A stretch of 64,000 bases of DNA, taken from an uncultured Bacteroidia bacterium. GTDB lineage: Bacteria; Bacteroidota; Bacteroidia; Bacteroidales; UBA932. The position numbers and the translations under genes are program-made. The notes under the pieces were generated by a model. That model ran no database searches, had not been told where the DNA came from, and worked only from the letters and a program-made list of their open reading frames with translations. The stretch spans positions 75,879 to 139,878 of the forward strand of contig CACXMA010000009.1 of the NCBI GenBank assembly GCA_902768665.1, written 5' to 3'. Positions 1 through 64,000 of the stretch are shown here, piece by piece. Within the stretch, counting starts at the first letter, position 1. Every line of letters begins with the position of its first letter.

Positions 1-284
1 CCTACCGCGGCGCGACCCGCCACGATGTCGGCACCTTCATGCACCAGCCGACGCAGGCCATGGTCGGCGGCGCAGCCATCGCGACGAAATTCAAGATGAG
101 CGTCGTCTATATCCGCTGGACGAAGGTCAGACGCGACTTCTACACGCTGGAGTTCGTCCCGATCGCCCGGGACGCCTCCACGATGACCCCCGTTGAGATC
201 ATGCAAGCATTCTACCGCAACCTCCAGGAAGATCTCGAGCGTCAGAACGAGAACTACCTGTGGACGCACAAAAGATGGAAATAA
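1..284 (+). CDS. LpxL/HtrB-like lipid A acyltransferase (3' end only)
   Basis: This is the last 93 codons of a gene that starts before the window; the reading frame is open from base 3 to the TAA at 282-284. The C-terminus ends in NYLWTHKRWK, a close match to the end typical of bacterial lysophospholipid/lipid A acyltransferases of the LpxL/HtrB family, and a QPTQAMVGGAAIATKF segment upstream also fits. The family transfers a secondary acyl chain to lipid A (or an ornithine-type lipid in some Bacteroidetes) at the inner membrane. The catalytic HxxxxD box lies outside the window, so the exact substrate cannot be judged. The next gene starts four bases after the stop, so the two are probably cotranscribed. 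Confidence 0.8.
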   Translation, partial: YRGATRHDVGTFMHQPTQAMVGGAAIATKFKMSVVYIRWTKVRRDFYTLEFVPIARDASTMTPVEIMQAFYRNLQEDLERQNENYLWTHKRWK

Positions 285-288
285 CCCC

Positions 289-1299
289 ATGAGAAGATTC
301 CTACTCAGCACAGCCCTCGGAGTGCTGCTCGCCGGCCTCAGCGCCGCCGCCCAGGGAACCGTCAGTTACAGTCTCCCCCGCACGGCCCTCACCCTTACGG
401 TGACGGTCGAGCGCGAGAGCTTTTTCGCCGGCCCCTATGCCCGCTACGCCCAGAAGTACCTCGGTATCAGCGCCGCGCAGGCGGACGCCGTCCGCTATGA
501 GATCCTTGACATGCGCCTGACCCCGAGCCTGGAAGCCGACCCGGCCGCCCGTTTTACCGTCAGCGCCCGCGCTGCGGAAAAACTCCTGCAGCTGACCGCC
601 CAGGGGCTGGTCTCCACCGGTCTCGGCGAGACGACGGAAAGCACCGCCTGGCACTTCGACGGCAAGGGCGGAAAGGACTTCTCGTCCCGCGGCGTGAGCT
701 CGAACCTCACCTCCGTGACGACGACCCTCTACAAACGCGAGAAAAACGACACGAGCTTCAACCGCGTCGCCGTCCACCAGAGCCGCGTCGTCTCCAAGCC
801 CCTCGACCAGCGCGCCGAGGAAGCCGCCGAGAAGCTACTCGAGCTGCGGGAGACCCGCCTCGACATCCTTTCCGGCAGCACGGACGGGGATTTCAGCGGA
901 GAGGCGCTCGGTGCGGCGGTGCGTGAAATCGCCGCCCTCGAGGACGAATACCTCTCGCTGTTCACGGGCTACAGCGTCCGCGAGCGCCAGACCCTCAGTT
1001 TCGACCTCATCCCTTCCGGCGGGGCCAAACGCAGCGTCCAGGTCGCCTTCCGGCTCTCCGAGGAGGATGGCCTGCTGAGCGCCGACAACCTCTCCGGACA
1101 GCCTTTCACCATCGAATACGAGCCCGAGGCCCGCGCCGAAGACGAGACGCCGGACCCGAAATTCAAGGGCGAGTATATCCGCTACCGCATCCCCGCCGTC
1201 TGCCGGATCCGTATCTCCGACGGCGTGAAGACCTATCTGACGGCCCGCGTCCCCATCGCACAGAAGGGGCACACGGCCCTCATCCCTCTCGGAAAATAA
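289..1299 (+). CDS. DUF4831 family secreted protein
   Basis: This 336-residue protein has a signal peptide (MRRFLLSTALGVLLAGLSAAAQG), so it is exported. The rest resembles the Bacteroidetes family DUF4831, whose function is unknown: a YSLPRTALTLTV opening, then a beta-rich body. The ATG at 289 is chosen because it opens the signal peptide and lies four bases after the previous stop; an upstream in-frame start at 193 would run through the acyltransferase gene. No catalytic motif is visible. It may share a transcript with the acyltransferase gene in front of it, and an envelope role is plausible, but nothing in the sequence says what it does. Confidence 0.75.
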   Translation: MRRFLLSTALGVLLAGLSAAAQGTVSYSLPRTALTLTVTVERESFFAGPYARYAQKYLGISAAQADAVRYEILDMRLTPSLEADPAARFTVSARAAEKLLQLTAQGLVSTGLGETTESTAWHFDGKGGKDFSSRGVSSNLTSVTTTLYKREKNDTSFNRVAVHQSRVVSKPLDQRAEEAAEKLLELRETRLDILSGSTDGDFSGEALGAAVREIAALEDEYLSLFTGYSVRERQTLSFDLIPSGGAKRSVQVAFRLSEEDGLLSADNLSGQPFTIEYEPEARAEDETPDPKFKGEYIRYRIPAVCRIRISDGVKTYLTARVPIAQKGHTALIPLGK

Positions 1300-1326
1300 A
1301 CTATAACACATATTAATAACACTGCC

Positions 1327-2781
1327 ATGAGCATTGCCAACCTCAAACCCGAAATCGTCTGGAAGAACTTCTACAACCTGACGCAGATCCCGCGTCCTTC
1401 CAAGCACGAAGAAAAAGTCATCGAATACCTCTATAACTGGGGTAAGGCGCACGGTCTCGAGACCATCAAGGACGAGACCGGCAACATCATCATCCGCAAG
1501 GGCGCTACGCCCGGCTTCGAGAACCGCCGCGGCGTGATTCTCCAGGGCCACATGGATATGGTGCCGCAGAAGACGGCCGACTCCCCCCACGACTTCCTGA
1601 AGGACCCGATCAACGCCTATGTAGACGGCGAATGGGTCACCGCGGACCGCACCACCCTCGGTGCCGACAACGGCATCGGCGTGGCCATGGGCCTTGCCGT
1701 CCTCGAGGATGAAAGCATCCAGCACGGTCCCGTCGAGGTCCTCGTGACCTACGACGAAGAGACGGGCATGACCGGCGCGAACGAGCTCCGTCCCGGCGTC
1801 CTGAAGGGCGACATCCTCATCAATCTCGACTCCGAGGACGAGGGCGAGCTCTGCGTGGGCTGCGCCGGCGGTCTCGACGCCGAGGCCGACTGGAAGCTGC
1901 GCAAAGTCGCCGTTCCCGCCGGTTATAAAGGCCTGAGAGTCAAGGTTTCCGGTCTCCAGGGCGGTCACTCCGGCATGGACATCTCCCTCTACAGGGCCAA
2001 CGCCAACAAGGTCGTCTGCCGCATCCTCCTCCCGCTGATGGAGAACTTCGGCGCGAAGGTCGTCAGCTTCACGGGCGGCTCGCTCCGCAACGCCATCCCG
2101 TTCGAGGCCGTGGCCGAAATCGTCCTTCCGAAGGAGAATATCGAGGTCGCAGGGCGCCTGATCGACAATGTCTTCGCCGAGGTCAAGGCCGAGTACGCCG
2201 AGTCCGACCCGTCCGCCGCACTCGAGGTCGAGGATATCCCCGCCGCGAAGTATTACCTCCAGAACGGCGTCATGCTGAACGCCGTCAAGGCCATGATCGC
2301 CTGCCCCTCGGGCGTCATCCGCATGAGCCGCTCGATGGAAGGCCTCACCGAGACCTCCATCAACATGGCCATCGTCCGGACCGAGCGCGGCCACATCAAG
2401 GTCCATTCCCTGATGCGCAGCGCCGTCGACAGCGCCAAGGCCGACCTCGCCGAGCGCGTCCGCTGCGTCTTCGAGCTAGCCGGAGCCAAGGTCTCCTTCG
2501 CCGGCGGCTACAGCGGCTGGCGTCCGAAACTCGACACCCCGATGAACAAAGTGATGATGGAGCAGTTCGAGAAGGTCTACGGCCACCCGATGAAGATCAT
2601 GGCGACCCACGGCGGCCTCGAGTGCGCCATCATGGGTGCCAAGTACCCCAACTGGGAAATGGTCTCCGTCGGCCCGACCATCCGCTACCCCCACTCCCCC
2701 GACGAGCGCGTCAACATCGCCTCCGTCGAGCGCACCTGGGACTACCTCAAGGCCGTTTTAGCGAATATTCCCGTAAAGTAA
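1327..2781 (+). CDS. pepD: Aminoacyl-histidine dipeptidase (peptidase M20C)
   Basis: A 484-residue cytosolic di-zinc peptidase that cleaves dipeptides such as Xaa-His. The M20 metal-site motifs are clear: GHMDMVP with His75/Asp77, GADNGIG with Asp114 as bridging ligand, and YDEETGMTGA with the general-base/ligand pair Glu144-Glu145. A lid domain occupies roughly residues 200-390, and a late His lies in the TIRYPHSPDERV segment. Length matches the family. It is followed six bases later by a POT peptide transporter, so the pair looks like an import-and-hydrolyse module for small peptides. Confidence 0.95.
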   Translation: MSIANLKPEIVWKNFYNLTQIPRPSKHEEKVIEYLYNWGKAHGLETIKDETGNIIIRKGATPGFENRRGVILQGHMDMVPQKTADSPHDFLKDPINAYVDGEWVTADRTTLGADNGIGVAMGLAVLEDESIQHGPVEVLVTYDEETGMTGANELRPGVLKGDILINLDSEDEGELCVGCAGGLDAEADWKLRKVAVPAGYKGLRVKVSGLQGGHSGMDISLYRANANKVVCRILLPLMENFGAKVVSFTGGSLRNAIPFEAVAEIVLPKENIEVAGRLIDNVFAEVKAEYAESDPSAALEVEDIPAAKYYLQNGVMLNAVKAMIACPSGVIRMSRSMEGLTETSINMAIVRTERGHIKVHSLMRSAVDSAKADLAERVRCVFELAGAKVSFAGGYSGWRPKLDTPMNKVMMEQFEKVYGHPMKIMATHGGLECAIMGAKYPNWEMVSVGPTIRYPHSPDERVNIASVERTWDYLKAVLANIPVK

Positions 2782-2787
2782 TAAGAT

Positions 2788-4560
2788 ATGTTCAAAGGAC
2801 AACCCAAGGGACTCTTCCCTCTCGCGCTGGCCAATACCGGTGAACGCTTTGGCTACTACACGATGATCGCTGTCTTCGCCCTGTTCCTGAAGGCCAACTT
2901 CGGCCTCAGCGCGGGCACAGCCGGTCTCATTTACAGTACTTTCCTCGGTCTGGTGTATTTCCTCCCGCTCGTGGGCGGCATCCTCGCCGACAAATTCGGT
3001 TTCGGCAAGATGGTCGTGATCGGCATCTCCGTGATGTTCTTCGGCTATCTCTTCCTGTCCATCCCGATGGGAGGAGGGACGACCGCCCTGCTCTTCATGA
3101 TGCTGGCGCTGGCGCTGATCAGTTTCGGCACCGGCCTCTTCAAGGGCAACCTGCAGGTTATGGTCGGTAACCTCTACGACGATCCGCAGTACGCCGAGAA
3201 ACGAGACTCCGGCTTTTCCCTCTTCTACATGGCCATCAACATCGGCGCCCTTTTCGCCCCGACCGCAGCCATCAAGATGAAGGAATGGGGCATGAGCATG
3301 GGCTGGAGCGAGAATACCTCCTACCATCTCTCCTTCGCCGTCGCCTGCGCTTCCCTGATCGTCTCCATCATCATCTACTACGCTTTCCGCAAGCTCTACC
3401 GCGACGTGGAAGGCGAGAAGAAGGGCGCGAAAGCCGCCGAAAAGGTCCAGGAACTCTCTCCGGAAGACACCAAGAAACGCATCGTGGCACTCTGCCTGGT
3501 GTTCCTCGTGGTCATTTTCTTCTGGATGGCCTTCCACCAGAACGGTCTGTCCCTGACCTACTTCGCCGATGAATTCACCGAGCGAAGCATCAGCGGCATC
3601 CCGAGCATGGCCTTTGACGTGGTGAACCTCGTGATGGTCATCGTGATCGTCTACGCGCTGTTCAGCCTCTTCGACAAGGAAACGCAGAAGAAAGGCAAAG
3701 TGATTTCCGGCCTCGCCATCGCCGCCGCACTCGGCGTCCTCTACTACAAGTCGACGATCGTTACCGGCAGCGTCCATGTCAGCGCCCCGATCTTCCAGCA
3801 GTTCAACCCGTTCTATGTCGTCGCCCTGACCCCGGTCTCCCTGGCCATCTTCGGCGGTCTCGCCAAGAAGGGCAAGGAGCCGTCCGCTCCGCGTAAGATC
3901 GCATACGGCATGCTCGTTGCGGCCTGCGCCTTCGGCATCATGGCCTTCGCCTCCCTCGGCCTCAACAGCCCGAACAAGCAGAAAGAACTCGACCAGGCCG
4001 TCAAGGCCAAGACAGAACTCCTCGCCGCTGAAAAGAAAGCGGCCGAGAAGGCCCAGCCCGTCGCCATGGAGGATTATAAAGAAGAGACCATGACCATCGA
4101 GGAAATCGACGGAGAGTTCTACGTCACGGAAGAAACGCCGGCTGAAGAGCCCGCTGCCGTAGACGTGGCGGTCACCGAAGAGGCCCTTGACGAGGCTCCT
4201 GCCGAGATCATCGACCGTGACACCATCATCGCCGCAGGGGACGCCGCCGAAAAGGACCTGACCTTCGCCTCCCCGTTCGTGCTCGTGCTGATTTATCTCA
4301 TCCTGACCTTCGGCGAGCTGCTGCTCAGCCCGATGGGTATCTCCTTCGTCTCGAAGGTCGCCCCGCCGAAGTACAAGGGTATGATGATGGGCGGCTGGTT
4401 CGTCGCCACGGCCATCGGCAACCTCCTTGTCAGCGTCGGCGGCTTCCTCTGGGGCGGCCTGCCGCTGTGGAGCGTCTGGTGCGTGTTCCTCACGCTGTGC
4501 CTCCTCTCCGCCGCGTTCATGTTCATCATGATGAAAAAGCTCGAGGACGCAACCAAGTAA
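2788..4560 (+). CDS. POT/PTR2 family proton-coupled di-/tripeptide transporter
   Basis: A 590-residue inner-membrane MFS transporter of the proton-dependent oligopeptide family. The first helix carries NTGERFGYYTM, the Bacteroidetes form of the ExxERFxYY motif, with Asn in place of the first Glu; FYMAINIGALFAP matches the PTR2 signature. Some 12-14 membrane helices are visible. Residues about 392-494 form a hydrophilic insert, Lys/Ala-rich at first and then strongly acidic (many Glu), before the last helices; this lengthens the protein beyond the usual 450-500 residues and probably lies in the cytosol. It follows pepD by six bases, which supports a shared role in peptide nutrition. Confidence 0.92.
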   Translation: MFKGQPKGLFPLALANTGERFGYYTMIAVFALFLKANFGLSAGTAGLIYSTFLGLVYFLPLVGGILADKFGFGKMVVIGISVMFFGYLFLSIPMGGGTTALLFMMLALALISFGTGLFKGNLQVMVGNLYDDPQYAEKRDSGFSLFYMAINIGALFAPTAAIKMKEWGMSMGWSENTSYHLSFAVACASLIVSIIIYYAFRKLYRDVEGEKKGAKAAEKVQELSPEDTKKRIVALCLVFLVVIFFWMAFHQNGLSLTYFADEFTERSISGIPSMAFDVVNLVMVIVIVYALFSLFDKETQKKGKVISGLAIAAALGVLYYKSTIVTGSVHVSAPIFQQFNPFYVVALTPVSLAIFGGLAKKGKEPSAPRKIAYGMLVAACAFGIMAFASLGLNSPNKQKELDQAVKAKTELLAAEKKAAEKAQPVAMEDYKEETMTIEEIDGEFYVTEETPAEEPAAVDVAVTEEALDEAPAEIIDRDTIIAAGDAAEKDLTFASPFVLVLIYLILTFGELLLSPMGISFVSKVAPPKYKGMMMGGWFVATAIGNLLVSVGGFLWGGLPLWSVWCVFLTLCLLSAAFMFIMMKKLEDATK

Positions 4561-4572
4561 ACTACACCCTCC

Positions 4573-5154
4573 ATGCCGAGAATGTATATCATATCCGGCT
4601 GCAACGGAAGCGGCAAGACGACGGCATCCTACTCGATGCTGCCCGAGATTTTCGACTGCAGCCAGTATGTCAACTCGGATGAATTCGCCAAAAGCATCGC
4701 CCCCTTCAATCCGGAGGGGGCGTATGTGGCGGCGAGCCGCCTGATGCTGCTCAAGACGCAGTTCCTGTTCCGCAGGAAGGCGGATTTCTGCATCGAGACG
4801 ACCCTCGCGACGCGCTCCCTCCTCAAGATGGTGAAGGACGCCCAGGCGCAGGGCTACTTCGTCACGGTGCTCTATTTCTGGCTGCGCTCGGCCGACCTCG
4901 CGATCGAGCGCGTACGGTCCAGGGTCGCCGCGGGCGGCCACAACGTACCCGAGGAAACGATCCGGCGCCGCTACAAGAGCGGGCAGAAGTACTTCTTCGA
5001 AGACTACGCGCCCCTTTGCGACCGCTGGATCCTGGCGGACAACTCTGTGCCCCCGTTCCGCGAAATCGCGCAGGGGACCAAGGGCGGGAACGCGACCATC
5101 GTCAAGGATCCCGAGCTCTACGAGAGCATCCGCCGCTTTGCACTGGAAGATTGA
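4573..5154 (+). CDS. Zeta-toxin-like P-loop kinase/ATPase
   Basis: A 193-residue P-loop protein. The Walker A motif GCNGSGKTT is at residues 8-16, and the following layout (a conserved NSDEFAKSIAPFNPEGAYVAASRLML block, then FCIETTLATRS) is that of small zeta-toxin-like proteins of COG4185. Zeta toxins phosphorylate UDP-N-acetylglucosamine, but many stand-alone homologues are of unknown function. No epsilon-type antitoxin gene is next to it, and it overlaps tldD by one base (TGATG), so it looks like a housekeeping operon member. A role as toxin is not supported by context. Confidence 0.75.
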   Translation: MPRMYIISGCNGSGKTTASYSMLPEIFDCSQYVNSDEFAKSIAPFNPEGAYVAASRLMLLKTQFLFRRKADFCIETTLATRSLLKMVKDAQAQGYFVTVLYFWLRSADLAIERVRSRVAAGGHNVPEETIRRRYKSGQKYFFEDYAPLCDRWILADNSVPPFREIAQGTKGGNATIVKDPELYESIRRFALED

Positions 5155-6608
5155 TGATACACGATAAGTCGCACTATTTCAACCTCTTCTCCGTGGAGAG
5201 ACCGCTGCTGGAAAAGCTCGTTGCAACGAGCCTTGCAAGCGGCGGAGACTGGTGTGACCTCTTTTTTGAGAACACCACCTACGGCCAGTTCTCCCTCCGC
5301 GACGGGGCGGTGACCTCGGGCGGGCTCCACGCCGACTACGGCGTCGGCATCCGCGTGCTCAGCGGGGAGAAGACCGGCTATGCCTATTCCGAAACCACCC
5401 GTCCGGAGGACATGATGGCCGCAGCCCGCGCCGCCGCGGCGATTACGCGGAACACCGTCCGCGTCGGCGCAACCGTTACGGAACGGGACGTCGCTACCCG
5501 CCGGCTCTACAGCGGCGAGCCCAATCCCGCCGCGGACCGCTATCCCGTGCGGATCCACTGGCGCAGCTGCGACCCTTCCGTCATGGTTTCGTTCCTGGAG
5601 CGGCTCGAGACCGCGATCCGGGCCAGGGACACGCGCATCGTCAAGGTCATGGCCTCGCTGGCCTGGCAGGTGACGGACGTGCTGATGTTCAACAGTCTCG
5701 GGGAGCTCAAATACGACACCCGCCCGCTCGCGAGCGTGAGTGCGACGGTCATCTTCGCTCGCGGCGGCCGCCGCGAGCGCCAGACCGTGTCGAAGAGCTG
5801 GCGCATGGGCGTGGAGATGCTCTCCGACTCTCTCATCGCGGAGATGGCCGAAGAAGCCGTCCGCGGCATCGACGCCCTCTTCGAGGCAGGCCGTCCTAAG
5901 GGTGGAAAGATGCCGGTCGTGATGGCCGCCGGCGCCTCGGGCATCCTGCTCCATGAGGCCATGGGCCATGCCTTCGAGGCCGATTTCAACCGAAAGGGCC
6001 AGTCGGTCTTCAGCGATCGTATGGGCCGGCAGATCTGCGGAAAAGGCATTTCCATCCTCGACGACGCCACCATCCCCGCCTGCCGCGGCTCCCTCAACTA
6101 CGACGACGAGGGCGTGCCCGGGCAGAAGACCTATATGGTGGAGGACGGCGTGCTGACCTCCTACCTCCACGACAGGATCAGCGCGCGCAGCTACGGCGTC
6201 GCTCCGACCGGAAACGGCCGCCGCGAGTCGTTCCGCTACGCCCCTATCCCGCGCATGCGGGCGACCTACATGGACGGGGGCGCCTATGCACCGGAGGAGA
6301 TTCTCGCCTCGGTCCGGGAAGGCATTTACGTAGAGCAGTTCGCCAACGGGCAGGTCAAGATCGGAGAGGGCGATTTCACCTTCTTCGTCAAGAGCGGTTT
6401 CCTCATCGAAAACGGCCGTCTGACACGCCCGGTAAAGGATATCAACATCATCGGCAACGGTCCCGAGGCCCTCGCGGACATCACCATGGTCGGCAACGAC
6501 CCCAAGGTGGACGACGGCGCATGGACCTGCGGAAAGGAACAGAGCGCTCCGGTCTCCTGCGGCATCCCGACCGTGCTGGTTCGTTCTCTGACTGTCGGAG
6601 GAGAATAA
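5154..6608 (+). CDS. tldD: TldD family metalloprotease subunit
   Basis: A 484-residue member of the TldD/PmbA (peptidase U62) family. The active-site motif HEAMGH (HExxxH) begins near residue 267, followed by EADF. TldD and TldE form a heterodimeric zinc protease that removes leader peptides from some ribosomally made peptides and degrades unfolded peptides. The start ATG at 5154 overlaps the previous stop; the protein begins MIHDKSHYFNLF, and longer starts would run through the upstream gene. The tldE-like partner follows after 84 bases. Confidence 0.92.
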   Translation: MIHDKSHYFNLFSVERPLLEKLVATSLASGGDWCDLFFENTTYGQFSLRDGAVTSGGLHADYGVGIRVLSGEKTGYAYSETTRPEDMMAAARAAAAITRNTVRVGATVTERDVATRRLYSGEPNPAADRYPVRIHWRSCDPSVMVSFLERLETAIRARDTRIVKVMASLAWQVTDVLMFNSLGELKYDTRPLASVSATVIFARGGRRERQTVSKSWRMGVEMLSDSLIAEMAEEAVRGIDALFEAGRPKGGKMPVVMAAGASGILLHEAMGHAFEADFNRKGQSVFSDRMGRQICGKGISILDDATIPACRGSLNYDDEGVPGQKTYMVEDGVLTSYLHDRISARSYGVAPTGNGRRESFRYAPIPRMRATYMDGGAYAPEEILASVREGIYVEQFANGQVKIGEGDFTFFVKSGFLIENGRLTRPVKDINIIGNGPEALADITMVGNDPKVDDGAWTCGKEQSAPVSCGIPTVLVRSLTVGGE

Positions 6609-6655
6609 GGCCGTTGAATGGAAGTAATTGATTATTAGGAAATTAAATGAATTAA

Positions 6656-6672
6656 CCTCCTTCAAAAGGAGG
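6656..6672 (+). promoter_or_regulatory. Hairpin enclosing an AAGGAGG Shine-Dalgarno-like sequence
   Basis: CCTCCTT (6656-6662), a three-base loop CAA, and AAGGAGG (6666-6672) form a perfect 7-bp stem just upstream of the tldE start. Folded, the stem would hide a perfect anti-16S sequence. It may act as a translation switch, a small transcript hairpin, or chance; Bacteroidetes rarely rely on Shine-Dalgarno pairing, so the function is uncertain. Confidence 0.4.
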
Positions 6673-6692
6673 ATAGCATAATAGATAAAACA

Positions 6693-8069
6693 GTGAGTAG
6701 CAGCGAGTTACATTCAACGCAATCGGGAACTTTGAGCGACGTGGAAGTGGCGCTGGCGGAAAAGGCGCTGGTGATGGCCCGGGAAGCGGGTGCATCGGCC
6801 TGCCGCGTGACGCTCAGCAAGAGCGTGCTTGATCTGGCGGGGACCCTGGACGGGGCCCTCGACAAGGTTACGCACTGTCTCGACCGCTCGCTCTCGATCG
6901 TGCTGTTTGTCGACGGACGATACGGCTCCTTCTCGACCAACAAGTTGGACGAGCAGGACCTGCGCCCGTTCATCGGCAAGGCGGTGCAGACCGTCCGGCT
7001 GCTGACCGAGGACCCGCACCGGAGCCTGCCGGCGCCGGATCGCATTGCCCGGGACAGCGTCCGGGGCGACGAGACAAAGTGCTGGGATCCCGAGGGCTAT
7101 GCGGCCGTCTCCGCGGACTGGCTCGTGGAAACGGCCCTTGCCGATGCCGTGACGGGGCATTTCGAAGATCCGGGCTTCACGCTCGTATCGGAGGAGGGCG
7201 AGCTTTCCGTGACCGTGTCGGAGAGCCTGCTGCTCGACTCGAACGGGGCCCGCTGCCGCTGCAAGGATACCCTCTTTGAGTATGGCGTCGAGGTGACGCT
7301 GCAGGATAACGCCACGGGCGAAAAGATCAGCGGCTACTGGTGGGATTCTTCCCCCTGGCTGGCACGGCTCGACCACGCCTGCTGCGGGGCCATCGCCGTG
7401 AAACGGGCTCTCGCCGCCGCCGGCGCCTCCCCCGCCCCGACCGGGCGTTATACGATGGCAGTGAGCACGGAATGCATGGGCAAACTCGTGACGCCGCTCA
7501 CCTCCGCCCTCGGCGGCTTCGCGCTGCAGCAGCGGAATTCCTTCCTGGAGGAGAGCCTCGGGAAGAAACTTTTCTCGGAGAAGCTGACGCTGCTCGACGA
7601 GCCGCGCGTACCGGGTGTCAACGGCGCGAGACTCTACGACAGCGAAGGGGTTGCGACGGTGAACGGCCCCATCATCGGGAGCGGCACCGTCCGTACCTAT
7701 TTTATCAATACCTATATAGCCTCGAAGATGGGCGTCGCACCGACCGTGGAGGATGCGATGCGGCCCGTGCTGGTGCCGACCCGTCCCGGCGTGACGCTGG
7801 AAGACTGGGCCTCGGAGGCGCCGGAGGGCGCCATCATCGTCGACGGCTTCAACGGCGGCAACCACAACGGCGCGACGGGCGACTTCTCCTATGGGATCGA
7901 AGGACGCATCCGCCGCGGCGGGAAATGGCTGCCCGTCAAGGAAATGCTCATCACCGGCAACTTCCTGCAGCTGTGGGCCTCGGTGGCGGATGTCCTCGAC
8001 GACGCCCGCCCCTGCAGCCCGAAGTCGCTGCCGTCGGTGGTGTTTGAAAACGTAGACTTCAGCGGATGA
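6693..8069 (+). CDS. tldE: TldE/PmbA family subunit, partner of TldD
   Basis: A 458-residue TldD/PmbA family protein. It lacks the HExxxH motif, as expected for the non-catalytic TldE/PmbA half of the heterodimer, and carries the late family blocks GVNGARLYDSEGVAT and GAIIVDGFNGGNHNGATGDFSYGIEG. The start is unclear. GTG at 6693 is the first conventional codon; an in-frame ATA at 6681 sits nine bases after the AAGGAGG hairpin arm and would add four residues. Together with tldD it should form the peptide-processing protease. Its stop overlaps the next ATG by four bases. Confidence 0.9.
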   Translation: MSSSELHSTQSGTLSDVEVALAEKALVMAREAGASACRVTLSKSVLDLAGTLDGALDKVTHCLDRSLSIVLFVDGRYGSFSTNKLDEQDLRPFIGKAVQTVRLLTEDPHRSLPAPDRIARDSVRGDETKCWDPEGYAAVSADWLVETALADAVTGHFEDPGFTLVSEEGELSVTVSESLLLDSNGARCRCKDTLFEYGVEVTLQDNATGEKISGYWWDSSPWLARLDHACCGAIAVKRALAAAGASPAPTGRYTMAVSTECMGKLVTPLTSALGGFALQQRNSFLEESLGKKLFSEKLTLLDEPRVPGVNGARLYDSEGVATVNGPIIGSGTVRTYFINTYIASKMGVAPTVEDAMRPVLVPTRPGVTLEDWASEAPEGAIIVDGFNGGNHNGATGDFSYGIEGRIRRGGKWLPVKEMLITGNFLQLWASVADVLDDARPCSPKSLPSVVFENVDFSG

Positions 8070-9127
8070 AAGTATCGGTCGTCATATTGAACTGGAACAC
8101 GAAAGAGTATCTTCGGCAGTTCCTTCCGGGGGTCATCGCTTCGACGATGGGCCTCGACGGGGAGGTGGTGGTCGCGGACAGCGCTTCGACGGACGGTTCG
8201 AAGGAGATGATGGCTTCGCTCTTCCCCGGGGTCCGGCTCATCCCGCTGGAGCAGAATTTCGGCTTCACGGGCGGCTACAACCGAGCCCTGGAACAGATTG
8301 ACGCCGAGTATGCCGTCCTGCTGAACTCCGACGTGGAGGTGCCGCAGGACTGGCTGGGGCCGCTGGTGGAATGGATGGACAGCCACCCGGACTGCGCGGC
8401 CTGCGGACCGAAGCTCCACAGCTACGCCGACCGCGACCGCTTCGAATATGCCGGTGCCGCGGGCGGACGGATCGACCGCTACGGCTATCCCTTCTGCCGC
8501 GGGCGGGTGCTATCCTATCTGGAAACGGACCGCGGACAGTACGACAAACCGGCGGACGTGCTCTGGGTCACAGGCGCCTGCCTGATGGTCCGGATGAACG
8601 TGTGGCGGGCCCTCGGCGGCCTGGACGACCGCTTTTTCGCCCACATGGAGGAAATCGACCTCTGCTGGCGGATGCAGCTCGCGGGCTGGAAGGTGACGGT
8701 GGTGCCGGCGTCGACCGTCTGGCATGTAGGCGGCGGGACGCTCCCGAAGGAATCCCCCTTCAAGCTCCTGCTCAACTACCGCAACAACCTCCTGCTGCTG
8801 GAGAACAATCTCGCCCGGACGCTGGCCCTGCGCATGCGCCCGGAACAGGCGCTCCGGCAGGCCCGGCGGCGGATATTCTGGCGGAAGGTGTGGGACGGCT
8901 GCAGTGCGCTGATATACTTTTTCACCCTTCGCTGGCGCTCGGTCGGGGCGGTCTGCAAGGCCCACCGCGAATACCGGCGGCTGCGGCGGAGAGAGACGCC
9001 GGCGGACATCCTCGCCTGGCGGGCGACCCTCCCGGAGAAAGTGACGATACAAGGAATGTACAACGGCTGGCTGATTCCCCAGGCCCTTCTCAAGGGCCGG
9101 AAGGTGTTCGCCGCCTTAGAACGATAG
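8066..9127 (+). CDS. Family 2 glycosyltransferase
   Basis: A 353-residue GT-A fold glycosyltransferase. It opens with VSVVILNWNTKEYL, has the nucleotide-sugar/metal site LLNSDVEVP near residue 93, and a later DDRFFAHMEEIDLCWR acceptor block, which together resemble rhamnosyltransferase-type GT2 enzymes of the cell surface. One hydrophobic stretch near residue 285 (CSALIYFFTL) could anchor it. It overlaps tldE by ATGA and precedes trkA by three bases. It is far from the polysaccharide operon at 20-33 kb, so its acceptor is unknown. Confidence 0.88.
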   Translation: MKVSVVILNWNTKEYLRQFLPGVIASTMGLDGEVVVADSASTDGSKEMMASLFPGVRLIPLEQNFGFTGGYNRALEQIDAEYAVLLNSDVEVPQDWLGPLVEWMDSHPDCAACGPKLHSYADRDRFEYAGAAGGRIDRYGYPFCRGRVLSYLETDRGQYDKPADVLWVTGACLMVRMNVWRALGGLDDRFFAHMEEIDLCWRMQLAGWKVTVVPASTVWHVGGGTLPKESPFKLLLNYRNNLLLLENNLARTLALRMRPEQALRQARRRIFWRKVWDGCSALIYFFTLRWRSVGAVCKAHREYRRLRRRETPADILAWRATLPEKVTIQGMYNGWLIPQALLKGRKVFAALER

Positions 9128-9130
9128 CGT

Positions 9131-10495
9131 ATGAAGATTATCATCGAAGGGGCCGGCGAGGTCGGTTCCCACCTGGCCAAACTGCTGAGCGCAGAATCGA
9201 ACGAGATCACGGTCATCGATCCCTATGAGGAGCGCCTCGACGCCATCAAGGCGATGGCGGACGTCGTCACCATCCAGGGCAGCCTGTCCTCGATCAGCGA
9301 CCTCAAGAAGGCGAACGTCCAGGATGCGGACCTGTTTATCTCGGTCAATCCGAAGGTGCCGCAGGACGTCAACATCGTGAGCGCCCTGGTGGCCAAGAAA
9401 CTCGGCTGCCGCAAGGTCACGGCCCGCATCGACGACGAGGAGTTCCTCTCCTCGGAGAACAAGCTGATGTTCAAACAGATGGGCCTCGACCTGATGTTCT
9501 ACCCCGAGAAGAGCGCCGCCGACGAGATCGTCTCGCTGCTGCACCACAATTCCTCGGCGGACACGACCGAATTCGGCCGCGGGAAGCTCCAGCTGACGGT
9601 GGTGCGGGTCGACGACGAGAGTCCGCTGCTGGACAAGCGCGTCGTCGAGGTGGCCCACGAGATGGCGGAGAAACTGCCGGACCACAAATTCCGCATGGTC
9701 GCCATCTCCCGCGACGCCCAAACCCTCATCCCCCGCTTCGACACCAAGTTCCGCTTCCACGACCAGGTCTATCTGATGGGCCGCCGGGACGACATCCCCG
9801 CCCTCAACGACTATCTCGGGCGGGTCAATTCCCGGATTTCGAGCGTGATGATCATGGGCGGATCGGACATCGGCGAGATGCTCGCCCGCCAGCTGACAGG
9901 GACCGTGGAGGAGATCAAGATCATTGAGAAGAACAAGGACCGCTGCCTGCGCCTGTCCGAGATCCTCGACGAGAGCATCACCATCGTCAACGGCGACGGC
10001 CGCGACGCGGAACTGCTGCAGGAAGAGGGCATTCGCGGTTATGACGCCTTCGTGGCCGTAACGGACAACGACGAAGCCAATATCCTCGCCTGCATCGGCG
10101 CGAAACGCTACGGTGTGACCCGCGTTATCGCCGAGGTAGAGAATATCGAGTACCTCCACCTCGCCGAGGACATGGGCGTGAACGCCGTCATCAACAAGAA
10201 ACTGATTACCGCCGGGCGCATCTTCAAGTTCACCCTCTCAGACAAAGTCCGCTCGGTCCGCTACATGAGCGGCACCAATGCCGAGGTGATCGAGTACACC
10301 GTCGCCCCCGGCAGTCCCGTCACGAAAAAGCCCCTGCGGGACCTCAATTTCGCGGACGACGCCGTCATCGGCGGCCTGATCCGCGGCACGGACGCCTACA
10401 TCGCCGTCGGCGACACGCTGATCGAGCCCTACGACCGCGTCGTGGTCTTCGCCCTCCCCGACGCCGTCCGGGAGGTCGACCGTTTCTTCAAATAG
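9131..10495 (+). CDS. trkA: Trk potassium uptake regulator TrkA
   Basis: A 454-residue cytosolic protein with two RCK halves. Each starts with a Rossmann NAD(H)-binding fold: EGAGEVGSHLAK at residues 6-17 and MGGSDIGEMLAR near residue 240; each is followed by a TrkA-C domain. TrkA gates the TrkH potassium channel subunit. In many Bacteroidetes trkH follows trkA directly; here the next 870 bases hold repeats and then a gene on the other strand, so the partner must be elsewhere. Confidence 0.93.
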   Translation: MKIIIEGAGEVGSHLAKLLSAESNEITVIDPYEERLDAIKAMADVVTIQGSLSSISDLKKANVQDADLFISVNPKVPQDVNIVSALVAKKLGCRKVTARIDDEEFLSSENKLMFKQMGLDLMFYPEKSAADEIVSLLHHNSSADTTEFGRGKLQLTVVRVDDESPLLDKRVVEVAHEMAEKLPDHKFRMVAISRDAQTLIPRFDTKFRFHDQVYLMGRRDDIPALNDYLGRVNSRISSVMIMGGSDIGEMLARQLTGTVEEIKIIEKNKDRCLRLSEILDESITIVNGDGRDAELLQEEGIRGYDAFVAVTDNDEANILACIGAKRYGVTRVIAEVENIEYLHLAEDMGVNAVINKKLITAGRIFKFTLSDKVRSVRYMSGTNAEVIEYTVAPGSPVTKKPLRDLNFADDAVIGGLIRGTDAYIAVGDTLIEPYDRVVVFALPDAVREVDRFFK

Positions 10496-10504
10496 CATAC
10501 GTTC

Positions 10505-10597
10505 CGTCATGCCCCGCGCATGCTGGGCATCCCTTATCGTCATGCCCCGCGTATGCAGGGCATCCCTTATCGTCATGCCCCGCGTATGCAGGGCATC
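10505..10597 (+). repeat. Three tandem 33-bp hairpin repeats
   Basis: Units begin at 10505, 10538 and 10571. Each reads CGTCATGCCCCGCG, then a short loop and a GGGCATC arm, so each can fold as GCCC/GGGC with constant outer flanks CGTCAT and ATC. Units one and two keep a CCCTTAT spacer. Units two and three are identical over the hairpin; unit one differs at two bases. Further single copies occur at 57445-57470 and, reversed, at 58498-58525. The field starts 9 bases after trkA. Confidence 0.85.
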
Positions 10598-10716
10598 TGT
10601 CCTCCGGTTTCCGGACGGTGGTCGTCAAAAGCCCGATCTCAGGGGGCTGCTTCGCATCCCCTCCTTCGGTCCTCGGCGGACGGCAGGGCTTTTGACGGCC
10701 ACCGTCCTTCAACCTG
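10598..10716 (+). repeat. Long inverted-repeat element, copy 1
   Basis: Two 22-bp arms, 10613-10634 and 10686-10707, are complementary at 21 of 22 positions and flank a GC-rich centre containing CTTCGCATCCCC. The arms begin GGACGGTGG and end in GGGCTTTTGACGG-type sequence. The same element recurs at 57378 and 57471. No open frame with coding character lies within it. Confidence 0.85.
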
Positions 10717-10730
10717 CGGCCAGAGATAGC

Positions 10731-10819
10731 GTGGCCACCCTCCTGTTGTGGGCGGAGGGTGGCTACGAAAAGCCCGGGAAAACGTGCCTACCCTCCCTTT
10801 TTCAGAGAAGGGTAGCCAC
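10731..10819 (+). repeat. Two GC-rich hairpins (CCACCCTCC/GGAGGGTGG type)
   Basis: The first hairpin (10731-10766) has a 13-bp stem with one G-T wobble and a 10-base loop. The second (10784-10819) has an 11-bp stem with one mismatch and a 14-base loop. The arms share the CTACCCTCC/GGGTAGCC theme, so they look like diverged copies of one unit. They could act as transcription terminators for trkA, though no U-run follows them. Confidence 0.7.
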
Positions 10820-10826
10820 CCTATTT

Positions 10827-10858
10827 CCGTCATTCCACGGCCTCGTCCGTGGAATCTG
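10827..10858 (+). repeat. GTCAT...ATCTG hairpin repeat (TCCACGG arms)
   Basis: The sequence has flank CCGTCAT, arm TCCACGG, a short loop, arm CCGTGGA and flank ATCTG. Close copies lie at 57683-57713, reversed at 13305-13334, and with changed arms at 58461-58490. It directly precedes the 69-bp unit doublet in both repeat fields. Confidence 0.85.
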
Positions 10859-10866
10859 TTTCCCGA

Positions 10867-11020
10867 GGGGTTTGCAATTGAATAATCGGAAATAATTGAG
10901 AATCATATACTTAATATAACCAAATTGCTAACCCCCATGAAAGAAAAGAGGGGGTTAACAATCCTATAAAGCGATTAGCGTTGATAGTCAGCACATTACC
11001 AAGTCTGGATTGCTAACCCC
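10867..11020 (+). repeat. Doublet of 69-bp palindrome-ended units, type I (locus A)
   Basis: Unit A1 spans 10867-10935 and unit A2 10951-11020. Each begins GGGGTTWRCAAT-like and ends ATTGCTAACCCC, so the ends are inverted repeats of about 12 bp. A 15-base A-rich linker separates them, and the inner arms can pair across it. The AT-rich centres carry a core related to TGATTATCAGC (10900 and 10979 regions), in the same direction. The sister doublet is at 57722-57873 with the same unit length. Confidence 0.8.
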
Positions 11021-11136
11021 TGCTTTCCGAAAAGCCGTTGGTCTGTCTGTGCACGATTTGGCGCCATCTGACCTCTAACACCTGTCCGTTGGTTATGTAA
11101 TCACTACTGGGCATACTATTTTAAGGACGACACACG

Positions 11137-11288
11137 CCACCTTCCAGCCTTTGTTTTGTAAATGATTGAAAGTCAGCTATTTGTAAAGTCCTGTCTGGAA
11201 GGTGGTCGGTTTTTCCGTGGGACCTTCCAACCGATTTTTTATAAGTAGCTAATTATGAGCCACTTTCCGCGCCATCGCTGGAAGGTGC
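11137..11288 (+). repeat. Doublet of 69-bp palindrome-ended units, type II (locus A)
   Basis: Unit A3 (11137-11205) has perfect 11-bp inverted ends CCACCTTCCAG/CTGGAAGGTGG. Unit A4 (about 11220-11288) has ACCTTCCA/TGGAAGGT ends. The linker is 14 bases. Cores around 11171-11190 and 11240-11260 resemble those of the type I units. A GGACGACACA motif sits just before A3 and is kept before the sister copy at 57951. Bases 11289-11368, up to the next gene, hold only short GGCCC-rich hairpins. Confidence 0.8.
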
Positions 11289-11368
11289 AGGCGCTTCTAG
11301 TCCGTCAGGCCCAGCACAAGCAGGGCTCTCGCCCGGCGGATGCAGGGCCTGGCCCTAAAGGGCGGAGA

Positions 11369-12235
11369 TTATGCGCCGTGGGCGCGGAGGAGCAGGTCGG
11401 CTACGACGGAGATGTCGGCGGCGGTGAGCTCGGGAACGGGGTCGGAGTCGAGAGCGGTCTCCAGTGAAGTCTCGCCGGAGAGCACGAGGATACCGAGGCC
11501 GCCGGCGTTGCGTCCGGCCGCGACGTCGGTGTAGATGCGATCCCCGATCATGGCCACCTCGTCGCTTTCGAGGCCGTATTTGTCGCGGATGCACCAGAGC
11601 ATCGCGGGATTCGGCTTGCCGATGACGATGTCGGGCTTGCGTCCCGAGGCGCCTTCGACGGCCTTGCAGATGGAGCCGCAGTCCACGAGGATCGTGTCCT
11701 CGTCGGTCGGGCAGACCCAGTCCGGGTTCGTCGCGATATAGGGGATGTCCGGTTTGGAGGCCCACCAGGCGGCGCGGCAGAGGCGCTTGTAGGCCAATGT
11801 CGTATCGAAAGCCACGATGAGCACGTCGGGCCGGTCGGCGGCATCCTCGGCGGTCAGCTCGTAGCCGGCCTTGACGAATTCTTCCTGCATGGAGGGCGTT
11901 CCGAGAAGAAAGAGCCGGCGGGCGGACGGGTGGTGCGCGCGCAGGTAATCGATGGTCGCCATCGAGGAAGTATACATCTGCCCGGGAGCCGCATCGATGC
12001 CGAGACGGGCGAGCTTCGCGATATAATCGGCGGCGCTGCGGGTCGGATTGTTGGTCAGGAAAGTATAGCCGATACCGAGGCGGGAGAGCGTCCCGAGGAA
12101 GGGTTTCGTATAGGGGAACAGGCTGTTACCCATATAGATAGTGCCGTCCATGTCGAGGGCGATGTGTCGGATGCGCGCGCAGCGCTGCAGCAGGGCCTGC
12201 TCTCCTTCCGGGGCGTAGTAACGGTGGAATTCCAT
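11369..12235 (-). CDS. HAD-IIA family sugar/nucleotide phosphatase (NagD-like)
   Basis: A 288-residue haloacid dehalogenase-superfamily hydrolase. Motif I is DMDGTIY near residues 25-31 (nucleophile and acid Asp), motif II sits in TFLTNNPTRS, and MIGDRIYTDVAAG near the C-terminus supplies the metal-binding Asp residues. The HAD-IIA subclass includes NagD and phosphoglycolate-type phosphatases acting on small phosphates in the cytosol. The start is set at the ATG at 12235; an upstream TTG would overlap the divergent promoter. It is transcribed away from the next gene. Confidence 0.88.
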   Translation of the reverse strand: MEFHRYYAPEGEQALLQRCARIRHIALDMDGTIYMGNSLFPYTKPFLGTLSRLGIGYTFLTNNPTRSAADYIAKLARLGIDAAPGQMYTSSMATIDYLRAHHPSARRLFLLGTPSMQEEFVKAGYELTAEDAADRPDVLIVAFDTTLAYKRLCRAAWWASKPDIPYIATNPDWVCPTDEDTILVDCGSICKAVEGASGRKPDIVIGKPNPAMLWCIRDKYGLESDEVAMIGDRIYTDVAAGRNAGGLGILVLSGETSLETALDSDPVPELTAADISVVADLLLRAHGA

Positions 12236-12256
12236 GGTCAAAAGGTCCAAAAAACG

Positions 12257-12287
12257 TTGCAAGATAGGAATAATTTTGATAATTTTG
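12257..12287 (+). promoter_or_regulatory. Bacteroidetes-type promoter for the G1PDH-like gene
   Basis: TTG at 12257-12259 is followed after 20 bases by TAATTTTG (12280-12287), matching the TTTG-N19-TAnnTTTG form. A second TAATTTTG lies at 12271-12278. The gene starts 24 bases downstream. Confidence 0.6.
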
Positions 12288-12311
12288 CAACTTGTACGAA
12301 CCTACCTTACG

Positions 12312-13304
12312 ATGTACTACAATACAATCCTGACGCCGACAGTCATCCGGACAGGCAAGAATATCTTAGGGAAGTTGGACGAGATCCTCGAATCCGCCCA
12401 CCTCTACTTCCCCAAGAAGATTCTCATTACCCAGGAAAATCTCTTCGAAATCTACCGTGAAAAGCTTGTCCCCGAGCAGTATGACGAGGTCATCTTCTGC
12501 AAGGGCGGCGACCTGGCCGAAGCCCGCGAGATGCTTACGAAGATCCCCAGCACCTCCGCCGTGCTGATCGCTTTCGGCGGCGGCAGCGTCCTCGACCTCG
12601 TCAAGTATGTCGGCACGCAGCTGGACAAGCCCTATATCACGATGCCCTCGGCGCTCAGTAACGACGCGATCTACAGCTGCGTCGCGCGCCTTACATACAA
12701 CCACAAGAAGAAAAGCTCGACGGTCCAGCCCCCGATGGGCGTGATCATCGACCTCAACATCGTCAAGATGTGCCCCCGCGAGCTCCTCGTCTCCGGCGCC
12801 GGCGACCTGGTGACCAACCTCTCCGCCGTCAAGGACTGGCAGCTGGCCCATGAAAAGACCGGCGAGCCCATCAACGAACTCGCCTGCATGCTCGGCCGCC
12901 AGAGCGCCCTTTCGATCTGGGACTACAGCGCCGCAGACCTCTACACCGACGACTTCCTCCGCGACCTCGCCCACGGCCTGCTGACGTCCGGTCTCTCCAT
13001 GACCGTTGCGGGACAGACCCGCGCCGCCAGCGGTTCCGAGCACATGATTTCCCACGCCATCGACGAATTCTTCCCCGAGAAGGCCACCATCCACGGCGTC
13101 CAGGTCGCCTGGGCCTTCCTCGAGATCGAGAAGCAGCTCCGCAAGGACGAGGTGTTCGCCGCCCGGCTCCAGGAATTCTACGACCGGATCGGCCTGACCG
13201 CCGTCATCGCCGACAACATCCCCTGGAAGAGCGAAGACCTCCGGAAACTCATCCCCTACGCGCTGAAAATCAGGAAGCGCTACACCATCCTCTCGGAAGC
13301 CTGA
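12312..13304 (+). CDS. Glycerol-1-phosphate dehydrogenase-like iron/zinc alcohol dehydrogenase
   Basis: A 330-residue member of the Fe-ADH_2 group (EgsA/AraM type). It has the dinucleotide motif FGGGSVLDLVKYVG near residue 100, the PSALSNDAIYS segment, and metal-ligand regions GSEHMISHAIDEF and HGVQVAW. EgsA-type enzymes reduce dihydroxyacetone phosphate to sn-glycerol 1-phosphate with NAD(P)H, the backbone used in archaeal and some bacterial ether lipids. Length is slightly short of EgsA (about 390). The ATG at 12312 fits the promoter just upstream. No prenyl transferase gene is nearby, so the product's fate is unclear. Confidence 0.8.
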   Translation: MYYNTILTPTVIRTGKNILGKLDEILESAHLYFPKKILITQENLFEIYREKLVPEQYDEVIFCKGGDLAEAREMLTKIPSTSAVLIAFGGGSVLDLVKYVGTQLDKPYITMPSALSNDAIYSCVARLTYNHKKKSSTVQPPMGVIIDLNIVKMCPRELLVSGAGDLVTNLSAVKDWQLAHEKTGEPINELACMLGRQSALSIWDYSAADLYTDDFLRDLAHGLLTSGLSMTVAGQTRAASGSEHMISHAIDEFFPEKATIHGVQVAWAFLEIEKQLRKDEVFAARLQEFYDRIGLTAVIADNIPWKSEDLRKLIPYALKIRKRYTILSEA

Positions 13305-13367
13305 AGATTCCACGGACAAACAGTGGAATGACGGCGGTATGGCCGCAGGTTTTCGGACAGTGGACGG
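13305..13367 (-). repeat. Solo repeat remnants between G1PDH-like gene and grpE
   Basis: Bases 13305-13334 are a reversed GTCAT...ATCTG hairpin with arms ATTCCAC(GG)/(CA)GTGGAAT. Bases 13343-13367 resemble the end of the long inverted-repeat element (CCGCAGGTTTTCGGACAGTGG). Both are found in the two large repeat fields. Confidence 0.7.
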
Positions 13368-13408
13368 ATAATCCAGCCAAAACTGACAAAGTGGCAGAAA
13401 GGTGCCAT

Positions 13409-13424
13409 TGGCACTGCCTTTGCT
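13409..13424 (+). promoter_or_regulatory. Sigma-54-type promoter for grpE-dnaJ
   Basis: TGGCAC-N5-TTGCT matches the sigma-54 -24/-12 consensus, with the invariant GG (13410-13411) and GC (13422-13423) ten bases apart. Transcription would start near 13435, a few bases before grpE. Just upstream, CTGAC/GGCAG (13383-13397) and TGGCA/TGCCA (13392-13407) form short inverted repeats that might bind an activator. No TAnnTTTG box in the usual place is seen. Confidence 0.65.
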
Positions 13425-13452
13425 GATTCCCGGCCGGCAAATGATTAGGATC

Positions 13453-14004
13453 ATGGAAGACAAGAAAGATATAGAAAAGAAAGCTTCGAAGGCAGCCAAG
13501 GCCGCCCCGAAGAAAGACAATAAGAAGTTCGAAGAAAAGATCGCCGCCCTCGAAGGGCAGGTGGAAGAGCTCGAAGAGAGCGTCCGCAAGGAAAAAGACG
13601 ACTACATGCGTCTGATGGCCGAATTCGAGACCTTCCGCCGGCGGAGCGCCGAAGACCGGCTCACGCTCGTCTCGACCGCCGCGGAGAAGACCGTGGAGGG
13701 GCTGCTCCCCATTCTCGACGACTTCGAACGTGCGCTCGCCGCGCTGGAGGATCGCCCGGACGACGATCCGGCAAAGCAGGGCACGCAGCTGATTTACAAC
13801 AAACTGTTCGCATATCTCAAGGCGCAGGGACTCGCCGTCATCGAGGCCCGCGGCGCTGCGTTCGACACCGACTTCCACGAGGCCGTGGCGCAGTTCCCGG
13901 TCTCCGACGAGGCGCTGAAAGGCAAGGTCTATGACGTCGTGCAGACGGGCTATACCTTCGGCGGCAAGGTGCTCCGGTATGCCAAAGTAGTGGTGGGGGC
14001 ATAA
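13453..14004 (+). CDS. grpE: GrpE nucleotide-exchange factor
   Basis: A 183-residue GrpE. A Lys/Ala-rich head is followed by a long coiled coil (about residues 25-75, containing EEKIAALEGQVEELEESV and LMAEFETFRRRS), then the beta-wing domain with GVAFDxxFHEAV-like GAAFDTDFHEAVAQFPV. It frees ADP from DnaK. The ATG at 13453 gives MEDKKDIEKK; an in-frame ATG at 13441 is also possible, given the predicted transcript start near 13435. dnaJ follows after three bases; dnaK is not in the window. Confidence 0.95.
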   Translation: MEDKKDIEKKASKAAKAAPKKDNKKFEEKIAALEGQVEELEESVRKEKDDYMRLMAEFETFRRRSAEDRLTLVSTAAEKTVEGLLPILDDFERALAALEDRPDDDPAKQGTQLIYNKLFAYLKAQGLAVIEARGAAFDTDFHEAVAQFPVSDEALKGKVYDVVQTGYTFGGKVLRYAKVVVGA

Positions 14005-14007
14005 GCT

Positions 14008-15186
14008 ATGGCGAACAAGAGAGATTACTACGAGGTACTGGGCGTCGGCAAGAGCGCCTCGGCGGACGAGCTCAAGGCAGCTTACCGTAAGCTCGCCATG
14101 AAGTGGCATCCGGACCGCTGGGTTAACGGCACCGATGCCGAGAAAAAGACCGCGGAAGCCAATTTCAAAGAGGCTTCCGAGGCTTACGCCGTGCTGAGCG
14201 ACCCGCAGAAGCGGGCACAGTATGACCGCTTCGGCTTTGCCGGAGAGCAGGGTGCCGGCGGCGGATTCGGCGGTTTTGGCGGCTTCGACTTCGGCGGTTT
14301 CGGCAGCGGCAGCGGCGGCGGATTCGGTATCAACCTCGACGACATCCTCAACGACTTCTTCGGCGGCGGATCCCGCAGCCAGTCCCGCGCCCGTCGCGGC
14401 GAGGACATCCAGGTCACGGTCACGCTGACCCTCGAGGAGATTGCCAGCGGCGTCGAAAAGGAGATCACGATCCAGCGCAAGCGTCCCTGCAGCGACTGCG
14501 GCGGCAAGGGTACCCAGAACGCCTCCGACATCAAGACCTGCCCGACCTGCAATGGCCAGGGCCGCGTCTACCGCCAGCAGGGCGGCCTGTTCGGCATGCG
14601 CATCGCCACCGACTGCCCCGAGTGCCACGGCACCGGCAAGAAAGTCACGAACCCCTGCCGCAAGTGCGGCGGAACGGGCATCGAAACGCGCCGGGAGACC
14701 ATCCGCGTCAAGATTCCGGCCGGCATCGAGTCCGGACAGCCCCTGCAGCTCAGCGGCGAGGGCAACTACGGCGGCCCGGGCAGCGTAAACGGCGACCTCT
14801 ACATCGTCGTCCAGGAAGCCCCGAACAGCAACATCATCCGCCAGGGACAGGACCTGTTCACTTCGGTGACCATTTCCGTCATGGACGCCATGCTCGGCAC
14901 CGAGATCGAAGTGCCCGGCGTCGGTGCACATTACAAGATCAAGATCGAGCCCGGCACGCAGTCCGGCACGACCGTCCGCCTGCGCGGCAAAGGACTTCCC
15001 TCCTCCCGCGGCGGTTTCGGCTCCGGCAGCGGCGACCTCTATATCAAGGTACTGGTCTGGATCCCCCGCAACCTCAGCCGCAGCGAGAAGGAAATGTTCC
15101 AGGCGCTGCGCGGAAATGCCACTTTCACCCCCGATCCGAACCGCGACGACCGCGACGTCTTCGAAAAATTGAAGAAAGTTTATTGA
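14008..15186 (+). CDS. dnaJ: Chaperone DnaJ (Hsp40)
   Basis: A 392-residue type I DnaJ: J-domain at the N-terminus with HPD (WHPDRW), a Gly/Phe-rich stretch about residues 80-125, four zinc-finger repeats ([32 protein letters not shown]), and the C-terminal substrate-binding domains. It delivers clients to DnaK and stimulates its ATPase. It forms an operon with grpE, as is common in Bacteroidetes. Confidence 0.97.
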
Positions 15187-15201
15187 TTTTTTGAAGAAAA
15201 A

Positions 15202-15232
15202 TTTGGCGACACAAAAAAAGTTTGTATCTTTG
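15202..15232 (+). promoter_or_regulatory. Consensus promoter for rplS
   Basis: TTTG (15202-15205), a 19-base spacer and TATCTTTG (15225-15232) match the Bacteroidetes housekeeping promoter exactly. The leader to the rplS ATG is about 70 bases. Confidence 0.85.
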
Positions 15233-15305
15233 CAGTCCCAAAATCAAGCAACCTCTTACTTCAGCACAAGGATTCGGTAATGTTGCGCCTTAAAAGAGTA
15301 CAGAA

Positions 15306-15686
15306 ATGGATTTGATGAAAGTAGCTGAGCAGGCTTTTTTGAATGAAAAAGTTGCTGAATTCCCCTCCTTCCGCGCAGGTGACACGGTGACCGTGACCTA
15401 CCGGATCAAGGAAGGCGATAAGGACCGTCTCCAGAAATTCCGCGGAGTCGTGATCCAGATCAAGGGCCAGGACGCCCTGACGAGGACCTTTACGGTCCGC
15501 AAGGTTTCGAACGGTATCGGTGTTGAGAGGATTTTCCCTTATCAGTCCCCGTTCATCGACAGCGTCGAGATCAACAAGTACGGTAAAGTCCGCCGCGCGC
15601 GCATCTTCTACCTCCGTAACCTCTCTGGTAAGAAGGCCCGCATCAAGGAGCGCACCGTCAACTTCAAGGCTGCTGAAGAAGAGTAG
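15306..15686 (+). CDS. rplS: 50S ribosomal protein L19
   Basis: A 126-residue L19. FRAGDTVTVTYRI, the RLQKFRGVVI block and the KVSNGIGVERIFPYQSP block are all characteristic, followed by VEINKYGKVRRARIFYLRNLSGKKARIKE. It sits at the 30S-50S interface. The C-terminus ends in NFKAAEEE, a slight extension. The gene stands alone behind its own strong promoter and is followed by tRNA-Arg. Confidence 0.97.
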   Translation: MDLMKVAEQAFLNEKVAEFPSFRAGDTVTVTYRIKEGDKDRLQKFRGVVIQIKGQDALTRTFTVRKVSNGIGVERIFPYQSPFIDSVEINKYGKVRRARIFYLRNLSGKKARIKERTVNFKAAEEE

Positions 15687-15718
15687 CAGTACGTGCCGCC
15701 CTGCGGCATTTACATAAT

Positions 15719-15792
15719 GGCTCCATAGCTCAATTGAATAGAGCATTTGACTACGGATCAAAAGGTTACAGGTTTGAGTCCTGTTGGAGTCA
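15719..15792 (+). tRNA. tRNA-Arg(ACG)
   Basis: The cloverleaf is complete: acceptor GGCTCCA/TGGAGTC (one G-T pair), D-arm GCTC/GAGC, anticodon stem TTTGA/TCAAA with loop CTACGGA giving anticodon ACG (15753-15755), and T-arm ACAGG/CCTGT with loop TTTGAGT. The discriminator is A and CCA is not encoded. The wobble A should become inosine to read CGU/CGC/CGA. Confidence 0.95.
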
Positions 15793-15794
15793 CG

Positions 15795-15829
15795 AAAAAC
15801 CCCTCTGAGATATTCTCGGAGGGGTTTTT
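15795..15829 (+). terminator. Rho-independent terminator after tRNA-Arg
   Basis: AAAAACCCCTC (15795-15805) pairs perfectly with GAGGGGTTTTT (15819-15829); the arm ends in a T-run. It should end the rplS/tRNA transcript. Confidence 0.9.
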
Positions 15830-15935
15830 GTTTCTGTCAGAGCGCGCCCGTCATGTCGACAAATCCAATCGGTTTATAGGCCCAAGATACGCATTATCCG
15901 CGAAAAGCGCGGTAATTTTTTGTATATTTGTCCCT

Positions 15936-16607
15936 ATGAAAAGAATGATTACCCTGGCCGCCCTGGCGCTGGCCACCCTCGTTTCCTGCAGACAGAACAC
16001 AAACACCAACGAAACCATGAACACCAGCAAGCCCCTTCAGGAAGTGGCCGGCCGCAAGAACTTCGGTCCGAGCCACGCCCTCGTGACGACACCCCAGCCC
16101 TGCGTAATGATCGCCACCTGGGACGAGAACAAGAACCCTGACGTGATGATGGCCGCCTGGGCGGGCCAGTACGACCACAACCAGATCGTCATCAGCCTGT
16201 CCAAGCACAAAACCACGGAAAACCTCGAAAAGACCGGTGCCTTCACGGTAAGTTTCGCCGACGAGCGGACGGTCGCCGAGTCCGATTACTTCGGCCTCGT
16301 GAGCGGCAACCAGGTGCCCGACAAGGTCGCCAAAGTCGGATTCACGGTCACGCCCAGCCCGAATGTGGACGCTCCCATCGTGGACCAGTACCCGCTGACG
16401 CTCGAGTGCCGCGTCGTTTCCTTCGGGGACGGCGTCCTCATCGGCGAGGTGGTGAACCAGAGCGCCGACGAAAGCATCCTCACGGACGGGAAGATCGACC
16501 TCACGAAGCTCAAACCCATCGTCTTCGACGCCGCCGGCATGTGCTACCGCGCGCTCGGCGAGGAAGTCGGCAAGGCCTGGGGAGCCGGCAAAGTATTCAC
16601 CGAATAA
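15936..16607 (+). CDS. Flavin-reductase-like split-barrel lipoprotein
   Basis: A 223-residue protein with a lipoprotein signal (MKRMITLAALALATLVSC, lipobox LVSC) followed by a flavin reductase-like FMN-binding split barrel, visible in PCVMIATWDENKNPDVMMAAW and the SDYFGLVSGNQVPDKV segment. Family members usually bind FMN in the cytosol, so export and lipid anchoring are notable. A TATATTTG box at 15923-15930 lies so close to the ATG that the transcript would be nearly leaderless. The alcohol dehydrogenase gene follows after 12 bases. Substrate unknown. Confidence 0.8.
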   Translation: MKRMITLAALALATLVSCRQNTNTNETMNTSKPLQEVAGRKNFGPSHALVTTPQPCVMIATWDENKNPDVMMAAWAGQYDHNQIVISLSKHKTTENLEKTGAFTVSFADERTVAESDYFGLVSGNQVPDKVAKVGFTVTPSPNVDAPIVDQYPLTLECRVVSFGDGVLIGEVVNQSADESILTDGKIDLTKLKPIVFDAAGMCYRALGEEVGKAWGAGKVFTE

Positions 16608-16619
16608 CGAAGACCGGCC

Positions 16620-17783
16620 ATGCGGAATTTTGACTATTGCACCCCTACCCGCCTTCTTTTCGGCAAAGGCGTCATCGCGCAGCTTCCGGCGGTCATGAAG
16701 CCTTTCGGCAAGCGGATTCTCCTCACCTACGGCGGAGGCAGCATCAAGAAAATCGGTCTGTATCAGCAGGTTCTGGAGCTGCTGAAGGACTTCGAGATCG
16801 TCGAATGTCCCGGCATCCAGCCGAACCCGAAATACGACCCCAGCGTGCTGCTGGGCGTACGCCTGTGCAAGGAGCACAAGGTCGACGCCATCCTTTCCGT
16901 CGGCGGCGGCAGCGTCCTCGACTGCTCGAAGGCCATCGCGGCCGGTGCCTGCTACGACGGCGACCCGTGGGACCTCATTTCCTATAAGGTGAAAGCCAAG
17001 GCGGCCCTCCCGATTGTCGACATCATCACCCTGGCGGCGACGGGCAGCGAATACGACTGCGGCGGCGTCATTTCCCGCACGGACACCAACGACAAGATCG
17101 GATATATCGATCCCCTGCTGTTCCCGGCCGTTTCGCTTCTCGACCCGACCTATACCTTCACCGTCTCCCCCAAGCAGACAAGGGCCGGCATCGCCGACGC
17201 CATCAACCACGTCATCGAGCAGTATTTCACCGGCGAAACGACCCTGCTGACCGACGGCCTCTGCGAATCCACCATCCTCAGCCTGATGGACAGCGGCCGC
17301 AAGTGCCTGGCCAACCCCGAGGATTATGAGGCCCGTGCGGAGATGATGCTCTGCTGCTCGCTGGCCTGCAACGACATCCTGTCGCTCGGCAACAGCTCGT
17401 CCGGATGGCCCTGCCACAGTATCGAGCACGCCCTCAGCGGGTTCTATGACATCACCCACGGCGAAGGCCTCGCCATCATCACCCCGCCCTGGATGCGCCA
17501 CATCCTCAGCGAACGGACGCTCCCCCGCTTCGTCAAGTTCGGCACGCGGATTTTCGGCATCGACGCCGCGCTCGACCCGTGGGAGATCGCCCGCAAGGCC
17601 ATCGACGAGACCCACCGCTTCTTCGAAGGCATCGGCATTCCGATGCACCTGAGAGAGGTCGGTATCGACGACAGCCGTATCGACGAGATGGCGCACCATA
17701 TCGCCGTAAACGAGGGGCTGGAGAAAGCCTGGGCTCCGCTCAGCGAGCGGGACATCAGGGAGATCCTTATCGCAAGTCTTTAG
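16620..17783 (+). CDS. Iron-containing alcohol dehydrogenase (YqhD/BDH type)
   Basis: A 387-residue NAD(P)-dependent group III alcohol dehydrogenase. It has the GGGSVLDCSKAIA cofactor motif near residue 99, the ATGSEYDCGGVIS segment, and metal-binding histidines in HVIEQYF, HSIEHALSGFYDITHGEGLAI. Relatives reduce aldehydes such as butyraldehyde or methylglyoxal-type compounds. It is probably cotranscribed with the preceding lipoprotein gene. Its end overlaps the convergent symporter gene by 17 bases. Confidence 0.93.
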   Translation: MRNFDYCTPTRLLFGKGVIAQLPAVMKPFGKRILLTYGGGSIKKIGLYQQVLELLKDFEIVECPGIQPNPKYDPSVLLGVRLCKEHKVDAILSVGGGSVLDCSKAIAAGACYDGDPWDLISYKVKAKAALPIVDIITLAATGSEYDCGGVISRTDTNDKIGYIDPLLFPAVSLLDPTYTFTVSPKQTRAGIADAINHVIEQYFTGETTLLTDGLCESTILSLMDSGRKCLANPEDYEARAEMMLCCSLACNDILSLGNSSSGWPCHSIEHALSGFYDITHGEGLAIITPPWMRHILSERTLPRFVKFGTRIFGIDAALDPWEIARKAIDETHRFFEGIGIPMHLREVGIDDSRIDEMAHHIAVNEGLEKAWAPLSERDIREILIASL

Positions 17784-18624
17784 TCCTTCGGCGGATAACG
17801 CCGACATAGATCAGCAGGACGACATTCATCATCAGCGAGTAGAGGATGGCCGGGATGGCCATCTGCTCGTTGGCGAAGATGATCGGGCTGGAAGCGATGG
17901 CAATGGCCTGCGCAGCGTTCTGCATCCCCACTTCAATGACGACCGTCCGACGCTGGCGGTCGTCTGTGCGTACCAGGCGGGACAGCAGGGAGGAGCAGCA
18001 GATGGCGACGAGGATCAGCGCCGTGACGCAGAGTCCGAGAACGACGATGTTCTCCAGGATCGTGCGGTGGTGCTGGATATAGAAGACCGTGATGAGGGTC
18101 AGCAGCAGCGGGAAAGCCAGCTTGCCGAGCACGCGGTCGGTCTTCTCGGCCGCCTTGGGCCAGGCATAGTGCATCCCGATGCCCAGCAGCACCGGCAGCA
18201 GCATCAGGACGAGATTCTGCTTGATCAGGTTCCCGACCGGAAGGGTAATGCCGACGCTCTCCCCTACCAGATTGGTCGCCGCACTCATAATCAGCGGAAT
18301 CGTGAAAAGGGTAATGACGCTGCTCAGGGCGGTCAGGATCACGGACAACGCCACATCCCCGCCGGCGAGCTTGGAGAAGACATTCGAGGAACTGCCGCCC
18401 GGGCAGCAGGCGATGAGGATGAGCCCGATAAAGAATACCGGGGGCAGCTGAAACAGCCTGGCCAGCCCCAGGGCGATGAGGGGCAGCAGGACCAGCTGAC
18501 CGAAAAGGGCTATGGCGATGGGCCAGGGGCGGGTAAAGACCTTGCCGAAATCCGAGAACTTCAGCGAGAGCCCGAGGTCGAACATCAGAAGGGTAAGAAT
18601 CGGGAGTACAATCCAGATTGCCAT
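17767..18624 (-). CDS. Bile acid:sodium symporter family (BASS) transporter
   Basis: A 285-residue membrane protein with about nine hydrophobic helices. The family motif ACCPGGSSSNVFSKLAGGDVALS lies near residues 92-114, and EVGMQNAAQAIAIASS near 235-250 is the second sodium-site segment. BASS proteins import organic anions with sodium; in bacteria substrates include bile acids and pantoate-like acids, so the substrate here is open. It is the last gene of a four-gene minus-strand operon headed by the MarR-controlled promoter. Confidence 0.9.
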   Translation of the reverse strand: MAIWIVLPILTLLMFDLGLSLKFSDFGKVFTRPWPIAIALFGQLVLLPLIALGLARLFQLPPVFFIGLILIACCPGGSSSNVFSKLAGGDVALSVILTALSSVITLFTIPLIMSAATNLVGESVGITLPVGNLIKQNLVLMLLPVLLGIGMHYAWPKAAEKTDRVLGKLAFPLLLTLITVFYIQHHRTILENIVVLGLCVTALILVAICCSSLLSRLVRTDDRQRRTVVIEVGMQNAAQAIAIASSPIIFANEQMAIPAILYSLMMNVVLLIYVGVIRRRTKDLR

Positions 18625-18625
18625 A

Positions 18626-18949
18626 TCAGTAATTCTCAGGGTTTTGGCGCCGCTCCTCGTAGTAGGCGTGGCGTTTGGGGTTCTCGGGGAACCATCCGCG
18701 CAGGACCCTCTTTTCCTGCGTAATCAGCTCATGGATGCCCCAGAAGCAGGAAAAGGCGGCCGCGCCGAGGATGGTCGATCCGAGCGTATTGGAGACAAAA
18801 AGGGACGCCGCCGAGAAAGCGAGTCCCACGGCAAGAAGCAGCCACCAGCTCTTCTTGCCCCAGTAATATTCCATTTTGATGACGACAGGGTGGCAGATTC
18901 CGATAATCAGGAATACCGCCGCCCCAACGAGGATACCGCTATAGTTCAT
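18626..18949 (-). CDS. DUF4491 family membrane protein
   Basis: A 107-residue protein with about three membrane helices. It matches the small Bacteroidetes family DUF4491: N-terminal NYSGILVGAAVFLIIGICHPVVIK, then an EYYWGKKSWW turn, and a FWGIHELITQEKRV segment. Function unknown. An ATG six bases upstream (18955) is an alternative start; either way it overlaps the end of the MarR gene, so the two are translationally coupled. Confidence 0.8.
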   Translation of the reverse strand: MNYSGILVGAAVFLIIGICHPVVIKMEYYWGKKSWWLLLAVGLAFSAASLFVSNTLGSTILGAAAFSCFWGIHELITQEKRVLRGWFPENPKRHAYYEERRQNPENY

Positions 18950-19400
18950 GGGCATCGGGTTTAGTCTGTAAATGCGCGATCATGTCGTCCAGCATCCGGT
19001 TCAGTCCGGGAACCGTCTCGGGCGTAATGCTATCGCAAAGAACGGTGCAACCCACCGCGTGGGGCACCTCGCTCAACTGCTCCTGCAGCTGTTTTCCTTT
19101 TTTCGTCAGGGAGACAATCATCTGCCGGGCATCTTCCCGGCCCCGCTTCCGGCTGAGAATCCCCTCCTTCTCCATGCGCTGGAGAAGGGGCGTGACCGTG
19201 TTGGTCTCGAGATACAGCCGGCGGGCGATGTCATTGACCGGCTGCGCGTCCTTCTCCCACAGGACCAGCAGCACAAGGTACTGCGGGTAGGTCAGACCAT
19301 GCGCCGAAAGCAGCGGATGGTAGGCCTGCGTGAGAAGGCGCGAAGCGGTGTAGAGCCTGAAACAGAGCTGGTTGTCAAGAAGGAAGGCCTCTCTATCCAT
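18939..19400 (-). CDS. MarR family transcriptional regulator
   Basis: A 153-residue winged-helix regulator. The N-terminal dimer helix includes LCFRLYTASRLLTQAYHPLL, the recognition region includes INDIARRLYLETNTVTPLLQRMEKEGILSR, and the wing is RKRGREDARQMIVSLT. The arrangement (a Cys in NQLCFRLY near the N-terminus, YPQYLVLLVLW, and the TNTVTPLL helix) resembles the OhrR/peroxide-sensing branch. The start ATG at 19400 overlaps the previous stop (TGATG). Two ATATCG-N4-CGATAT-type operators at the operon promoter suggest autoregulation. Confidence 0.9.
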   Translation of the reverse strand: MDREAFLLDNQLCFRLYTASRLLTQAYHPLLSAHGLTYPQYLVLLVLWEKDAQPVNDIARRLYLETNTVTPLLQRMEKEGILSRKRGREDARQMIVSLTKKGKQLQEQLSEVPHAVGCTVLCDSITPETVPGLNRMLDDMIAHLQTKPDAHEL

Positions 19401-19627
19401 CAGAGCATGGCATTGATGTCCTTCTCGATGTCCTTCGGCTCGGTGGTCGGAGCGTAGCACTTGTCGACCCAGCCCATTTCTTCCGCGGCGTGCTCGGCGT
19501 ACTTCTCACCCAGCTTGGAGAAACCCTGGTCGGCGAAGATCTTACTTTCCACCTTGTGCTGAAGAGACTGTGCGGCAAGGCCGGTGGCATAGGCCTGAAG
19601 CGTTGCGATTGATTTTTTCTTGTCCAT
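19400..19627 (-). CDS. Short ferritin-like protein (N-terminal half)
   Basis: A 75-residue protein. SLQHKVESKIFADQGFSKLGEKYAEHAAEEMGWVDKC matches the first helices of the ferritin/bacterioferritin-like domain of Bacteroidetes proteins that are normally about twice as long. The C-terminal helices with the second half of the di-iron site are missing: after GWVDKC the sequence is CYAPTTEPKDIEKDINAML and ends at the MarR start. It may be a decayed copy or a working short form. It is the first gene after the operator-promoter. Confidence 0.65.
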   Translation of the reverse strand: MDKKKSIATLQAYATGLAAQSLQHKVESKIFADQGFSKLGEKYAEHAAEEMGWVDKCYAPTTEPKDIEKDINAML

Positions 19628-19651
19628 TGTTGTATCGTTTATCTGTTTTTT

Positions 19652-19703
19652 ATATCGTTCACGATGCAAAGATACAACTTTATTTTTATATCGCAAGCGA
19701 TAT
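19652..19703 (-). promoter_or_regulatory. Promoter with two MarR-type operators
   Basis: Read on the minus strand, TATCTTTG (19667-19674) is the -7 box and TTG (19694-19696) the -33 box, about 19 bases apart. A perfect palindrome ATATCG-CAAG-CGATAT (19688-19703) covers the -33 box. A second, imperfect copy ATATCG-TTCA-CGATGC (19652-19667) abuts the -7 box and the start point. Their centres are 36 bp apart. The placement suits repression by the MarR protein encoded two genes downstream. Confidence 0.75.
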
Positions 19704-20037
19704 TTTTATTATTTTTTCACTTTTTTTACCCGTAAAACTTGTCGGGAAGTCGCCGAACAACAGGCGGAAGGACAGATTATCGCCCTCCAGCGCGCCTGTA
19801 AGGCCGGAAACGTGGTAGCGAGGGTAGGGACCGCCCATGGCGATGGGATCCACGCTCTCGCAGGAAAGAAGGGTCTTGTCGCCGGATCTGCTCCCGGCCG
19901 ATACGGACCCCGGGCGAAGCGAGCTGCTCCAGACGGATCCGCTGCTTGACGGCCACAACCGTAGCCGGGGCCAAAGCAGCGCTGTCAGCCACCTCAACCG
20001 CGACTCCAAGAAAAGCTCCGAGCAAAAAAGAAAACAT
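19686..20037 (-). pseudogene. Possible frameshifted small secreted protein
   Basis: On the minus strand one frame from the ATG at 20037 encodes a signal-peptide-like start (MFSFLLGAFLGVAVEVADSAA) and runs to ...LEQLASPG. A second frame then continues with SVSAGSRSGDKTLLSCESVDPIAMGG...VSGLTGALEGDNLSFRLLFGDFP. They join without a break if one base is removed from the CCCC run at 19908-19911. The C-terminus runs into the operator region, so the end is doubtful. It may be a decayed gene, a sequencing slip or chance. No family recognised. Confidence 0.35.
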
Positions 20038-20115
20038 CCCGATTCTGATAAATCCGGATGCAAAGGTCGTCAATTATGGATACTTATTTAAGGATAAAAC
20101 GCCTCGTAATTAGGA

Positions 20116-20928
20116 CTATCTGTGCTTTCCGCACATTTTGGATCGGAAAGCGGTCGGCGTCATCCCCGTATGCTTTCGGAAGAAGCGGGCGAAATAGGAC
20201 TGGTCATCGAGCCCCACGGCCGCAGCGACATCGATCACGGACATATCCGTCTCCTGCAGCAGGCGCTTTGCCCGGGTCAGACGGGCCAGCTCGATCCACA
20301 CGCCGATGCTCCGTCCGGTCTCTTTTTTCACCATCCGGCTCAGCCAGCCAGCAGACACGCCCTCTTCCCGGGCGTAGTCGCTGATGGTCCCGGGGACGGC
20401 ATCGGGCGTAAAAATCCGGTCCAGAAAGCGCGTAACGGCGTGATTCTCCCGGTAGGATTCCGGCGTGATCGCCAGGGTAAGCAGCATGTCAAGCCCCTTC
20501 CCGATCCTCTCCGTCCTTCCATCCTCAAAGGCCCTGGCAAGCAGGTTGAAAAGCTCCCCGACGAAGGAGGCCTCGTCGAACCAGAAGGCGTGGTGGATGA
20601 CTTTGGATATCCGGACTCCCAGCCGGGCGTCGGGAAGGATGGTGGTGGAAAACGCTCCCGAATAGCCTTTGGCATCCTGATAGTAGCGGATCGCGAAGGA
20701 CATGTTCTCTGGGATCAGCAGGAGCTGTCCGGGATAGCACAGATAGGAATCCCCTTCCGCCTCGACCAGCGCCTCACCGCCCGTCAGATACAGAAAGCCG
20801 GTAAGGGGCACGCTGCCGGTCGGGACCTGGGCCGCACGTACATGTCCGGAGGTATCCATCCTCCGGATAAAAAAGTCCGTATCGGAGAAATCCGCTTCCG
20901 GGAGCCAGTATGGGACGACGACTTTCAT
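20116..20928 (-). CDS. AraC family transcriptional regulator
   Basis: A 270-residue regulator. The N-terminal cupin-like sensor domain is followed by an AraC-type pair of helix-turn-helix motifs in the last 100 residues: ISDYAREEGVSAGWLSRMVKKETG and MSVIDVAAAVGLDDQSYFARFFRKHTGMTPTAFR. The start MKVVVPYW at 20928 is used since longer starts run into gmhA. It is the last gene of the polysaccharide operon (17 bases after gmhA) and may regulate it or sugar use; its ligand is unknown. Confidence 0.88.
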   Translation of the reverse strand: MKVVVPYWLPEADFSDTDFFIRRMDTSGHVRAAQVPTGSVPLTGFLYLTGGEALVEAEGDSYLCYPGQLLLIPENMSFAIRYYQDAKGYSGAFSTTILPDARLGVRISKVIHHAFWFDEASFVGELFNLLARAFEDGRTERIGKGLDMLLTLAITPESYRENHAVTRFLDRIFTPDAVPGTISDYAREEGVSAGWLSRMVKKETGRSIGVWIELARLTRAKRLLQETDMSVIDVAAAVGLDDQSYFARFFRKHTGMTPTAFRSKMCGKHR

Positions 20929-20945
20929 GCTCGGGAGACAGCTTT

Positions 20946-21518
20946 TCAGGCAAACAGCTCCTGCTCGACAAGGCCGCAGAGGATGTGGCCGATGAGGGTC
21001 TGGCACTCCTGGATGCGCGGCGTGTCGGTCGAGGGGACCTTGATGACATGGTCATACGCGTCCATGCCGCAGGGGGCGGCGCCGGTCAGTGCCACCGTGA
21101 CGATGCCCCTTTCGCGACAATAAGGCGTCACTGCCAGAAGATCGGCGGAATTGCCCGAAGTTGAAATGCCGATGAAAACGTCACCAGGGCGCCCGAATGC
21201 CTCCAGCTGCTTGACAAAGAGCCTGTCGTAGCCATAGTCGTTCCCCACCGCCGTCACCACGGATGTATTGGCCGTCAGCGCCACGGCCGGAAGTCCCTCG
21301 CGGTCCATCCGGAACTTGTTCACCAGCTCCGCCGCCATGTGCTGGGCATCCGCCGCACTGCCGCCGTTGCCGGCCCAGAGCGTCTTCCCGCCGGCGCGGT
21401 AGCAACGCACCAGCAGCTGCGCCACCGCGGCAATCTTATCCATTGTCTTCTCATCCGCCAGCAGGTCCTGTTTCACCCGCAGGGATTCGGCCACCCAGGC
21501 CTTTACAAGTTCTTTCAT
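20946..21518 (-). CDS. gmhA: Sedoheptulose 7-phosphate isomerase
   Basis: A 190-residue SIS-domain protein. WAGNGGSAADAQHMAAELVNKF (residues about 48-69) and GISTSGNSADLL are the phosphosugar-binding motifs of GmhA, and HMAAE holds catalytic residues. It converts sedoheptulose 7-phosphate to D-glycero-D-manno-heptose 7-phosphate, the first step of heptose precursor synthesis. The later steps (gmhB, hldE or hddA/hddC) are not in the window. Its place in this operon suggests a heptose in the surface polymer. Confidence 0.92.
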   Translation of the reverse strand: MKELVKAWVAESLRVKQDLLADEKTMDKIAAVAQLLVRCYRAGGKTLWAGNGGSAADAQHMAAELVNKFRMDREGLPAVALTANTSVVTAVGNDYGYDRLFVKQLEAFGRPGDVFIGISTSGNSADLLAVTPYCRERGIVTVALTGAAPCGMDAYDHVIKVPSTDTPRIQECQTLIGHILCGLVEQELFA

Positions 21519-21527
21519 CGTCAGCTC

Positions 21528-22655
21528 TTACAGATTAAGGTTCAAGCAATTGCGCAGCCGCTCACACCCGGCTTCAAAACCATAAAAGGCGAGATACTCC
21601 CGGCGGATCTCCTCCGGGGAGGACGCCGTTTCCATCATGGCATGGAGCGCCCCGATGAAGGACTCTTCATCGTCATAGGCAAAAACACAGCGGCCGAGCA
21701 GGGTTTCATAGCCCCGGGCCGAAACGGTATGCGTCAGCACGGGAAGACCGTAACGGAGCCCGTCCATGATGCGGAGTTTGATACCGCCGCCAAGGGAAGT
21801 CGGGCAGATGTAGCCGGAGGCAGCCGCAAGAAGCGGCGCCATGTCCGGCGGATTAGCCACCACTGACACCCCAGAAGCGGCACAGGCTTCCCGGAGTCTC
21901 GGCGATGGACTCGCCCCTGCGACCGTCAGCTGCGATTCCGGCACTTCGTTCCGAAGCAGCGGCCAATACCGATCCAGCCAGGGAAGCAGGGACTGTTCCG
22001 TCTGGGGATAGGAGAGGTTGCCGGTGATAAGGAACGCTCCTTCCGACCGCGGTCCATCCAGAGCGGGTTTGAGAACGGGAACGGACTCGAAAACCCCGAT
22101 GGAGACAAAACGACGGCTGCCTGAGGGGTCATAAGCATCCTGCAGCAGCTTCCGGTCCGGCTCGGTAAGGGTGATATTGAGATCGCTCCCCAGCACCGCC
22201 GCCTTTTCGCAGCGACGCGTCAGGCGGCTCAACCGCAGGCGCGCGATACCCGTGTAATTATCCCGGACAAACTCCTGCTGGAAGTTATGATGAATCGTAA
22301 CCACCCGGCAGCCCGCCTTCCGGGCCTGCCCGATGAGCCGCCACGAGGCATAACAGGTGTCGAATACGACCGTATCGAAATCGCCCTTTTGCAGCACGCG
22401 GCGAAAAAGTCCGTAATAACGATGGAGAACACCCAGCGCGTAGTTCCGCACGGCAATGAGCGGATTGCGGCTGCGGAAAACAGGAATGATTTCAATCCCG
22501 CCCGCAAGGCCCTCGGGACCGCTTTTCCGGGTCACCGGGCAGAGCAGAGACATCCGCTGCGAAAGTGCCGCGAAGGCATTGATGTAAGCCCGGGAGGCAA
22601 AGACGCTCCCGCCATGGCCGTGAAGGTAGTGATATGTCACGAACAGCACTTTCAT
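21528..22655 (-). CDS. Family 4-type glycosyltransferase
   Basis: A 375-residue GT-B glycosyltransferase. It starts MKVLFVTYHYLHGHGG, and the C-terminal donor half includes GGGIKLRIMDGLRYGLPVLTHTVSARGY, the usual group 1/GT4 nucleotide-sugar segment. Donor and acceptor unknown. The start at 22655 overlaps the upstream GT2 stop by four bases. Confidence 0.88.
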   Translation of the reverse strand: MKVLFVTYHYLHGHGGSVFASRAYINAFAALSQRMSLLCPVTRKSGPEGLAGGIEIIPVFRSRNPLIAVRNYALGVLHRYYGLFRRVLQKGDFDTVVFDTCYASWRLIGQARKAGCRVVTIHHNFQQEFVRDNYTGIARLRLSRLTRRCEKAAVLGSDLNITLTEPDRKLLQDAYDPSGSRRFVSIGVFESVPVLKPALDGPRSEGAFLITGNLSYPQTEQSLLPWLDRYWPLLRNEVPESQLTVAGASPSPRLREACAASGVSVVANPPDMAPLLAAASGYICPTSLGGGIKLRIMDGLRYGLPVLTHTVSARGYETLLGRCVFAYDDEESFIGALHAMMETASSPEEIRREYLAFYGFEAGCERLRNCLNLNL

Positions 22656-23497
22656 CGGCACAGGACGCGTTGGATAAGGCGGAACAGCCCCGAGATAATC
22701 CCCATCTCGAAACGGGAGTAGCCGCGGTATTTCTTATAATAATAAGCCAGGCTGTCGAACTGAAGTACAGCGCGACGGTAGGCGTCATATTTCGCGCCGA
22801 TGGTCTTGCCCTGTTCATGAAGGATGGAGACGGAAGGGAGATAGTAGCAACGCTTGCCGATGGCGGCCAGCCGGTCGCTGAGAATATTCTCTTCCGCATA
22901 GAGGAAAGTCCCTTCATCGAACATGCCGGCAGCGAAAAAAGCCTCGGCAGGGACCATGAAAAAGCAGCCCATCAGTTTGTAGTGCCAGCCTTCCTGCGCT
23001 TTGGCGGGATAGTTCAGTCCGAAGACCTCTTCCTTCCGGGACTTGGAATAAAAAGGAGTCCCGAGATACATCCAGACGCATTTTTTCCAGGCGCCGAGAT
23101 ATTTTTCGGGGCCCTGCCGATGCCCGTCAAGCCCGATCACTTCCGGTCCGATGGCACCGGCTTCGGGCAGCTCTGTGAGTTTCTCCGCCAGTGCATCCGC
23201 CACCTCCGGCGAAGTCAGCACGATATCATTGTTCGAAAACAGGATGAATTCCGGCCGCAGATGGTCCCGAAGCCATTCCGCCCCGCGGTTGTTTCCATAG
23301 GCGAAACCCTTGTTGGGAACAGGCAGGACCGTCGCATGCCCGCCAAGCTGCTCCTGCAAGGCCGCAGCCTCCTCCTCCGTTGCGCCCGCGTCGGCTACGA
23401 CGAGATGCCAGGGCCGCCGGATCTTCGGCAACTCTTCCCGGGCAAAGCGGACCGTCAGGGCGTCCGTCCGGTAATTGACGATGACGATACCGATCAT
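22652..23497 (-). CDS. Family 2 glycosyltransferase
   Basis: A 281-residue GT-A enzyme: IGIVIVNYRTDAL at the N-terminus, a FSNNDIVL donor/metal site near residue 92, and a GMFDEGTFLYAEENILSDRL block typical of rhamnosyl/mannosyl-type GT2 proteins. It overlaps both neighbours by four bases, so it is translated as part of the capsule operon. Confidence 0.88.
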   Translation of the reverse strand: MIGIVIVNYRTDALTVRFAREELPKIRRPWHLVVADAGATEEEAAALQEQLGGHATVLPVPNKGFAYGNNRGAEWLRDHLRPEFILFSNNDIVLTSPEVADALAEKLTELPEAGAIGPEVIGLDGHRQGPEKYLGAWKKCVWMYLGTPFYSKSRKEEVFGLNYPAKAQEGWHYKLMGCFFMVPAEAFFAAGMFDEGTFLYAEENILSDRLAAIGKRCYYLPSVSILHEQGKTIGAKYDAYRRAVLQFDSLAYYYKKYRGYSRFEMGIISGLFRLIQRVLCR

Positions 23498-24945
23498 GGC
23501 GCCACCTCCTTTTTCCTGCGGAACTTACGGTCAAAAAGGGCCGTCAGCAGCGAATCCTTATCCCAGAAGAGGTTGATGACGAGAAACATGCCGGAAAGCA
23601 GCGCCAATGATACGCCGACCTGCACCCACATATTCGGCACCAGCCTCATCGTGCCCCAAACGATGAGAAGATAGAATCCCACGTAGAGCATAGGGATGAA
23701 AACATCCCGGGGACGGATCACGATGCCGAGGTGCCGGCGGATCAGCACGAGACCGACGGCCAGCACGGCCAGCTCGGAAGAGCCCCAGCTGATGGCCGTT
23801 CCCAGCGCCCCGAGACGCGGGGTCAGGATAACGTTGCAGACAACGCCCGTGACGGCGCCCACCGTCGAGACCACGGCCGTCAGCTTGGTCTTTGTCGATG
23901 ACATCAGGCACTGCTGGATGATGATCTGCTCGAGACCGATGACCAGCAGCAGGAAGATGATGACCCGGAAAGGAATCTCCGCCCCCTCATAGCCGGGGCC
24001 CGAAAAGAGGAGGATGATGGCGTGGGCGTTAAGCAGGCAGAAAATGATGACGGGGATCGAAAGGGAAACGAGCAGGTGGACAATCTGGTTGATCATCTTC
24101 TGGAGCTCGTCCCGGAGGCCGTCGGACAGCATGGCGCTCACGCGCGGAATCATCACGGTCGTGAAGGCCGTAAAGGCCGCGATGACGATGGTATAGAACT
24201 TCGTCGCCGTGGAGAAATACCCCACCTGCGTCGAATCGGTGGCAAAGCCCAGATAGGCCTCGTTCAGGGTCGTATAGAGCGAGGTCAGGATGCGGTAATA
24301 GCCGAAGATGAGAATCGGCATGATATACAGCTTCGGGCTGAGTTTGCGGAAACTCAGGCGGATGAAGCGCCGGGAATAATGCCAGTCCCAGATGGCGTTC
24401 AGCACGATCGTGAGGGTCGTGATGGCATAGTAAATAAGCGTATCGGCCGCCGTATGGACGAAAACGAACACGGCCACCACGTAGATGCCGCGGACGGCCA
24501 CCGAGCGGATGGTGATATACTTAAAGTCCTCGATGCCCTGGAAGAACCACTCGATCAGGAAGAGCGAGAAGACCAGTTTGAGGCAGCCCACGAGCAGGAA
24601 TTCCTTGTACGCCACCATCGCCGGCACCGTGAAAGTGCAGACGATAAGCACGATCATCGCCACGAGGAAAGTGACGATATTGAGGAAGAAGAGGTTGTTG
24701 AACACCTCGTTGCGGCGCTCCGGGTCTCCCTTGCACCGGGCGATTTCCCGCACGCCGTAGGAACGGATGCCGAGCTGGGCGAAAAGGATGAAGAAATTGA
24801 TGATGCTGTCGACAAAGTCGCAGATGCCGATGTTGGACACCCCCAGTACGCGCGAGACATACGGGTAGGTGATCAGCGGGAAGATATACCCGCAGAGCGT
24901 CAGGACAAGGTTCCAGAAGAAGTTTTTCTTGATGCTCTCCGACAC
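23494..24945 (-). CDS. Wzx-type polysaccharide flippase
   Basis: A 483-residue membrane protein of the MOP/MVF superfamily with about 12-14 helices; it opens KKNFFWNLVLTLCGYIFPLITYPYVSRVLG, typical of O-antigen and capsule flippases. It moves lipid-linked repeat units from the cytosolic to the periplasmic face of the inner membrane. No Wzy polymerase is recognised near it. Confidence 0.9.
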   Translation of the reverse strand: MSESIKKNFFWNLVLTLCGYIFPLITYPYVSRVLGVSNIGICDFVDSIINFFILFAQLGIRSYGVREIARCKGDPERRNEVFNNLFFLNIVTFLVAMIVLIVCTFTVPAMVAYKEFLLVGCLKLVFSLFLIEWFFQGIEDFKYITIRSVAVRGIYVVAVFVFVHTAADTLIYYAITTLTIVLNAIWDWHYSRRFIRLSFRKLSPKLYIMPILIFGYYRILTSLYTTLNEAYLGFATDSTQVGYFSTATKFYTIVIAAFTAFTTVMIPRVSAMLSDGLRDELQKMINQIVHLLVSLSIPVIIFCLLNAHAIILLFSGPGYEGAEIPFRVIIFLLLVIGLEQIIIQQCLMSSTKTKLTAVVSTVGAVTGVVCNVILTPRLGALGTAISWGSSELAVLAVGLVLIRRHLGIVIRPRDVFIPMLYVGFYLLIVWGTMRLVPNMWVQVGVSLALLSGMFLVINLFWDKDSLLTALFDRKFRRKKEVAP

Positions 24946-24948
24946 GGC

Positions 24949-25764
24949 TTACTCCTTTTCTTTGAAATGAATCTTCACCCGGTGGGTACGGATCGTCTCC
25001 GGGAGAGCTTCCCAGTCACCGTAACTCTCTTTCAGATAAGCCTCGGCGTTACCGGGAACCGCGAATTCGTGTCCTTCAAAGGAAGCACGTCCAAGCGGGA
25101 GCACCCAGCTCTTCGGAATGTTCGTCCAGCTGTAGAGGACGCCGTAGACAGGTGAGAAACGATCCTTCCGCCGGCCGAAAAGCCGCATCAGCGGGATGAC
25201 CAGCCAATGAAGGACGTAATAGCTAGGCACGACGACACATCTGGCAAGAAAACCGCTGCGGATCCGGTCCATAGGATGGTCCACCCAGCAGCGCTGCCAG
25301 CGTTCGGCGAGGCGGTGCAGGCAGGGAACGGCTCCGCTTTCCATCGGAAAGATGTCCACCTGTACGCCCCGGTACTCGCGGCGCTGATGCAGAAGAGAAT
25401 CCTGCTCATACTCCGAACGGAGATCCCGGAGGACATACCAGGCGCCAAAATAGCCCTTGTCCGTCCGGCGGCACTGGATGACGAATTCATCGGACGGATG
25501 CTGCTTCCGCATGATCCGCTCGAGCTTCCGGACGTCGCGGATCGGCATACACACGTCGGTGTCGTCATCCCAGGGGATGAAACCGCCATGGCGTTTCGCC
25601 CCAAGCAGAGTTCCGGAATCGAGCCAGTACGTCAGGGCGTGCTTCCGGCAGATCCGGTCGAGAAAAACGAGCATCTCAACCATCCGGAGCTGTCCTGCCC
25701 GGAGCGCCGAACCGTCGGGATTGTACTGCGCACGCAGCGCCTGCTGTTTCTGAGCCGGGATCAT
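24949..25764 (-). CDS. LicD family phosphotransferase
   Basis: A 271-residue protein with the LicD nucleotidyltransferase-fold core: YWLDSGTLLGAKRHGGFIPW followed by DDDTDVCM (metal-binding Asp residues near 65-70). LicD proteins add phosphocholine or other phospho-groups to surface glycans. It is followed by a second LicD-like gene overlapping its start by four bases. Confidence 0.88.
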   Translation of the reverse strand: MIPAQKQQALRAQYNPDGSALRAGQLRMVEMLVFLDRICRKHALTYWLDSGTLLGAKRHGGFIPWDDDTDVCMPIRDVRKLERIMRKQHPSDEFVIQCRRTDKGYFGAWYVLRDLRSEYEQDSLLHQRREYRGVQVDIFPMESGAVPCLHRLAERWQRCWVDHPMDRIRSGFLARCVVVPSYYVLHWLVIPLMRLFGRRKDRFSPVYGVLYSWTNIPKSWVLPLGRASFEGHEFAVPGNAEAYLKESYGDWEALPETIRTHRVKIHFKEKE

Positions 25765-26474
25765 GCCTGTTCCTCCTTATCGATTATGCCCTCGGCTGTC
25801 ACCTTATCCAGGAAGGCCTTAAGGTACTTTTTCTGATAGCGGCGGATAACGGCCGGGTACCAGCGTTTCGGAATCAGGGTCTTGGTCCATTCCTTGAAGC
25901 GCACGGAGAAAACCTGCACGCGGTTCATACCATAATTATAGTACTGCCGCGGGATCCGCCAGTCGCCGTAATTGAGCCGGAGGAAGCCGTCGTAATCCAC
26001 CGGACGCAGGAGCGTCATGCCCTTGAATTCGAAAGGCTCCAGCTCCCGCAGGTGCTTCTCCAGGATAAAATCCCTCGCTACGGAATAGCGCACGCGCGGG
26101 TCCGGCGTCGGATACATCACGTAGAAGTCGATGTATTCCCCCTGCCGCATGATGGAATAGAGTCCCCGCTTGTCATAGCGGATCAGCTCAAATCCGGCCT
26201 CGCGAAGCGTCCAGAGCAGGTTCCGGAGCTTCTGCTCATCCTCCGAGAACATGACGAGGTCGATATCCTCGTCCCAGAGGATGAAATTGCCGTCCCGCAC
26301 CATCCCGAGGAGGGTGCCGTAAGTCGGCGCGGCGAAAATGCCGGCCTTTTCGAGAATCGGCATCAGCGCCTTCAGGTTGTCAAGCCCCTTTTCCGGGTTC
26401 ATGACCTTATACCCGGCATAGAGCGCGACGGGGCGGTAGCGGTAGATGCCGCGGTCTGTCCTCAGCTTTGCCAT
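25761..26474 (-). CDS. Second LicD/fukutin-like phosphotransferase
   Basis: A 237-residue protein with APTYGTLLGMVRDGNFILW and DEDIDLVMF, the same metal-site pattern as LicD and fukutin. It differs much from its neighbour, so it is not a recent duplicate. The start MAKLRTDRG at 26474 overlaps the stop of the upstream GT4 gene. It probably transfers a phosphorylated group to the surface polymer. Confidence 0.85.
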   Translation of the reverse strand: MAKLRTDRGIYRYRPVALYAGYKVMNPEKGLDNLKALMPILEKAGIFAAPTYGTLLGMVRDGNFILWDEDIDLVMFSEDEQKLRNLLWTLREAGFELIRYDKRGLYSIMRQGEYIDFYVMYPTPDPRVRYSVARDFILEKHLRELEPFEFKGMTLLRPVDYDGFLRLNYGDWRIPRQYYNYGMNRVQVFSVRFKEWTKTLIPKRWYPAVIRRYQKKYLKAFLDKVTAEGIIDKEEQA

Positions 26475-27580
26475 CAGCGTTCCTCCCAGGCTTTGACGAG
26501 CGCGTCCATACGCTCGCTTAGTGAAACTTCCATACAACTTGGCCTCAGCCGGGCAAAATCCCTGGCCACAGGACATTCCGGCAGCAGCTCCGCCAACTGG
26601 CGGGCCGCCTTTTCAGGGTCATCGATATCCGCGACACGGCCGTTACGCTCGCTGACGAGACAGGCGGAACCGGCTCTGGAAGAGACCAGGGCTTTTGCAC
26701 CCGCCATCAGCGCCTCGCCCGTCACGGCGCCGAAAGCCTCCCGCCGGCTCAGCAGCAGGAGCACGTCGCAGAGGTTGTACCAGGCATAAAGCCCGTCGCC
26801 TTCGAGCCGGCCGGTGAAAACGACACGGCCACTGCATGCGCCGGCCTGCGCTTCCAGCTTTTCCCTTTCGGGACCGTCGCCGATGATGACAAGAACGCTG
26901 TCCTCCCGCTGCAGGCGACCGTATGCGTCGATGACGGCCTCCACATTCTTGAGGTCCACAAGCCGCCCGACATAGAGCAGCACGTTCCTGCCCTGCAGTC
27001 CGTATTCTTCCTCCAGGCGGGCGCTCGCCGGCAGCAGGTGGCGATAGGTCTCCCGGGCGCGGTCCTCGTCCATGATGATGGGAAGCCACTGTCCCTTTCC
27101 GAAATGATCCCGGTACCAGGCGCAGACCTCCGGCGTCACGGTGATGATGTCGTCGAGCTTTTTCGGCACGAAACTCCGCAGCCAGCGGTGGCCCTTCGAG
27201 AAGTCATTCCCGCCAAGTATCATGTCGATGCTGTCGTCGCACATGGAGACGATCTTGAATTTCTTCCTGCTGAAGCGGCGGATCCAGCGCATCTGCCAGA
27301 GGGCGAACTGGAACTCCGGAACGATGACGACGTCCGGTTTCTCCTGCCGGACCAGCTTCCCGAGGCCGCGGCAGACCGTCCGGCTCTCCGGACCGAAATG
27401 CCAGCCCTTGAGGTAGGTCGGCTTGAAACGGCACTGGGACTCTATCCACTGCGGATCATAATGCTGCTCGCTGTCCTCCCGGGAATAGAAACACATGCGC
27501 ATGCCCAGGCGTTCGGCCAGGGCATTGTACGTGTCGATCCGGTAGGGAGCGATCGATGTCCGGATGAAGAGATTGGCCAT
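26474..27580 (-). CDS. Family 4-type glycosyltransferase
   Basis: A 368-residue GT-B enzyme. The donor half contains LYVGRLVDLKNVEAVIDAY, VIIGDGPEREKLE and the REAFGAVTGEALMAGAKALV segment with the Glu pair (ExxxxxxxE-like) that marks GT4 retaining transferases. It is followed by licD-like genes and preceded by rfbC seven bases upstream. Confidence 0.9.
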   Translation of the reverse strand: MANLFIRTSIAPYRIDTYNALAERLGMRMCFYSREDSEQHYDPQWIESQCRFKPTYLKGWHFGPESRTVCRGLGKLVRQEKPDVVIVPEFQFALWQMRWIRRFSRKKFKIVSMCDDSIDMILGGNDFSKGHRWLRSFVPKKLDDIITVTPEVCAWYRDHFGKGQWLPIIMDEDRARETYRHLLPASARLEEEYGLQGRNVLLYVGRLVDLKNVEAVIDAYGRLQREDSVLVIIGDGPEREKLEAQAGACSGRVVFTGRLEGDGLYAWYNLCDVLLLLSRREAFGAVTGEALMAGAKALVSSRAGSACLVSERNGRVADIDDPEKAARQLAELLPECPVARDFARLRPSCMEVSLSERMDALVKAWEER

Positions 27581-27587
27581 AAGGGTC

Positions 27588-28151
27588 TTACGCTATAGCA
27601 ATTCCGAGGGATTCGCAGTACTGGCGGTAGGAGGGATGCGCGCTGTCCTTGGCGGAGAGGATGACCTTGTCGGCAGGGATGCGCCAGTCAATGGCGAGAT
27701 CCGGGTCGTTCCAGGCGATGGCTCCCTCTGCCTCAGGGTGGTAGAATTCGTCGCATTTATACTGGAAGATGACTTCCGGGGAAAGGACGCTGAATCCGTG
27801 GGCAAAGCCCTTGGGTATGAAGAACTGGCGGTGGTTTTCCGCGCTCAGTTCAATGGCGGCGCTGCGGCCGAAGGTCGGGGAACCGGGACGAAGGTCTACG
27901 GCGACATCGAGGACGCTGCCGAGGACCACACGCACCAGCTTGGACTGGGCATAGGGCGGTTTCTGGAAATGGAGGCCGCGGACCACGCCGTACTGGGACT
28001 TGCTTTCATTGTCCTGCACGAAGCTGATGCCGCCAAGCGCCTCGTCGAGGTCACGCAGGGAATAGGACTCAAAGAACCACCCCCTGGCGTCAGTGAACAC
28101 TTTCGGCTCGATAATCAGAAGGCCGGGTATGTCTGTTTCAATGATTTTCAT
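27588..28151 (-). CDS. rfbC: dTDP-4-dehydrorhamnose 3,5-epimerase
   Basis: A 187-residue RmlC cupin. DARGWFFESYS, QDNESKSQYGVVRGLHFQ (the His being the active base), VLGSVLDVAVDLRPGSPTFG and FIPKGFAHGFSVLS are diagnostic. It makes dTDP-4-dehydro-L-rhamnose for surface polymers. It overlaps rfbD by 14 bases. rfbA and rfbB, the first two steps, are not in the window. Confidence 0.96.
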   Translation of the reverse strand: MKIIETDIPGLLIIEPKVFTDARGWFFESYSLRDLDEALGGISFVQDNESKSQYGVVRGLHFQKPPYAQSKLVRVVLGSVLDVAVDLRPGSPTFGRSAAIELSAENHRQFFIPKGFAHGFSVLSPEVIFQYKCDEFYHPEAEGAIAWNDPDLAIDWRIPADKVILSAKDSAHPSYRQYCESLGIAIA

Positions 28152-29034
28152 CGATTCTCTTCATGCAGTTTGCCAGCGACTCGTACCAATGGGGGATGGA
28201 GACGCCGAAGGTGCGGCGGACCTTTCCCTTGTCGAGAACGCTGTAGGACGGGCGGGCGGCCTTTGTCGGATACTCGCTGCTCCGGCAGGGCCGGATATCG
28301 CAACGGTTGCCGGCGAGATCGCGGATGGCGCAGGCGAAGTCGTACCACGAGCAGACGCCCTCGTCCGTATAATGATAGATACCCTGCGGGGTAAAGTGGC
28401 GCTCAGCCACAAGGCCCGTAATCAGCCCGGCCAGATCCGCGGCCGCGGTCGGCGTGCCGATCTGGTCGAAGACGACCGAAAGGGTCTCCCGCTCGGCCGT
28501 AAGCCGCATCATGGTCTTGACGAAATTCTTGCCGTAAGGGGAATAGAGCCACGCCGTCCGGAAGATCAGGTAGCGGCAGCCCGAGTCGGTAACGGCTTTC
28601 TCGCCGAGGAGCTTGGTCGCGCCGTAGACGCCGAGGGGGGCTGTAGGCCAGTCCTCGGGATAGGGCTCGCTGCGGTCGCCGTGGAAGACGTAATCCGTCG
28701 AGATGTGGATCAGGACGGCGTCCCGCTCCTTTGCGACAAGGGCGAGGTTCGCGGCGGCGCGGTGGTTGAGGAGATCGGCCATGGCGGTATCGCTCTCGGC
28801 GCGCTCGACATCGGTATAGGCGGCGCAGTTGACGATGACGTCCACATGCTCGCTCTCGCAGACCAGACGGACCGCATCGATGTCCGTGATGTCCAGATAG
28901 AGGGTCTCCTCCCCGGGAAGACGGCTTACGTCGGAAAAGAGGTAGCGGGGACCGTCCGGCAGGACCCGGCGACGGATTTCCCGCCCGAGCTGACCGTTCG
29001 CACCGGTCACAAGGATATGCAGTTTCCTGGCCAT
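28138..29034 (-). CDS. rfbD: dTDP-4-dehydrorhamnose reductase
   Basis: A 298-residue short-chain dehydrogenase of the RmlD type: VTGANGQLGREIRRR near the N-terminus for NAD(P)H, the STDYVFHGD segment, and catalytic YGATKLLGE (YxxxK). It gives dTDP-L-rhamnose, so rhamnose is likely part of the polymer. It lies one base after the PHP phosphatase gene. Confidence 0.95.
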   Translation of the reverse strand: MARKLHILVTGANGQLGREIRRRVLPDGPRYLFSDVSRLPGEETLYLDITDIDAVRLVCESEHVDVIVNCAAYTDVERAESDTAMADLLNHRAAANLALVAKERDAVLIHISTDYVFHGDRSEPYPEDWPTAPLGVYGATKLLGEKAVTDSGCRYLIFRTAWLYSPYGKNFVKTMMRLTAERETLSVVFDQIGTPTAAADLAGLITGLVAERHFTPQGIYHYTDEGVCSWYDFACAIRDLAGNRCDIRPCRSSEYPTKAARPSYSVLDKGKVRRTFGVSIPHWYESLANCMKRIDENH

Positions 29035-29035
29035 A

Positions 29036-29749
29036 CTATCTGTCCATCAGCGGGCGCAGCAGCGCCACCGTCTTGGTTTTCAACACCTTCTCCTCGTAGT
29101 GACGGGCAATCATCGACTCCCGGTGGCAGTCGGAACCAGTCATCTCATACCAGCCGCGGCCGAGGAAATCCTGGGCCTTCGCCTGGACGGCGGGACCGTA
29201 ATAGCCGATCAGCGACGGGAGGTTGAGCTGGAAGAGGATGCCCATCTGACGAAGCCTGCGATAGTCCGACTCGCGCATGTAGTGGTAGCGTTCCGGGTGC
29301 GCCAGGACGGGGCGGTATCCCTTGGACAGGGTCTTCCGGAGGGTCCCGAACAGGTCCATCGGAGGGGCCATCGTCGATGTCTCGACGAGCACCCTGTCTT
29401 CTCCGTGCAGCAGCAGGTCGCCGGCTGCGAGACGCTCTTCATAGAGGTTGTCCATCATGTACTCGGCGGCGAGCCGGAGCTCGATTCCGCCCTTGTATTC
29501 CTCCCCTTTCAGGCGCTCGAAGCGCTCCTGAAGGCCCTCCGTCGTGTTGGGGACATCCTCCATGATGTGGGGAGTCAGCCACAGACGGCGAAGGCCCGCC
29601 TCCTCCATGCGGGAAAGGATGGACAGCGACTCGTCCAGGGTCCGGACACCGTCGTCCACGCCGTAGAGAAGGTGGCTGTGGTTGTCGGTGCCGCCCCGAA
29701 GCAGGTCGCTGCCGATGAGGGATTTTTTACCGCCGAAGAGGGAAAACAT
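29036..29749 (-). CDS. PHP-family tyrosine-protein phosphatase (CpsB/YwqE type)
   Basis: A 237-residue PHP-fold phosphatase. The metal-binding motifs are DNHSHLLYGVDDG (HxH) near residue 23, a LTPHIME block, the LRLAAEYMMD block and TGSDCHRE near the C-terminus. Such enzymes dephosphorylate the tyrosine tail of the chain-length kinase, here the wzc product encoded just upstream, and so set polymer length. Confidence 0.9.
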   Translation of the reverse strand: MFSLFGGKKSLIGSDLLRGGTDNHSHLLYGVDDGVRTLDESLSILSRMEEAGLRRLWLTPHIMEDVPNTTEGLQERFERLKGEEYKGGIELRLAAEYMMDNLYEERLAAGDLLLHGEDRVLVETSTMAPPMDLFGTLRKTLSKGYRPVLAHPERYHYMRESDYRRLRQMGILFQLNLPSLIGYYGPAVQAKAQDFLGRGWYEMTGSDCHRESMIARHYEEKVLKTKTVALLRPLMDR

Positions 29750-29765
29750 ACCGGTCCCTCCTCAG

Positions 29766-32237
29766 TTATTTCTTGTGGCTCCGGTGGTGCTTGTGGCCTT
29801 CTTCCGATTCTTCCGTGTTGCCGTAGCCGTAACCATAGCCATAGCCGTAGCCATAACCATAGCCGTAACCGTAGCCGTAGCCGTAACCATATCCGCCGTT
29901 GTGGTGGTATTCCATACCGTTGAGGATAATGGCCATGCGGTTGAAACGGCCGGTCTGGTACATCTCTTCCACGGCCGGGAGGGCGCGCTTGTCGAAGAGA
30001 CCGTATCGCATCACAATGATGGTGATGTCGGCGACCGGGGCGATGATGGCGGTATCGGCCACCATGTCGATCGGAGCGCAGTCGAGGAAGATGTACTTGT
30101 ACTCGCTGCGGAGGGACCCGATCAGCTGCTGGAAGCGCTCGGAGTCGAGGAGCTCGGCCGGGTTCGGCGGCAGGGAGCCGACGGAGATCAGGTCGAGATT
30201 CTCGCTGACATGCTGGATGATGTCGCTGACGGAAGAAACCTTGCCGCTCAGGTAGGCGGACACGCCTTCATTGTTGAGGTCGAGGGCCTTGCCCAGGGTA
30301 CCCTTGCGGAGGTCGAGGTCGACGAGGATCGTCTTTCCGCCCTTGAGCGCCATGGAAGCGGCCAGGTTGAGGATGTTGAAGGTCTTACCGGCGTTCGGGT
30401 TGTAGGAGGTGAGCATGATGACATGGCTCGGCTTTCCGTCCGAACGGGTCATCGTATCGAGGTTGGTACGAAGGACGCGGAAGGACTCGTTGATCATGTC
30501 GCGCTTGCCGCTCTGGACAAGGATGGCGGTATTGTCATGATCGAAAGTACCCCTGCGCAGGCGACGCAGGAAACCGCGTTTTTTATTGAGCTGCGGCACC
30601 TCGGCGAGGAACGGAACGCTCAGGCGGCTGAGGTCGCTGCGGCCCTTGACCGTCGTGTCGAGCACACGGCTGAGGTAGATGATGGCGAACGGGATGCCGA
30701 AACCGAGTACGAAAGCCACCAGATAGATCATCAGGTTGTTCGGCGAGACGGGCTTGTTGCCGGCGGACGGGCGCACGATCGTGCGGGTGATACCGACGGT
30801 AAGGTTGCTCTGGAGCTCGTTCTCCTCGCGTTTCTGGAGCAGGAAGGTATAGAGGGTTTCCTTGACCTTCTGCTGACGTTCGATGGAAAGGAGCTCGAGT
30901 TCCTGGCCGGAAGTCGAGGCGATGCGGCGGAGAATGTCCTTCTCCTGGGCCTCGATCTTGTCGTACTCCATCTGGAGCGTGGCGATGAGGTTGTCGATGC
31001 TGCGGCCGATGGCGACGCGGAGGGCGTCGAGGCTGGTGTTCATATCCACGACGAGCGGGTTCGACGCGGAACTCACGCTCAGCATGCGGTCGCGCTCGAG
31101 GATGATCTTGTTGTACTCGCTGATCTGGGAGGCAATGGCAGAACTCTCGAGACCGGTGTCGCCCGGAATCATGTCGTCGGCGTGGGTCGGATCGGAGAGG
31201 CGCTCGCGGATCGCCTTGGCGATGGAGAGCTGGTTCGAGACCTCGAAGTTGCGGGAAGCATACTGGGAGGATTCCTGGAGGTACTTCTCGGAGAGGGATT
31301 CGATGTTGGTCAGCTGGTGCGTGGACTTGTAGTCCTTGATGCTGTTCTCGATACCGCCGAGTTCCTTTTCGATGACGATGAGACGCTCGTTGATGAACTG
31401 GGAGGTATTGCGGGTCGCCTTGTTCTTGTTCTCGATCCAGACCTCGTCATAGACATCGAGGAGCGTCGAGAGGATCAGTTCCGCACGCAGCGGGAAACGG
31501 TCCTTGAGGGACAGTACGATGACGGAGGACTGCTTGCTGGACGGAGCGACGTCCAGGGCGGCGCAGAAGCGGCGGGCCATGGACTTGGCATTGACCCAGG
31601 AGACCGTCAGCATACGGTTCCACTTCTCGGTATTGGCCGTGCGGGCCATCACGACGCGGCCGACCGGCGTATCGAGGGTATCACCGAACACGCCGGTGAC
31701 TGGCTCCTCGTTGAGCGGCTTGCCGTTGGCGACGAAATCATTCAGTATAAACGTCTTGTCATCCTTCTTCTTCGTCGAGAAGGAGAAACTTCCCGTGACC
31801 GCGGTCTCGATGAGGTTCATGCGGATCGGGGTGTCGAGGTAGTGCTCGCGGTCGCGGAGAAACTCGTGCTCGGAGTAGCTCGTTTCGAGGCCGAGGCGCT
31901 CGACGACGATCTGCATGAGGTCCGGAGAGGAGAATGCCTCGATCTCGTTGTCGACGTTCGTGCCGCCGCCGTAAGCACGGGAGCGGGTGCCGACGATGCT
32001 CGTCAGGTCGCGCATCGTCGAGGACTGCGTATCCTCATCGATGATGACCTTGGCCGAGGCCTGGTAGGTCGGAGGGGTCTTGTAGAGGTAGAGCTTCGCC
32101 AGACAGAAACACAGGACAAGGGAAAGGAGGTACCACCATTTGTAGTTCCAGAACATTCTCCAGATGTCGGCCAGCTGGATGGAAGATTCTTCTTTCTGGA
32201 TTTTCTCTACGGAAGGGTTCTTAACTTCTTCTGCCAT
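29766..32237 (-). CDS. Wzc-type polysaccharide copolymerase and tyrosine kinase
   Basis: An 823-residue inner-membrane protein. A Wzz domain and first helix (WYLLSLVLCFCLAKLYLY) are followed by a long periplasmic coiled-coil part, a second helix near residue 510, and a cytosolic BY-kinase domain with Walker A YNPNAGKT, Walker A' LVDLDLRKG and a FLDCAP Walker B. The C-terminus ends in twelve Gly-Tyr pairs (29819-29890) and a His-rich tip, the site of autophosphorylation. It controls chain length and export together with Wza. Confidence 0.95.
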   Translation of the reverse strand: MAEEVKNPSVEKIQKEESSIQLADIWRMFWNYKWWYLLSLVLCFCLAKLYLYKTPPTYQASAKVIIDEDTQSSTMRDLTSIVGTRSRAYGGGTNVDNEIEAFSSPDLMQIVVERLGLETSYSEHEFLRDREHYLDTPIRMNLIETAVTGSFSFSTKKKDDKTFILNDFVANGKPLNEEPVTGVFGDTLDTPVGRVVMARTANTEKWNRMLTVSWVNAKSMARRFCAALDVAPSSKQSSVIVLSLKDRFPLRAELILSTLLDVYDEVWIENKNKATRNTSQFINERLIVIEKELGGIENSIKDYKSTHQLTNIESLSEKYLQESSQYASRNFEVSNQLSIAKAIRERLSDPTHADDMIPGDTGLESSAIASQISEYNKIILERDRMLSVSSASNPLVVDMNTSLDALRVAIGRSIDNLIATLQMEYDKIEAQEKDILRRIASTSGQELELLSIERQQKVKETLYTFLLQKREENELQSNLTVGITRTIVRPSAGNKPVSPNNLMIYLVAFVLGFGIPFAIIYLSRVLDTTVKGRSDLSRLSVPFLAEVPQLNKKRGFLRRLRRGTFDHDNTAILVQSGKRDMINESFRVLRTNLDTMTRSDGKPSHVIMLTSYNPNAGKTFNILNLAASMALKGGKTILVDLDLRKGTLGKALDLNNEGVSAYLSGKVSSVSDIIQHVSENLDLISVGSLPPNPAELLDSERFQQLIGSLRSEYKYIFLDCAPIDMVADTAIIAPVADITIIVMRYGLFDKRALPAVEEMYQTGRFNRMAIILNGMEYHHNGGYGYGYGYGYGYGYGYGYGYGYGYGNTEESEEGHKHHRSHKK

Positions 32238-32261
32238 AAGACTTGGGCTTATCGGGAAAAA

Positions 32262-33092
32262 TTAATTATTGCTCTTGCTTCGATTCTCGAGAGTCACGAT
32301 CAGGGTCACGAGAGACATGGAAACGCTGGACAGGGAAATCCAGAAGGAACCGGACTTGAAGTAGTTCTCGTTGATCGTGGACTGGCCGGCACGGACGCTG
32401 TTCGGGACGACATAGATGATGTCGTTCTGCTGGAGGTAGTAGGCCGGGGATTTGAAAATCTCGGAGTCGCGGAGGTCGAGCACGAAGACCGTGCGCTCGC
32501 CGCCCTGCTCGCGGGTTACCTTCACCGTGGGACGCTCACCGTAGATCGTAAGGTCGCCGGCAAGGGAAAGGGCCTGGAAGAGGTTGACCTTGTCGCCGGT
32601 GATCGTGTAGGTGCCGGGGCGGGCGACTTCACCGAGGATGGAGATGCGGAAGTTCATGAACTCGACGGTCACGACCGGGTCGTTGACAAAGCCTCTGGAG
32701 GAAATCTCTTCAGCGATCTTGTTCTGGAGCTCCCAGCGGGTCAGGCCGGCCACTTCGAGGCGGCCGATCTGCGGGAAGTTGATAAAGCCGTCGTTGTCCA
32801 CGACATAACCGGACAGGCGCTGGGAAACGCCACCTGCGGTGGAGGCGATTTCGGAACCGGCGGCATAGGAGACGATCGGCAGGTTGAACTGCGCGGCGAG
32901 CTCCGGGACGCGGCAGGACACCACGATGGAGAGCTGGTCCTTCGGCTGGATCACGATGCCCTGATGGTCGACCATGGGCATACTCGTCGTCTCTTCTATG
33001 TCCTGGAGGTAATTAATCTTCTTCCAGGTGTCGCAGGAGGCCGCGGAAAACACGAGCGCTGCGAGCACGCAGAATTGGAAAATTTTCTTCAT
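32262..33092 (-). CDS. Wza-type polysaccharide export lipoprotein
   Basis: A 276-residue outer-membrane lipoprotein (signal ending SAASC). It holds the polysaccharide export domain (KPKDQLSIVVSCRVPELAAQF and DPVVTVEFMNFRISILGEVARPG) and an SLBB-like domain (GDKVNLFQALSLAGDL), with a final hydrophobic helix (MSLVTLIVTL). The ATG at 33092 opens the signal peptide; a longer start would overlap the promoter. It heads the operon. Confidence 0.93.
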   Translation of the reverse strand: MKKIFQFCVLAALVFSAASCDTWKKINYLQDIEETTSMPMVDHQGIVIQPKDQLSIVVSCRVPELAAQFNLPIVSYAAGSEIASTAGGVSQRLSGYVVDNDGFINFPQIGRLEVAGLTRWELQNKIAEEISSRGFVNDPVVTVEFMNFRISILGEVARPGTYTITGDKVNLFQALSLAGDLTIYGERPTVKVTREQGGERTVFVLDLRDSEIFKSPAYYLQQNDIIYVVPNSVRAGQSTINENYFKSGSFWISLSSVSMSLVTLIVTLENRSKSNN

Positions 33093-33121
33093 ATCGTTGT
33101 ATTTATTGTTAGCTTGCCGTA

Positions 33122-33180
33122 TGTGCCCAAATTGGCACAATAAGTATGCAAATTTAATCATTTATTTACGGGTTTCCAAA
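33122..33180 (-). promoter_or_regulatory. Capsule operon promoter and leader inverted repeat
   Basis: On the minus strand TTTG (33177-33180) and TAAATTTG (33149-33156) are 20 bases apart. Just past the expected start point lies TGTGCC-N6-GGCACA (33122-33139), which could be an operator or a 5' hairpin. The wza ATG follows 30 bases later. Confidence 0.6.
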
Positions 33181-33242
33181 TAATCGCTGCGAAGAATTCG
33201 GGCGGATTGATTATATTTGCAGACGGAAAGAGCATTATCGGG

Positions 33243-33725
33243 ATGGACAGACCTGTCATATATCTCTTTACGGACGGAGCGGCGAGCGGCAATCCCGGCC
33301 CCGGCGGCTTTGGCGTCGTACTCCGCTGCGGCAGCTATGAAAAGGAGCTCTCCGGAGGGTTTGCCCTGACGACGAACAACCGCATGGAACTGCTGGCCGT
33401 CATCACCGGTCTCGAGGCGATCCGCTGGGAAAACGCTCATGTAGAAGTATATAGCGACTCTTCCTATGTGGTCAACGCCGTGACCGAGGGCTGGCTGGAG
33501 AACTGGAAACGGACGGGCTTCGCAAAGAAGAAAAACGCCGACCTGTGGCTTCGCTACGATGCCGTCGCCCGGCGCCACCGCATCGCCTTCCACTGGATCA
33601 AGGGCCACGCCGGCCACCCCGAGAACGAACGCTGCGACGCCCTTGCCGTCGCGGCCCGCTCCCTCCCCTCGCTCCCCCGGGACGAGGGTTACCTGAACGA
33701 AACGAAAACAGATACATTGCTATGA
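33243..33725 (+). CDS. rnhA: Ribonuclease HI
   Basis: A 160-residue RNase H. Active-site acidic residues are in YLFTDGAASGNPGPGG, NNRMELLA, EVYSDSSYVV and ERCDALA, and the handle loop WIKGHAGHPENE is present. It cuts RNA in RNA-DNA hybrids. A TATATTTG box lies at 33212-33219. It overlaps pdxA by four bases. Confidence 0.96.
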   Translation: MDRPVIYLFTDGAASGNPGPGGFGVVLRCGSYEKELSGGFALTTNNRMELLAVITGLEAIRWENAHVEVYSDSSYVVNAVTEGWLENWKRTGFAKKKNADLWLRYDAVARRHRIAFHWIKGHAGHPENERCDALAVAARSLPSLPRDEGYLNETKTDTLL

Positions 33726-34759
33726 ACAACCGCAAACTCCTTGTCGGCATCACCCAGGGTGACGGCAACGGCATCGGATACGAAGTCATCATCAAGTCCC
33801 TCGCGGACAGCCGCATCCTCGAATCCTTCACGCCCGTGATCTACGGTTCGTCGAAGCTCTTCGGTTTCTACCGCAAGCAGATCCACGACCTGGAGCCCAT
33901 GGACACGAACGTCATCAGCTCCGCCCGCGACGCCCGGGAAAAACGCGTCAACATCGTCAACTGCCTGCCGGACAACGTCTTCGTCGAGCCGGGAAAGTCC
34001 ACCCCCGACGCCGCCAAATCGGCCATCAAGTCCCTTGAAGCCGCCGTCCGTGACCTCAAGGCCGGGCTGATCGACGTCCTCGTAACCGCCCCGATCAACA
34101 AACGCGCGATGGCCGCTGAAGGCTTCGGCTACACGGGACATACGGAGTACCTCGAGCATGAGTTCGGGGACAAGGAGGGCGCCATGATCATGGTCAGCGA
34201 CACCCTCAAGATCGGCATCGTAACGGGACACATTCCCCTCAAGGACGTCTGCCGCACCCTCACCACCGAGCGCATCCTCGCCAAGCTCCGGCTGATGGAC
34301 CAGTCCCTCCGCCGCGACTTCAGCATCCGCTCTCCCCGCATCGCCGTCCTCGGCCTCAACCCTCACTGCGGCGACGGCGGCCTCCTCGGCGACGAAGAGC
34401 AGAACATCATCCTCCCCGCCATCGAGCAGGCGACCGCCGAGGGCATCCTCGCCTTCGGTCCCTACTCCCCCGACGGCTATTTCGGTCTCGGCAACTACCA
34501 CCGTTTCGACGCCACGCTGGCGATGTACCACGACCAGGGCCTGGCTCCGTTCAAGGCCCTCGTCTTCGAGAACGGCGTCAATTTCACCGCCGGACTGCCC
34601 ATCGTCCGCACCTCCCCCGACCACGGCACAGCCTACGCGCTCGCCGGCCGCGACGAAGCGGATCCGCACTCGATGATGAGCGCCATCTACAAGGCCATCG
34701 ACATCTACCGCAACCGCATCGCCTACGACAATCTCATGGAAGGCCGCCTGGAGCAATAA
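33722..34759 (+). CDS. pdxA: 4-hydroxythreonine-4-phosphate dehydrogenase
   Basis: A 345-residue PdxA. ITQGDGNGIGYEVI, the PINKRAM segment, the GHTEYLEHEF metal His, and late GLAPFKAL plus GLPIVRTSPDHGTAYALAG are diagnostic. It oxidises 4-phosphohydroxy-L-threonine in pyridoxal phosphate synthesis (DXP-dependent route). The ATG at 33722 overlaps the rnhA stop. Confidence 0.96.
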   Translation: MNNRKLLVGITQGDGNGIGYEVIIKSLADSRILESFTPVIYGSSKLFGFYRKQIHDLEPMDTNVISSARDAREKRVNIVNCLPDNVFVEPGKSTPDAAKSAIKSLEAAVRDLKAGLIDVLVTAPINKRAMAAEGFGYTGHTEYLEHEFGDKEGAMIMVSDTLKIGIVTGHIPLKDVCRTLTTERILAKLRLMDQSLRRDFSIRSPRIAVLGLNPHCGDGGLLGDEEQNIILPAIEQATAEGILAFGPYSPDGYFGLGNYHRFDATLAMYHDQGLAPFKALVFENGVNFTAGLPIVRTSPDHGTAYALAGRDEADPHSMMSAIYKAIDIYRNRIAYDNLMEGRLEQ

Positions 34760-34809
34760 TCTCCACCGACGACCCCACAAACGTTATCTTGCGTATAATT
34801 TAGATTCGT

Positions 34810-36962
<2,153 letters not shown>

Positions 36963-36963
<1 letters not shown>

Positions 36964-37499
36964 TGAAACAATTCCTGAAAAAGCTATACAGCAAGCTCCT
37001 GAGCCCTTTTGACCGCCATCGCCATGACGGGAAGGCCGCCCGGCAGATTCCCAACGACGACTTCTTCCCCGACGTAGTCGCCATCCTCAACGAGGGCAAA
37101 CGGGTAACCATTCCCGTCAAGGGTTTCAGCATGCTGCCCTTCATCCGCGGCATCCGCGACCTTGTCGTGCTGGAAAAGCGCGGAACCTATGTTCCCTACG
37201 ACATCGTCCTTTTCCGCCACGGCGGTCGCTACGTACTCCACCGCATCCTGACGGTGGACGGCGACCGCGTAGAAATCCAGGGCGACGGCGTCGTGAAAAA
37301 TACGGAGAAAGTCCATCTGCAAGATATTGCAGGAAAGGTGATTACGATCTTACGTGACGGCAAGACGGCCGTCGATCCCGACAGTCCGAAACAGCTCCGC
37401 CGTGCCCGTCGCTGGCGCCGCATCCGCTGTATCCGCCGGCCCCTTCTGCTCTCTTACCGCTTCGCTCCCTGGAATTACATCTGGCTGCGCCATCAATAG
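36963..37499 (+). CDS. S24/S26 family peptidase (signal-peptidase-like)
   Basis: A 178-residue protein. VKGFSMLPFI carries the putative nucleophile Ser of the S24/S26 (GxSM) motif, and VPYDIVLFRHGGRYVLHRILTVDGD matches the S26 beta-fold; a Lys in VVLEKR could be the dyad base. There is no N-terminal membrane helix, unlike normal LepB, and the protein is shorter. It overlaps recG by one base and faces the ABC/PqqD pair. In some Bacteroidales such peptidases stand near PqqD and ABC genes, suggesting peptide maturation. Confidence 0.75.
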
Positions 37500-37526
37500 A
37501 CGCCGGACCGGGAGAGAGACCGGCCG

Positions 37527-39176
37527 TCAGGCCTTATTTCGCTCAAGGTGGTAGATCGTGTCGCAGTAGGCGGCGATCTTCTCGCGATGGGTGATGAAGA
37601 TCATCGTCTTGTCAGCGACGGCCGGGGAGGCGGTCAGATTCTCCAGCAGTTTCTCTTCCGTGGCGGGATCCAGCGAGGAACTGAACTCGTCAAGCAGCAG
37701 GATGCTGCCCGGACGAAGCAGGGCGCGGGCGATAGCGATGCGCTGGGCCTGGCCCTCGCTGAGGCCGGTTCCGCCCTCGCCGCAGACGGTGTCGACACCA
37801 TCCGGAAGCGCATAGACGAAGTCCGCCATGGCGACGTTGAGGGCCGTCCGAATTTGCTCTTCCGAGGCGTCCGGGTTGCCCATCAGGAGGTTCTCCAGGA
37901 CGGTGCCGCTGAACAGGGTGTTCCCCTGCGGGACATAGACGAGGTTGCAGCGGGTGCGCGGCGAGGCCTCGTACTGCTTGTCGCCACTATATAAGGTTAT
38001 CTTCCCCTCTTCGGGCCGCAGCAGGGCCAGCATTAGACGGATGAGGGTGCTCTTGCCGGCGCCCGTCTCGCCGAAGATGGCCGTGCGGGAACCGGGGACG
38101 AAGTCGTGCGAGAAGCCGGCGAGAATCTCGCGTTTGCCGTCGGGATAGCGGAAATGCACATCCTCGACGCGGATGCCGGCGACACCGGGGAGCATCCGGG
38201 GCCTCCCCCGCTCCTCTTTCGGTGCGTTCTCCAGCTCCGTCAGGCGGTCGATGGAAGCCGTCGCGTAAACCAGGCCGGGAATCTGTCGGGTAAGGTTCAC
38301 CGCCGGGCGCTGCACCTGGCTGACCAGCTGGAGGAAAGCGGTCATCATACCGAAGGTCGAACTCCCCTTCCAGATACCCCATACGCCCCAGAGGAAGGCG
38401 GTGATATAGCCGCCGGAGAAGGTCAGGCTGATGATCATGCGGGAAAGGACGTTGAGGCGCGTGCGCACCTCGACCTGGTCCATTTCCACATCCTGCAGCT
38501 CGTCGAGGCGGACCCCCATGATGTTTTCCTGCTCGAGGGACTTGACGACGACGCGGTTGCGAAGGCTCTCCTGAATATGGCTCTGGACCTTGCTCTCCGT
38601 CTCTCGGATGCGCTTGGTGAGATAGCGCAGGCGGCGGAAGAAGACCTTGCTGACGACGATCAGCAGCGGCGTCGCCACCAGCAGCAGCGTCGCCAGCCGC
38701 CAGTCCATCAGCGCGAGGAAAACCGTCGCCGCCGCGAGCTGGAAAAGGGTCGTGACCATCTCCGGCAGATCGTTGCAGATCACGCCGGTCACGGCCGTCA
38801 CATCCGACTCGAGGCGGTTCATCATGTCGCCGGTGTGCATCTTCTCCCGGCCGGCCCAGCGGGCCTGCATCACCTCGGCGTAGATGCGGCTGCGGATGAT
38901 GAAATTCATTTTCGACGAGACGATCGACTGCAGCCAGGCGTTATAACCGGAGACCAGAATCCGCAGCAGCAGGAGTCCGCCCGCCAGGACGGCGGCCAGT
39001 ACGAGATCGCCGGCCAGCACGCCCGTTGCGATATCCACCAGGCGCTTGCAGGCGAAGATGAAAGCGAGATTGAGTCCCACGCCGAGCACGCCGAGGAGCA
39101 CATTGAACCCCAGCTTCCACCGGATACCGGCCGAGTGGCCGTAGAGCCAGCGTGCGTAGCGCAGGATAGCGTGCAT
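37527..39176 (-). CDS. ABC transporter, fused permease and ATPase
   Basis: A 549-residue half-transporter. Six membrane helices fill about residues 20-300; the ATPase has Walker A FGETGAGKSTL, a signature LSEGQAQRIAIARALL and Walker B ILLLDEFSSSLD, with a final His in FITHREK. Exporters of this class move lipids, drugs or peptides as dimers. No C39 peptidase domain is present. It starts three bases after the PqqD-like gene, with which it forms an operon. Confidence 0.93.
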   Translation of the reverse strand: MHAILRYARWLYGHSAGIRWKLGFNVLLGVLGVGLNLAFIFACKRLVDIATGVLAGDLVLAAVLAGGLLLLRILVSGYNAWLQSIVSSKMNFIIRSRIYAEVMQARWAGREKMHTGDMMNRLESDVTAVTGVICNDLPEMVTTLFQLAAATVFLALMDWRLATLLLVATPLLIVVSKVFFRRLRYLTKRIRETESKVQSHIQESLRNRVVVKSLEQENIMGVRLDELQDVEMDQVEVRTRLNVLSRMIISLTFSGGYITAFLWGVWGIWKGSSTFGMMTAFLQLVSQVQRPAVNLTRQIPGLVYATASIDRLTELENAPKEERGRPRMLPGVAGIRVEDVHFRYPDGKREILAGFSHDFVPGSRTAIFGETGAGKSTLIRLMLALLRPEEGKITLYSGDKQYEASPRTRCNLVYVPQGNTLFSGTVLENLLMGNPDASEEQIRTALNVAMADFVYALPDGVDTVCGEGGTGLSEGQAQRIAIARALLRPGSILLLDEFSSSLDPATEEKLLENLTASPAVADKTMIFITHREKIAAYCDTIYHLERNKA

Positions 39177-39179
39177 GGA

Positions 39180-39449
39180 CTAAGCCAGCAGGCCGATTTC
39201 AGCCCACTTCGCAGCGAGTTTCTCACTGTCCGCTAGGGCCGTTTCGCGGTCTACTTCATATTCCTCGGCCAGCAGGTCCGCCATCTGCTCGGGCGTGAAT
39301 TCCCCGGCGCCGGCGAGCTTCCCGAAAAGGTAAGCGGCCGTGTCGTTGAGCGTAATCAGTTTGGCAAAATTGACGTTTCCCGTCCCCTCGCCGGAGACGA
39401 CATGCTGCCCGCAGATGGTCCTGAGCACAAATCCTTCTTTGATTTTCAT
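39180..39449 (-). CDS. PqqD-like peptide-binding protein
   Basis: An 89-residue protein resembling PqqD: GFVLRTICGQHVVSGEG, then ITLNDTAAYLFGKL and a helical FTPEQMADLLAEEYEVDRE tail. PqqD-like folds are RiPP recognition elements that bind leader peptides and hand them to modifying enzymes. Here it is followed by an ABC transporter, but no modification enzyme and no clear precursor gene are seen. The ATG at 39449 follows a TATCTTTG box; longer starts would overlap it. Confidence 0.8.
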   Translation of the reverse strand: MKIKEGFVLRTICGQHVVSGEGTGNVNFAKLITLNDTAAYLFGKLAGAGEFTPEQMADLLAEEYEVDRETALADSEKLAAKWAEIGLLA

Positions 39450-39469
39450 TTCCGTGTCGTGTATTTTTG

Positions 39470-39505
39470 CAAAGATACAAATTCTCCGGATTATTTGTAT
39501 CTTTG
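39470..39505. promoter_or_regulatory. Back-to-back promoters forming a palindrome
   Basis: CAAAGATA (39470-39477) is the minus-strand -7 box for pqqD-like/ABC, and TATCTTTG (39498-39505) the plus-strand box for the S9 peptidase. Together with flanks they make an inverted repeat (GCAAAGATACAAAT / ATTTGTATCTTTGC) with a short centre, so one protein or polymerase could affect both. Confidence 0.75.
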
Positions 39506-39537
39506 CGAACCGCACTACGAAGAAAAACACCTTCTCT

Positions 39538-41802
39538 ATGAAATCTCTCAAGTATTTCGCCATGACAGCCGTTACGCTGGCCGCACTGGCCGCCTGCAAA
39601 CAGGCCCCGCAGGAAAGCGGGGAAGACGCCGCCTATATCGGTCCTTCCGAGATCACCGTCACGGACGGACACATGACCCCCGAAGTGCTCCTTTCCCTGG
39701 GCCGCCTCAGCGATCCGCAGCTTTCCCCCGACGGGAAATGGATCCTCTACGGCGTCAGCTATACCGACATCGCCGAGAACCGCAGCTGCCGCAACCTCTT
39801 CGTCCAGGAGGTCCTTCCCGGCGGCGCCGGTGACAAGATCCAGCTTACCCGCGACGGCAAATCCATCTCCTGCGCACGCTGGAGCCCGGACGGCAGCGCC
39901 ATCTACTTCCTCCAGGGCGGGCAGCTCTACAAAGCGCCCTTCACGGACGGCAGCCTCGGCGAGCGCGAATGCCTGAGCCAGGTGGAAGCCGGCATCGACG
40001 AATTCGCGCTCTCCCCCGACGGCAGCCAGATCCTCTATGTCAGCCAGGTCCACAGCGCCGTCGAAGTCCCCTCCGACACCGACCCGGCCCTCGACAAGGC
40101 CCGCGCCTATGCCACCGAGGACCTGATGTACCGCCACTGGGACCACTGGGTGGAGACCATCAGCCACTCCTTCATCGCCCCGCTCGGCAACGGAAAGGTC
40201 ACCGCGGAGAATTCCCTCGACCTGCTCGGCCCCGACGAGAAGTTCTTCGAGCTTCCGAACGGTCCTTTCGGCGGCATCGAACAGCTTGCCTGGAGCCCCG
40301 ACGGCCGCTTCGTCGCCTATTCCTGCAAGAAACTCAGCGGCACGCAGTATGCCTTCTCGACCAATACCTGCATCTACCTTTATAATATTGTCACCGGGGA
40401 GACCACGGCCGTCACCACCCGGGGCGGTTACGACACGACCCCCATGTGGAGCCCCGACGGAAAGCACCTCGCCTGGCTCTCCATGCCCCGCGACGGCTAT
40501 GAGGCCGATCAGGTGTTCTTGATGTGCGCGGACGTTATCGCCCCGCAGGAGGGTGAAGGCCAGAGCGCCAACCCTGCCGTCGGGAACATCCGCAACCTCA
40601 CCGCCGGCTTCAAGTACAATGTCGACGGCGCCGTCTGGATGGGCGACAGCCGCGGCTTCTATTTCTCCTCCCTGACCGAAGGCCTCGGCGCCATCTACCG
40701 CATCGCGGTGAGCGGCGAGGGTCTTGAGCGCATCACCCCCGAGGACGCCTGGTACGACTTCCACTGCCCGTTCGGCGAGACGCAGGACGGCATGCTCCTG
40801 ACAAGCTATGCCTCCATGGAGTTCCCGACCGAGCTGGTCGCCGTGGCGGTCCCCAGCCGGCCCGGCAGCCGCATGGAAGGCCTGACGGTCCGTCTCAGTC
40901 ACGAGAACGACCGCATCCTCTCGCAGCTGACCCCGCACAAGACCGAGGCCCGCTGGATTGACACCGTCGACGGGCAGAAGATGCTCACCTGGGTGCTCCT
41001 GCCCCCGGACTTCGACCCGTCCAAGACCTACCCCGCCATCGAGATCTGCCTCGGCGGCCCCCAGGGAACGCTTTCCCAGGAATGGTCCTACCGCTGGAAC
41101 TACCTGCTGATGTGCCACCAGGGCTATGTCGTCGTCCTCCCCAACCGCCGCGGCACGACCGCCTTCGGCCAGAGCTGGTGCGAGCAGATTTCCGGCGACT
41201 ACATCGGCCTCAACATGCAGGACTACCTCAGCGCGGCCCGCATGATCAAGAAGGAGCCCTACATCGGTAAGATCGCTGCCTGCGGCGCCTCCTACGGCGG
41301 CTACAGCGTCTACTACCTCGCCGGCATCCACGGCGACACCTACGACTGCTTCATCGCCCACGCCGGCATCTTCAACGAGGAGCACATGTACATGACCACC
41401 GAGGAAATGTGGTTCCCGAACTGGGACAACGGCGGCATTCCGCACGAATACGCCTACGAGGAAGGCCAGGTCGGCCCCGCCGGCGACGGCATCACCTTCG
41501 GCGGCATCCAGCAGGCCGGTTCCCCGTGGTCAAATGCGCCCAAGGCGAAACGCCACTACGACAACTCCCCGCACAAGCTCGTGCAGAAATGGCACACCCC
41601 GATCCTCTGCATCCACGGCGGCAGCGACTTCCGCGTCCCCGTGGACGAGGGCATGGCCGCCTTCAACGCAGCCCGGATGATGGGCGTCCCCGCCAAACTC
41701 ATCGTCTTCCCCGACGAGAACCACTGGATCCTGCAGCCGCAGAACGCCCTTTACTGGCACCGCAGCTACTTCGAGTGGCTCGACCGCTGGACCAAAGAAT
41801 AA
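39538..41802 (+). CDS. S9 family prolyl oligopeptidase-like lipoprotein
   Basis: A 754-residue exported lipoprotein (signal ending ALAAC). The first half is a WD40-like beta-propeller (several PDGKWILY/SPDGRFVAY-type blades); the second is an alpha/beta hydrolase with catalytic triad Ser585 in GASYGGY, Asp697 in HGGSDFRVP and His729 in DENHWI. This is the dipeptidyl-peptidase/acylaminoacyl-peptidase group that trims peptides in the periplasm. It is divergent from the PqqD-like gene. Confidence 0.93.
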   Translation: MKSLKYFAMTAVTLAALAACKQAPQESGEDAAYIGPSEITVTDGHMTPEVLLSLGRLSDPQLSPDGKWILYGVSYTDIAENRSCRNLFVQEVLPGGAGDKIQLTRDGKSISCARWSPDGSAIYFLQGGQLYKAPFTDGSLGERECLSQVEAGIDEFALSPDGSQILYVSQVHSAVEVPSDTDPALDKARAYATEDLMYRHWDHWVETISHSFIAPLGNGKVTAENSLDLLGPDEKFFELPNGPFGGIEQLAWSPDGRFVAYSCKKLSGTQYAFSTNTCIYLYNIVTGETTAVTTRGGYDTTPMWSPDGKHLAWLSMPRDGYEADQVFLMCADVIAPQEGEGQSANPAVGNIRNLTAGFKYNVDGAVWMGDSRGFYFSSLTEGLGAIYRIAVSGEGLERITPEDAWYDFHCPFGETQDGMLLTSYASMEFPTELVAVAVPSRPGSRMEGLTVRLSHENDRILSQLTPHKTEARWIDTVDGQKMLTWVLLPPDFDPSKTYPAIEICLGGPQGTLSQEWSYRWNYLLMCHQGYVVVLPNRRGTTAFGQSWCEQISGDYIGLNMQDYLSAARMIKKEPYIGKIAACGASYGGYSVYYLAGIHGDTYDCFIAHAGIFNEEHMYMTTEEMWFPNWDNGGIPHEYAYEEGQVGPAGDGITFGGIQQAGSPWSNAPKAKRHYDNSPHKLVQKWHTPILCIHGGSDFRVPVDEGMAAFNAARMMGVPAKLIVFPDENHWILQPQNALYWHRSYFEWLDRWTKE

Positions 41803-41808
41803 GCGCCT

Positions 41809-42141
41809 ATGTACTACGTAACCAAACGCCTCGAAATATCGGCTGCCCACAGCCTGATGCTCTCCTATGAGAGCAAATGCGAGTCCCTCCACGGCCACAA
41901 CTGGATCGTGATGATCTATTGCCGGAGCGAAAAGCTCAACGCCGACGGAATGGTGACGGACTTCACCCGCATCAAGAAGGACATCGAGGGGGCCCTCGAC
42001 CACAAGAACCTCAACGACGTGCTCCCCGTCAACCCAACGGCCGAAAACATCGCCCGCTGGATCTGCGACCATGTCGAAAACGCCTACAGGGTCGAGGTCT
42101 GGGAGTCCGAGATGAACATGGCCGCCTACGAAAAGGACTGA
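41809..42141 (+). CDS. queD: 6-carboxytetrahydropterin synthase
   Basis: A 110-residue QueD. The zinc histidines and catalytic Cys are in AAHSLML and CESLHGHNW (CxxxHGH), with MVTDFTRIK and LDHKNLND as further marks. It makes 6-carboxy-tetrahydropterin for queuosine synthesis. It overlaps queE by one base. Confidence 0.96.
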   Translation: MYYVTKRLEISAAHSLMLSYESKCESLHGHNWIVMIYCRSEKLNADGMVTDFTRIKKDIEGALDHKNLNDVLPVNPTAENIARWICDHVENAYRVEVWESEMNMAAYEKD

Positions 42142-42785
42142 TGACGAGCTACCGCATCAACGAAATCTTCTACTCCCTCCAGGGAGAAGGCTTCTGGACG
42201 GGGACCCCTGCGGTCTTCGTCCGCTTTTCCGGCTGCAACCTCCGCTGTCCCTTCTGCGACACCGCCCACCAGGCCTTCACCCCTATGTCCGCTGACGACA
42301 TCCTATCCGCCTGTTCCGAAGCATCGGAGGATCATGTGCTCAGCGGGACTACGTTCGCTTCGCTCACTCCGGCCCCTGTCGTGGTCCTGACCGGCGGGGA
42401 ACCGGGGCTGCAGGTGGATGCAGCCCTGATCGAGGCGCTGCATGGGGCCGGCTATCGGGTCCACATCGAGACGAACGGAACGGTCGCGCTGCCCGGTGGC
42501 ATCGACTGGGTGACGCTGAGCCCGAAAGAGGACGTGCCGGGGCTGAAAGGCGAAGGGCGCGTCGTGCTGGAAAAGGCGGATGAAGTCAAAGCGGTCTATG
42601 CCGAGGGCGGGAATCCGGAGCGATGGGCCGCATTCCCGGCACCGTGGCATTTCCTGCAGCCCTGCAACGAGCCGGGCGATCCGGCAAAGAGCCGGCGGAA
42701 CACGGAAGCCACGGTGGAATACATCAAGAGGCACCCTCAGTGGCGCCTCTCTCTGCAGACTCATAAGTATCTCAATATCAGATAG
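42141..42785 (+). CDS. queE: 7-carboxy-7-deazaguanine synthase
   Basis: A 214-residue radical SAM enzyme with SLQGEGFWTG, the cluster motif CNLRCPFC (CxxxCxxC) and VVLTGGEPGLQVD. It converts carboxy-tetrahydropterin to 7-carboxy-7-deazaguanine. The start at 42141 overlaps the queD stop. Its stop abuts that of the next, convergent gene. Confidence 0.96.
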   Translation: MTSYRINEIFYSLQGEGFWTGTPAVFVRFSGCNLRCPFCDTAHQAFTPMSADDILSACSEASEDHVLSGTTFASLTPAPVVVLTGGEPGLQVDAALIEALHGAGYRVHIETNGTVALPGGIDWVTLSPKEDVPGLKGEGRVVLEKADEVKAVYAEGGNPERWAAFPAPWHFLQPCNEPGDPAKSRRNTEATVEYIKRHPQWRLSLQTHKYLNIR

Positions 42786-43547
42786 CTACTTCAGCGTATT
42801 GAACAGACGGCGAAGGGACTTGCTCGCATCAAGCTGGTAGGAAGCGTCTGCGCGGTCGAGCCACTTGTAGGCAAGGGCCTTGTCGCCGAGCAGCCAACTG
42901 GCGATGGCCGTGTCGTAACAGGCGGCGGCGCGGCGGATATTGTTCCGGGTATCCCCTGCTATCTCCATCCACACTTTCATGGCATCGGCCCAGCGGTCCA
43001 CCTCGACGTAATCCATCGCCTTGTCCCAGCGGCTGGCCGCCTCGAAATAAAGCACTTCCAGCGACACCATCACCCAGTCCGGGGCGAATTCATCGCCGAT
43101 GCGGGACTCGCCGGCGAACTTCTTCACCTCATCCGAGCCGCTCATCGAGTCGAGAACATACACGTTGTAGGCGGCCTGATGCCCCTGCTCGGGCGTATCA
43201 ACCAGGAAAACGACGTCATCTCCCGTACCCACGACCATGCGGATCAGCGTATCGCGCTGGGTATAATCGCCGGCAGGGTCCTTGTCGAGCCGGTACAGGG
43301 CGACCTTTTCCTCGCCGTCGAAATACTGGTTCTCGAGATTCCGGGCGAGAAATATCGCCTGCCGCGAAGAAGCCGTTTCCGTCAGGGAGTCGGGATCGGA
43401 AAGGTAGACGACGGACATGGTCCGCTTGGTCAGGTCGATTCCGGCACGGGAAGGCTGCCTGACCTGCATATACTTGGTATAGGTCTGGGGGCCGCAGGCC
43501 GCCAGAAGGAGCCCGGCAAGGGCTGTGAGGAGAATGATTCTTTTCAT
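42786..43547 (-). CDS. Putative lipoprotein, DUF6340-like
   Basis: A 253-residue lipoprotein (signal ending LLLAAC). The order of features, with a TMSVVYLSDPDSL segment, a variable middle and C-terminal TPR-like helices (DRWADAMKVWMEI, RAAACYDTAIASWLLGDKALAYKWLDRA), resembles the Bacteroidetes family DUF6340. Function unknown. It follows rimO after 12 bases on the same strand. Confidence 0.6.
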   Translation of the reverse strand: MKRIILLTALAGLLLAACGPQTYTKYMQVRQPSRAGIDLTKRTMSVVYLSDPDSLTETASSRQAIFLARNLENQYFDGEEKVALYRLDKDPAGDYTQRDTLIRMVVGTGDDVVFLVDTPEQGHQAAYNVYVLDSMSGSDEVKKFAGESRIGDEFAPDWVMVSLEVLYFEAASRWDKAMDYVEVDRWADAMKVWMEIAGDTRNNIRRAAACYDTAIASWLLGDKALAYKWLDRADASYQLDASKSLRRLFNTLK

Positions 43548-43559
43548 TGCTTCCGTGTT

Positions 43560-44885
43560 TTATTCATCCAGGCCGATCGGATCGGCCGTCAGGTCGTATG
43601 CATCGGCGGCGACGATCCTCACCTTGAGGAACGTACCGACGAGGGAATGCGGCTCAATGCCGCCGAGGGCACCGGCATCGTAGCGGACGAGAATCTCCCC
43701 GTCCACTTCCGGGCTCTCGAACTCGCTCCGGCAGACGAGCACGCCGTCCGTGAAGCTGTCCACGAGGACGCGGACCTCCGTACCGACACGGGCTTCGTTG
43801 CACGAGCGGGAAATCTCCTGCTGGAGCAGCATCAGCTTGTCCAGGCGGTTGCGCTTGGTCCGGGGCGAAATCCTGTCCTCGAGGTGCTCAGCGCCCCAGG
43901 TCCCTTCCTCCTCGGAGTAGGTGAAGGCGCCCATGCGCTCGAAGCGGGCCTCGCGGACAAAGTCCATCAGCTCGAGGAAATCCTTGGGATTCTCGCCGGG
44001 ATGGCCGACGATAAGGGTCGTCCGAAGCGCCACGCCGGTCACTTTTTCCCGCATCCGGCGGATCAGGTCGCGGGTCCATGCACCGTCGGCGCCGCGGCGC
44101 ATCTTCGACAGTACATTGTCGGCGATATGCTGCAGCGGAATGTCCATGTAGCGGCAGACCTTGGGATTGGCCGCCATTTCCTCGAGGACATCCTCCGGGA
44201 AGTCCGCGGGATAGGAATAGTGGATCCGCAGCCACTCGATGCCCTCCACGGCGGAAAGGCGCCGCAGCAGCTCCGCCAGGGCGCGCCTCTTATAGAGGTC
44301 CAGCCCGTAAAAGGTCGTATCCTGGGCGATGATGACGAGCTCGCGAACGCCCGCTGCGGCGAGGGCTTCCGCCTCCTCTACGAGCGTTTCCATGGGCACG
44401 GAACGGTGCCGGCCGCGGATCAGCGGGATGGCGCAGTAGGAGCAGTGCCGGTCGCAGCCTTCCGAAATCTTGAGGAAGGCATAGGGCAGCCCCGGACGGG
44501 TCAGCACGCGGCGCGGATCCGGCGTCGGCTCGCTGCCGAGCGCGCGGATAACGGGCGCAAGGTCCCGGGCGCCGAACCAGCCGTCCACTTCCGGAATCAG
44601 GTCCGGCAGCTCCCGGCCGTAGCGCTCGGACAGGCAGCCGAACACGAGCAGCTTCCCGTACCGTCCCTCCTTTTTGGCCGCCACGGCCGCGAGGATGGCG
44701 TTCACCGACTCTTCCTTGGCGTCGCCGATAAAGCCGCAGGTATTGATGAGAAGGACATCCACCACCCTGTCACGCTCCTCCCCTTCCGGAACGATTTCAT
44801 ACGCGTTCCGGACCTGGTAGAGAAGGTGCTCGGTGTCGACGGTGTTCTTCGAGCAGCCGAGGGTGATGACCTGCAGGGTTTTCAT
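43560..44885 (-). CDS. rimO: Ribosomal protein S12 methylthiotransferase
   Basis: A 441-residue RimO. The N-terminal UPF0004 domain has its three cluster Cys (LGCSKN, NTCGF, FGCLSE); the radical SAM motif is CDRHCSYC near residue 146; a TRAM domain ends the protein. It adds a methylthio group to Asp in ribosomal S12. It lies four bases after the DUF5606 gene. Confidence 0.96.
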   Translation of the reverse strand: MKTLQVITLGCSKNTVDTEHLLYQVRNAYEIVPEGEERDRVVDVLLINTCGFIGDAKEESVNAILAAVAAKKEGRYGKLLVFGCLSERYGRELPDLIPEVDGWFGARDLAPVIRALGSEPTPDPRRVLTRPGLPYAFLKISEGCDRHCSYCAIPLIRGRHRSVPMETLVEEAEALAAAGVRELVIIAQDTTFYGLDLYKRRALAELLRRLSAVEGIEWLRIHYSYPADFPEDVLEEMAANPKVCRYMDIPLQHIADNVLSKMRRGADGAWTRDLIRRMREKVTGVALRTTLIVGHPGENPKDFLELMDFVREARFERMGAFTYSEEEGTWGAEHLEDRISPRTKRNRLDKLMLLQQEISRSCNEARVGTEVRVLVDSFTDGVLVCRSEFESPEVDGEILVRYDAGALGGIEPHSLVGTFLKVRIVAADAYDLTADPIGLDE

Positions 44886-44889
44886 GACG

Positions 44890-45330
44890 TTATTCGGCTT
44901 CGGGGGCGTTTGCTTCGGCCTCGCGGTCCTCGTCGGTCATGAAGTCAAAGGAAGCGAAAGCGGCGATGCAGCCGTACCACTCGACGACTTTCTTCATGTG
45001 CGAGACATAGAAGCGGTCGCGGTCGTAGTCCGGAAGGGCCTTCTCGAAAAGGGTCTTCAGCTCGTCGGCGGAGGCTTTCTTCGGATCCGGGGCGGGCTTG
45101 TCGCCGAGGGTCTCCTTCAGCTTGAGGAGGACTTCGCGGAGCTTCACCTCACCCTCGGAGGTATAGATGGAGATGTCCTCAAGGGTCGTGATGCGGCTGT
45201 GGGCGTCGAAGAAGGTGCGCTTGTGGTCCTCGAGGGACTCGGCGATGACACCGCCGCGGGCCTGGGCGATATAGTTGAAAAGGCCGTGATGGCCGGCTAC
45301 GGAAAGGGTTCTTGCAAGATCGGTTTTCAT
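44890..45330 (-). CDS. DUF5606 family protein
   Basis: A 146-residue protein that opens LARTLSVAGHHGLFNYIAQARGGVIAESL, then a LEDISIYTSEGEVKLREVLLKLKE helix region, matching the Bacteroidetes family DUF5606 of unknown function. In related genomes it commonly follows coaE; here the purine phosphorylase half lies between. It starts one base after the fusion gene ends. Confidence 0.8.
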   Translation of the reverse strand: MKTDLARTLSVAGHHGLFNYIAQARGGVIAESLEDHKRTFFDAHSRITTLEDISIYTSEGEVKLREVLLKLKETLGDKPAPDPKKASADELKTLFEKALPDYDRDRFYVSHMKKVVEWYGCIAAFASFDFMTDEDREAEANAPEAE

Positions 45331-45331
45331 A

Positions 45332-46780
45332 TTACAGGGATTCTATGAGTTCGGAGAAAATGGCGGACATCTTGTCGGCGGCGGCATTGGCTGCGGCGAC
45401 GATGGCTTCTCCGTCGGTTACATAATCATCGGAATAATCGTCGTGGGCGACGTCCGTGATGACGGACATGCCGAAGACGGGGAGGTCGCTGTGACGGGCG
45501 ACGATGACTTCCGGGACGGTGCTCATGCCGACGGCGTCGGCACCGACGGCACGGAAGAAACGGTATTCGGCCGGGGTCTCGTAGGTCGGTCCGGTCAGGG
45601 CCAGATAGGTGCCCTCGAGCACAGGGATGCCCTTGCGGGCGGCGATGGCCTTGGCCCTGGCGATGAGTTTCGGGTCGTACGGGCGGGTCATATCCGGGAA
45701 GCGGGGGCCGAACTCGTCGTGGTTCGGGCCGATGAGGGGATTCGGGATCATGTTGATGTGGTCCCGGATGATCATCAGGTCACCGGGGTGGAAATTGTGG
45801 CTCGTGCAGGCGCCGGCGGCATTGGAGACGAAAAGGTACTTGATGCCGATTTTCTGCATGACGCGGATCGGAAGGACCACCTTGTCGATGCCGTAGCCCT
45901 CATAGAAGTGGATGCGGCCCTGCATGGCGATGACCGTCTTGCCGGCGAGAGTACCGATGATGTAGTTGCCTTTGTGGCCGATGGCCGTCGACACCGGGAA
46001 ACCGGGAATGTCGCGGTAGGAGATGACGAGGGGGTTCTCGATCTGGTCGGCGAGCTTGCCGAGACCGCTGCCGAGGACAATGCCGACAACCGGCTTGCGT
46101 CCCTCGAGACGGGCTTCCACGAAGGCGGCCGCCTCATGGATGGTTTGGAGTCTTTCGTCCATAGTGTTATTATTAGTTTTCCATATTTCAAACAACAAAT
46201 CCAGCGCACGCTGCAGCAGGGTCGCAGGGTCCGCGTCGTTGACCAGCAGCGCATCCGCTTTCGCGGCGCTGTGGCGCTGGGCGGCTGCCCGGCGGCGGAT
46301 GTCCTCTTCCGGGACGCCGTCGCGAAGGGCGCTGCGGCGGATCCGGTCGCGCTCCGGCGCATCGATCCACACGACTTTGTCGATGTACGGCGCGAAAAGC
46401 GGCTTCTCCAGCACGATCGCGGACTCGAACACGACGAACGGGACCTGTCCGGGACCCTTCCAGGGCGCTTTCCCGCAGGCATCGCGCCAGGCGAGGAAAT
46501 CCTCGAGCACCTTTGGATGGACGATCGCCTCGACCGTCTTCCGGACCCGGGAATCTGCAAAAAGCATTCCTGCAAGGCGCCGCCGGTCCAGTTTTCCGTC
46601 TTCCCCCCGGAGCGGAGTCCCAAGCGCCGCCTCGAGAGCGGGCACGAGGGACGGATCGCTGTCATAGAGGGCCTTGGTGCGCGCATCGGCCTCATAGACC
46701 GGCGCACCCGCCGCTTCCAGCATCCGGCAAAGCGTCGTCTTGCCGCTGCCGATACCGCCCGTTATCCCGATCGTCTTCAT
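45332..46780 (-). CDS. Dephospho-CoA kinase fused to purine nucleoside phosphorylase
   Basis: A 482-residue frame with two complete enzymes. Residues 1-206 are CoaE (GITGGIGSGKTT Walker A; DAPERDRIRR; NDADPATLLQRALDLLF), the last step of CoA synthesis. Residues 207-482, from an internal Met in NNNTMDERLQ, are a trimeric-type purine nucleoside phosphorylase ([19 protein letters not shown]-like YETPAEY). The linker DNA AAAACTAATAATAACACTAT reads like an intergenic gap whose TAA codons are out of frame. The key purine-contact residue is Asp (SVITD, residue 443). Separate translation from the internal ATG at 46162 is possible. Confidence 0.88.
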   Translation of the reverse strand: MKTIGITGGIGSGKTTLCRMLEAAGAPVYEADARTKALYDSDPSLVPALEAALGTPLRGEDGKLDRRRLAGMLFADSRVRKTVEAIVHPKVLEDFLAWRDACGKAPWKGPGQVPFVVFESAIVLEKPLFAPYIDKVVWIDAPERDRIRRSALRDGVPEEDIRRRAAAQRHSAAKADALLVNDADPATLLQRALDLLFEIWKTNNNTMDERLQTIHEAAAFVEARLEGRKPVVGIVLGSGLGKLADQIENPLVISYRDIPGFPVSTAIGHKGNYIIGTLAGKTVIAMQGRIHFYEGYGIDKVVLPIRVMQKIGIKYLFVSNAAGACTSHNFHPGDLMIIRDHINMIPNPLIGPNHDEFGPRFPDMTRPYDPKLIARAKAIAARKGIPVLEGTYLALTGPTYETPAEYRFFRAVGADAVGMSTVPEVIVARHSDLPVFGMSVITDVAHDDYSDDYVTDGEAIVAAANAAADKMSAIFSELIESL

Positions 46781-47754
46781 CGGACCACCTCCACGACATG
46801 CACCACCTCCGGTTCGATCCGGATGGAGATGATGCCCCGCAGCGGGACCTTGACCTGCGGCACGCAGTCCCCGGTGACGGAATCGACAAAATCCTCATAC
46901 GGCACCTCCAGCGTCAGGTCTTTCAGCGGGTCCGACAGGATCGGGAAGACCGACAGGAGCTTCACTCGGGCCCGGTCCGGAAAGCAGGAGAGCTTCATTC
47001 CCTGCGGCGCGCCGCTCACGCGGACCGGAACGTCGCCGCTCATTTCCACGAAACGGGTCACGGGCAGCGAATACTTGACCGTAGAAGGAACGAAACGCAC
47101 CCCCTGGATCGGATAGAGGGAGATCTCGTCCTGGATGCTCGACGCGACGTCATCGAGCCGGATCGGCTGCGTCCGCGCCTGCGTAACCCGCTCGAGGAGC
47201 ATGGGCTCGCCATAGACCGTCACCGAATCGGGATAGACGGACAGGGGCGACTGCTCCATGTACTGCTCCCGGAAGCGGATGTCCTTGACCGGCACGACGG
47301 GGACTTTCCTGTGCGCCTCGGTCGGGAAATGGAACACCGCCTCTTCCGTGATGAAATTCACCAGCGTAACGTTGTCGCCGTAGAGCTGCTGGACATAGTG
47401 CTCCAGCTGGGCGGAGGAGATGGCGTACGCATCGTCGCTGCCCGCAACGGGCCGGATGTCCGACGGCTGAAAATAAAGGGTCGTCGCCTCCCGCCGCGCC
47501 TGCCGGCGCAGTTTGCGGATGCGGAATCCGCTCGCCCGGCAGCGTGCCTGGATGACGGCGCGGTCGGCGGAAACCGCCGCACGGCCTTCCAGGGTGCTTT
47601 CCGCGATGACATTGACCGACAGGACCGCGACATAGGTCCTCGACAGATTGGTCAGCAGCCAGATGCCCGCAGCCAGCAGCAGGGCCAGGGTGATGGTCAC
47701 CCAGCTCCCGCTCCGTTTGCGGATGGAGGCGAAGATCCTGTAGAGGAATTCCAT
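46777..47754 (-). CDS. YbbR/CdaR-like protein
   Basis: A 325-residue protein with one N-terminal membrane helix (VTITLALLLAAGIWLL) and YbbR-like beta repeats (SVNVIAESTL, DSVTVYGEPMLLERV, LEVPYEDFVDSV). In Firmicutes CdaR controls the c-di-AMP cyclase; in Bacteroidetes the role is unproven. It sits between yajC and coaE, the usual Bacteroidetes order, and overlaps coaE by four bases. Confidence 0.82.
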   Translation of the reverse strand: MEFLYRIFASIRKRSGSWVTITLALLLAAGIWLLTNLSRTYVAVLSVNVIAESTLEGRAAVSADRAVIQARCRASGFRIRKLRRQARREATTLYFQPSDIRPVAGSDDAYAISSAQLEHYVQQLYGDNVTLVNFITEEAVFHFPTEAHRKVPVVPVKDIRFREQYMEQSPLSVYPDSVTVYGEPMLLERVTQARTQPIRLDDVASSIQDEISLYPIQGVRFVPSTVKYSLPVTRFVEMSGDVPVRVSGAPQGMKLSCFPDRARVKLLSVFPILSDPLKDLTLEVPYEDFVDSVTGDCVPQVKVPLRGIISIRIEPEVVHVVEVVR

Positions 47755-47778
47755 GGCGGCCCGGCCGGAGCTCAGCGA

Positions 47779-48198
47779 CTACTGCTGGGGCGTGAAGTCC
47801 TTCTGGAGGGCGTTCTTGGAGACGCGGAGTTTCGTGTCGCCGTCGACGCGGATGAGGGCCGTCGTCTCGTTGACCTCGACGATTTCGCCGAAGATGCCGC
47901 CGATGGTGACGACCTTGTCACCCTTGCGGAGGGAGTTGCGGAAGTTCTCCGCTTCCTTCTGCTGCTTGCGCTGCGGGCGGATCATGAAAAGCCACATCAC
48001 GCCGAAAATCAGCAGCAGCATGATCCACATGCTGTTGCGGGCGAACCAACTGGGCTGCGGCTGGGCGATTTCCTCAGCGGCCGCTGCGGGATCAGCTCCG
48101 GCTTCGACGAGACCCTGCTGGGCGGTAACGAGACCTTCCTGAACCTGGTCTGCGACCTCGTTGGCCTGAAGGATAAGCGTTGCAATAAACGGATGCAT
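47779..48198 (-). CDS. yajC: Preprotein translocase subunit YajC
   Basis: A 139-residue protein: a single membrane helix (NSMWIMLLLIFGVMWLFM) followed by the YajC core IRPQRKQQKEAENFRNSLRKGDKVVTIGGIFGEI. It has an unusual hydrophilic N-terminal extension of about 50 residues, Ala/Gln-rich. It is part of the SecDF-YajC complex at the inner membrane. Confidence 0.95.
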   Translation of the reverse strand: MHPFIATLILQANEVADQVQEGLVTAQQGLVEAGADPAAAAEEIAQPQPSWFARNSMWIMLLLIFGVMWLFMIRPQRKQQKEAENFRNSLRKGDKVVTIGGIFGEIVEVNETTALIRVDGDTKLRVSKNALQKDFTPQQ

Positions 48199-48219
48199 AA
48201 TTTTTTAATTTTTAATTGT

Positions 48220-49173
48220 TTACAATTGTTTTGCGAGTCCCTTTTCTTCGATCAGCTTCGGGACCAGCGAATCGAGCAGGCCGTTGACGAAGGCGGCGCT
48301 TCGCGGCGTGCTGAAGTACTTGGCGAGCTCGACAAACTCGTTGACGGAAACGCGGGCGGGAACGGCCGGGACGTGCTCCACCTCGGCGAGACCGAGGATG
48401 ATCAGGACGCGGTCGGCCTGGCAGATCCGGTCGCGGTCCCACCCCTTCGTGGCGCCGGTGATGCGGGCCTCGTAGTCCTCATAGCTCGCAAAGGCGCCGC
48501 CGAGGAGCTTCTCGGCGAAGGCCTTGTCGCTGTCCACTTCCTTTCCTTCGGCGGCGAGAACGTCGCTGCGGTAGAGCGGCGGAAGGTCCCAGCGGCCCTT
48601 GCGGGCGATATCCCGAAGGCTCTGGATGGCGCACATGAGCGCATAGTCAAGGTCGTCGACCCAGTAGATGCACTTTTCTTCGAGGATGGACTCCAGGGCG
48701 TCGTTGTCCTGCAGCAGCTCCTCGAAAAAGCGGGCGAACAGCTCCGTATCGGCGGCGAGGGTGCGCTCCGGGGCGGCCATGTAGGCAGCGAACCACTCCT
48801 GCTCCTTCAGCGCGTCGTAAAGGCTGCGCACCAGGGCGTCGTAAGGCTCCCAGCCGAGCTGCTTTTTCTCGACGAGCTTCCGGTAGTCCGGGTCCTCCTC
48901 CAGCAGGCGGGCCAGGTCGTTCTGGACAAACTTAAGGTTGGGGTTGCGCTCCTCGGGGGTCGGGTTGAACTTCCCGCGGGCGGCTTCTATCTGCCGGGCG
49001 GCCTCGGCCGTGACGGCCGGTACGCTGCCCAGGACGAAGAGATAAAGATCCCGGACGGCCTCGCAGGAGCGTTCGAACTCCGACAGCACCTCCTTCCGGC
49101 TCATGGAGCGGTTCTCGCTGTAAGAAAACAGTTCCTTGAAGACCTTTATCCGAAGAATTCTTCTGTTAAGCAT
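48220..49173 (-). CDS. nusB: Transcription antitermination protein NusB (long form)
   Basis: A 317-residue protein. The C-terminal half has the NusB fold signature (CQADRVLIILGLAEVEHVPAVPARVSVNEFVELAKYFSTPRSAAFVNGLLDSL); the N-terminal half is an extension found in Bacteroidetes. It starts MLNRRILRIKVFKELFSY at 49173. NusB binds boxA RNA with S10 in rRNA antitermination. Confidence 0.9.
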   Translation of the reverse strand: MLNRRILRIKVFKELFSYSENRSMSRKEVLSEFERSCEAVRDLYLFVLGSVPAVTAEAARQIEAARGKFNPTPEERNPNLKFVQNDLARLLEEDPDYRKLVEKKQLGWEPYDALVRSLYDALKEQEWFAAYMAAPERTLAADTELFARFFEELLQDNDALESILEEKCIYWVDDLDYALMCAIQSLRDIARKGRWDLPPLYRSDVLAAEGKEVDSDKAFAEKLLGGAFASYEDYEARITGATKGWDRDRICQADRVLIILGLAEVEHVPAVPARVSVNEFVELAKYFSTPRSAAFVNGLLDSLVPKLIEEKGLAKQL

Positions 49174-49193
49174 GATTTTCAAAAAAATTTATG

Positions 49194-49231
49194 CAAATAT
49201 ACGGCAAATGAAAGAATTTTCCTTACATTTG
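49194..49231. promoter_or_regulatory. Divergent promoters for nusB and the PUR gene
   Basis: CAAATATA (49194-49201) gives a minus-strand TATATTTG box for nusB; TACATTTG (49224-49231) is the plus-strand box for the PUR gene 27 bases later. The upstream TTTG boxes are weak. Confidence 0.6.
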
Positions 49232-49258
49232 TAGAGATTTCATTTAAAAAATTAGGGT

Positions 49259-49588
49259 ATGTACAACGAAGATTATGACAATGGCCGCTCCTTCGACCGG
49301 AATTCCGAGGACGTTTATTCCAAGCCCGTCCGCGCCGGCAAGCGGACCTATTTCTTCGACGTGAAGACGACAAGGGGCAACAATGACTTCTATCTGACGA
49401 TCACCGAAAGCAAGCGCCGCACCGAAAGGGACGGTTCCTTTACCTTTGACAAGCACAAAATTTTCCTCTACAAGGAGGACTTCGACAAATTCGCGGAAGG
49501 CCTCGCCGAAGTCGTGGATTATATCCGCAACACCTGCCTCAAGGGCGTTGAAAAGGGCGAGCAGCAGCCCCAGAAAGAGGATTTCTAA
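49259..49588 (+). CDS. PUR-alpha-like nucleic acid-binding protein (DUF3276)
   Basis: A 109-residue protein matching the single-repeat PUR family of Bacteroidetes and Borrelia: SKPVRAGKRTYFFDVKTTRGNNDFYLTITESKRR followed by HKIFLYKEDFDKFAEGLAEVVDYI. These proteins bind single-stranded DNA or RNA as dimers and may act as regulators. It precedes the second phosphorylase gene by 12 bases. Confidence 0.9.
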   Translation: MYNEDYDNGRSFDRNSEDVYSKPVRAGKRTYFFDVKTTRGNNDFYLTITESKRRTERDGSFTFDKHKIFLYKEDFDKFAEGLAEVVDYIRNTCLKGVEKGEQQPQKEDF

Positions 49589-49600
49589 TCTTTCCCGCAT

Positions 49601-50428
49601 ATGACTGACAGTACGACGCTCGTTTACGAAGCCGCCGAATTTCTTCGGCAGCGCATAGCCGGTTTCAAACCCCTCGCCGGCATCGTTCTGGGCAGCGGTC
49701 TCGGCCAGCTCGCAGACGACATCCAGGACGCGGTAGCGATCCCCTACTCCGCCATTCCCGGCTTCCCGGTCTCCACGGCCGTGGGCCACAAGGGCAACTT
49801 CATTTTCGGGCGGCTCGGCGGGAAGGAAATCGTCGCCATGCAGGGCCGGATCCACTACTATGAAGGCTACGGCATGCAGATGGTGGTCCTTCCGATCCGC
49901 GTGATGATCGCCCTCGGCATCCGGTACCTGTTCGTCTCCAATGCGGCCGGCGGCGTGAATTACCACTTCCACGTCGGCGACCTGATGATCATCCGGGACC
50001 ATATCAACATGCTCCCGAACCCCCTGATCGGCCCGAACGACGACCGCGAAGGTCCCCGCTTCCCCGACATGACCCGCCCCTATGAGCCGAAACTCATCGC
50101 CAAGGCGAAACGAATCGCCCGCAAGAACGGGATTTTCGTGCAGGAGGGCGTCTATCTCGGCGACACGGGTCCTTCCTATGAGACCCCGGCCGAATACCGC
50201 TTCTACCGGACCATCGGCGCGGACGCCGTCGGTATGAGCACCATCCCCGAAGTCATCGTCGCCCGCCACGCCGGCATCCCCGTCTTCGGCATGTCCGTCA
50301 TCACCAACGAAGCCCACGACGACTACGCAGAGGACTACGAAAACGACGGCGATGACGTCGTAAAAGCCGCCGCTGCCGCCGCCGAGAAGATGACCACCCT
50401 CTTCCGGGAGATAATCAGTTCGCTCTAG
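49601..50428 (+). CDS. Purine nucleoside phosphorylase (6-oxopurine type)
   Basis: A 275-residue trimeric PNP: GSGLG for phosphate, [35 protein letters not shown] with the purine-contact Glu, and SVITN with Asn236, the residue that in mammalian PNP (Asn243) favours guanosine/inosine. It is a clear paralogue of the phosphorylase half of the coaE fusion. Its stop overlaps that of nadE on the other strand. Confidence 0.93.
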
Positions 50429-51171
50429 TATTCAAAGTGCGGAATAGGAAGCAGCTTGAACAGGTTCGTCCGGTGCTTCCAGTCGATGCGTGCCTTGACC
50501 TCCGGGTCAGGGCATTCTCCTGTCCGGATGTAATGGTCGAGGACGGCATAGGTAAAGCCGAGATTGTCCTCGTCCGTCTTGCCCGTGAGGCCGTCCGAGG
50601 GCGCTTTTTCCACCAGATCGACGGGCAGGCCGAGGACTTTTCCGACCGCCACGACCTCCGCGACCGTCAAGCCGCCGAGCGGAGCGAAATCGCCCGCGGC
50701 GTCGCCGTAGCGGGTCGAATACCCGACCCAGTCCTCGGAGAGGTTGCAGGTGTTGGCCACGCGGCCGTTCAGCGACTGCGAGACGGCATAGACCGCCGCC
50801 ATCCTCAGGCGCGGGGCGAGGTTGATGCGCGTCTGGGCGGAAATTTCGGTATTGATGGCCCCGAGGGCGCCGCCGACTTCTGTCATCATGGCCTCGAACG
50901 AGGAACCGATGTTGACCTGGAGGTGGCGGATGCCAAGATGTTCAATCAGACGGAGGCTGTCCGGGAGATCGGGCTGGAAGCCGTTGGGCATCGTCACGCC
51001 GACGACGCGGTCCTTGCCGAGGGCCTCCGCGCAGAGGGCGGCGACCACGCTGCTGTCCTTGCCGCCGGAGATGCCGAGGACGGCGTTGCAACCGGGTCCG
51101 TTCTCTTCAAACCAGTCGCGGATCCACTGAACGGCGAGGTCTTTGACCTCCATGGGATTGAATGCTTTCAT
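50425..51171 (-). CDS. nadE: NAD+ synthase (ammonia-dependent)
   Basis: A 248-residue single-domain NadE with the PP-loop [42 protein letters not shown] and [13 protein letters not shown] motifs. It amidates nicotinic acid adenine dinucleotide using ammonia; no glutaminase domain is present. The start at 51171 (MKAFNPME) is chosen because an earlier ATG at 51192 lies inside the -7 promoter box. Confidence 0.95.
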
Positions 51172-51189
51172 GCTGTTTGAAAATTTTTT

Positions 51190-51229
51190 CAAAGATAAGG
51201 AAAAATTTCGGAGAAAATTCGTATTTTTG
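51190..51229. promoter_or_regulatory. Divergent promoters for nadE and the zapA operon
   Basis: CAAAGATA (51190-51197) is a minus-strand TATCTTTG box for nadE. TATTTTTG (51222-51229) is a plus-strand box for the coiled-coil gene starting at 51253. Confidence 0.65.
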
Positions 51230-51252
51230 CAGAGTATGGATTATTGTGCGCC

Positions 51253-51525
51253 ATGCTAGAAGGAATCAAGACACAAATCGACAGGCTGATTGCCCTGTAC
51301 GAAGCGGAAAAGGCGGAGAACGAAAAGCTCCGCTCCCGTCTTGCGGCCCTCGGTGGCGAGAACGATACCTACAGGAAGAAACTTACCGATTTGGAAGAAC
51401 AGATAGACAATCTCAAACTCCAGCAGGCCTTCACCGCCCCTGCGGACGGCAACGCCCAGGCAAAGGCCAAGCTGGGCCGGATGATCCGGGAGATTGACAA
51501 ATGCATTACGCTGCTGGAAAGCTAA
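51253..51525 (+). CDS. Small coiled-coil protein upstream of zapA
   Basis: A 90-residue protein, nearly all coiled coil (IDRLIALYEAEKAENEKLRSRLAAL, LTDLEEQIDNLKLQ) with a helical end (LGRMIREIDKCITLLES). Its place next to zapA suggests a ZapB-like partner in cell division, but no motif proves it. Its stop overlaps the zapA ATG. Confidence 0.7.
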   Translation: MLEGIKTQIDRLIALYEAEKAENEKLRSRLAALGGENDTYRKKLTDLEEQIDNLKLQQAFTAPADGNAQAKAKLGRMIREIDKCITLLES

Positions 51526-51809
51526 TGGAACAGAAGATCACCATCCGCATCGCGGGCAAGGATTTTGTCCTGAAGGCCTCCAGCCCGGAAGAAGAAGAGC
51601 TGATCAGGCTCGCGGCCATCGACATCAACAAACGTCTCGCCGCCTATCAGTCCGCCTTCCCGGGCAAGGCCCTGCCGGACATCCTTTCCTTTGTCGCGCT
51701 GAGCGAGGGTGTCGCGGCCTTGACTGCCCAGCGCAAGCTCGATGCGGCACAACGGGAAGGCAAGGACCTTGCCGACTCGCTGGAAGGCTATCTGTCAGAA
51801 TTGAAATAA
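51525..51809 (+). CDS. zapA: Cell division protein ZapA
   Basis: A 94-residue protein with a ZapA head (KITIRIAGKDFVLKASSPEEEELIRLAAIDINKRLAAYQ) and a helical tail including ILSFVALSEGVAALTAQRKL. ZapA bundles FtsZ filaments at midcell. The start at 51525 overlaps the upstream stop (TAATG). A probable 6S RNA follows. Confidence 0.88.
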   Translation: MEQKITIRIAGKDFVLKASSPEEEELIRLAAIDINKRLAAYQSAFPGKALPDILSFVALSEGVAALTAQRKLDAAQREGKDLADSLEGYLSELK

Positions 51810-51812
51810 TTT

Positions 51813-51997
51813 AGCCGTCAGGACCTCTGGCTGAAAACAACAGTACTCCCAAGTACCGGGCAAGCTCGAACCAGGGATGACAGGCCCCTTGTTACCTTCG
51901 GGAATTCCGCCGCAGGCGGGACATGGGATTTCAGAAACTGGTCGGAACCCAAATCTTATTTTTTAAGATTTTCTGACACAGATGCTGACGGCTTTTT
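51813..51997 (+). ncRNA. ssrS: Probable 6S RNA
   Basis: AGCCGTCAG (51813-51821) pairs perfectly with CTGACGGCT (51985-51993), followed by TTTTT, giving an RNA of about 185 bases with a long irregular hairpin between. Internal stems include CCGCC/GGCGG near 51910-51920 and AAATCTTA/TAAGATTT (51951-51971). Size, closing stem and the position between zapA and rny fit 6S RNA, which binds the housekeeping RNA polymerase. I cannot test it against the family model. Confidence 0.65.
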
Positions 51998-52004
51998 CAC
52001 CAAT

Positions 52005-52044
52005 CGGACGGCTTCCTGTACGGGCAGGAGGCCGTCCGTATTTT
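52005..52044 (+). terminator. Rho-independent terminator after the 6S-like RNA
   Basis: CGGACGGCTTCCTG (52005-52018) pairs with CAGGAGGCCGTCCG (52025-52038) with one wobble pair, followed by TATTTTATT. It should separate the zapA/6S unit from rny. Confidence 0.8.
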
Positions 52045-52079
52045 ATTGTATGACAAACGACTAAAACACTATATAAACC

Positions 52080-53624
52080 ATGGATACGACAACCAGTTTA
52101 CTGATTGGCTTCGCTGCGGGCGCCCTCGTCGCCCTCACAGCCTATATTCTCATCCGTAAACAGATACTCAAGGGCCGCCGGGACGAAATTCTCGAGAAGG
52201 CCGAGCTGGAGGGTGAGAAGATCAAAAGCGAACGCATTCTCCAGGCCAAGGAGAAGTACCTCCAGCTCAAGAGCGAGCATGACCGCATGGTCAGCGAGCG
52301 CAACGCCCAGCTCAAGGACGCGGAAAACCGCATCCGCCAGAAGGAAAGCGCCCTCGGGCAGAAGAGCAACGAGCTCGAGCAGAAGATACGCGAAAACGAT
52401 TCCGCACGCCAGAGCCTCAAGGCCCGCGAGGAGAATCTCGCCCGCAAGGTCTCCGAATGCGAGGCCCTGCAGGCGCAGGTCAACAAGCAGCTTGAGGAAG
52501 TCGCCGGCATGTCCGCGCAGGACGCCAAGAACCTCCTCATGGAGAACTTGAAGGCCGAAGCGCGCACCGAGGCCCAGGCCTACATCAACGACACCGTCGA
52601 CGAGGCCCGCCTGAGCGCCGCCAAGGAAGCCAAGCGCATCATCATCAACACGATCCAGCGCACGGCGACGGAGACCGCCATCGAGAACGCCGTGACGACC
52701 TTCCCGATCGATAACGACGAAATCAAGGGCCGCATCATCGGCCGCGAGGGTCGCAACATCCGCGCCCTGGAGGCCGCTACGGGCGTTGAAATCGTCGTGG
52801 ACGACACCCCGGACGCCATCCTGCTGAGCGCCTTCGACCCGGTCCGCCGCGAAGTGGCGCGCCTGGCTCTGCATCAGCTCGTCATCGACGGCCGCATCCA
52901 CCCCGCCCGCATCGAGGAGGTGGTCGCCAAGGTCCAGAAGCAGCTCGATGAAGAGATGCTCGAGACCGGCAAGCGCACCTGCATCGACCTCGGCATCCAC
53001 GGCATGAACATCGAGCTCGTCAAGCTCATCGGCCGCATGAAATACCGTTCCTCCTACGGCCAGAACCTTCTCCAGCACGCCCGTGAGGTCGCCAACATCA
53101 GCGCCATCCTCGCCTCCGAGCTGGGACTGAACCCGAAAATCGCCAAGCGCGCTGGCCTCCTGCACGATATCGGAAAGGTATCCGACGAGGATCCGGACCT
53201 GCCGCACGCCCTCCTGGGCATGAAGCTCGCCGAGCAGTACAAGGAACGCCCCGAGATCTGCAACGCCATCGGCGCCCACCACGAGGAAATCGAAATGACC
53301 AACCTGATCTCCCCGCTCGTTCTCGTCGGCGACGCCATCTCCGGCGCCCGTCCGGGTGCCCGCCGCGAGGTGATCGAGTCCTATATCCGCCGCCTCAAGG
53401 GCATGGAGGACCTCGCCCAGGCTTATGACGGCGTGACGAAGGCCTACGCCATCCAGGCCGGCCGCGAGCTCCGCGTCATCGTCGGCGCCGAGCAGGTCAC
53501 CGACCAGCAGGCCGGCACCCTCTCGACCGATATCGCCAAGAAGATCCAGGACGAGATGACTTATCCCGGCCAGGTCAAGATCACTGTCATCCGCGAAACC
53601 CGCTCCGTAGCCTATGCAAAGTAA
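52080..53624 (+). CDS. rny: Ribonuclease Y
   Basis: A 514-residue RNase Y: N-terminal membrane helix ([19 protein letters not shown]), a long coiled coil to about residue 200, a KH domain ([29 protein letters not shown]) and an HD domain ([11 protein letters not shown]). It starts mRNA decay at the membrane. Its 3' end overlaps the dsbD-like gene by 11 bases. Confidence 0.97.
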
Positions 53625-55563
53625 ACTCCTTTCCCTGCTGGCCGCGCTGGCCTTCGCTCTGCCGCTTTCCGGCCAAGGCGCCGGCATGATGGCGGAGCAG
53701 ACGGTGGACTGGACGGTCGGCAGCGAAGAAATCAGTCCGGATGTCTACCGCGTAACCCTGACCGGCACCATCCTCCCCGGTTATCATATTTACGACACCC
53801 ACGACAAGTACTCCGGCACCGAGCTGACCCTCTCCGGCAGCGGTTTCATCGCCGGCGAGCTGCAGGAAGCGGAACCGGCGACGGAGGAAGGCGAGTTTTA
53901 CGGACGCGCCGTCTTCTACTTCGACGTCACGATGGACAGCGCCGATCCGGTCACGCTGGAAGGCTCCGTCATCTGGACGGCCTGCCGGGACCAGGTCTGC
54001 GGATTCCCGGAAGAGTTTGCCTTCACGCTGGATTTCACCCCGTCCGGAGCGGCACCCGCCCGGGCTGCCTTCACCCTGCCGGAGCAGGACAGTTCCGCAG
54101 GCGGTGACGGCTCGCTGTGGAGCCTCCTGATCGAGGCGATTCTCTGCGGCCTCCTGATGCTCCTGACCCCGTGTGTGTTCCCGATGGTACCGATGACGGT
54201 GTCCTACTTCCTGAAGGGCTCCGCCTCCCCTGCCGCGGCGCGGTTCAAGGCGCTGATGTACGGCGTTTTCATCGTCGTTCTCTATACGCTGCCGATCGCC
54301 ATCCTTATCCTGGTGACCTGGCTGGCGGGCGGTGACGACACGACGGCCGACATCTTCAACTGGTTCTCGACGCACTGGATTCCGAACATCCTCTTCTTCA
54401 TCGTATTCATCGTTTTCGCCATCTCTTTCTTCGGCGCATTCGAGATTATGGCTCCCTCGTCGCTGGTCAACAAGAGCGACCGGAAGTCGGACCAGGGCGG
54501 CCTCGGCGGCATCTTCTTCATGGCCCTGACGCTCGTGCTGGTGTCCTTCTCCTGCACGGTCCCGATCGTGGGTACGGTGCTGATCCAGTCCGTCCGCGGC
54601 GCCTTCTGGACGCCGATCCTGACGATGCTGGTGTTCTCGCTGGCCTTCGCCCTGCCGTTTACGCTCCTCGCCCTCTTCCCGAGCTTCCTCAAGAAAATGA
54701 AAAGCGGAGCCTGGCTGAACAGCGTCAAGGTCGTCTTCGGTTTCATCGAACTCGCCCTCGCCTTCAAGTTCCTCTCGATGGCGGACCAGAGCTACCACTG
54801 GGGCCTGCTGGACCGCGAGGTCTATCTCGCCATCTGGATCGTCATCTTCTCGCTGATGGGGCTCTACCTCCTCGGGAAGATCCGCTTCGCCCATGACGAC
54901 GAACCGGTGGAGAAGCTTTCCATCGTCCGGCTGGGGCTGGTCATCACGGTCTTCTCTTTTGTCGTGTATATGATTCCGGGCATGTGGGGCGCCCCGCTCA
55001 AGGCCCTGTCTGGCTATCTGCCGCCGCTCGAGAGCCAGGACTTCAACCTCTATAATCCGGGCGGTTACTCCCTGGCTCCGATGCAGGAGTCGGATTCGGA
55101 GATGGGCCGCAAATACGGGCTCAAGATGCCCCTGGGGCTGCAGGGATACTATTCCATCGAGGAAGGACTCGAAGCCGCCAAACGGGAAGGCAAGCCCGTT
55201 TTCGTGGACATCAGCGGCCACAGCTGCGCCAACTGCCGTGAGATGGAGAACCGCGTCTGGAGCGACCGCGAGGTCTTCACCATGCTCCGGGACGAGTTCA
55301 TCCTCGTCGCGCTGTTCACCGACGACAAGTCCGCCCTCAAGGAGGAGGACTGGGTCACCACCGACACCGGCAAGGTGCTCAAGGAACTGGGCGCCGCCAA
55401 CGCCTACACCGCCCTGCAGCGCTTCGGCGTCAACGGCAAGCCGAACTACGTCATTCTTGACGAGGAAGGCACGCCGCTCTCTCCCGTCCGCGGCTACGAC
55501 CTGAGCGTCAGCGGATTCGTCGCTTTCCTCCGGCAAGGTCTGGATGCATACGCAAAACGGTAG
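53614..55563 (+). CDS. DsbD-like thiol:disulfide interchange protein
   Basis: A 649-residue membrane protein with signal peptide, N-terminal immunoglobulin-like DsbD domain (Cys in [11 protein letters not shown]), eight-helix CcdA-like core with the two redox Cys ([11 protein letters not shown] and [11 protein letters not shown]), and a C-terminal thioredoxin domain with active site CANC (residues about 541-544). It carries electrons from cytosolic thioredoxin to periplasmic partners. It overlaps rny and precedes the nucleotidase gene by six bases. Confidence 0.93.
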
Positions 55564-55569
55564 TATTCT

Positions 55570-57357
55570 ATGAAACGATTCATGTCCCTTCCCATTGTCG
55601 CGGCCCTGGTCGCGGCAATGGCTGTCGGCTGCTCGGACAGGCCCGTCCGCAGCGTCACTTTCGAGATTCTCGCCACCAACGACGTCCACGGACGCTGGTT
55701 CGACGAGAGTTATGTGGACGACGGCGTGCGGAATTCGCTGATGGCCGTGAACTGGTATGTAGACAGTGTGCGGACGGCCGTCGGGAAGGAGCATGTCCTG
55801 CTCATTGACTCGGGCGACTGCCTCCAGGGCGACAACGCTCCGTATTATTATAATTATGTAGATACGCTCAGCCCGCACCTTTTCCCGCGCCTGATGGCCT
55901 ATATGGGCTATGACGCCGTGGCGGTGGGGAACCATGACATCGAGACGGGACATGCCGTTTACGACCGCGTCGCCCGCGAAATGGAGGCCGCCGGGGTGCC
56001 TTTCCTGGCCGGCAACGCCATCCGCCTTTCCGACGGGAAACCTTACTTCCCGCTCTATACCATCAAGGAAAGGGACGGCATCCGCTTCGCCATCCTCGGC
56101 TACACCAACGCCAACATGAAGGCCTGGCTGGACGAGAGCGTCTGGAGCGGCATGGATTTCAAGAGCCTGATTCCGCTCGTTCAGGAAGATGTAGACCGGG
56201 TCAGGGCCGAAGAGAAGCCCGATGTCGTCATCGTGACGGTCCATTCCGGCACCGGCGAGGGCGACGGCTCCATTCTCGAGTCCCAGGGCCTCGACCTCTT
56301 CCAGTCCCTCCGCGGGGTGGATTTCCTTCTGTGCTCTCATGACCACCGCTTCCATATCGAGGACGGCGACGGGATCTGCCTTCTCAATTCCGGCAGCCAC
56401 GCCCGCAGCATCGCCCACGGGACCATCACCCTCGACCTCGACAAAAATGGGAAGATAATCGGACGCCATCTCAGCTCCGGGGATATTCCCGTCAAGGCCG
56501 AGAAGGCCGATTCCGTGATGCGGGAAACGTTCCGGAGTGAATATGAGGCCGTCAAGGCCTTCACGGTCCGCACCGTCGGCCGCCTGAGCGAAACCCTCCG
56601 CACCCGCGACGCCTACGCCGGCCGCAGTCTCTACACCGACTTCGTCCACCTTGTGACGCTGCTTTCGGCCATGCCCTACGGTGCGGACCTTTCCTTCGCC
56701 GCCCCGCTGACCTTCAACGGAACCATTCAGGCCGGAACGCTGCTCTACAACGATCTCTTTACCATCTATCCCTTTGAGAATCAGCTCTTCGTGCTGGAGA
56801 TGACCGGGCAGGAGATCCTCGACTATCTGGAATTTGACTATGACCGGTGGATCCAGGCCCCCGATGAAGGCACGGCCATCCCCGGGACCGGCGAGGTGCC
56901 GCTGCTTCGCATCCGTCCCCGTGACGACGACCGCACCGGCGCGAAAGGCTGGTCCTTCGTCAACCGCTCCTACAACTTCGACTCCGCTGCGGGTATCAAC
57001 TACACCGTGGATGTGACAAAGCCCCGCGGCTCGCGCATCTCGATCGCCGGCTTTTCAGACGGAAGGGCGTTTGACCTGTCGGCGACCTACCGCGTCGCCA
57101 TGACCTCCTACCGCGCGAACGGCGGCGGCGACCTCCTCACGCTCGGCGCCGGCATCCCTGCGGATCAGCTCGACGGCCGCACGGTCGCCCGCCTTCCCGA
57201 GCTTCGCGAACTGATTTACCAGTTCCTCCTGAAGGAAAGCGAAATCTCCCCGGCCCTCATCCGCCGCTACGCGCGCCTGCTCGGCAACTGGTCCTTCATC
57301 CCCGCGTCCATCGCCGAGCCCGCCCTCGCCCGCGACCTGTCTTTATTGTTTCCATAA
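55570..57357 (+). CDS. 5'-nucleotidase/2',3'-cyclic phosphodiesterase-like lipoprotein
   Basis: A 595-residue lipoprotein (signal ending AVGC). The metallophosphatase half has ILATNDVHGRWF, DSGDCLQGD, GNHDIETG, and HSGTGEG/CSHDHRFH; the second half is a 5'-nucleotidase C-terminal domain (AAPLTFNGTIQAGTLLYNDLFTIYPFENQL). It probably releases phosphate and nucleosides in the periplasm. The product nucleosides would suit the two nearby phosphorylases, though this link is inference. Confidence 0.92.
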   Translation: MKRFMSLPIVAALVAAMAVGCSDRPVRSVTFEILATNDVHGRWFDESYVDDGVRNSLMAVNWYVDSVRTAVGKEHVLLIDSGDCLQGDNAPYYYNYVDTLSPHLFPRLMAYMGYDAVAVGNHDIETGHAVYDRVAREMEAAGVPFLAGNAIRLSDGKPYFPLYTIKERDGIRFAILGYTNANMKAWLDESVWSGMDFKSLIPLVQEDVDRVRAEEKPDVVIVTVHSGTGEGDGSILESQGLDLFQSLRGVDFLLCSHDHRFHIEDGDGICLLNSGSHARSIAHGTITLDLDKNGKIIGRHLSSGDIPVKAEKADSVMRETFRSEYEAVKAFTVRTVGRLSETLRTRDAYAGRSLYTDFVHLVTLLSAMPYGADLSFAAPLTFNGTIQAGTLLYNDLFTIYPFENQLFVLEMTGQEILDYLEFDYDRWIQAPDEGTAIPGTGEVPLLRIRPRDDDRTGAKGWSFVNRSYNFDSAAGINYTVDVTKPRGSRISIAGFSDGRAFDLSATYRVAMTSYRANGGGDLLTLGAGIPADQLDGRTVARLPELRELIYQFLLKESEISPALIRRYARLLGNWSFIPASIAEPALARDLSLLFP

Positions 57358-57377
57358 CGCCCCTCCCGCCGCGTTTA

Positions 57378-57594
57378 CTGTCCTCCGGTTTCCGGACAGT
57401 GGTCGTCAAAAGCCCGATCTCAGGAGGCTGCTTCGCATCCCCTTCGTCATGCCCAGCGAATGCAGGGCATCTGTCCTCCGGTTTCCGGACAGTAGCCGTC
57501 AAAAGCCCGATCTCAGGAGGCTGCTTCGCATCCCCTCCTTCGGTCCTCAGCGGACGGCAGGGCTTTTGACGGCCACTGTCCTTCAACCTGCGGC
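57378..57594 (+). repeat. Long inverted-repeat element, copies 2 and 3
   Basis: Copy 2 starts at 57378 and breaks off near 57445, where one CGTCATGCC hairpin unit (57445-57470) follows. Copy 3 (57471-57594) is complete, with 22-bp arms 57487-57508 and 57560-57581 complementary at 21 of 22. The start of copy 2 to the start of copy 3 is 93 bases. Both match the element at 10598-10716. Confidence 0.85.
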
Positions 57595-57601
57595 AATACC
57601 C

Positions 57602-57713
57602 CCGTCATTCCACGGCCCTGTCCGGCGCCTGCGGCAATTGAACCGTCATTCCACGGCTTGTCCGGCGCCTGCGGCAATTGAACCGTCATTCCACGGCTTG
57701 TCCGTGGAATCTG
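57602..57713 (+). repeat. Tandem GTCAT...ATCTG hairpin repeats
   Basis: Two tandem units of 41 and 40 bp (57602-57642, 57643-57682) carry the first arm CCGTCATTCCACGG but not its partner, followed by GTCCGGCGCCTGCGGCAATTG. The third, full hairpin (57683-57713) has TCCACGG/CCGTGGA arms and the ATCTG flank, as at 10827. Confidence 0.85.
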
Positions 57714-57721
57714 TTCCCCGA

Positions 57722-57873
57722 GGGGCTAACAATCGGTCGATTTGAAATAACTAATAATCAACCGTTTATCTCGACCCTATTGCCAACCCCTAATAAAAAA
57801 GCAGGGGGTTAGCAGTAATAGAAAGCGGCCGCATTGATTATCAGCCAGTTACAACAACACAATTGCTACCCCC
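57722..57873 (+). repeat. Doublet of 69-bp palindrome-ended units, type I (locus B)
   Basis: Unit B1 (57722-57790) begins GGGGCTAACAAT and ends ATTGCCAACCCC; unit B2 (57805-57873) begins GGGGTTAGCAGT and ends ATTGCTACCCC. The linker is 14 bases and A-rich. Cores CTAATAATCAACC and TTGATTATCAGCC lie mid-unit. Lengths and order match locus A, but the inner sequence has diverged. Confidence 0.8.
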
Positions 57874-57950
57874 CCCCGCCCTGCAGGCCAGGGCACCTCA
57901 GTCTGGCCGGATAAGAATAGTGTTTACAACTATTGTACGGACGACACATG

Positions 57951-58102
57951 CCACCTTCCAGCTGAGGATTTATAAGTAACTGACTATCTGATATTTGCGA
58001 AAACGGGTCAGGAAAGAGGCCCGTTATTTCGGGGGACTTTCCAACTATACTTTTGGAAATGACTGATTATGAACAGGTTACGTTTGAAAGGCTGGAAGGT
58101 GC
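57951..58102 (+). repeat. Doublet of 69-bp palindrome-ended units, type II (locus B)
   Basis: Unit B3 (57951-58019) starts CCACCTTCCAG; its far end has decayed to CAGGAAAGAGG (8 of 11 kept). Unit B4 (about 58034-58102) has ACTTTCCA/TGGAAGGT ends. The linker is 14 bases. Cores CTGACTATCTGA and CTGATTATGAAC match those of locus A. GGACGACACA precedes it as at locus A. Confidence 0.8.
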
Positions 58103-58123
58103 AGGGCGTGAAAGTGCGGGCCC

Positions 58124-58182
58124 GATGCCCGATCAGGTCGGGCATGACGAAGTGCAGATTCCTCGCTTCGCTCGGAATGACA
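58124..58182 (-). repeat. Two GTCAT-flanked hairpins with changed arms
   Basis: Hairpin one (58124-58149) has perfect 8-bp arms ATGCCCGA/TCGGGCAT. Hairpin two (58157-58181) has ATTCC/GGAAT arms around TCGCTTCGCTC. Both keep the GAT...ATGAC outer flanks, here in reverse orientation relative to 57683. Confidence 0.75.
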
Positions 58183-58240
58183 GGAGAATGGATGCCGGGA
58201 AAGACGGAAAGCCGCTGGACGCAGGGGCGGAGGAGGCCCG

Positions 58241-58436
58241 TTGCTACTGCGGTGCGGGCTCGTGTGCGGAAACGGAAATGCGCGGGGGCCAGTGCAGGGG
58301 GCGGTGACGCGAAGCGGCATGACGAGCATTGTCCGCCGACGTTACGAGCCGCACGGCTCGTAAAAGGAGAAGTTGGCTCGTCAAGCCCCCGGTGCCGCTC
58401 CGTTTCCGCACTTTCGAGCCTGCACCGCAGTAGCAA
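58241..58436 (+). repeat. 196-bp element with about 36-bp inverted ends
   Basis: Bases 58241-58276 (starting TTGCTACTGCGGTG, ending GCGGAAACGG) are nearly complementary to 58400-58436. Inside lies a perfect 9-bp hairpin TTACGAGCC/GGCTCGTAA (58342-58363). No coding frame is credible. It looks like a non-autonomous mobile element or a relic of one. Confidence 0.6.
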
Positions 58437-58460
58437 TAGCAGGCTGCCGGAGCCCAGAGG

Positions 58461-58579
58461 ACAGATCCCACGGACAAGCCGTGGGATGACAAAAAGGGAT
58501 GCCCTGCATGCGCTGGGCATGACGGGGAGGAGCACCAGAGGACATGACGAAGCAGATTTCTCGGCAAGCTCGAAATGAC
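58461..58579 (-). repeat. Three more GTCAT-flanked hairpins
   Basis: 58461-58490 has ATCCCACGG/CCGTGGGAT arms; 58498-58525 has ATGCCC/GGGCAT arms; 58555-58579 has ATTTC/GAAAT arms. All keep GAT on one side and ATGAC on the other. The remainder up to 58614 shows nothing recognisable. Confidence 0.75.
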
Positions 58580-58614
58580 AATGGCGGGTAGGATGGTGAG
58601 ACAGCGGGGGGGAA

Positions 58615-59985
58615 CTACTGCAGCGGGAATTTCACGGCCAGGGGTTCCTGCTGGAGGCCGGCGGGGAGGCGGAGGGTGACGCGGCCGTCGGCGGAGATGG
58701 AGGCGCGGACCTTCTTGCCTGTGTTAAGGATGGTTACTTTCCCGGCGGGCTGATTGCCTTTCCAGCTCAGCTCGGCAGGGAGGTTCTCGCCGTCCGGGAG
58801 CGCGTAAATGGCATAGCAGGTCCTGCCGGCCTTGGAGGCGGCCTCCGTAAACCAGAGGCGGCCGTCGTTGTAGATGGGCGTGTTGCGGGTCCCATAGATG
58901 GCCTCGCCGCAGCGGCGCAGCCAGGCGCCGATTTCCCGGAGGACGGCGACGGCTTCCGGATTGATGAGGCCTGCCGCCGTCGGGCCTACGCCAAGGGCCA
59001 GGGAGCCGCCTTTTGCGGAGATTTCGGCCAGGGCGCCGATAATGCGGCGGGCGCTCTTGTAACGGGCGTTCGGGGTCCAGCCCCAGTCGTCGGTAAGGGT
59101 AATGCAGGATTCCCAGGGATGGTCCAGCTGGCGTGGCGGAATGGCCTGCTCGGGTGTCTGGTAGTTTTCGTTGGGGCCACCGATGGTGCGGTCGACGCAG
59201 AGCATGCCGGGAGAAACCTTCCGCATGCCGGGAAGAAGCTCGTTCAGCCCCACCTCGTCACCGGTGATCCAGCCGCCGTCGAGCCAGAGGATGTCCAGCG
59301 CGCCATAGCGGCCGCCGGTGATCTCCCGCAGCTGCGCCATCGTATAGTCGACATAGCTCTGCCACCAGTCCGGATGCATCTCCTTTTTGTAATTGATGCG
59401 GCGGTCAGGTGTCGCATAGTAGGGATTCCAGAAGCCCGGGTGGTGCCAGTCGGGCTTGGAGAAGTAGGCGCCGACCATGAAACCGCGGGATCGGAAGGCA
59501 TCGAAAACGTGCCGGGCGGCGTCGCGGCGCGGATCGGCGGCGAACGGTCCGGCCTTGGCGATGGAAAAGTCGGTGTACTGCGAGTCGAAAAGGCAGAAGC
59601 CGTCGTGGTGCTTCGTGGTGAAAATCATATACTTCATGCCGGCATCGGCAAAGACGGACGCCCACTGCGCCGGGTCGAAATCCACCGGATTGAAAACCTC
59701 GGAAAGCCCCCAATACCACTTCTTATAGTCTTCATACACAGAACCTTCCGGCCGGACGATCCAGTCCTCGTTGCAGAGGTTCCATGACTCGACGATGCCC
59801 GGAACGCTGTAGAGCCCCCAGTGGATCAGGACGCCGAACTTGAGGCTGCGCCAGGCATCGAGTTTTTCCAGCACGGCCGGATCGTCGGGCCAGACATAGC
59901 CGTCGGCGGTATTGTCCTGGGCCTGCAGGGGCGCCGCGGCAAAAAGGGCGGCTGTGAGAACGGAGAGGATTCCTGATTTTTTCAT
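58615..59985 (-). CDS. Alpha-L-fucosidase (GH29)
   Basis: A 456-residue exported enzyme (signal MKKSGILSVLTAALFAAAPLQAQ). GH29 marks are KFGVLIHWGLYSVPG, YMIFTTKHHDGFCLFDS, and ILWLDGGW with the catalytic nucleophile Asp236; a C-terminal beta-sandwich follows. It removes terminal fucose from glycans such as mucin. There is no susC/susD pair nearby, so it is not in a clear utilisation locus. Confidence 0.94.
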   Translation of the reverse strand: MKKSGILSVLTAALFAAAPLQAQDNTADGYVWPDDPAVLEKLDAWRSLKFGVLIHWGLYSVPGIVESWNLCNEDWIVRPEGSVYEDYKKWYWGLSEVFNPVDFDPAQWASVFADAGMKYMIFTTKHHDGFCLFDSQYTDFSIAKAGPFAADPRRDAARHVFDAFRSRGFMVGAYFSKPDWHHPGFWNPYYATPDRRINYKKEMHPDWWQSYVDYTMAQLREITGGRYGALDILWLDGGWITGDEVGLNELLPGMRKVSPGMLCVDRTIGGPNENYQTPEQAIPPRQLDHPWESCITLTDDWGWTPNARYKSARRIIGALAEISAKGGSLALGVGPTAAGLINPEAVAVLREIGAWLRRCGEAIYGTRNTPIYNDGRLWFTEAASKAGRTCYAIYALPDGENLPAELSWKGNQPAGKVTILNTGKKVRASISADGRVTLRLPAGLQQEPLAVKFPLQ

Positions 59986-60004
59986 GGCATGATTTTCTTA
60001 TCTG

Positions 60005-60024
60005 CAAAGATACATTTATCTTTG
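60005..60024. promoter_or_regulatory. Overlapping divergent promoters, fucosidase and OB/TonB genes
   Basis: CAAAGATA (60005-60012) is the minus-strand -7 box for the fucosidase gene; TATCTTTG (60017-60024) is the plus-strand box for the gene at 60046. The boxes are only four bases apart. Confidence 0.75.
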
Positions 60025-60045
60025 CGAAAGTAAAACAGTCTATCC

Positions 60046-60750
60046 ATGCGCCGATTCCTCCTTCTTTCCCTGCTTCTTACCGTACTCATGCCCCTTGGCG
60101 TAGCCGCGCAGGGCTACAACCGGACCATGACCGTCAAGGATTTCCGCCGGATGTCCGCCAAGGATACGACGACCTGCGTCCTTCGCGGCGTGGTGACCCG
60201 CGTCCGCGATGCCGACCGCGGCAACCTCTTCATCGACGACGGCACAGGGGAAGTATACATCTATGTCATCCGCAACGACTGGCAGTACCGGGGCAGTTTC
60301 CGCAAGTGCGACGTCCGCGAGGGCGACACGCTGACCCTCCGCGGCCGCCGGAGCGTCTACAACGGCGTCATCGAGATGAAATACGCCTTCCTCTGCGCCA
60401 AGAGCGACGGTCTCGACCACGACAGCATGCCCGTTCGTGAGCGCATGGACCGCGAACCCTCCTTCCGCGGCGGCAACCTGGAGACCTTCCGGCAATGGGC
60501 CCAGAATGAGGTCCCCGTCGTCATCGCCGACGCACCCTATCCCGGCGAAGGAACGGTCACCGTCCAGTTCGTCGTCGGCAAGAACGGCAAGGTGATGGAA
60601 GTACAGATCGTCAAAGGCGTCAACGCCGCCGTGAATGCCATCGCCATGGACATCGTCAAGCGCTCCCCGAAATGGAAACCCGGCAAGAACGACGGCAAAG
60701 GCGTCCGCGTCACCTACCAGATTCCCTTGGAATTTACAGCTCAGCAGTAG
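60046..60750 (+). CDS. Secreted OB-fold protein with a TonB C-terminal domain
   Basis: A 234-residue exported protein (signal ending GVAAQG). Residues about 35-120 look like an OB-fold (CVLRGVVTRVRDADRGNLFIDDGTGEVYIYV). Residues about 155-230 match TonB_C (YPGEGTVTVQFVVGKNGKVMEVQIVKGVNAAVNAIAMDIVKRSPKW). There is no proline-rich TonB spacer or membrane anchor, so it is unlikely to act as a normal energy transducer. Its 3' end overlaps the convergent MATE gene by 17 bases. Confidence 0.8.
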   Translation: MRRFLLLSLLLTVLMPLGVAAQGYNRTMTVKDFRRMSAKDTTTCVLRGVVTRVRDADRGNLFIDDGTGEVYIYVIRNDWQYRGSFRKCDVREGDTLTLRGRRSVYNGVIEMKYAFLCAKSDGLDHDSMPVRERMDREPSFRGGNLETFRQWAQNEVPVVIADAPYPGEGTVTVQFVVGKNGKVMEVQIVKGVNAAVNAIAMDIVKRSPKWKPGKNDGKGVRVTYQIPLEFTAQQ

Positions 60751-62119
60751 ATTTCAGGCGAAGCCAGCGGCCGCGGGCTAGGTAGAAGAGGAAGAGGGCG
60801 CCGCGCATATTGAGTTCGAAGCACATCGCGATCCAGTAGCCGACGAGACCGTAGTGGGGACAGAGCCAGATGGCGGGGACGATGCGGAACACCCAGATGG
60901 AACTGAAATTGAGGATGCTCGGGAGGAGCGTGTCGCCGGCACCGACGCAGGCGCCGTAGGACACGATGGAGGCGGCATACATCGTCTCGGCGAAGGCCTC
61001 TATGCGGAGGACGGTGGCGCCGAGGGACACGACCTCAGGGTCGCTGCTGATCAGCCCCATAACCTCCGGCGCGAAGATAAACAGCAGGATGCCGGTCAGG
61101 GTCTGCAGGATCATGGCGCCGCCGGTGGTCAGCCACCCGAAGCGCCGGGCCATATCGCGGCGGCCGGCCCCGATGCTCTGGCCGACGAGTGAAGTCGCTG
61201 CATCGGCGATGCCGTAACCGGGCATATAGCAGAAACTCTCCGCCGTTACGGCGAAATTGTTCGCGGCGACGGCAACGGCCCCGAGCGGCGCCACGATGAC
61301 CGTCCCGGCGACATAGGCTCCGCGCATGACGATATTCTCGAGACAGAGCGGCAGACCGATGCGGAGCGCATTGTTCACCACGGGGCGGGTCGGCGCGAAA
61401 CTCCCCTTCTCCCCTCTCAGTTTGAGATCTTTACACCGGCAGGTCAGGAACCAGACCATGCTGGTCGCGATCATCAGCTCCGCCAGTCCGGTGCCAAGGG
61501 CCGCACCGACCACACCGAGGTCGAGCACCCAGATAAAGAGGTAATTCAGCGCCACGTCCAGCACGCACATCAGCACGTTCAGCAGGCTCGGCACCCGCAT
61601 CTCGCCGCTGGCCTGGAGGATTGTCGCGGCCAGGAAATCGAACTGCAGGAACGGTAGGAAGAGGGCCGTGACGAGGAAATAACGGGACGCCTGGGCGGCC
61701 ACTTCCCCGCTGCCGCCGAGCCACAGGGGCAGCGGCCGGGCGATGGCGAGGGCCAGGAGCGTGAAGCCCAGGCACCAGATCAGTGCGCTCGACAAAGCCT
61801 GCCGCACCACGCTGCGGGCGCCTTTGAAGTCCCCGGCCCCGACCAGATGCGCCACCTGCACGGAAAAGCCGTTGCAACAGGCGAAACAGAAGCCGCCGAG
61901 GAGCCACATACAGGTCGCCACAAGGCCGATGGCCGCGCCGGCGTCCGTGCTGAGGTGGCCGACCATGGCCGTGTCGATCAGCTGCATGGCGACCGTCGAG
62001 AACTGGGCGATGATGGCGGGGTAGCTCAGGGTCGCCGTCAGGCGGACCTGATGGCCGAAACGAAGCGGAGCGCCCCCGCGGAGGCGCTCAAGCAGCGTAT
62101 CTTTCGTCAGGCCAGCCAC
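60734..62119 (-). CDS. MATE family efflux transporter
   Basis: A 461-residue membrane protein with about 12 helices. It opens LTATLSYPAIIAQFSTVAMQLIDTAMVGHLS and has the second-half block AVAANNFAVTAESFCYMPGYGIADAATSLVGQSIGAG, both typical of NorM/DinF-type exporters, which use sodium or proton gradients. Substrate unknown. It follows the GH53 gene by four bases on the same strand. Confidence 0.93.
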   Translation of the reverse strand: MAGLTKDTLLERLRGGAPLRFGHQVRLTATLSYPAIIAQFSTVAMQLIDTAMVGHLSTDAGAAIGLVATCMWLLGGFCFACCNGFSVQVAHLVGAGDFKGARSVVRQALSSALIWCLGFTLLALAIARPLPLWLGGSGEVAAQASRYFLVTALFLPFLQFDFLAATILQASGEMRVPSLLNVLMCVLDVALNYLFIWVLDLGVVGAALGTGLAELMIATSMVWFLTCRCKDLKLRGEKGSFAPTRPVVNNALRIGLPLCLENIVMRGAYVAGTVIVAPLGAVAVAANNFAVTAESFCYMPGYGIADAATSLVGQSIGAGRRDMARRFGWLTTGGAMILQTLTGILLFIFAPEVMGLISSDPEVVSLGATVLRIEAFAETMYAASIVSYGACVGAGDTLLPSILNFSSIWVFRIVPAIWLCPHYGLVGYWIAMCFELNMRGALFLFYLARGRWLRLKSTAEL

Positions 62120-62123
62120 TTAT

Positions 62124-63206
62124 CTACTTGCTGAGGAACGGTTCCAGGATGGCGGAAGGACGGCCGTCGGAGGTGAAAGCACCCATATCATAGGCGTTCC
62201 AGCCCTTCTTCGTATAGACGGCGGGCTTCCACCAGCCGTACACCTCGGGTTCCCAATAGAAAAGACCCGCGCAGCGGCTGCGGTTGACCTTTGTGATAAA
62301 ATCGGCGATAATCTCCTTGCCGAGGGAAGGGGTCTCGGACTTCACGCCGATTTCGGACACCACCACGGGCACGCCGAACTTGGCGCCGAGGGCGTTGATC
62401 TGCTTGACCGCCTCGGCGTTCAGGTCGCTCCAGCTCATGGATCCGTTATCGCTCTGGGGATAATGCGAGAGGGCGATCATGTCGAAGCGGGCGCCGCAGG
62501 ATTTGAGCTTTTCGAACCACCAGGCGTTGTCCCTGTAGCCCTGGTTGATGTGCGGCATCACCTTCGCATCGGGGAACACTTCCTTGGCGGCGGCATATCC
62601 GGTCCGGTAGAGGCGTGCGAACGCTTCCCATTCGGCGTCGCTGTAGTTTTTGAGCTGTCCCGTCGGCCAGAGCATGCCGGTGCGGGTTTCATTGCCGATC
62701 TGGATCCATGCCGGGGAGACGCCCGCTTTCCGGAGGGCGTTGAGCACATCGGCGGTATGTTCCTGGACATGGGCGCTCATCTTGGCAATGTCGCCGGTAT
62801 CGCCCTTCCATGCGGCCGGGACGGTCTGGTTGCCCGGGTCTGCGAAAAAGTCGCTATAGTGGAAATCCACCATCAGCGGCAGGCCCGCGGCCGTGGCCCT
62901 TCTGGCCATGGCGACGACATCGTCCTTGCCGCTCCAGCCGCCGTCGGGATCCACCCAGACGCGAAGCCGGATGGCGTCCACGCCGGTATCCTTGAGGACG
63001 GTCAGGAGGTCGGCCTTCTCCCCGGCCCGGGTCTTGAAAGTCTTTCCGTTTTTCTCCATCTCCGAAGCCCAGCTGATGTCGGCGCCGGTCGCAAAGGCGG
63101 GAATATCGACCTTGGCGGGGGTCTCGTTGTCATCCTTGTCGCCGCAGGCGCAGGAAAGGCCGGCGGTCAGGGCCAGCAGGGGAAGCAGGAGAAAATGTTT
63201 TTTCAT
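62124..63206 (-). CDS. Arabinogalactan endo-beta-1,4-galactanase (GH53)
   Basis: A 360-residue exported, probably lipid-anchored enzyme (AGLSCACGDKDD). GH53 marks are GADISWASEMEKNGKTF, RLRVWVDPDGGWSGKDDV, acid/base Glu173 in WIQIGNETRTGMLW and the nucleophile Glu in VVVSEIGV near residue 276. It cuts plant galactan chains. A minus-strand TACTTTTG box is at 63236-63243. It stands without other galactan genes. Confidence 0.94.
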   Translation of the reverse strand: MKKHFLLLPLLALTAGLSCACGDKDDNETPAKVDIPAFATGADISWASEMEKNGKTFKTRAGEKADLLTVLKDTGVDAIRLRVWVDPDGGWSGKDDVVAMARRATAAGLPLMVDFHYSDFFADPGNQTVPAAWKGDTGDIAKMSAHVQEHTADVLNALRKAGVSPAWIQIGNETRTGMLWPTGQLKNYSDAEWEAFARLYRTGYAAAKEVFPDAKVMPHINQGYRDNAWWFEKLKSCGARFDMIALSHYPQSDNGSMSWSDLNAEAVKQINALGAKFGVPVVVSEIGVKSETPSLGKEIIADFITKVNRSRCAGLFYWEPEVYGWWKPAVYTKKGWNAYDMGAFTSDGRPSAILEPFLSK

Positions 63207-63270
63207 AGCTTTGGCATATTATGTGTTAGATAAGACAAAAGTACGAAAAAAATTTGTACCTTAGCGCATT

Positions 63271-63759
63271 ATGAAAAGAATTCTGATTCTCCTCATCGTG
63301 CTTGCCGCGGGAGCGCTTTCCGCCGCCGCACAGGAGTTCGAAGGCCTCAAGATGGAGTCCTACGAATTCTCCCGGATCCACCCTTACGGGCTCCGTGGCG
63401 TCACGGGCACGATCCGTTTCGTGATGAACAACACCGGCGACCGCAGGGAGATCTCTCAGGTCAAGGTAACCATCTTCAAGGCCGGAAAAGCCTTCCTGCA
63501 GGCCACCAGCAAGGGTCTCGTCTTCGAACGGGGCCGTGCCGAATACGAGGTCAGCGGCAAGGTCAAACTCGCCCGCACAGTCAATGTCTTCGAAGCCGTC
63601 GCGGCGCTGACAAACTTCGACCCTGCCCTTTACACCGCCAACCTTAGCGCAAGGATGGTGCGGGAGGACGGTACGGAAGAGATGATCTCCCGCGAAAATG
63701 TCCCCGTAACGCATTTCATGCCGGCGAAAGCGGCAGCCAGCGAGACGGATGGGAAATAA
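63271..63759 (+). CDS. Small secreted LEA/WHy-like beta-sandwich protein
   Basis: A 162-residue exported protein (signal MKRILILLIVLAAGALSAAAQ). RGVTGTIRFVMNNTGDRREISQVKVTIFKAGKAFLQATSKG resembles the LEA type 2/WHy beta-sandwich. Function unknown. A weak TACCTTAG box lies at 63257-63264, so close to the ATG that the leader would be very short. Confidence 0.6.
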   Translation: MKRILILLIVLAAGALSAAAQEFEGLKMESYEFSRIHPYGLRGVTGTIRFVMNNTGDRREISQVKVTIFKAGKAFLQATSKGLVFERGRAEYEVSGKVKLARTVNVFEAVAALTNFDPALYTANLSARMVREDGTEEMISRENVPVTHFMPAKAAASETDGK

Positions 63760-63773
63760 TTTCATGGAAACGC

Positions 63774-63834
63774 TTGCAGATTCCCGGAAAATGTGTATCT
63801 TTGCGGTCCCAAATTTGGAATTATTGTTAACAAT
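63774..63834 (+). promoter_or_regulatory. rpmE promoter and leader palindrome
   Basis: TTG (63774-63776), 19 bases, then TATCTTTG (63796-63803) form a consensus promoter. In the leader, ATTGTTAACAAT (63823-63834) is a perfect 12-bp palindrome 14 bases before the start, a possible regulatory site. Confidence 0.7.
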
Positions 63835-63848
63835 CAATCCGTAAAGTA

Positions 63849-64000
63849 ATGAAAAAAGGAATCCATCCCGAAACCTACCGTCTTGTAGCTTTCAAGGATA
63901 TGTCCAACGAAACCGTCTTCGTGACGCGTTCCTGCGCCAACACGAAGGACACCCTCGAGGTGGACGGCGTCGAGTACCCGTGCGTGAAGATTGAAATCTC
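63849..64000 (+). CDS. rpmE2: 50S ribosomal protein L31 type B (5' part)
   Basis: The first 50 codons before the window ends: MKKGIHPETYRLVAF, DMSNETVFVTRSC, then DTLEVDGVEYPCVKIEI. This is type B L31, which lacks the zinc CxxC pairs of type A; the two Cys here are far apart. In many Bacteroidetes type B is the only copy. Confidence 0.93.
   Translation, partial: MKKGIHPETYRLVAFKDMSNETVFVTRSCANTKDTLEVDGVEYPCVKIEI

Follow-up and report, generated by a model that had tools for sequence, protein, structure and literature searches.

The tract at positions 10867-11288 of the window (the whole stretch of 64,000 nucleotides analysed here) raises the question of what kind of element is built from paired units of nearly constant length whose inverted ends differ in sequence. 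The original prediction had described it as a repeat of no known kind. The present analysis places the tract near the REP elements, which belong to the most common repeats of bacteria. With a probability of about 0.8, its doublets are a non-autonomous element of the REPIN/TIR-like type that lacks the GTAG guide and would be mobilised by a Y1/HUH transposase.

Architecture of the tract

The coordinates proposed for the four units of 69-70 bp, with inverted arms and linkers of 14-15 bp, were confirmed in the sequence. Pair I consists of unit 1 (10867-10935, 69 bp, plus strand, arms GGGGTTTGCAAT / ATTGCTAACCCC) and unit 2 (10951-11020, 70 bp, minus strand, arms GGGGTTAACAAT / ATTGCTAACCCC), separated by a linker of 15 bp at 10936-10950. 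Pair II consists of unit 3 (11137-11205, 69 bp, plus strand, arms CCACCTTCCAG / CTGGAAGGTGG) and unit 4 (11220-11288, 69 bp, plus strand, arms GGACCTTCCAA / CTGGAAGGTGC, which pair over about 8 bp only), separated by a linker of 14 bp at 11206-11219. No strand is assigned to the linkers, which carry a T or A run adjoining the hairpin. All four units are homologous through a common core, roughly TTTTGTAAGTGATTGATTATCAGNNNNTT, which is inverted in unit 2.

Pair I is preceded by a CGTC-type REP hairpin at 10828-10858 on the plus strand, recognised by alignment and classed after PMC3733652. The composite thus starts with this hairpin, continues with pair I and a spacer, and closes with pair II. 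This hairpin is found ahead of 10 of the 11 copies of pair I with a left flank; it is absent at the copy beside the transposase gene described below. A second composite copy lies in the window on the plus strand, with pair I at 57722-57873 (units 57722-57790 and 57805-57873) and pair II at 57951-58102 (units 57951-58019 and 58034-58102).

The reported tract is located in an intergenic stretch of 873 bp between a plus-strand gene ending at 10495 and a minus-strand gene ending at 11369, with their 3' ends facing. Judging by their translations, these genes are probably TrkA-like and HAD-type, respectively. The same stretch contains three CGTC-type repeats of 33 bp at 10505-10603. CGTC-type hairpins occur in the window single or in tandem, at 10505-10603 (the 33-bp tandem run), 10828-10858 and 13286-13334. 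An inverted repeat of about 130 bp, GTCAAAAGCCC..GGGCTTTTGAC, is found at 10596-10724, with copies elsewhere (for example, L013:436-563) that are mostly more than 90% identical and so more alike than the doublets are. A GTAG-type REP pair, GTAGCCACCCTCC, with 53-bp spacing lies at 10734-10816, and it also flanks a different transposase gene of the genome on either side (L134, G000:C5). Bacteroidetes are not listed among the phyla with GTAG repeats in the available part of PMC3733652.

Folded as single-stranded DNA, both pairs surpass every one of 200 dinucleotide shuffles (pair I, z -3.3; pair II, z -4.0). A scan for doublets blind to sequence, for which the 64-kb window was cut into 260 overlapping segments, gave six distinct places, namely both reported pairs, the GTAG-type REP pair at 10734-10816, and positions 9429, 50535 and 57407. 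The place at 50535 is regarded as an artefact, as the score drops and the arms are imperfect; so is that at 57407, a nested copy of another repeat; and that at 9429 is probably due to chance. The scan therefore yields a few false hits in natural DNA.

Copies in the genome

The original prediction depended on further copies, and these are observed directly: a block of 441 bp has 24 matching places in its own genome, itself included. Ten copies of pair I and fifteen of pair II were aligned. The mean pairwise identity is 64% for pair I and 71% for pair II; the best values are only 87% and 89%, so no fresh copy is visible. The 50 aligned units are 68-70 bp long when cut by alignment columns, or 69-70 bp after a second cut made for the unit alignment, and have an AT-rich core in common, while the arms differ between pairs I and II. 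A covariance model, R1, was built from these 50 units, which therefore match it by construction. Among the best 83 of 431 candidates scored, it located at least 53 distinct unit places in the genome, and two more units beside a transposase gene bring the number to at least 55 units at 18 places. Both pairs are present at 11 of these places (some partial), pair II only at 5, and pair I only at 2. The start-to-start distance within a doublet is 83-84 bp. The core was also considered as a common Bacteroidales repeat, and this was rejected: single matches were found in 5 of 61 genomes, and the own genome, with one mismatch allowed, gave no match.

In the alignment of 50 units, 86.3% of the arm cells are paired. 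The covariation score of the arms is 0.525, compared with 0.199 in shuffles and at most 0.190 when the arms are slid, and is mostly supplied by the difference between the two arm families. Within-unit and nested pairing are level in the copies of this genome. In the flanks of transposase genes (spacings 48-55, 70-76 and 82-86 only), nested pairing is better in 33 cases and within-unit pairing in 21, with 48 ties. RNAalifold favours the nested pairing, and single-stranded DNA folding the within-unit pairing. The motif GT[AG]G was sought on either strand in the interval that reaches from 6 nt beyond the foot to 2 nt within it, and 7 of the 50 units have it there.

The fixed length and linker had been read as a recognised DNA or RNA shape rather than decay. 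The conserved build holds, in that the same length and linker are kept despite differing arms and recur in sister species with other arms again. The RNA part of the proposal does not gain from the data: the arms contain 60 G-T and 44 A-C cells, which is no clear asymmetry of wobble pairs between the strands, and an Rfam cmscan of window positions 9000-13000 at E up to 1 gave two weak matches, neither inside the tract.

The same wobble count bears on whether the doublets are terminators or 3'-end RNA hairpins kept by the host between convergent genes, the link to the transposase being incidental. According to a crude ORF picker, the 18 copies are flanked by convergent genes in 8 cases, tandem genes in 5 and divergent genes in 2, with no assignment in 3. 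Such a role fits the 8 convergent copies among the 15 with both neighbours assigned, and also the T or A run next to the hairpin. However, 7 of the 15 copies are not convergent, the wobble pairs show no clear asymmetry between the strands, the tracts are absent at both sites compared in a sister genome, and the arms vary by genome and follow the transposase. We regard a terminator function as an unlikely explanation.

Another dispersed repeat of this genome, with iterated GCAGGTC/GACCTGC arms, was found at L009:848-937, L012:1353-1444, L013:724-815 and L018:572-663; its doublet spacing is 62 bp in the four stretches scanned, and a fifth stretch holds a different repeat with a spacing of 51 bp. 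At L013 the GCAGGTC/GACCTGC repeat precedes pair II, in the place of pair I.

The adjoining transposase genes

The sequence of the own genome, from which about 12% is missing, contains at least five genes of one transposase family. For one of them, the C1 gene (297 codons, G000:C1:68619-69512, equal to L136:1920-2813), a pair-I doublet at L136:2822-2975 begins 8 bases past the stop codon. The sequence GGCTGGAAGGTGC, just beyond this doublet, is similar to the final arm of pair II. Another pair-I doublet is located 1.3 kb upstream of the C1 transposase, past a gene that is presumably lpxK-like by its translation. With one doublet directly beside the gene and further copies dispersed in the genome, pair I occurs both at the gene side and elsewhere, as is expected for REPINs, and is assigned to the C1 transposase. 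This does not apply to pair II, which may be placed in the same system through homology of its core and build only. In this respect the claim of no known kind is not upheld: the pairs adjoin genes for REP-associated tyrosine transposases (RAYT), like the REP, REPIN and TIR repeats of REPtrons and TIRtrons.

The genes encode proteins of roughly 280-320 amino acid residues with a helical C-terminal part. The HUH motif and the single catalytic-type tyrosine are present, HxH, Tyr and Asn being invariant in all ten aligned proteins. The Pfam family Y1_Tnp matches 4 of 7 proteins scanned, every one below the cut-off, and a genome search with it gave two genes of the own genome at 23-24 bits. All ten aligned proteins match the NCBIfam family NF047646 (REP_Tyr_transpos), again below the cut-off; a protein of the own genome scores 27.7 bits against a curated cut-off of 80. 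A PDB sequence search with the transposase gave just three weak matches, all unrelated. The predicted structure has a mean pLDDT of 82.3, and its sole PDB match below an E-value of 0.001 is the REP-bound transposase 4er8 (E 2.1e-4, TM 0.35 by query and 0.60 by target). The next fold matches, at E about 0.01, are IS200/IS605 transposases and Thg1-like enzymes. Relatives of the transposase are found in at least 33 of 61 genomes, all of the same genus, and in none of the 24 same-order genomes among the matches listed.

Doublets and transposases in sister species

A BLAST search of 36 same-genus and 24 same-order genomes with the tract yielded no comparable match, except that one same-genus genome matches the CGTC-REP part alone. 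The covariance model R1 detects units in same-genus genomes whose arms are of other sequence (best E 3.1e-8). Several of these units form doublets, with a start-to-start distance of 83-84 bp and, in G003, also of 125 bp. In same-order genomes it matches only at E above 0.01. Transposase genes of the Y1 type directly adjoin doublets or units in G003, G021, G024, G026 and G034.

The linkage was assessed at 84 transposase loci, or 83 after L163, a duplicate of L142, was dropped; 80 of these loci are a selection among the matches listed, and R1 contributed four. The scan, which is blind to sequence and looks for four 8-base arms that all complement one another, detected doublets at 59 of the 83 loci of the genus, 90 doublets in total. 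It gave no doublet in 164 shuffled flanks, and 24 loci are without one at this threshold. With 9-base arms, and with L163 included, 84 doublets were found at 56 of 84 loci, with one match in 166 shuffled flanks. Another shuffle control, likewise with L163, gave 0 of 504, and the looser threshold used for the tree labels below gave 4 doublets in 164 shuffled flanks. In a second, named set of loci, whose genomes are partly shared with the first, 40 of 80 loci carry doublets, 56 in total, while 160 shuffled flanks carry none. This set consists mostly of Bacteroidales MAGs, also Cryptobacteroides, Coprenecus and a few Butyrivibrio and Lachnospiraceae; its positions are taken from match starts and not gene starts, and R1 was run on 31 of its 80 loci.

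The arms at the transposase genes were compared with dispersed arms using six hand-chosen arm families. Dispersed arms mostly match the transposase-side arms of their own genome best or jointly best. In G034 the own transposase arms are top alone for 7 of 8 dispersed units and jointly for 1 of 8; in G003 they are top alone for 4 of 5 and jointly for 1 of 5; in G061 both dispersed units are tied. The two pair-I units of the reported tract tie with the arms of the transposase of G003, which is another species, and the arms of its two pair-II units match no transposase-side arms.

These results also bear on an ordinary MITE moved by a DDE transposase. The inverted ends, the short AT-rich bodies and the composite copies are all in keeping with such an element. 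However, like arms adjoin a Y1 transposase gene, gene-side and dispersed arms agree within genomes, and the arms recur inside the element and not just at its ends. A MITE is a very unlikely explanation.

Within the preferred REPIN/TIR-like reading, each pair would be a REPIN-like doublet of two 69-bp imperfect palindromes, copied in trans by a REP-associated tyrosine transposase. The arms would close to hairpins in single-stranded DNA, for example at a replication fork; the transposase would bind the doublet, nick and join the strands, and a copy would be inserted elsewhere. The composite has probably spread in this way into intergenic DNA, often between convergent gene ends. Arms could drift provided that their complementarity stays, while the core and the spacing are proposed to be fixed because the protein reads them. 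The copies and their geometry, the neighbouring transposase genes, the match of arms inside genomes and the lack of the tracts in a sister genome are observed; mobilisation, the strand chemistry and the recognition of core and spacing are what we infer here.

Spacing and the protein tree

The spacings found by the 8-base scan fall into a class of 50-54 bp (48 doublets), one of 72-75 bp (23) and one of 83-85 bp (5), with 14 others. Spacing labels set on a tree of 83 protein rows form clusters, with 30 changes against a shuffled mean of 45.6 and a value as low in none of 200 shuffles, a figure to which near-copies contribute. Eight of the 83 rows are without a doublet, 11 have odd single values, and the label 't10' is unclustered. 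In the clade holding the C1 gene all five loci belong to the 82-86-bp class, and the nearest relatives have 74 and 125 bp. For L092, L093 and L096, R1 gives 83-84 bp or single units, and the scan labels differ.

At 49 of 59 loci the spacing is within 1.5 bp of a multiple of 10.4, compared with 29% by chance; since the loci are related, this comparison is not a probability, and the independent clades that bear on the question are few. In the second set the fit is found for 28 of 46 distinct locus-spacing values, or for 26 of 40 loci by median. The class of 87-89 bp (L242, L246, L256, L277 and L298) breaks the rule; a suspected class of 93 bp was dropped on re-examination. The same scan applied to 200 kb of E. 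coli K-12 gave 8 doublets whose spacing is scattered, and 1 fits a multiple of 10.4. A spacing near whole helical turns is therefore only suggestive.

It is conceivable, though doubtful, that the REP transposases of this genus read the hairpin together with a spacing fixed for each clade, so that the palindromes may drift if they remain complementary. The spacings would then lie mostly near whole turns, about 52, 62, 73 and 84 bp, and a transposase oligomer might bind two dyads on one face of the duplex, before or instead of single-strand hairpins. Clades would shift their spacing by whole turns, as perhaps in L193, with 84 bp within a clade of 72-73 bp.

Spacings often near whole turns would also suit chromosome-structuring sites for an IHF/HU-like protein or gyrase, with a role like that of the IHF-binding BIME/RIB elements of E. 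coli. The site WATCAANNNNTTR, an IHF-like consensus, is enriched: 6 of the 50 units have it, against a mean of 0.3 and a maximum of 4 in shuffles, and 11 of 50 have a relaxed form (shuffled mean 0.385). It is missing, however, in 44 of the 50 units, and such a role leaves the linkage to the transposase unexplained, so that we consider it very unlikely as the explanation of the doublets. IHF-like binding could be a secondary role.

Comparison with a sister genome

The region of the C1 transposase is present in an uncultured Bacteroidales genome, G061 (SRR12081302_bin.38; locus L230), with 97.4% identity over 2621 bp (L136:423-3043); the other stretches compared are 77-91% identical, possibly reflecting recent exchange of this region between the two genomes. 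In the 1.3 Mb of G061 compared, the sequence up to the 3' end of the TrkA-like gene is present (91%), and window positions 10495-11390, with the whole tract, have no counterpart. The adjacent segment 11391-13300 is inverted, and the junctions hold 59 and 15 bp. At the second tract, 57357-58626 is missing and 58627-60745 is inverted, with 71 and 19 bp at the junctions. Both tracts thus lie at one end of small two-gene inversions of about 1.9 and 2.1 kb (2 of 2 sites). These data do not distinguish a gain of the tracts in one lineage from their loss in the other. In G061 the model R1 locates three doublets; their arms are pair-I-like throughout, and two of the three share a contig with the transposase. 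A search for the gene order in 36 relatives and the own genome found the HAD-like gene in 12 of 37 genomes, the own included, with the TrkA-like gene beside it (1.5-kb flanks) only at the own locus.

Relation to known systems

The REPINs of Pseudomonas fluorescens SBW25, REP doublets that form hairpins, are described in PMC3116915 with short REPs built around 16-mers and with spacings of 71 and 110 bp. The present elements share with them the doublets of palindromes, the family-specific spacing, the location both at a Y1 transposase gene and elsewhere, and the proposed mobilisation in trans. They differ in their 69-bp units, the conserved AT-rich core, the lack of a GTAG guide and the arms that change yet stay complementary. 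The word helical is absent from that paper. The REP/BIME and RAYT system of E. coli likewise has paired palindromes, some next to a Y1 transposase gene and others dispersed, and the linker of its BIMEs is variable (PMC8266576).

Canonical REP and REPIN units are hairpins of 20-50 nt, whereas the units here are of 68-70 bp; with this length and no GTAG guide the canonical REP label is unjustified, and that of a RAYT-associated repeat in the wide sense is justified for pair I. The nearest description is that of TIRtrons and their TIRYT genes. According to the available part of PMC3733652, these genes are RAYT-like and lie between inverted repeats that have no relation to GTAG REPs and often contain GGGGWSAS, and some TIR repeats form families of moderate size, in dimers or clusters. 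Dimers and gene flanking are present here and several arms start with GGGGT; GGGGWSAS fits pair I (GGGGTTAGCA) partly and pair II not. The TIRtron description in that portion of the source has no 69-bp units that are paired, share a core and keep a fixed spacing. In the classification of PMC6006769, the TnpA-REP subclass 2.6 comprises genes of Bacteroidetes next to 'atypical secondary structures' of which further copies exist away from the genes, and resembles the present case by this description, which gives no geometry in the part available; subclass 2.1 comprises long proteins with a C-terminal HTH, probably TIRYT, reported without REP-like sequences. In the literature searched on RAYT/REP repeats, subscription papers and supplements aside, no title or abstract opening describes such doublets.

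The tract is most likely a RAYT-associated mobile repeat in an unusually regular and previously undescribed shape, of a kind, the REP elements, that is itself known. Recognition by REP transposases is understood mainly for short GTAG hairpins. One genus here offers a natural series in which the sequence differs and the geometry is ruled, so that the protein clade can be compared with the spacing, the pairing of the arms and the core. The recognition mode of RAYTs, and the doublet as the moving unit, become directly testable questions. Since both tracts compared coincide with small inversions between sister species, such repeats may also shape gene order.
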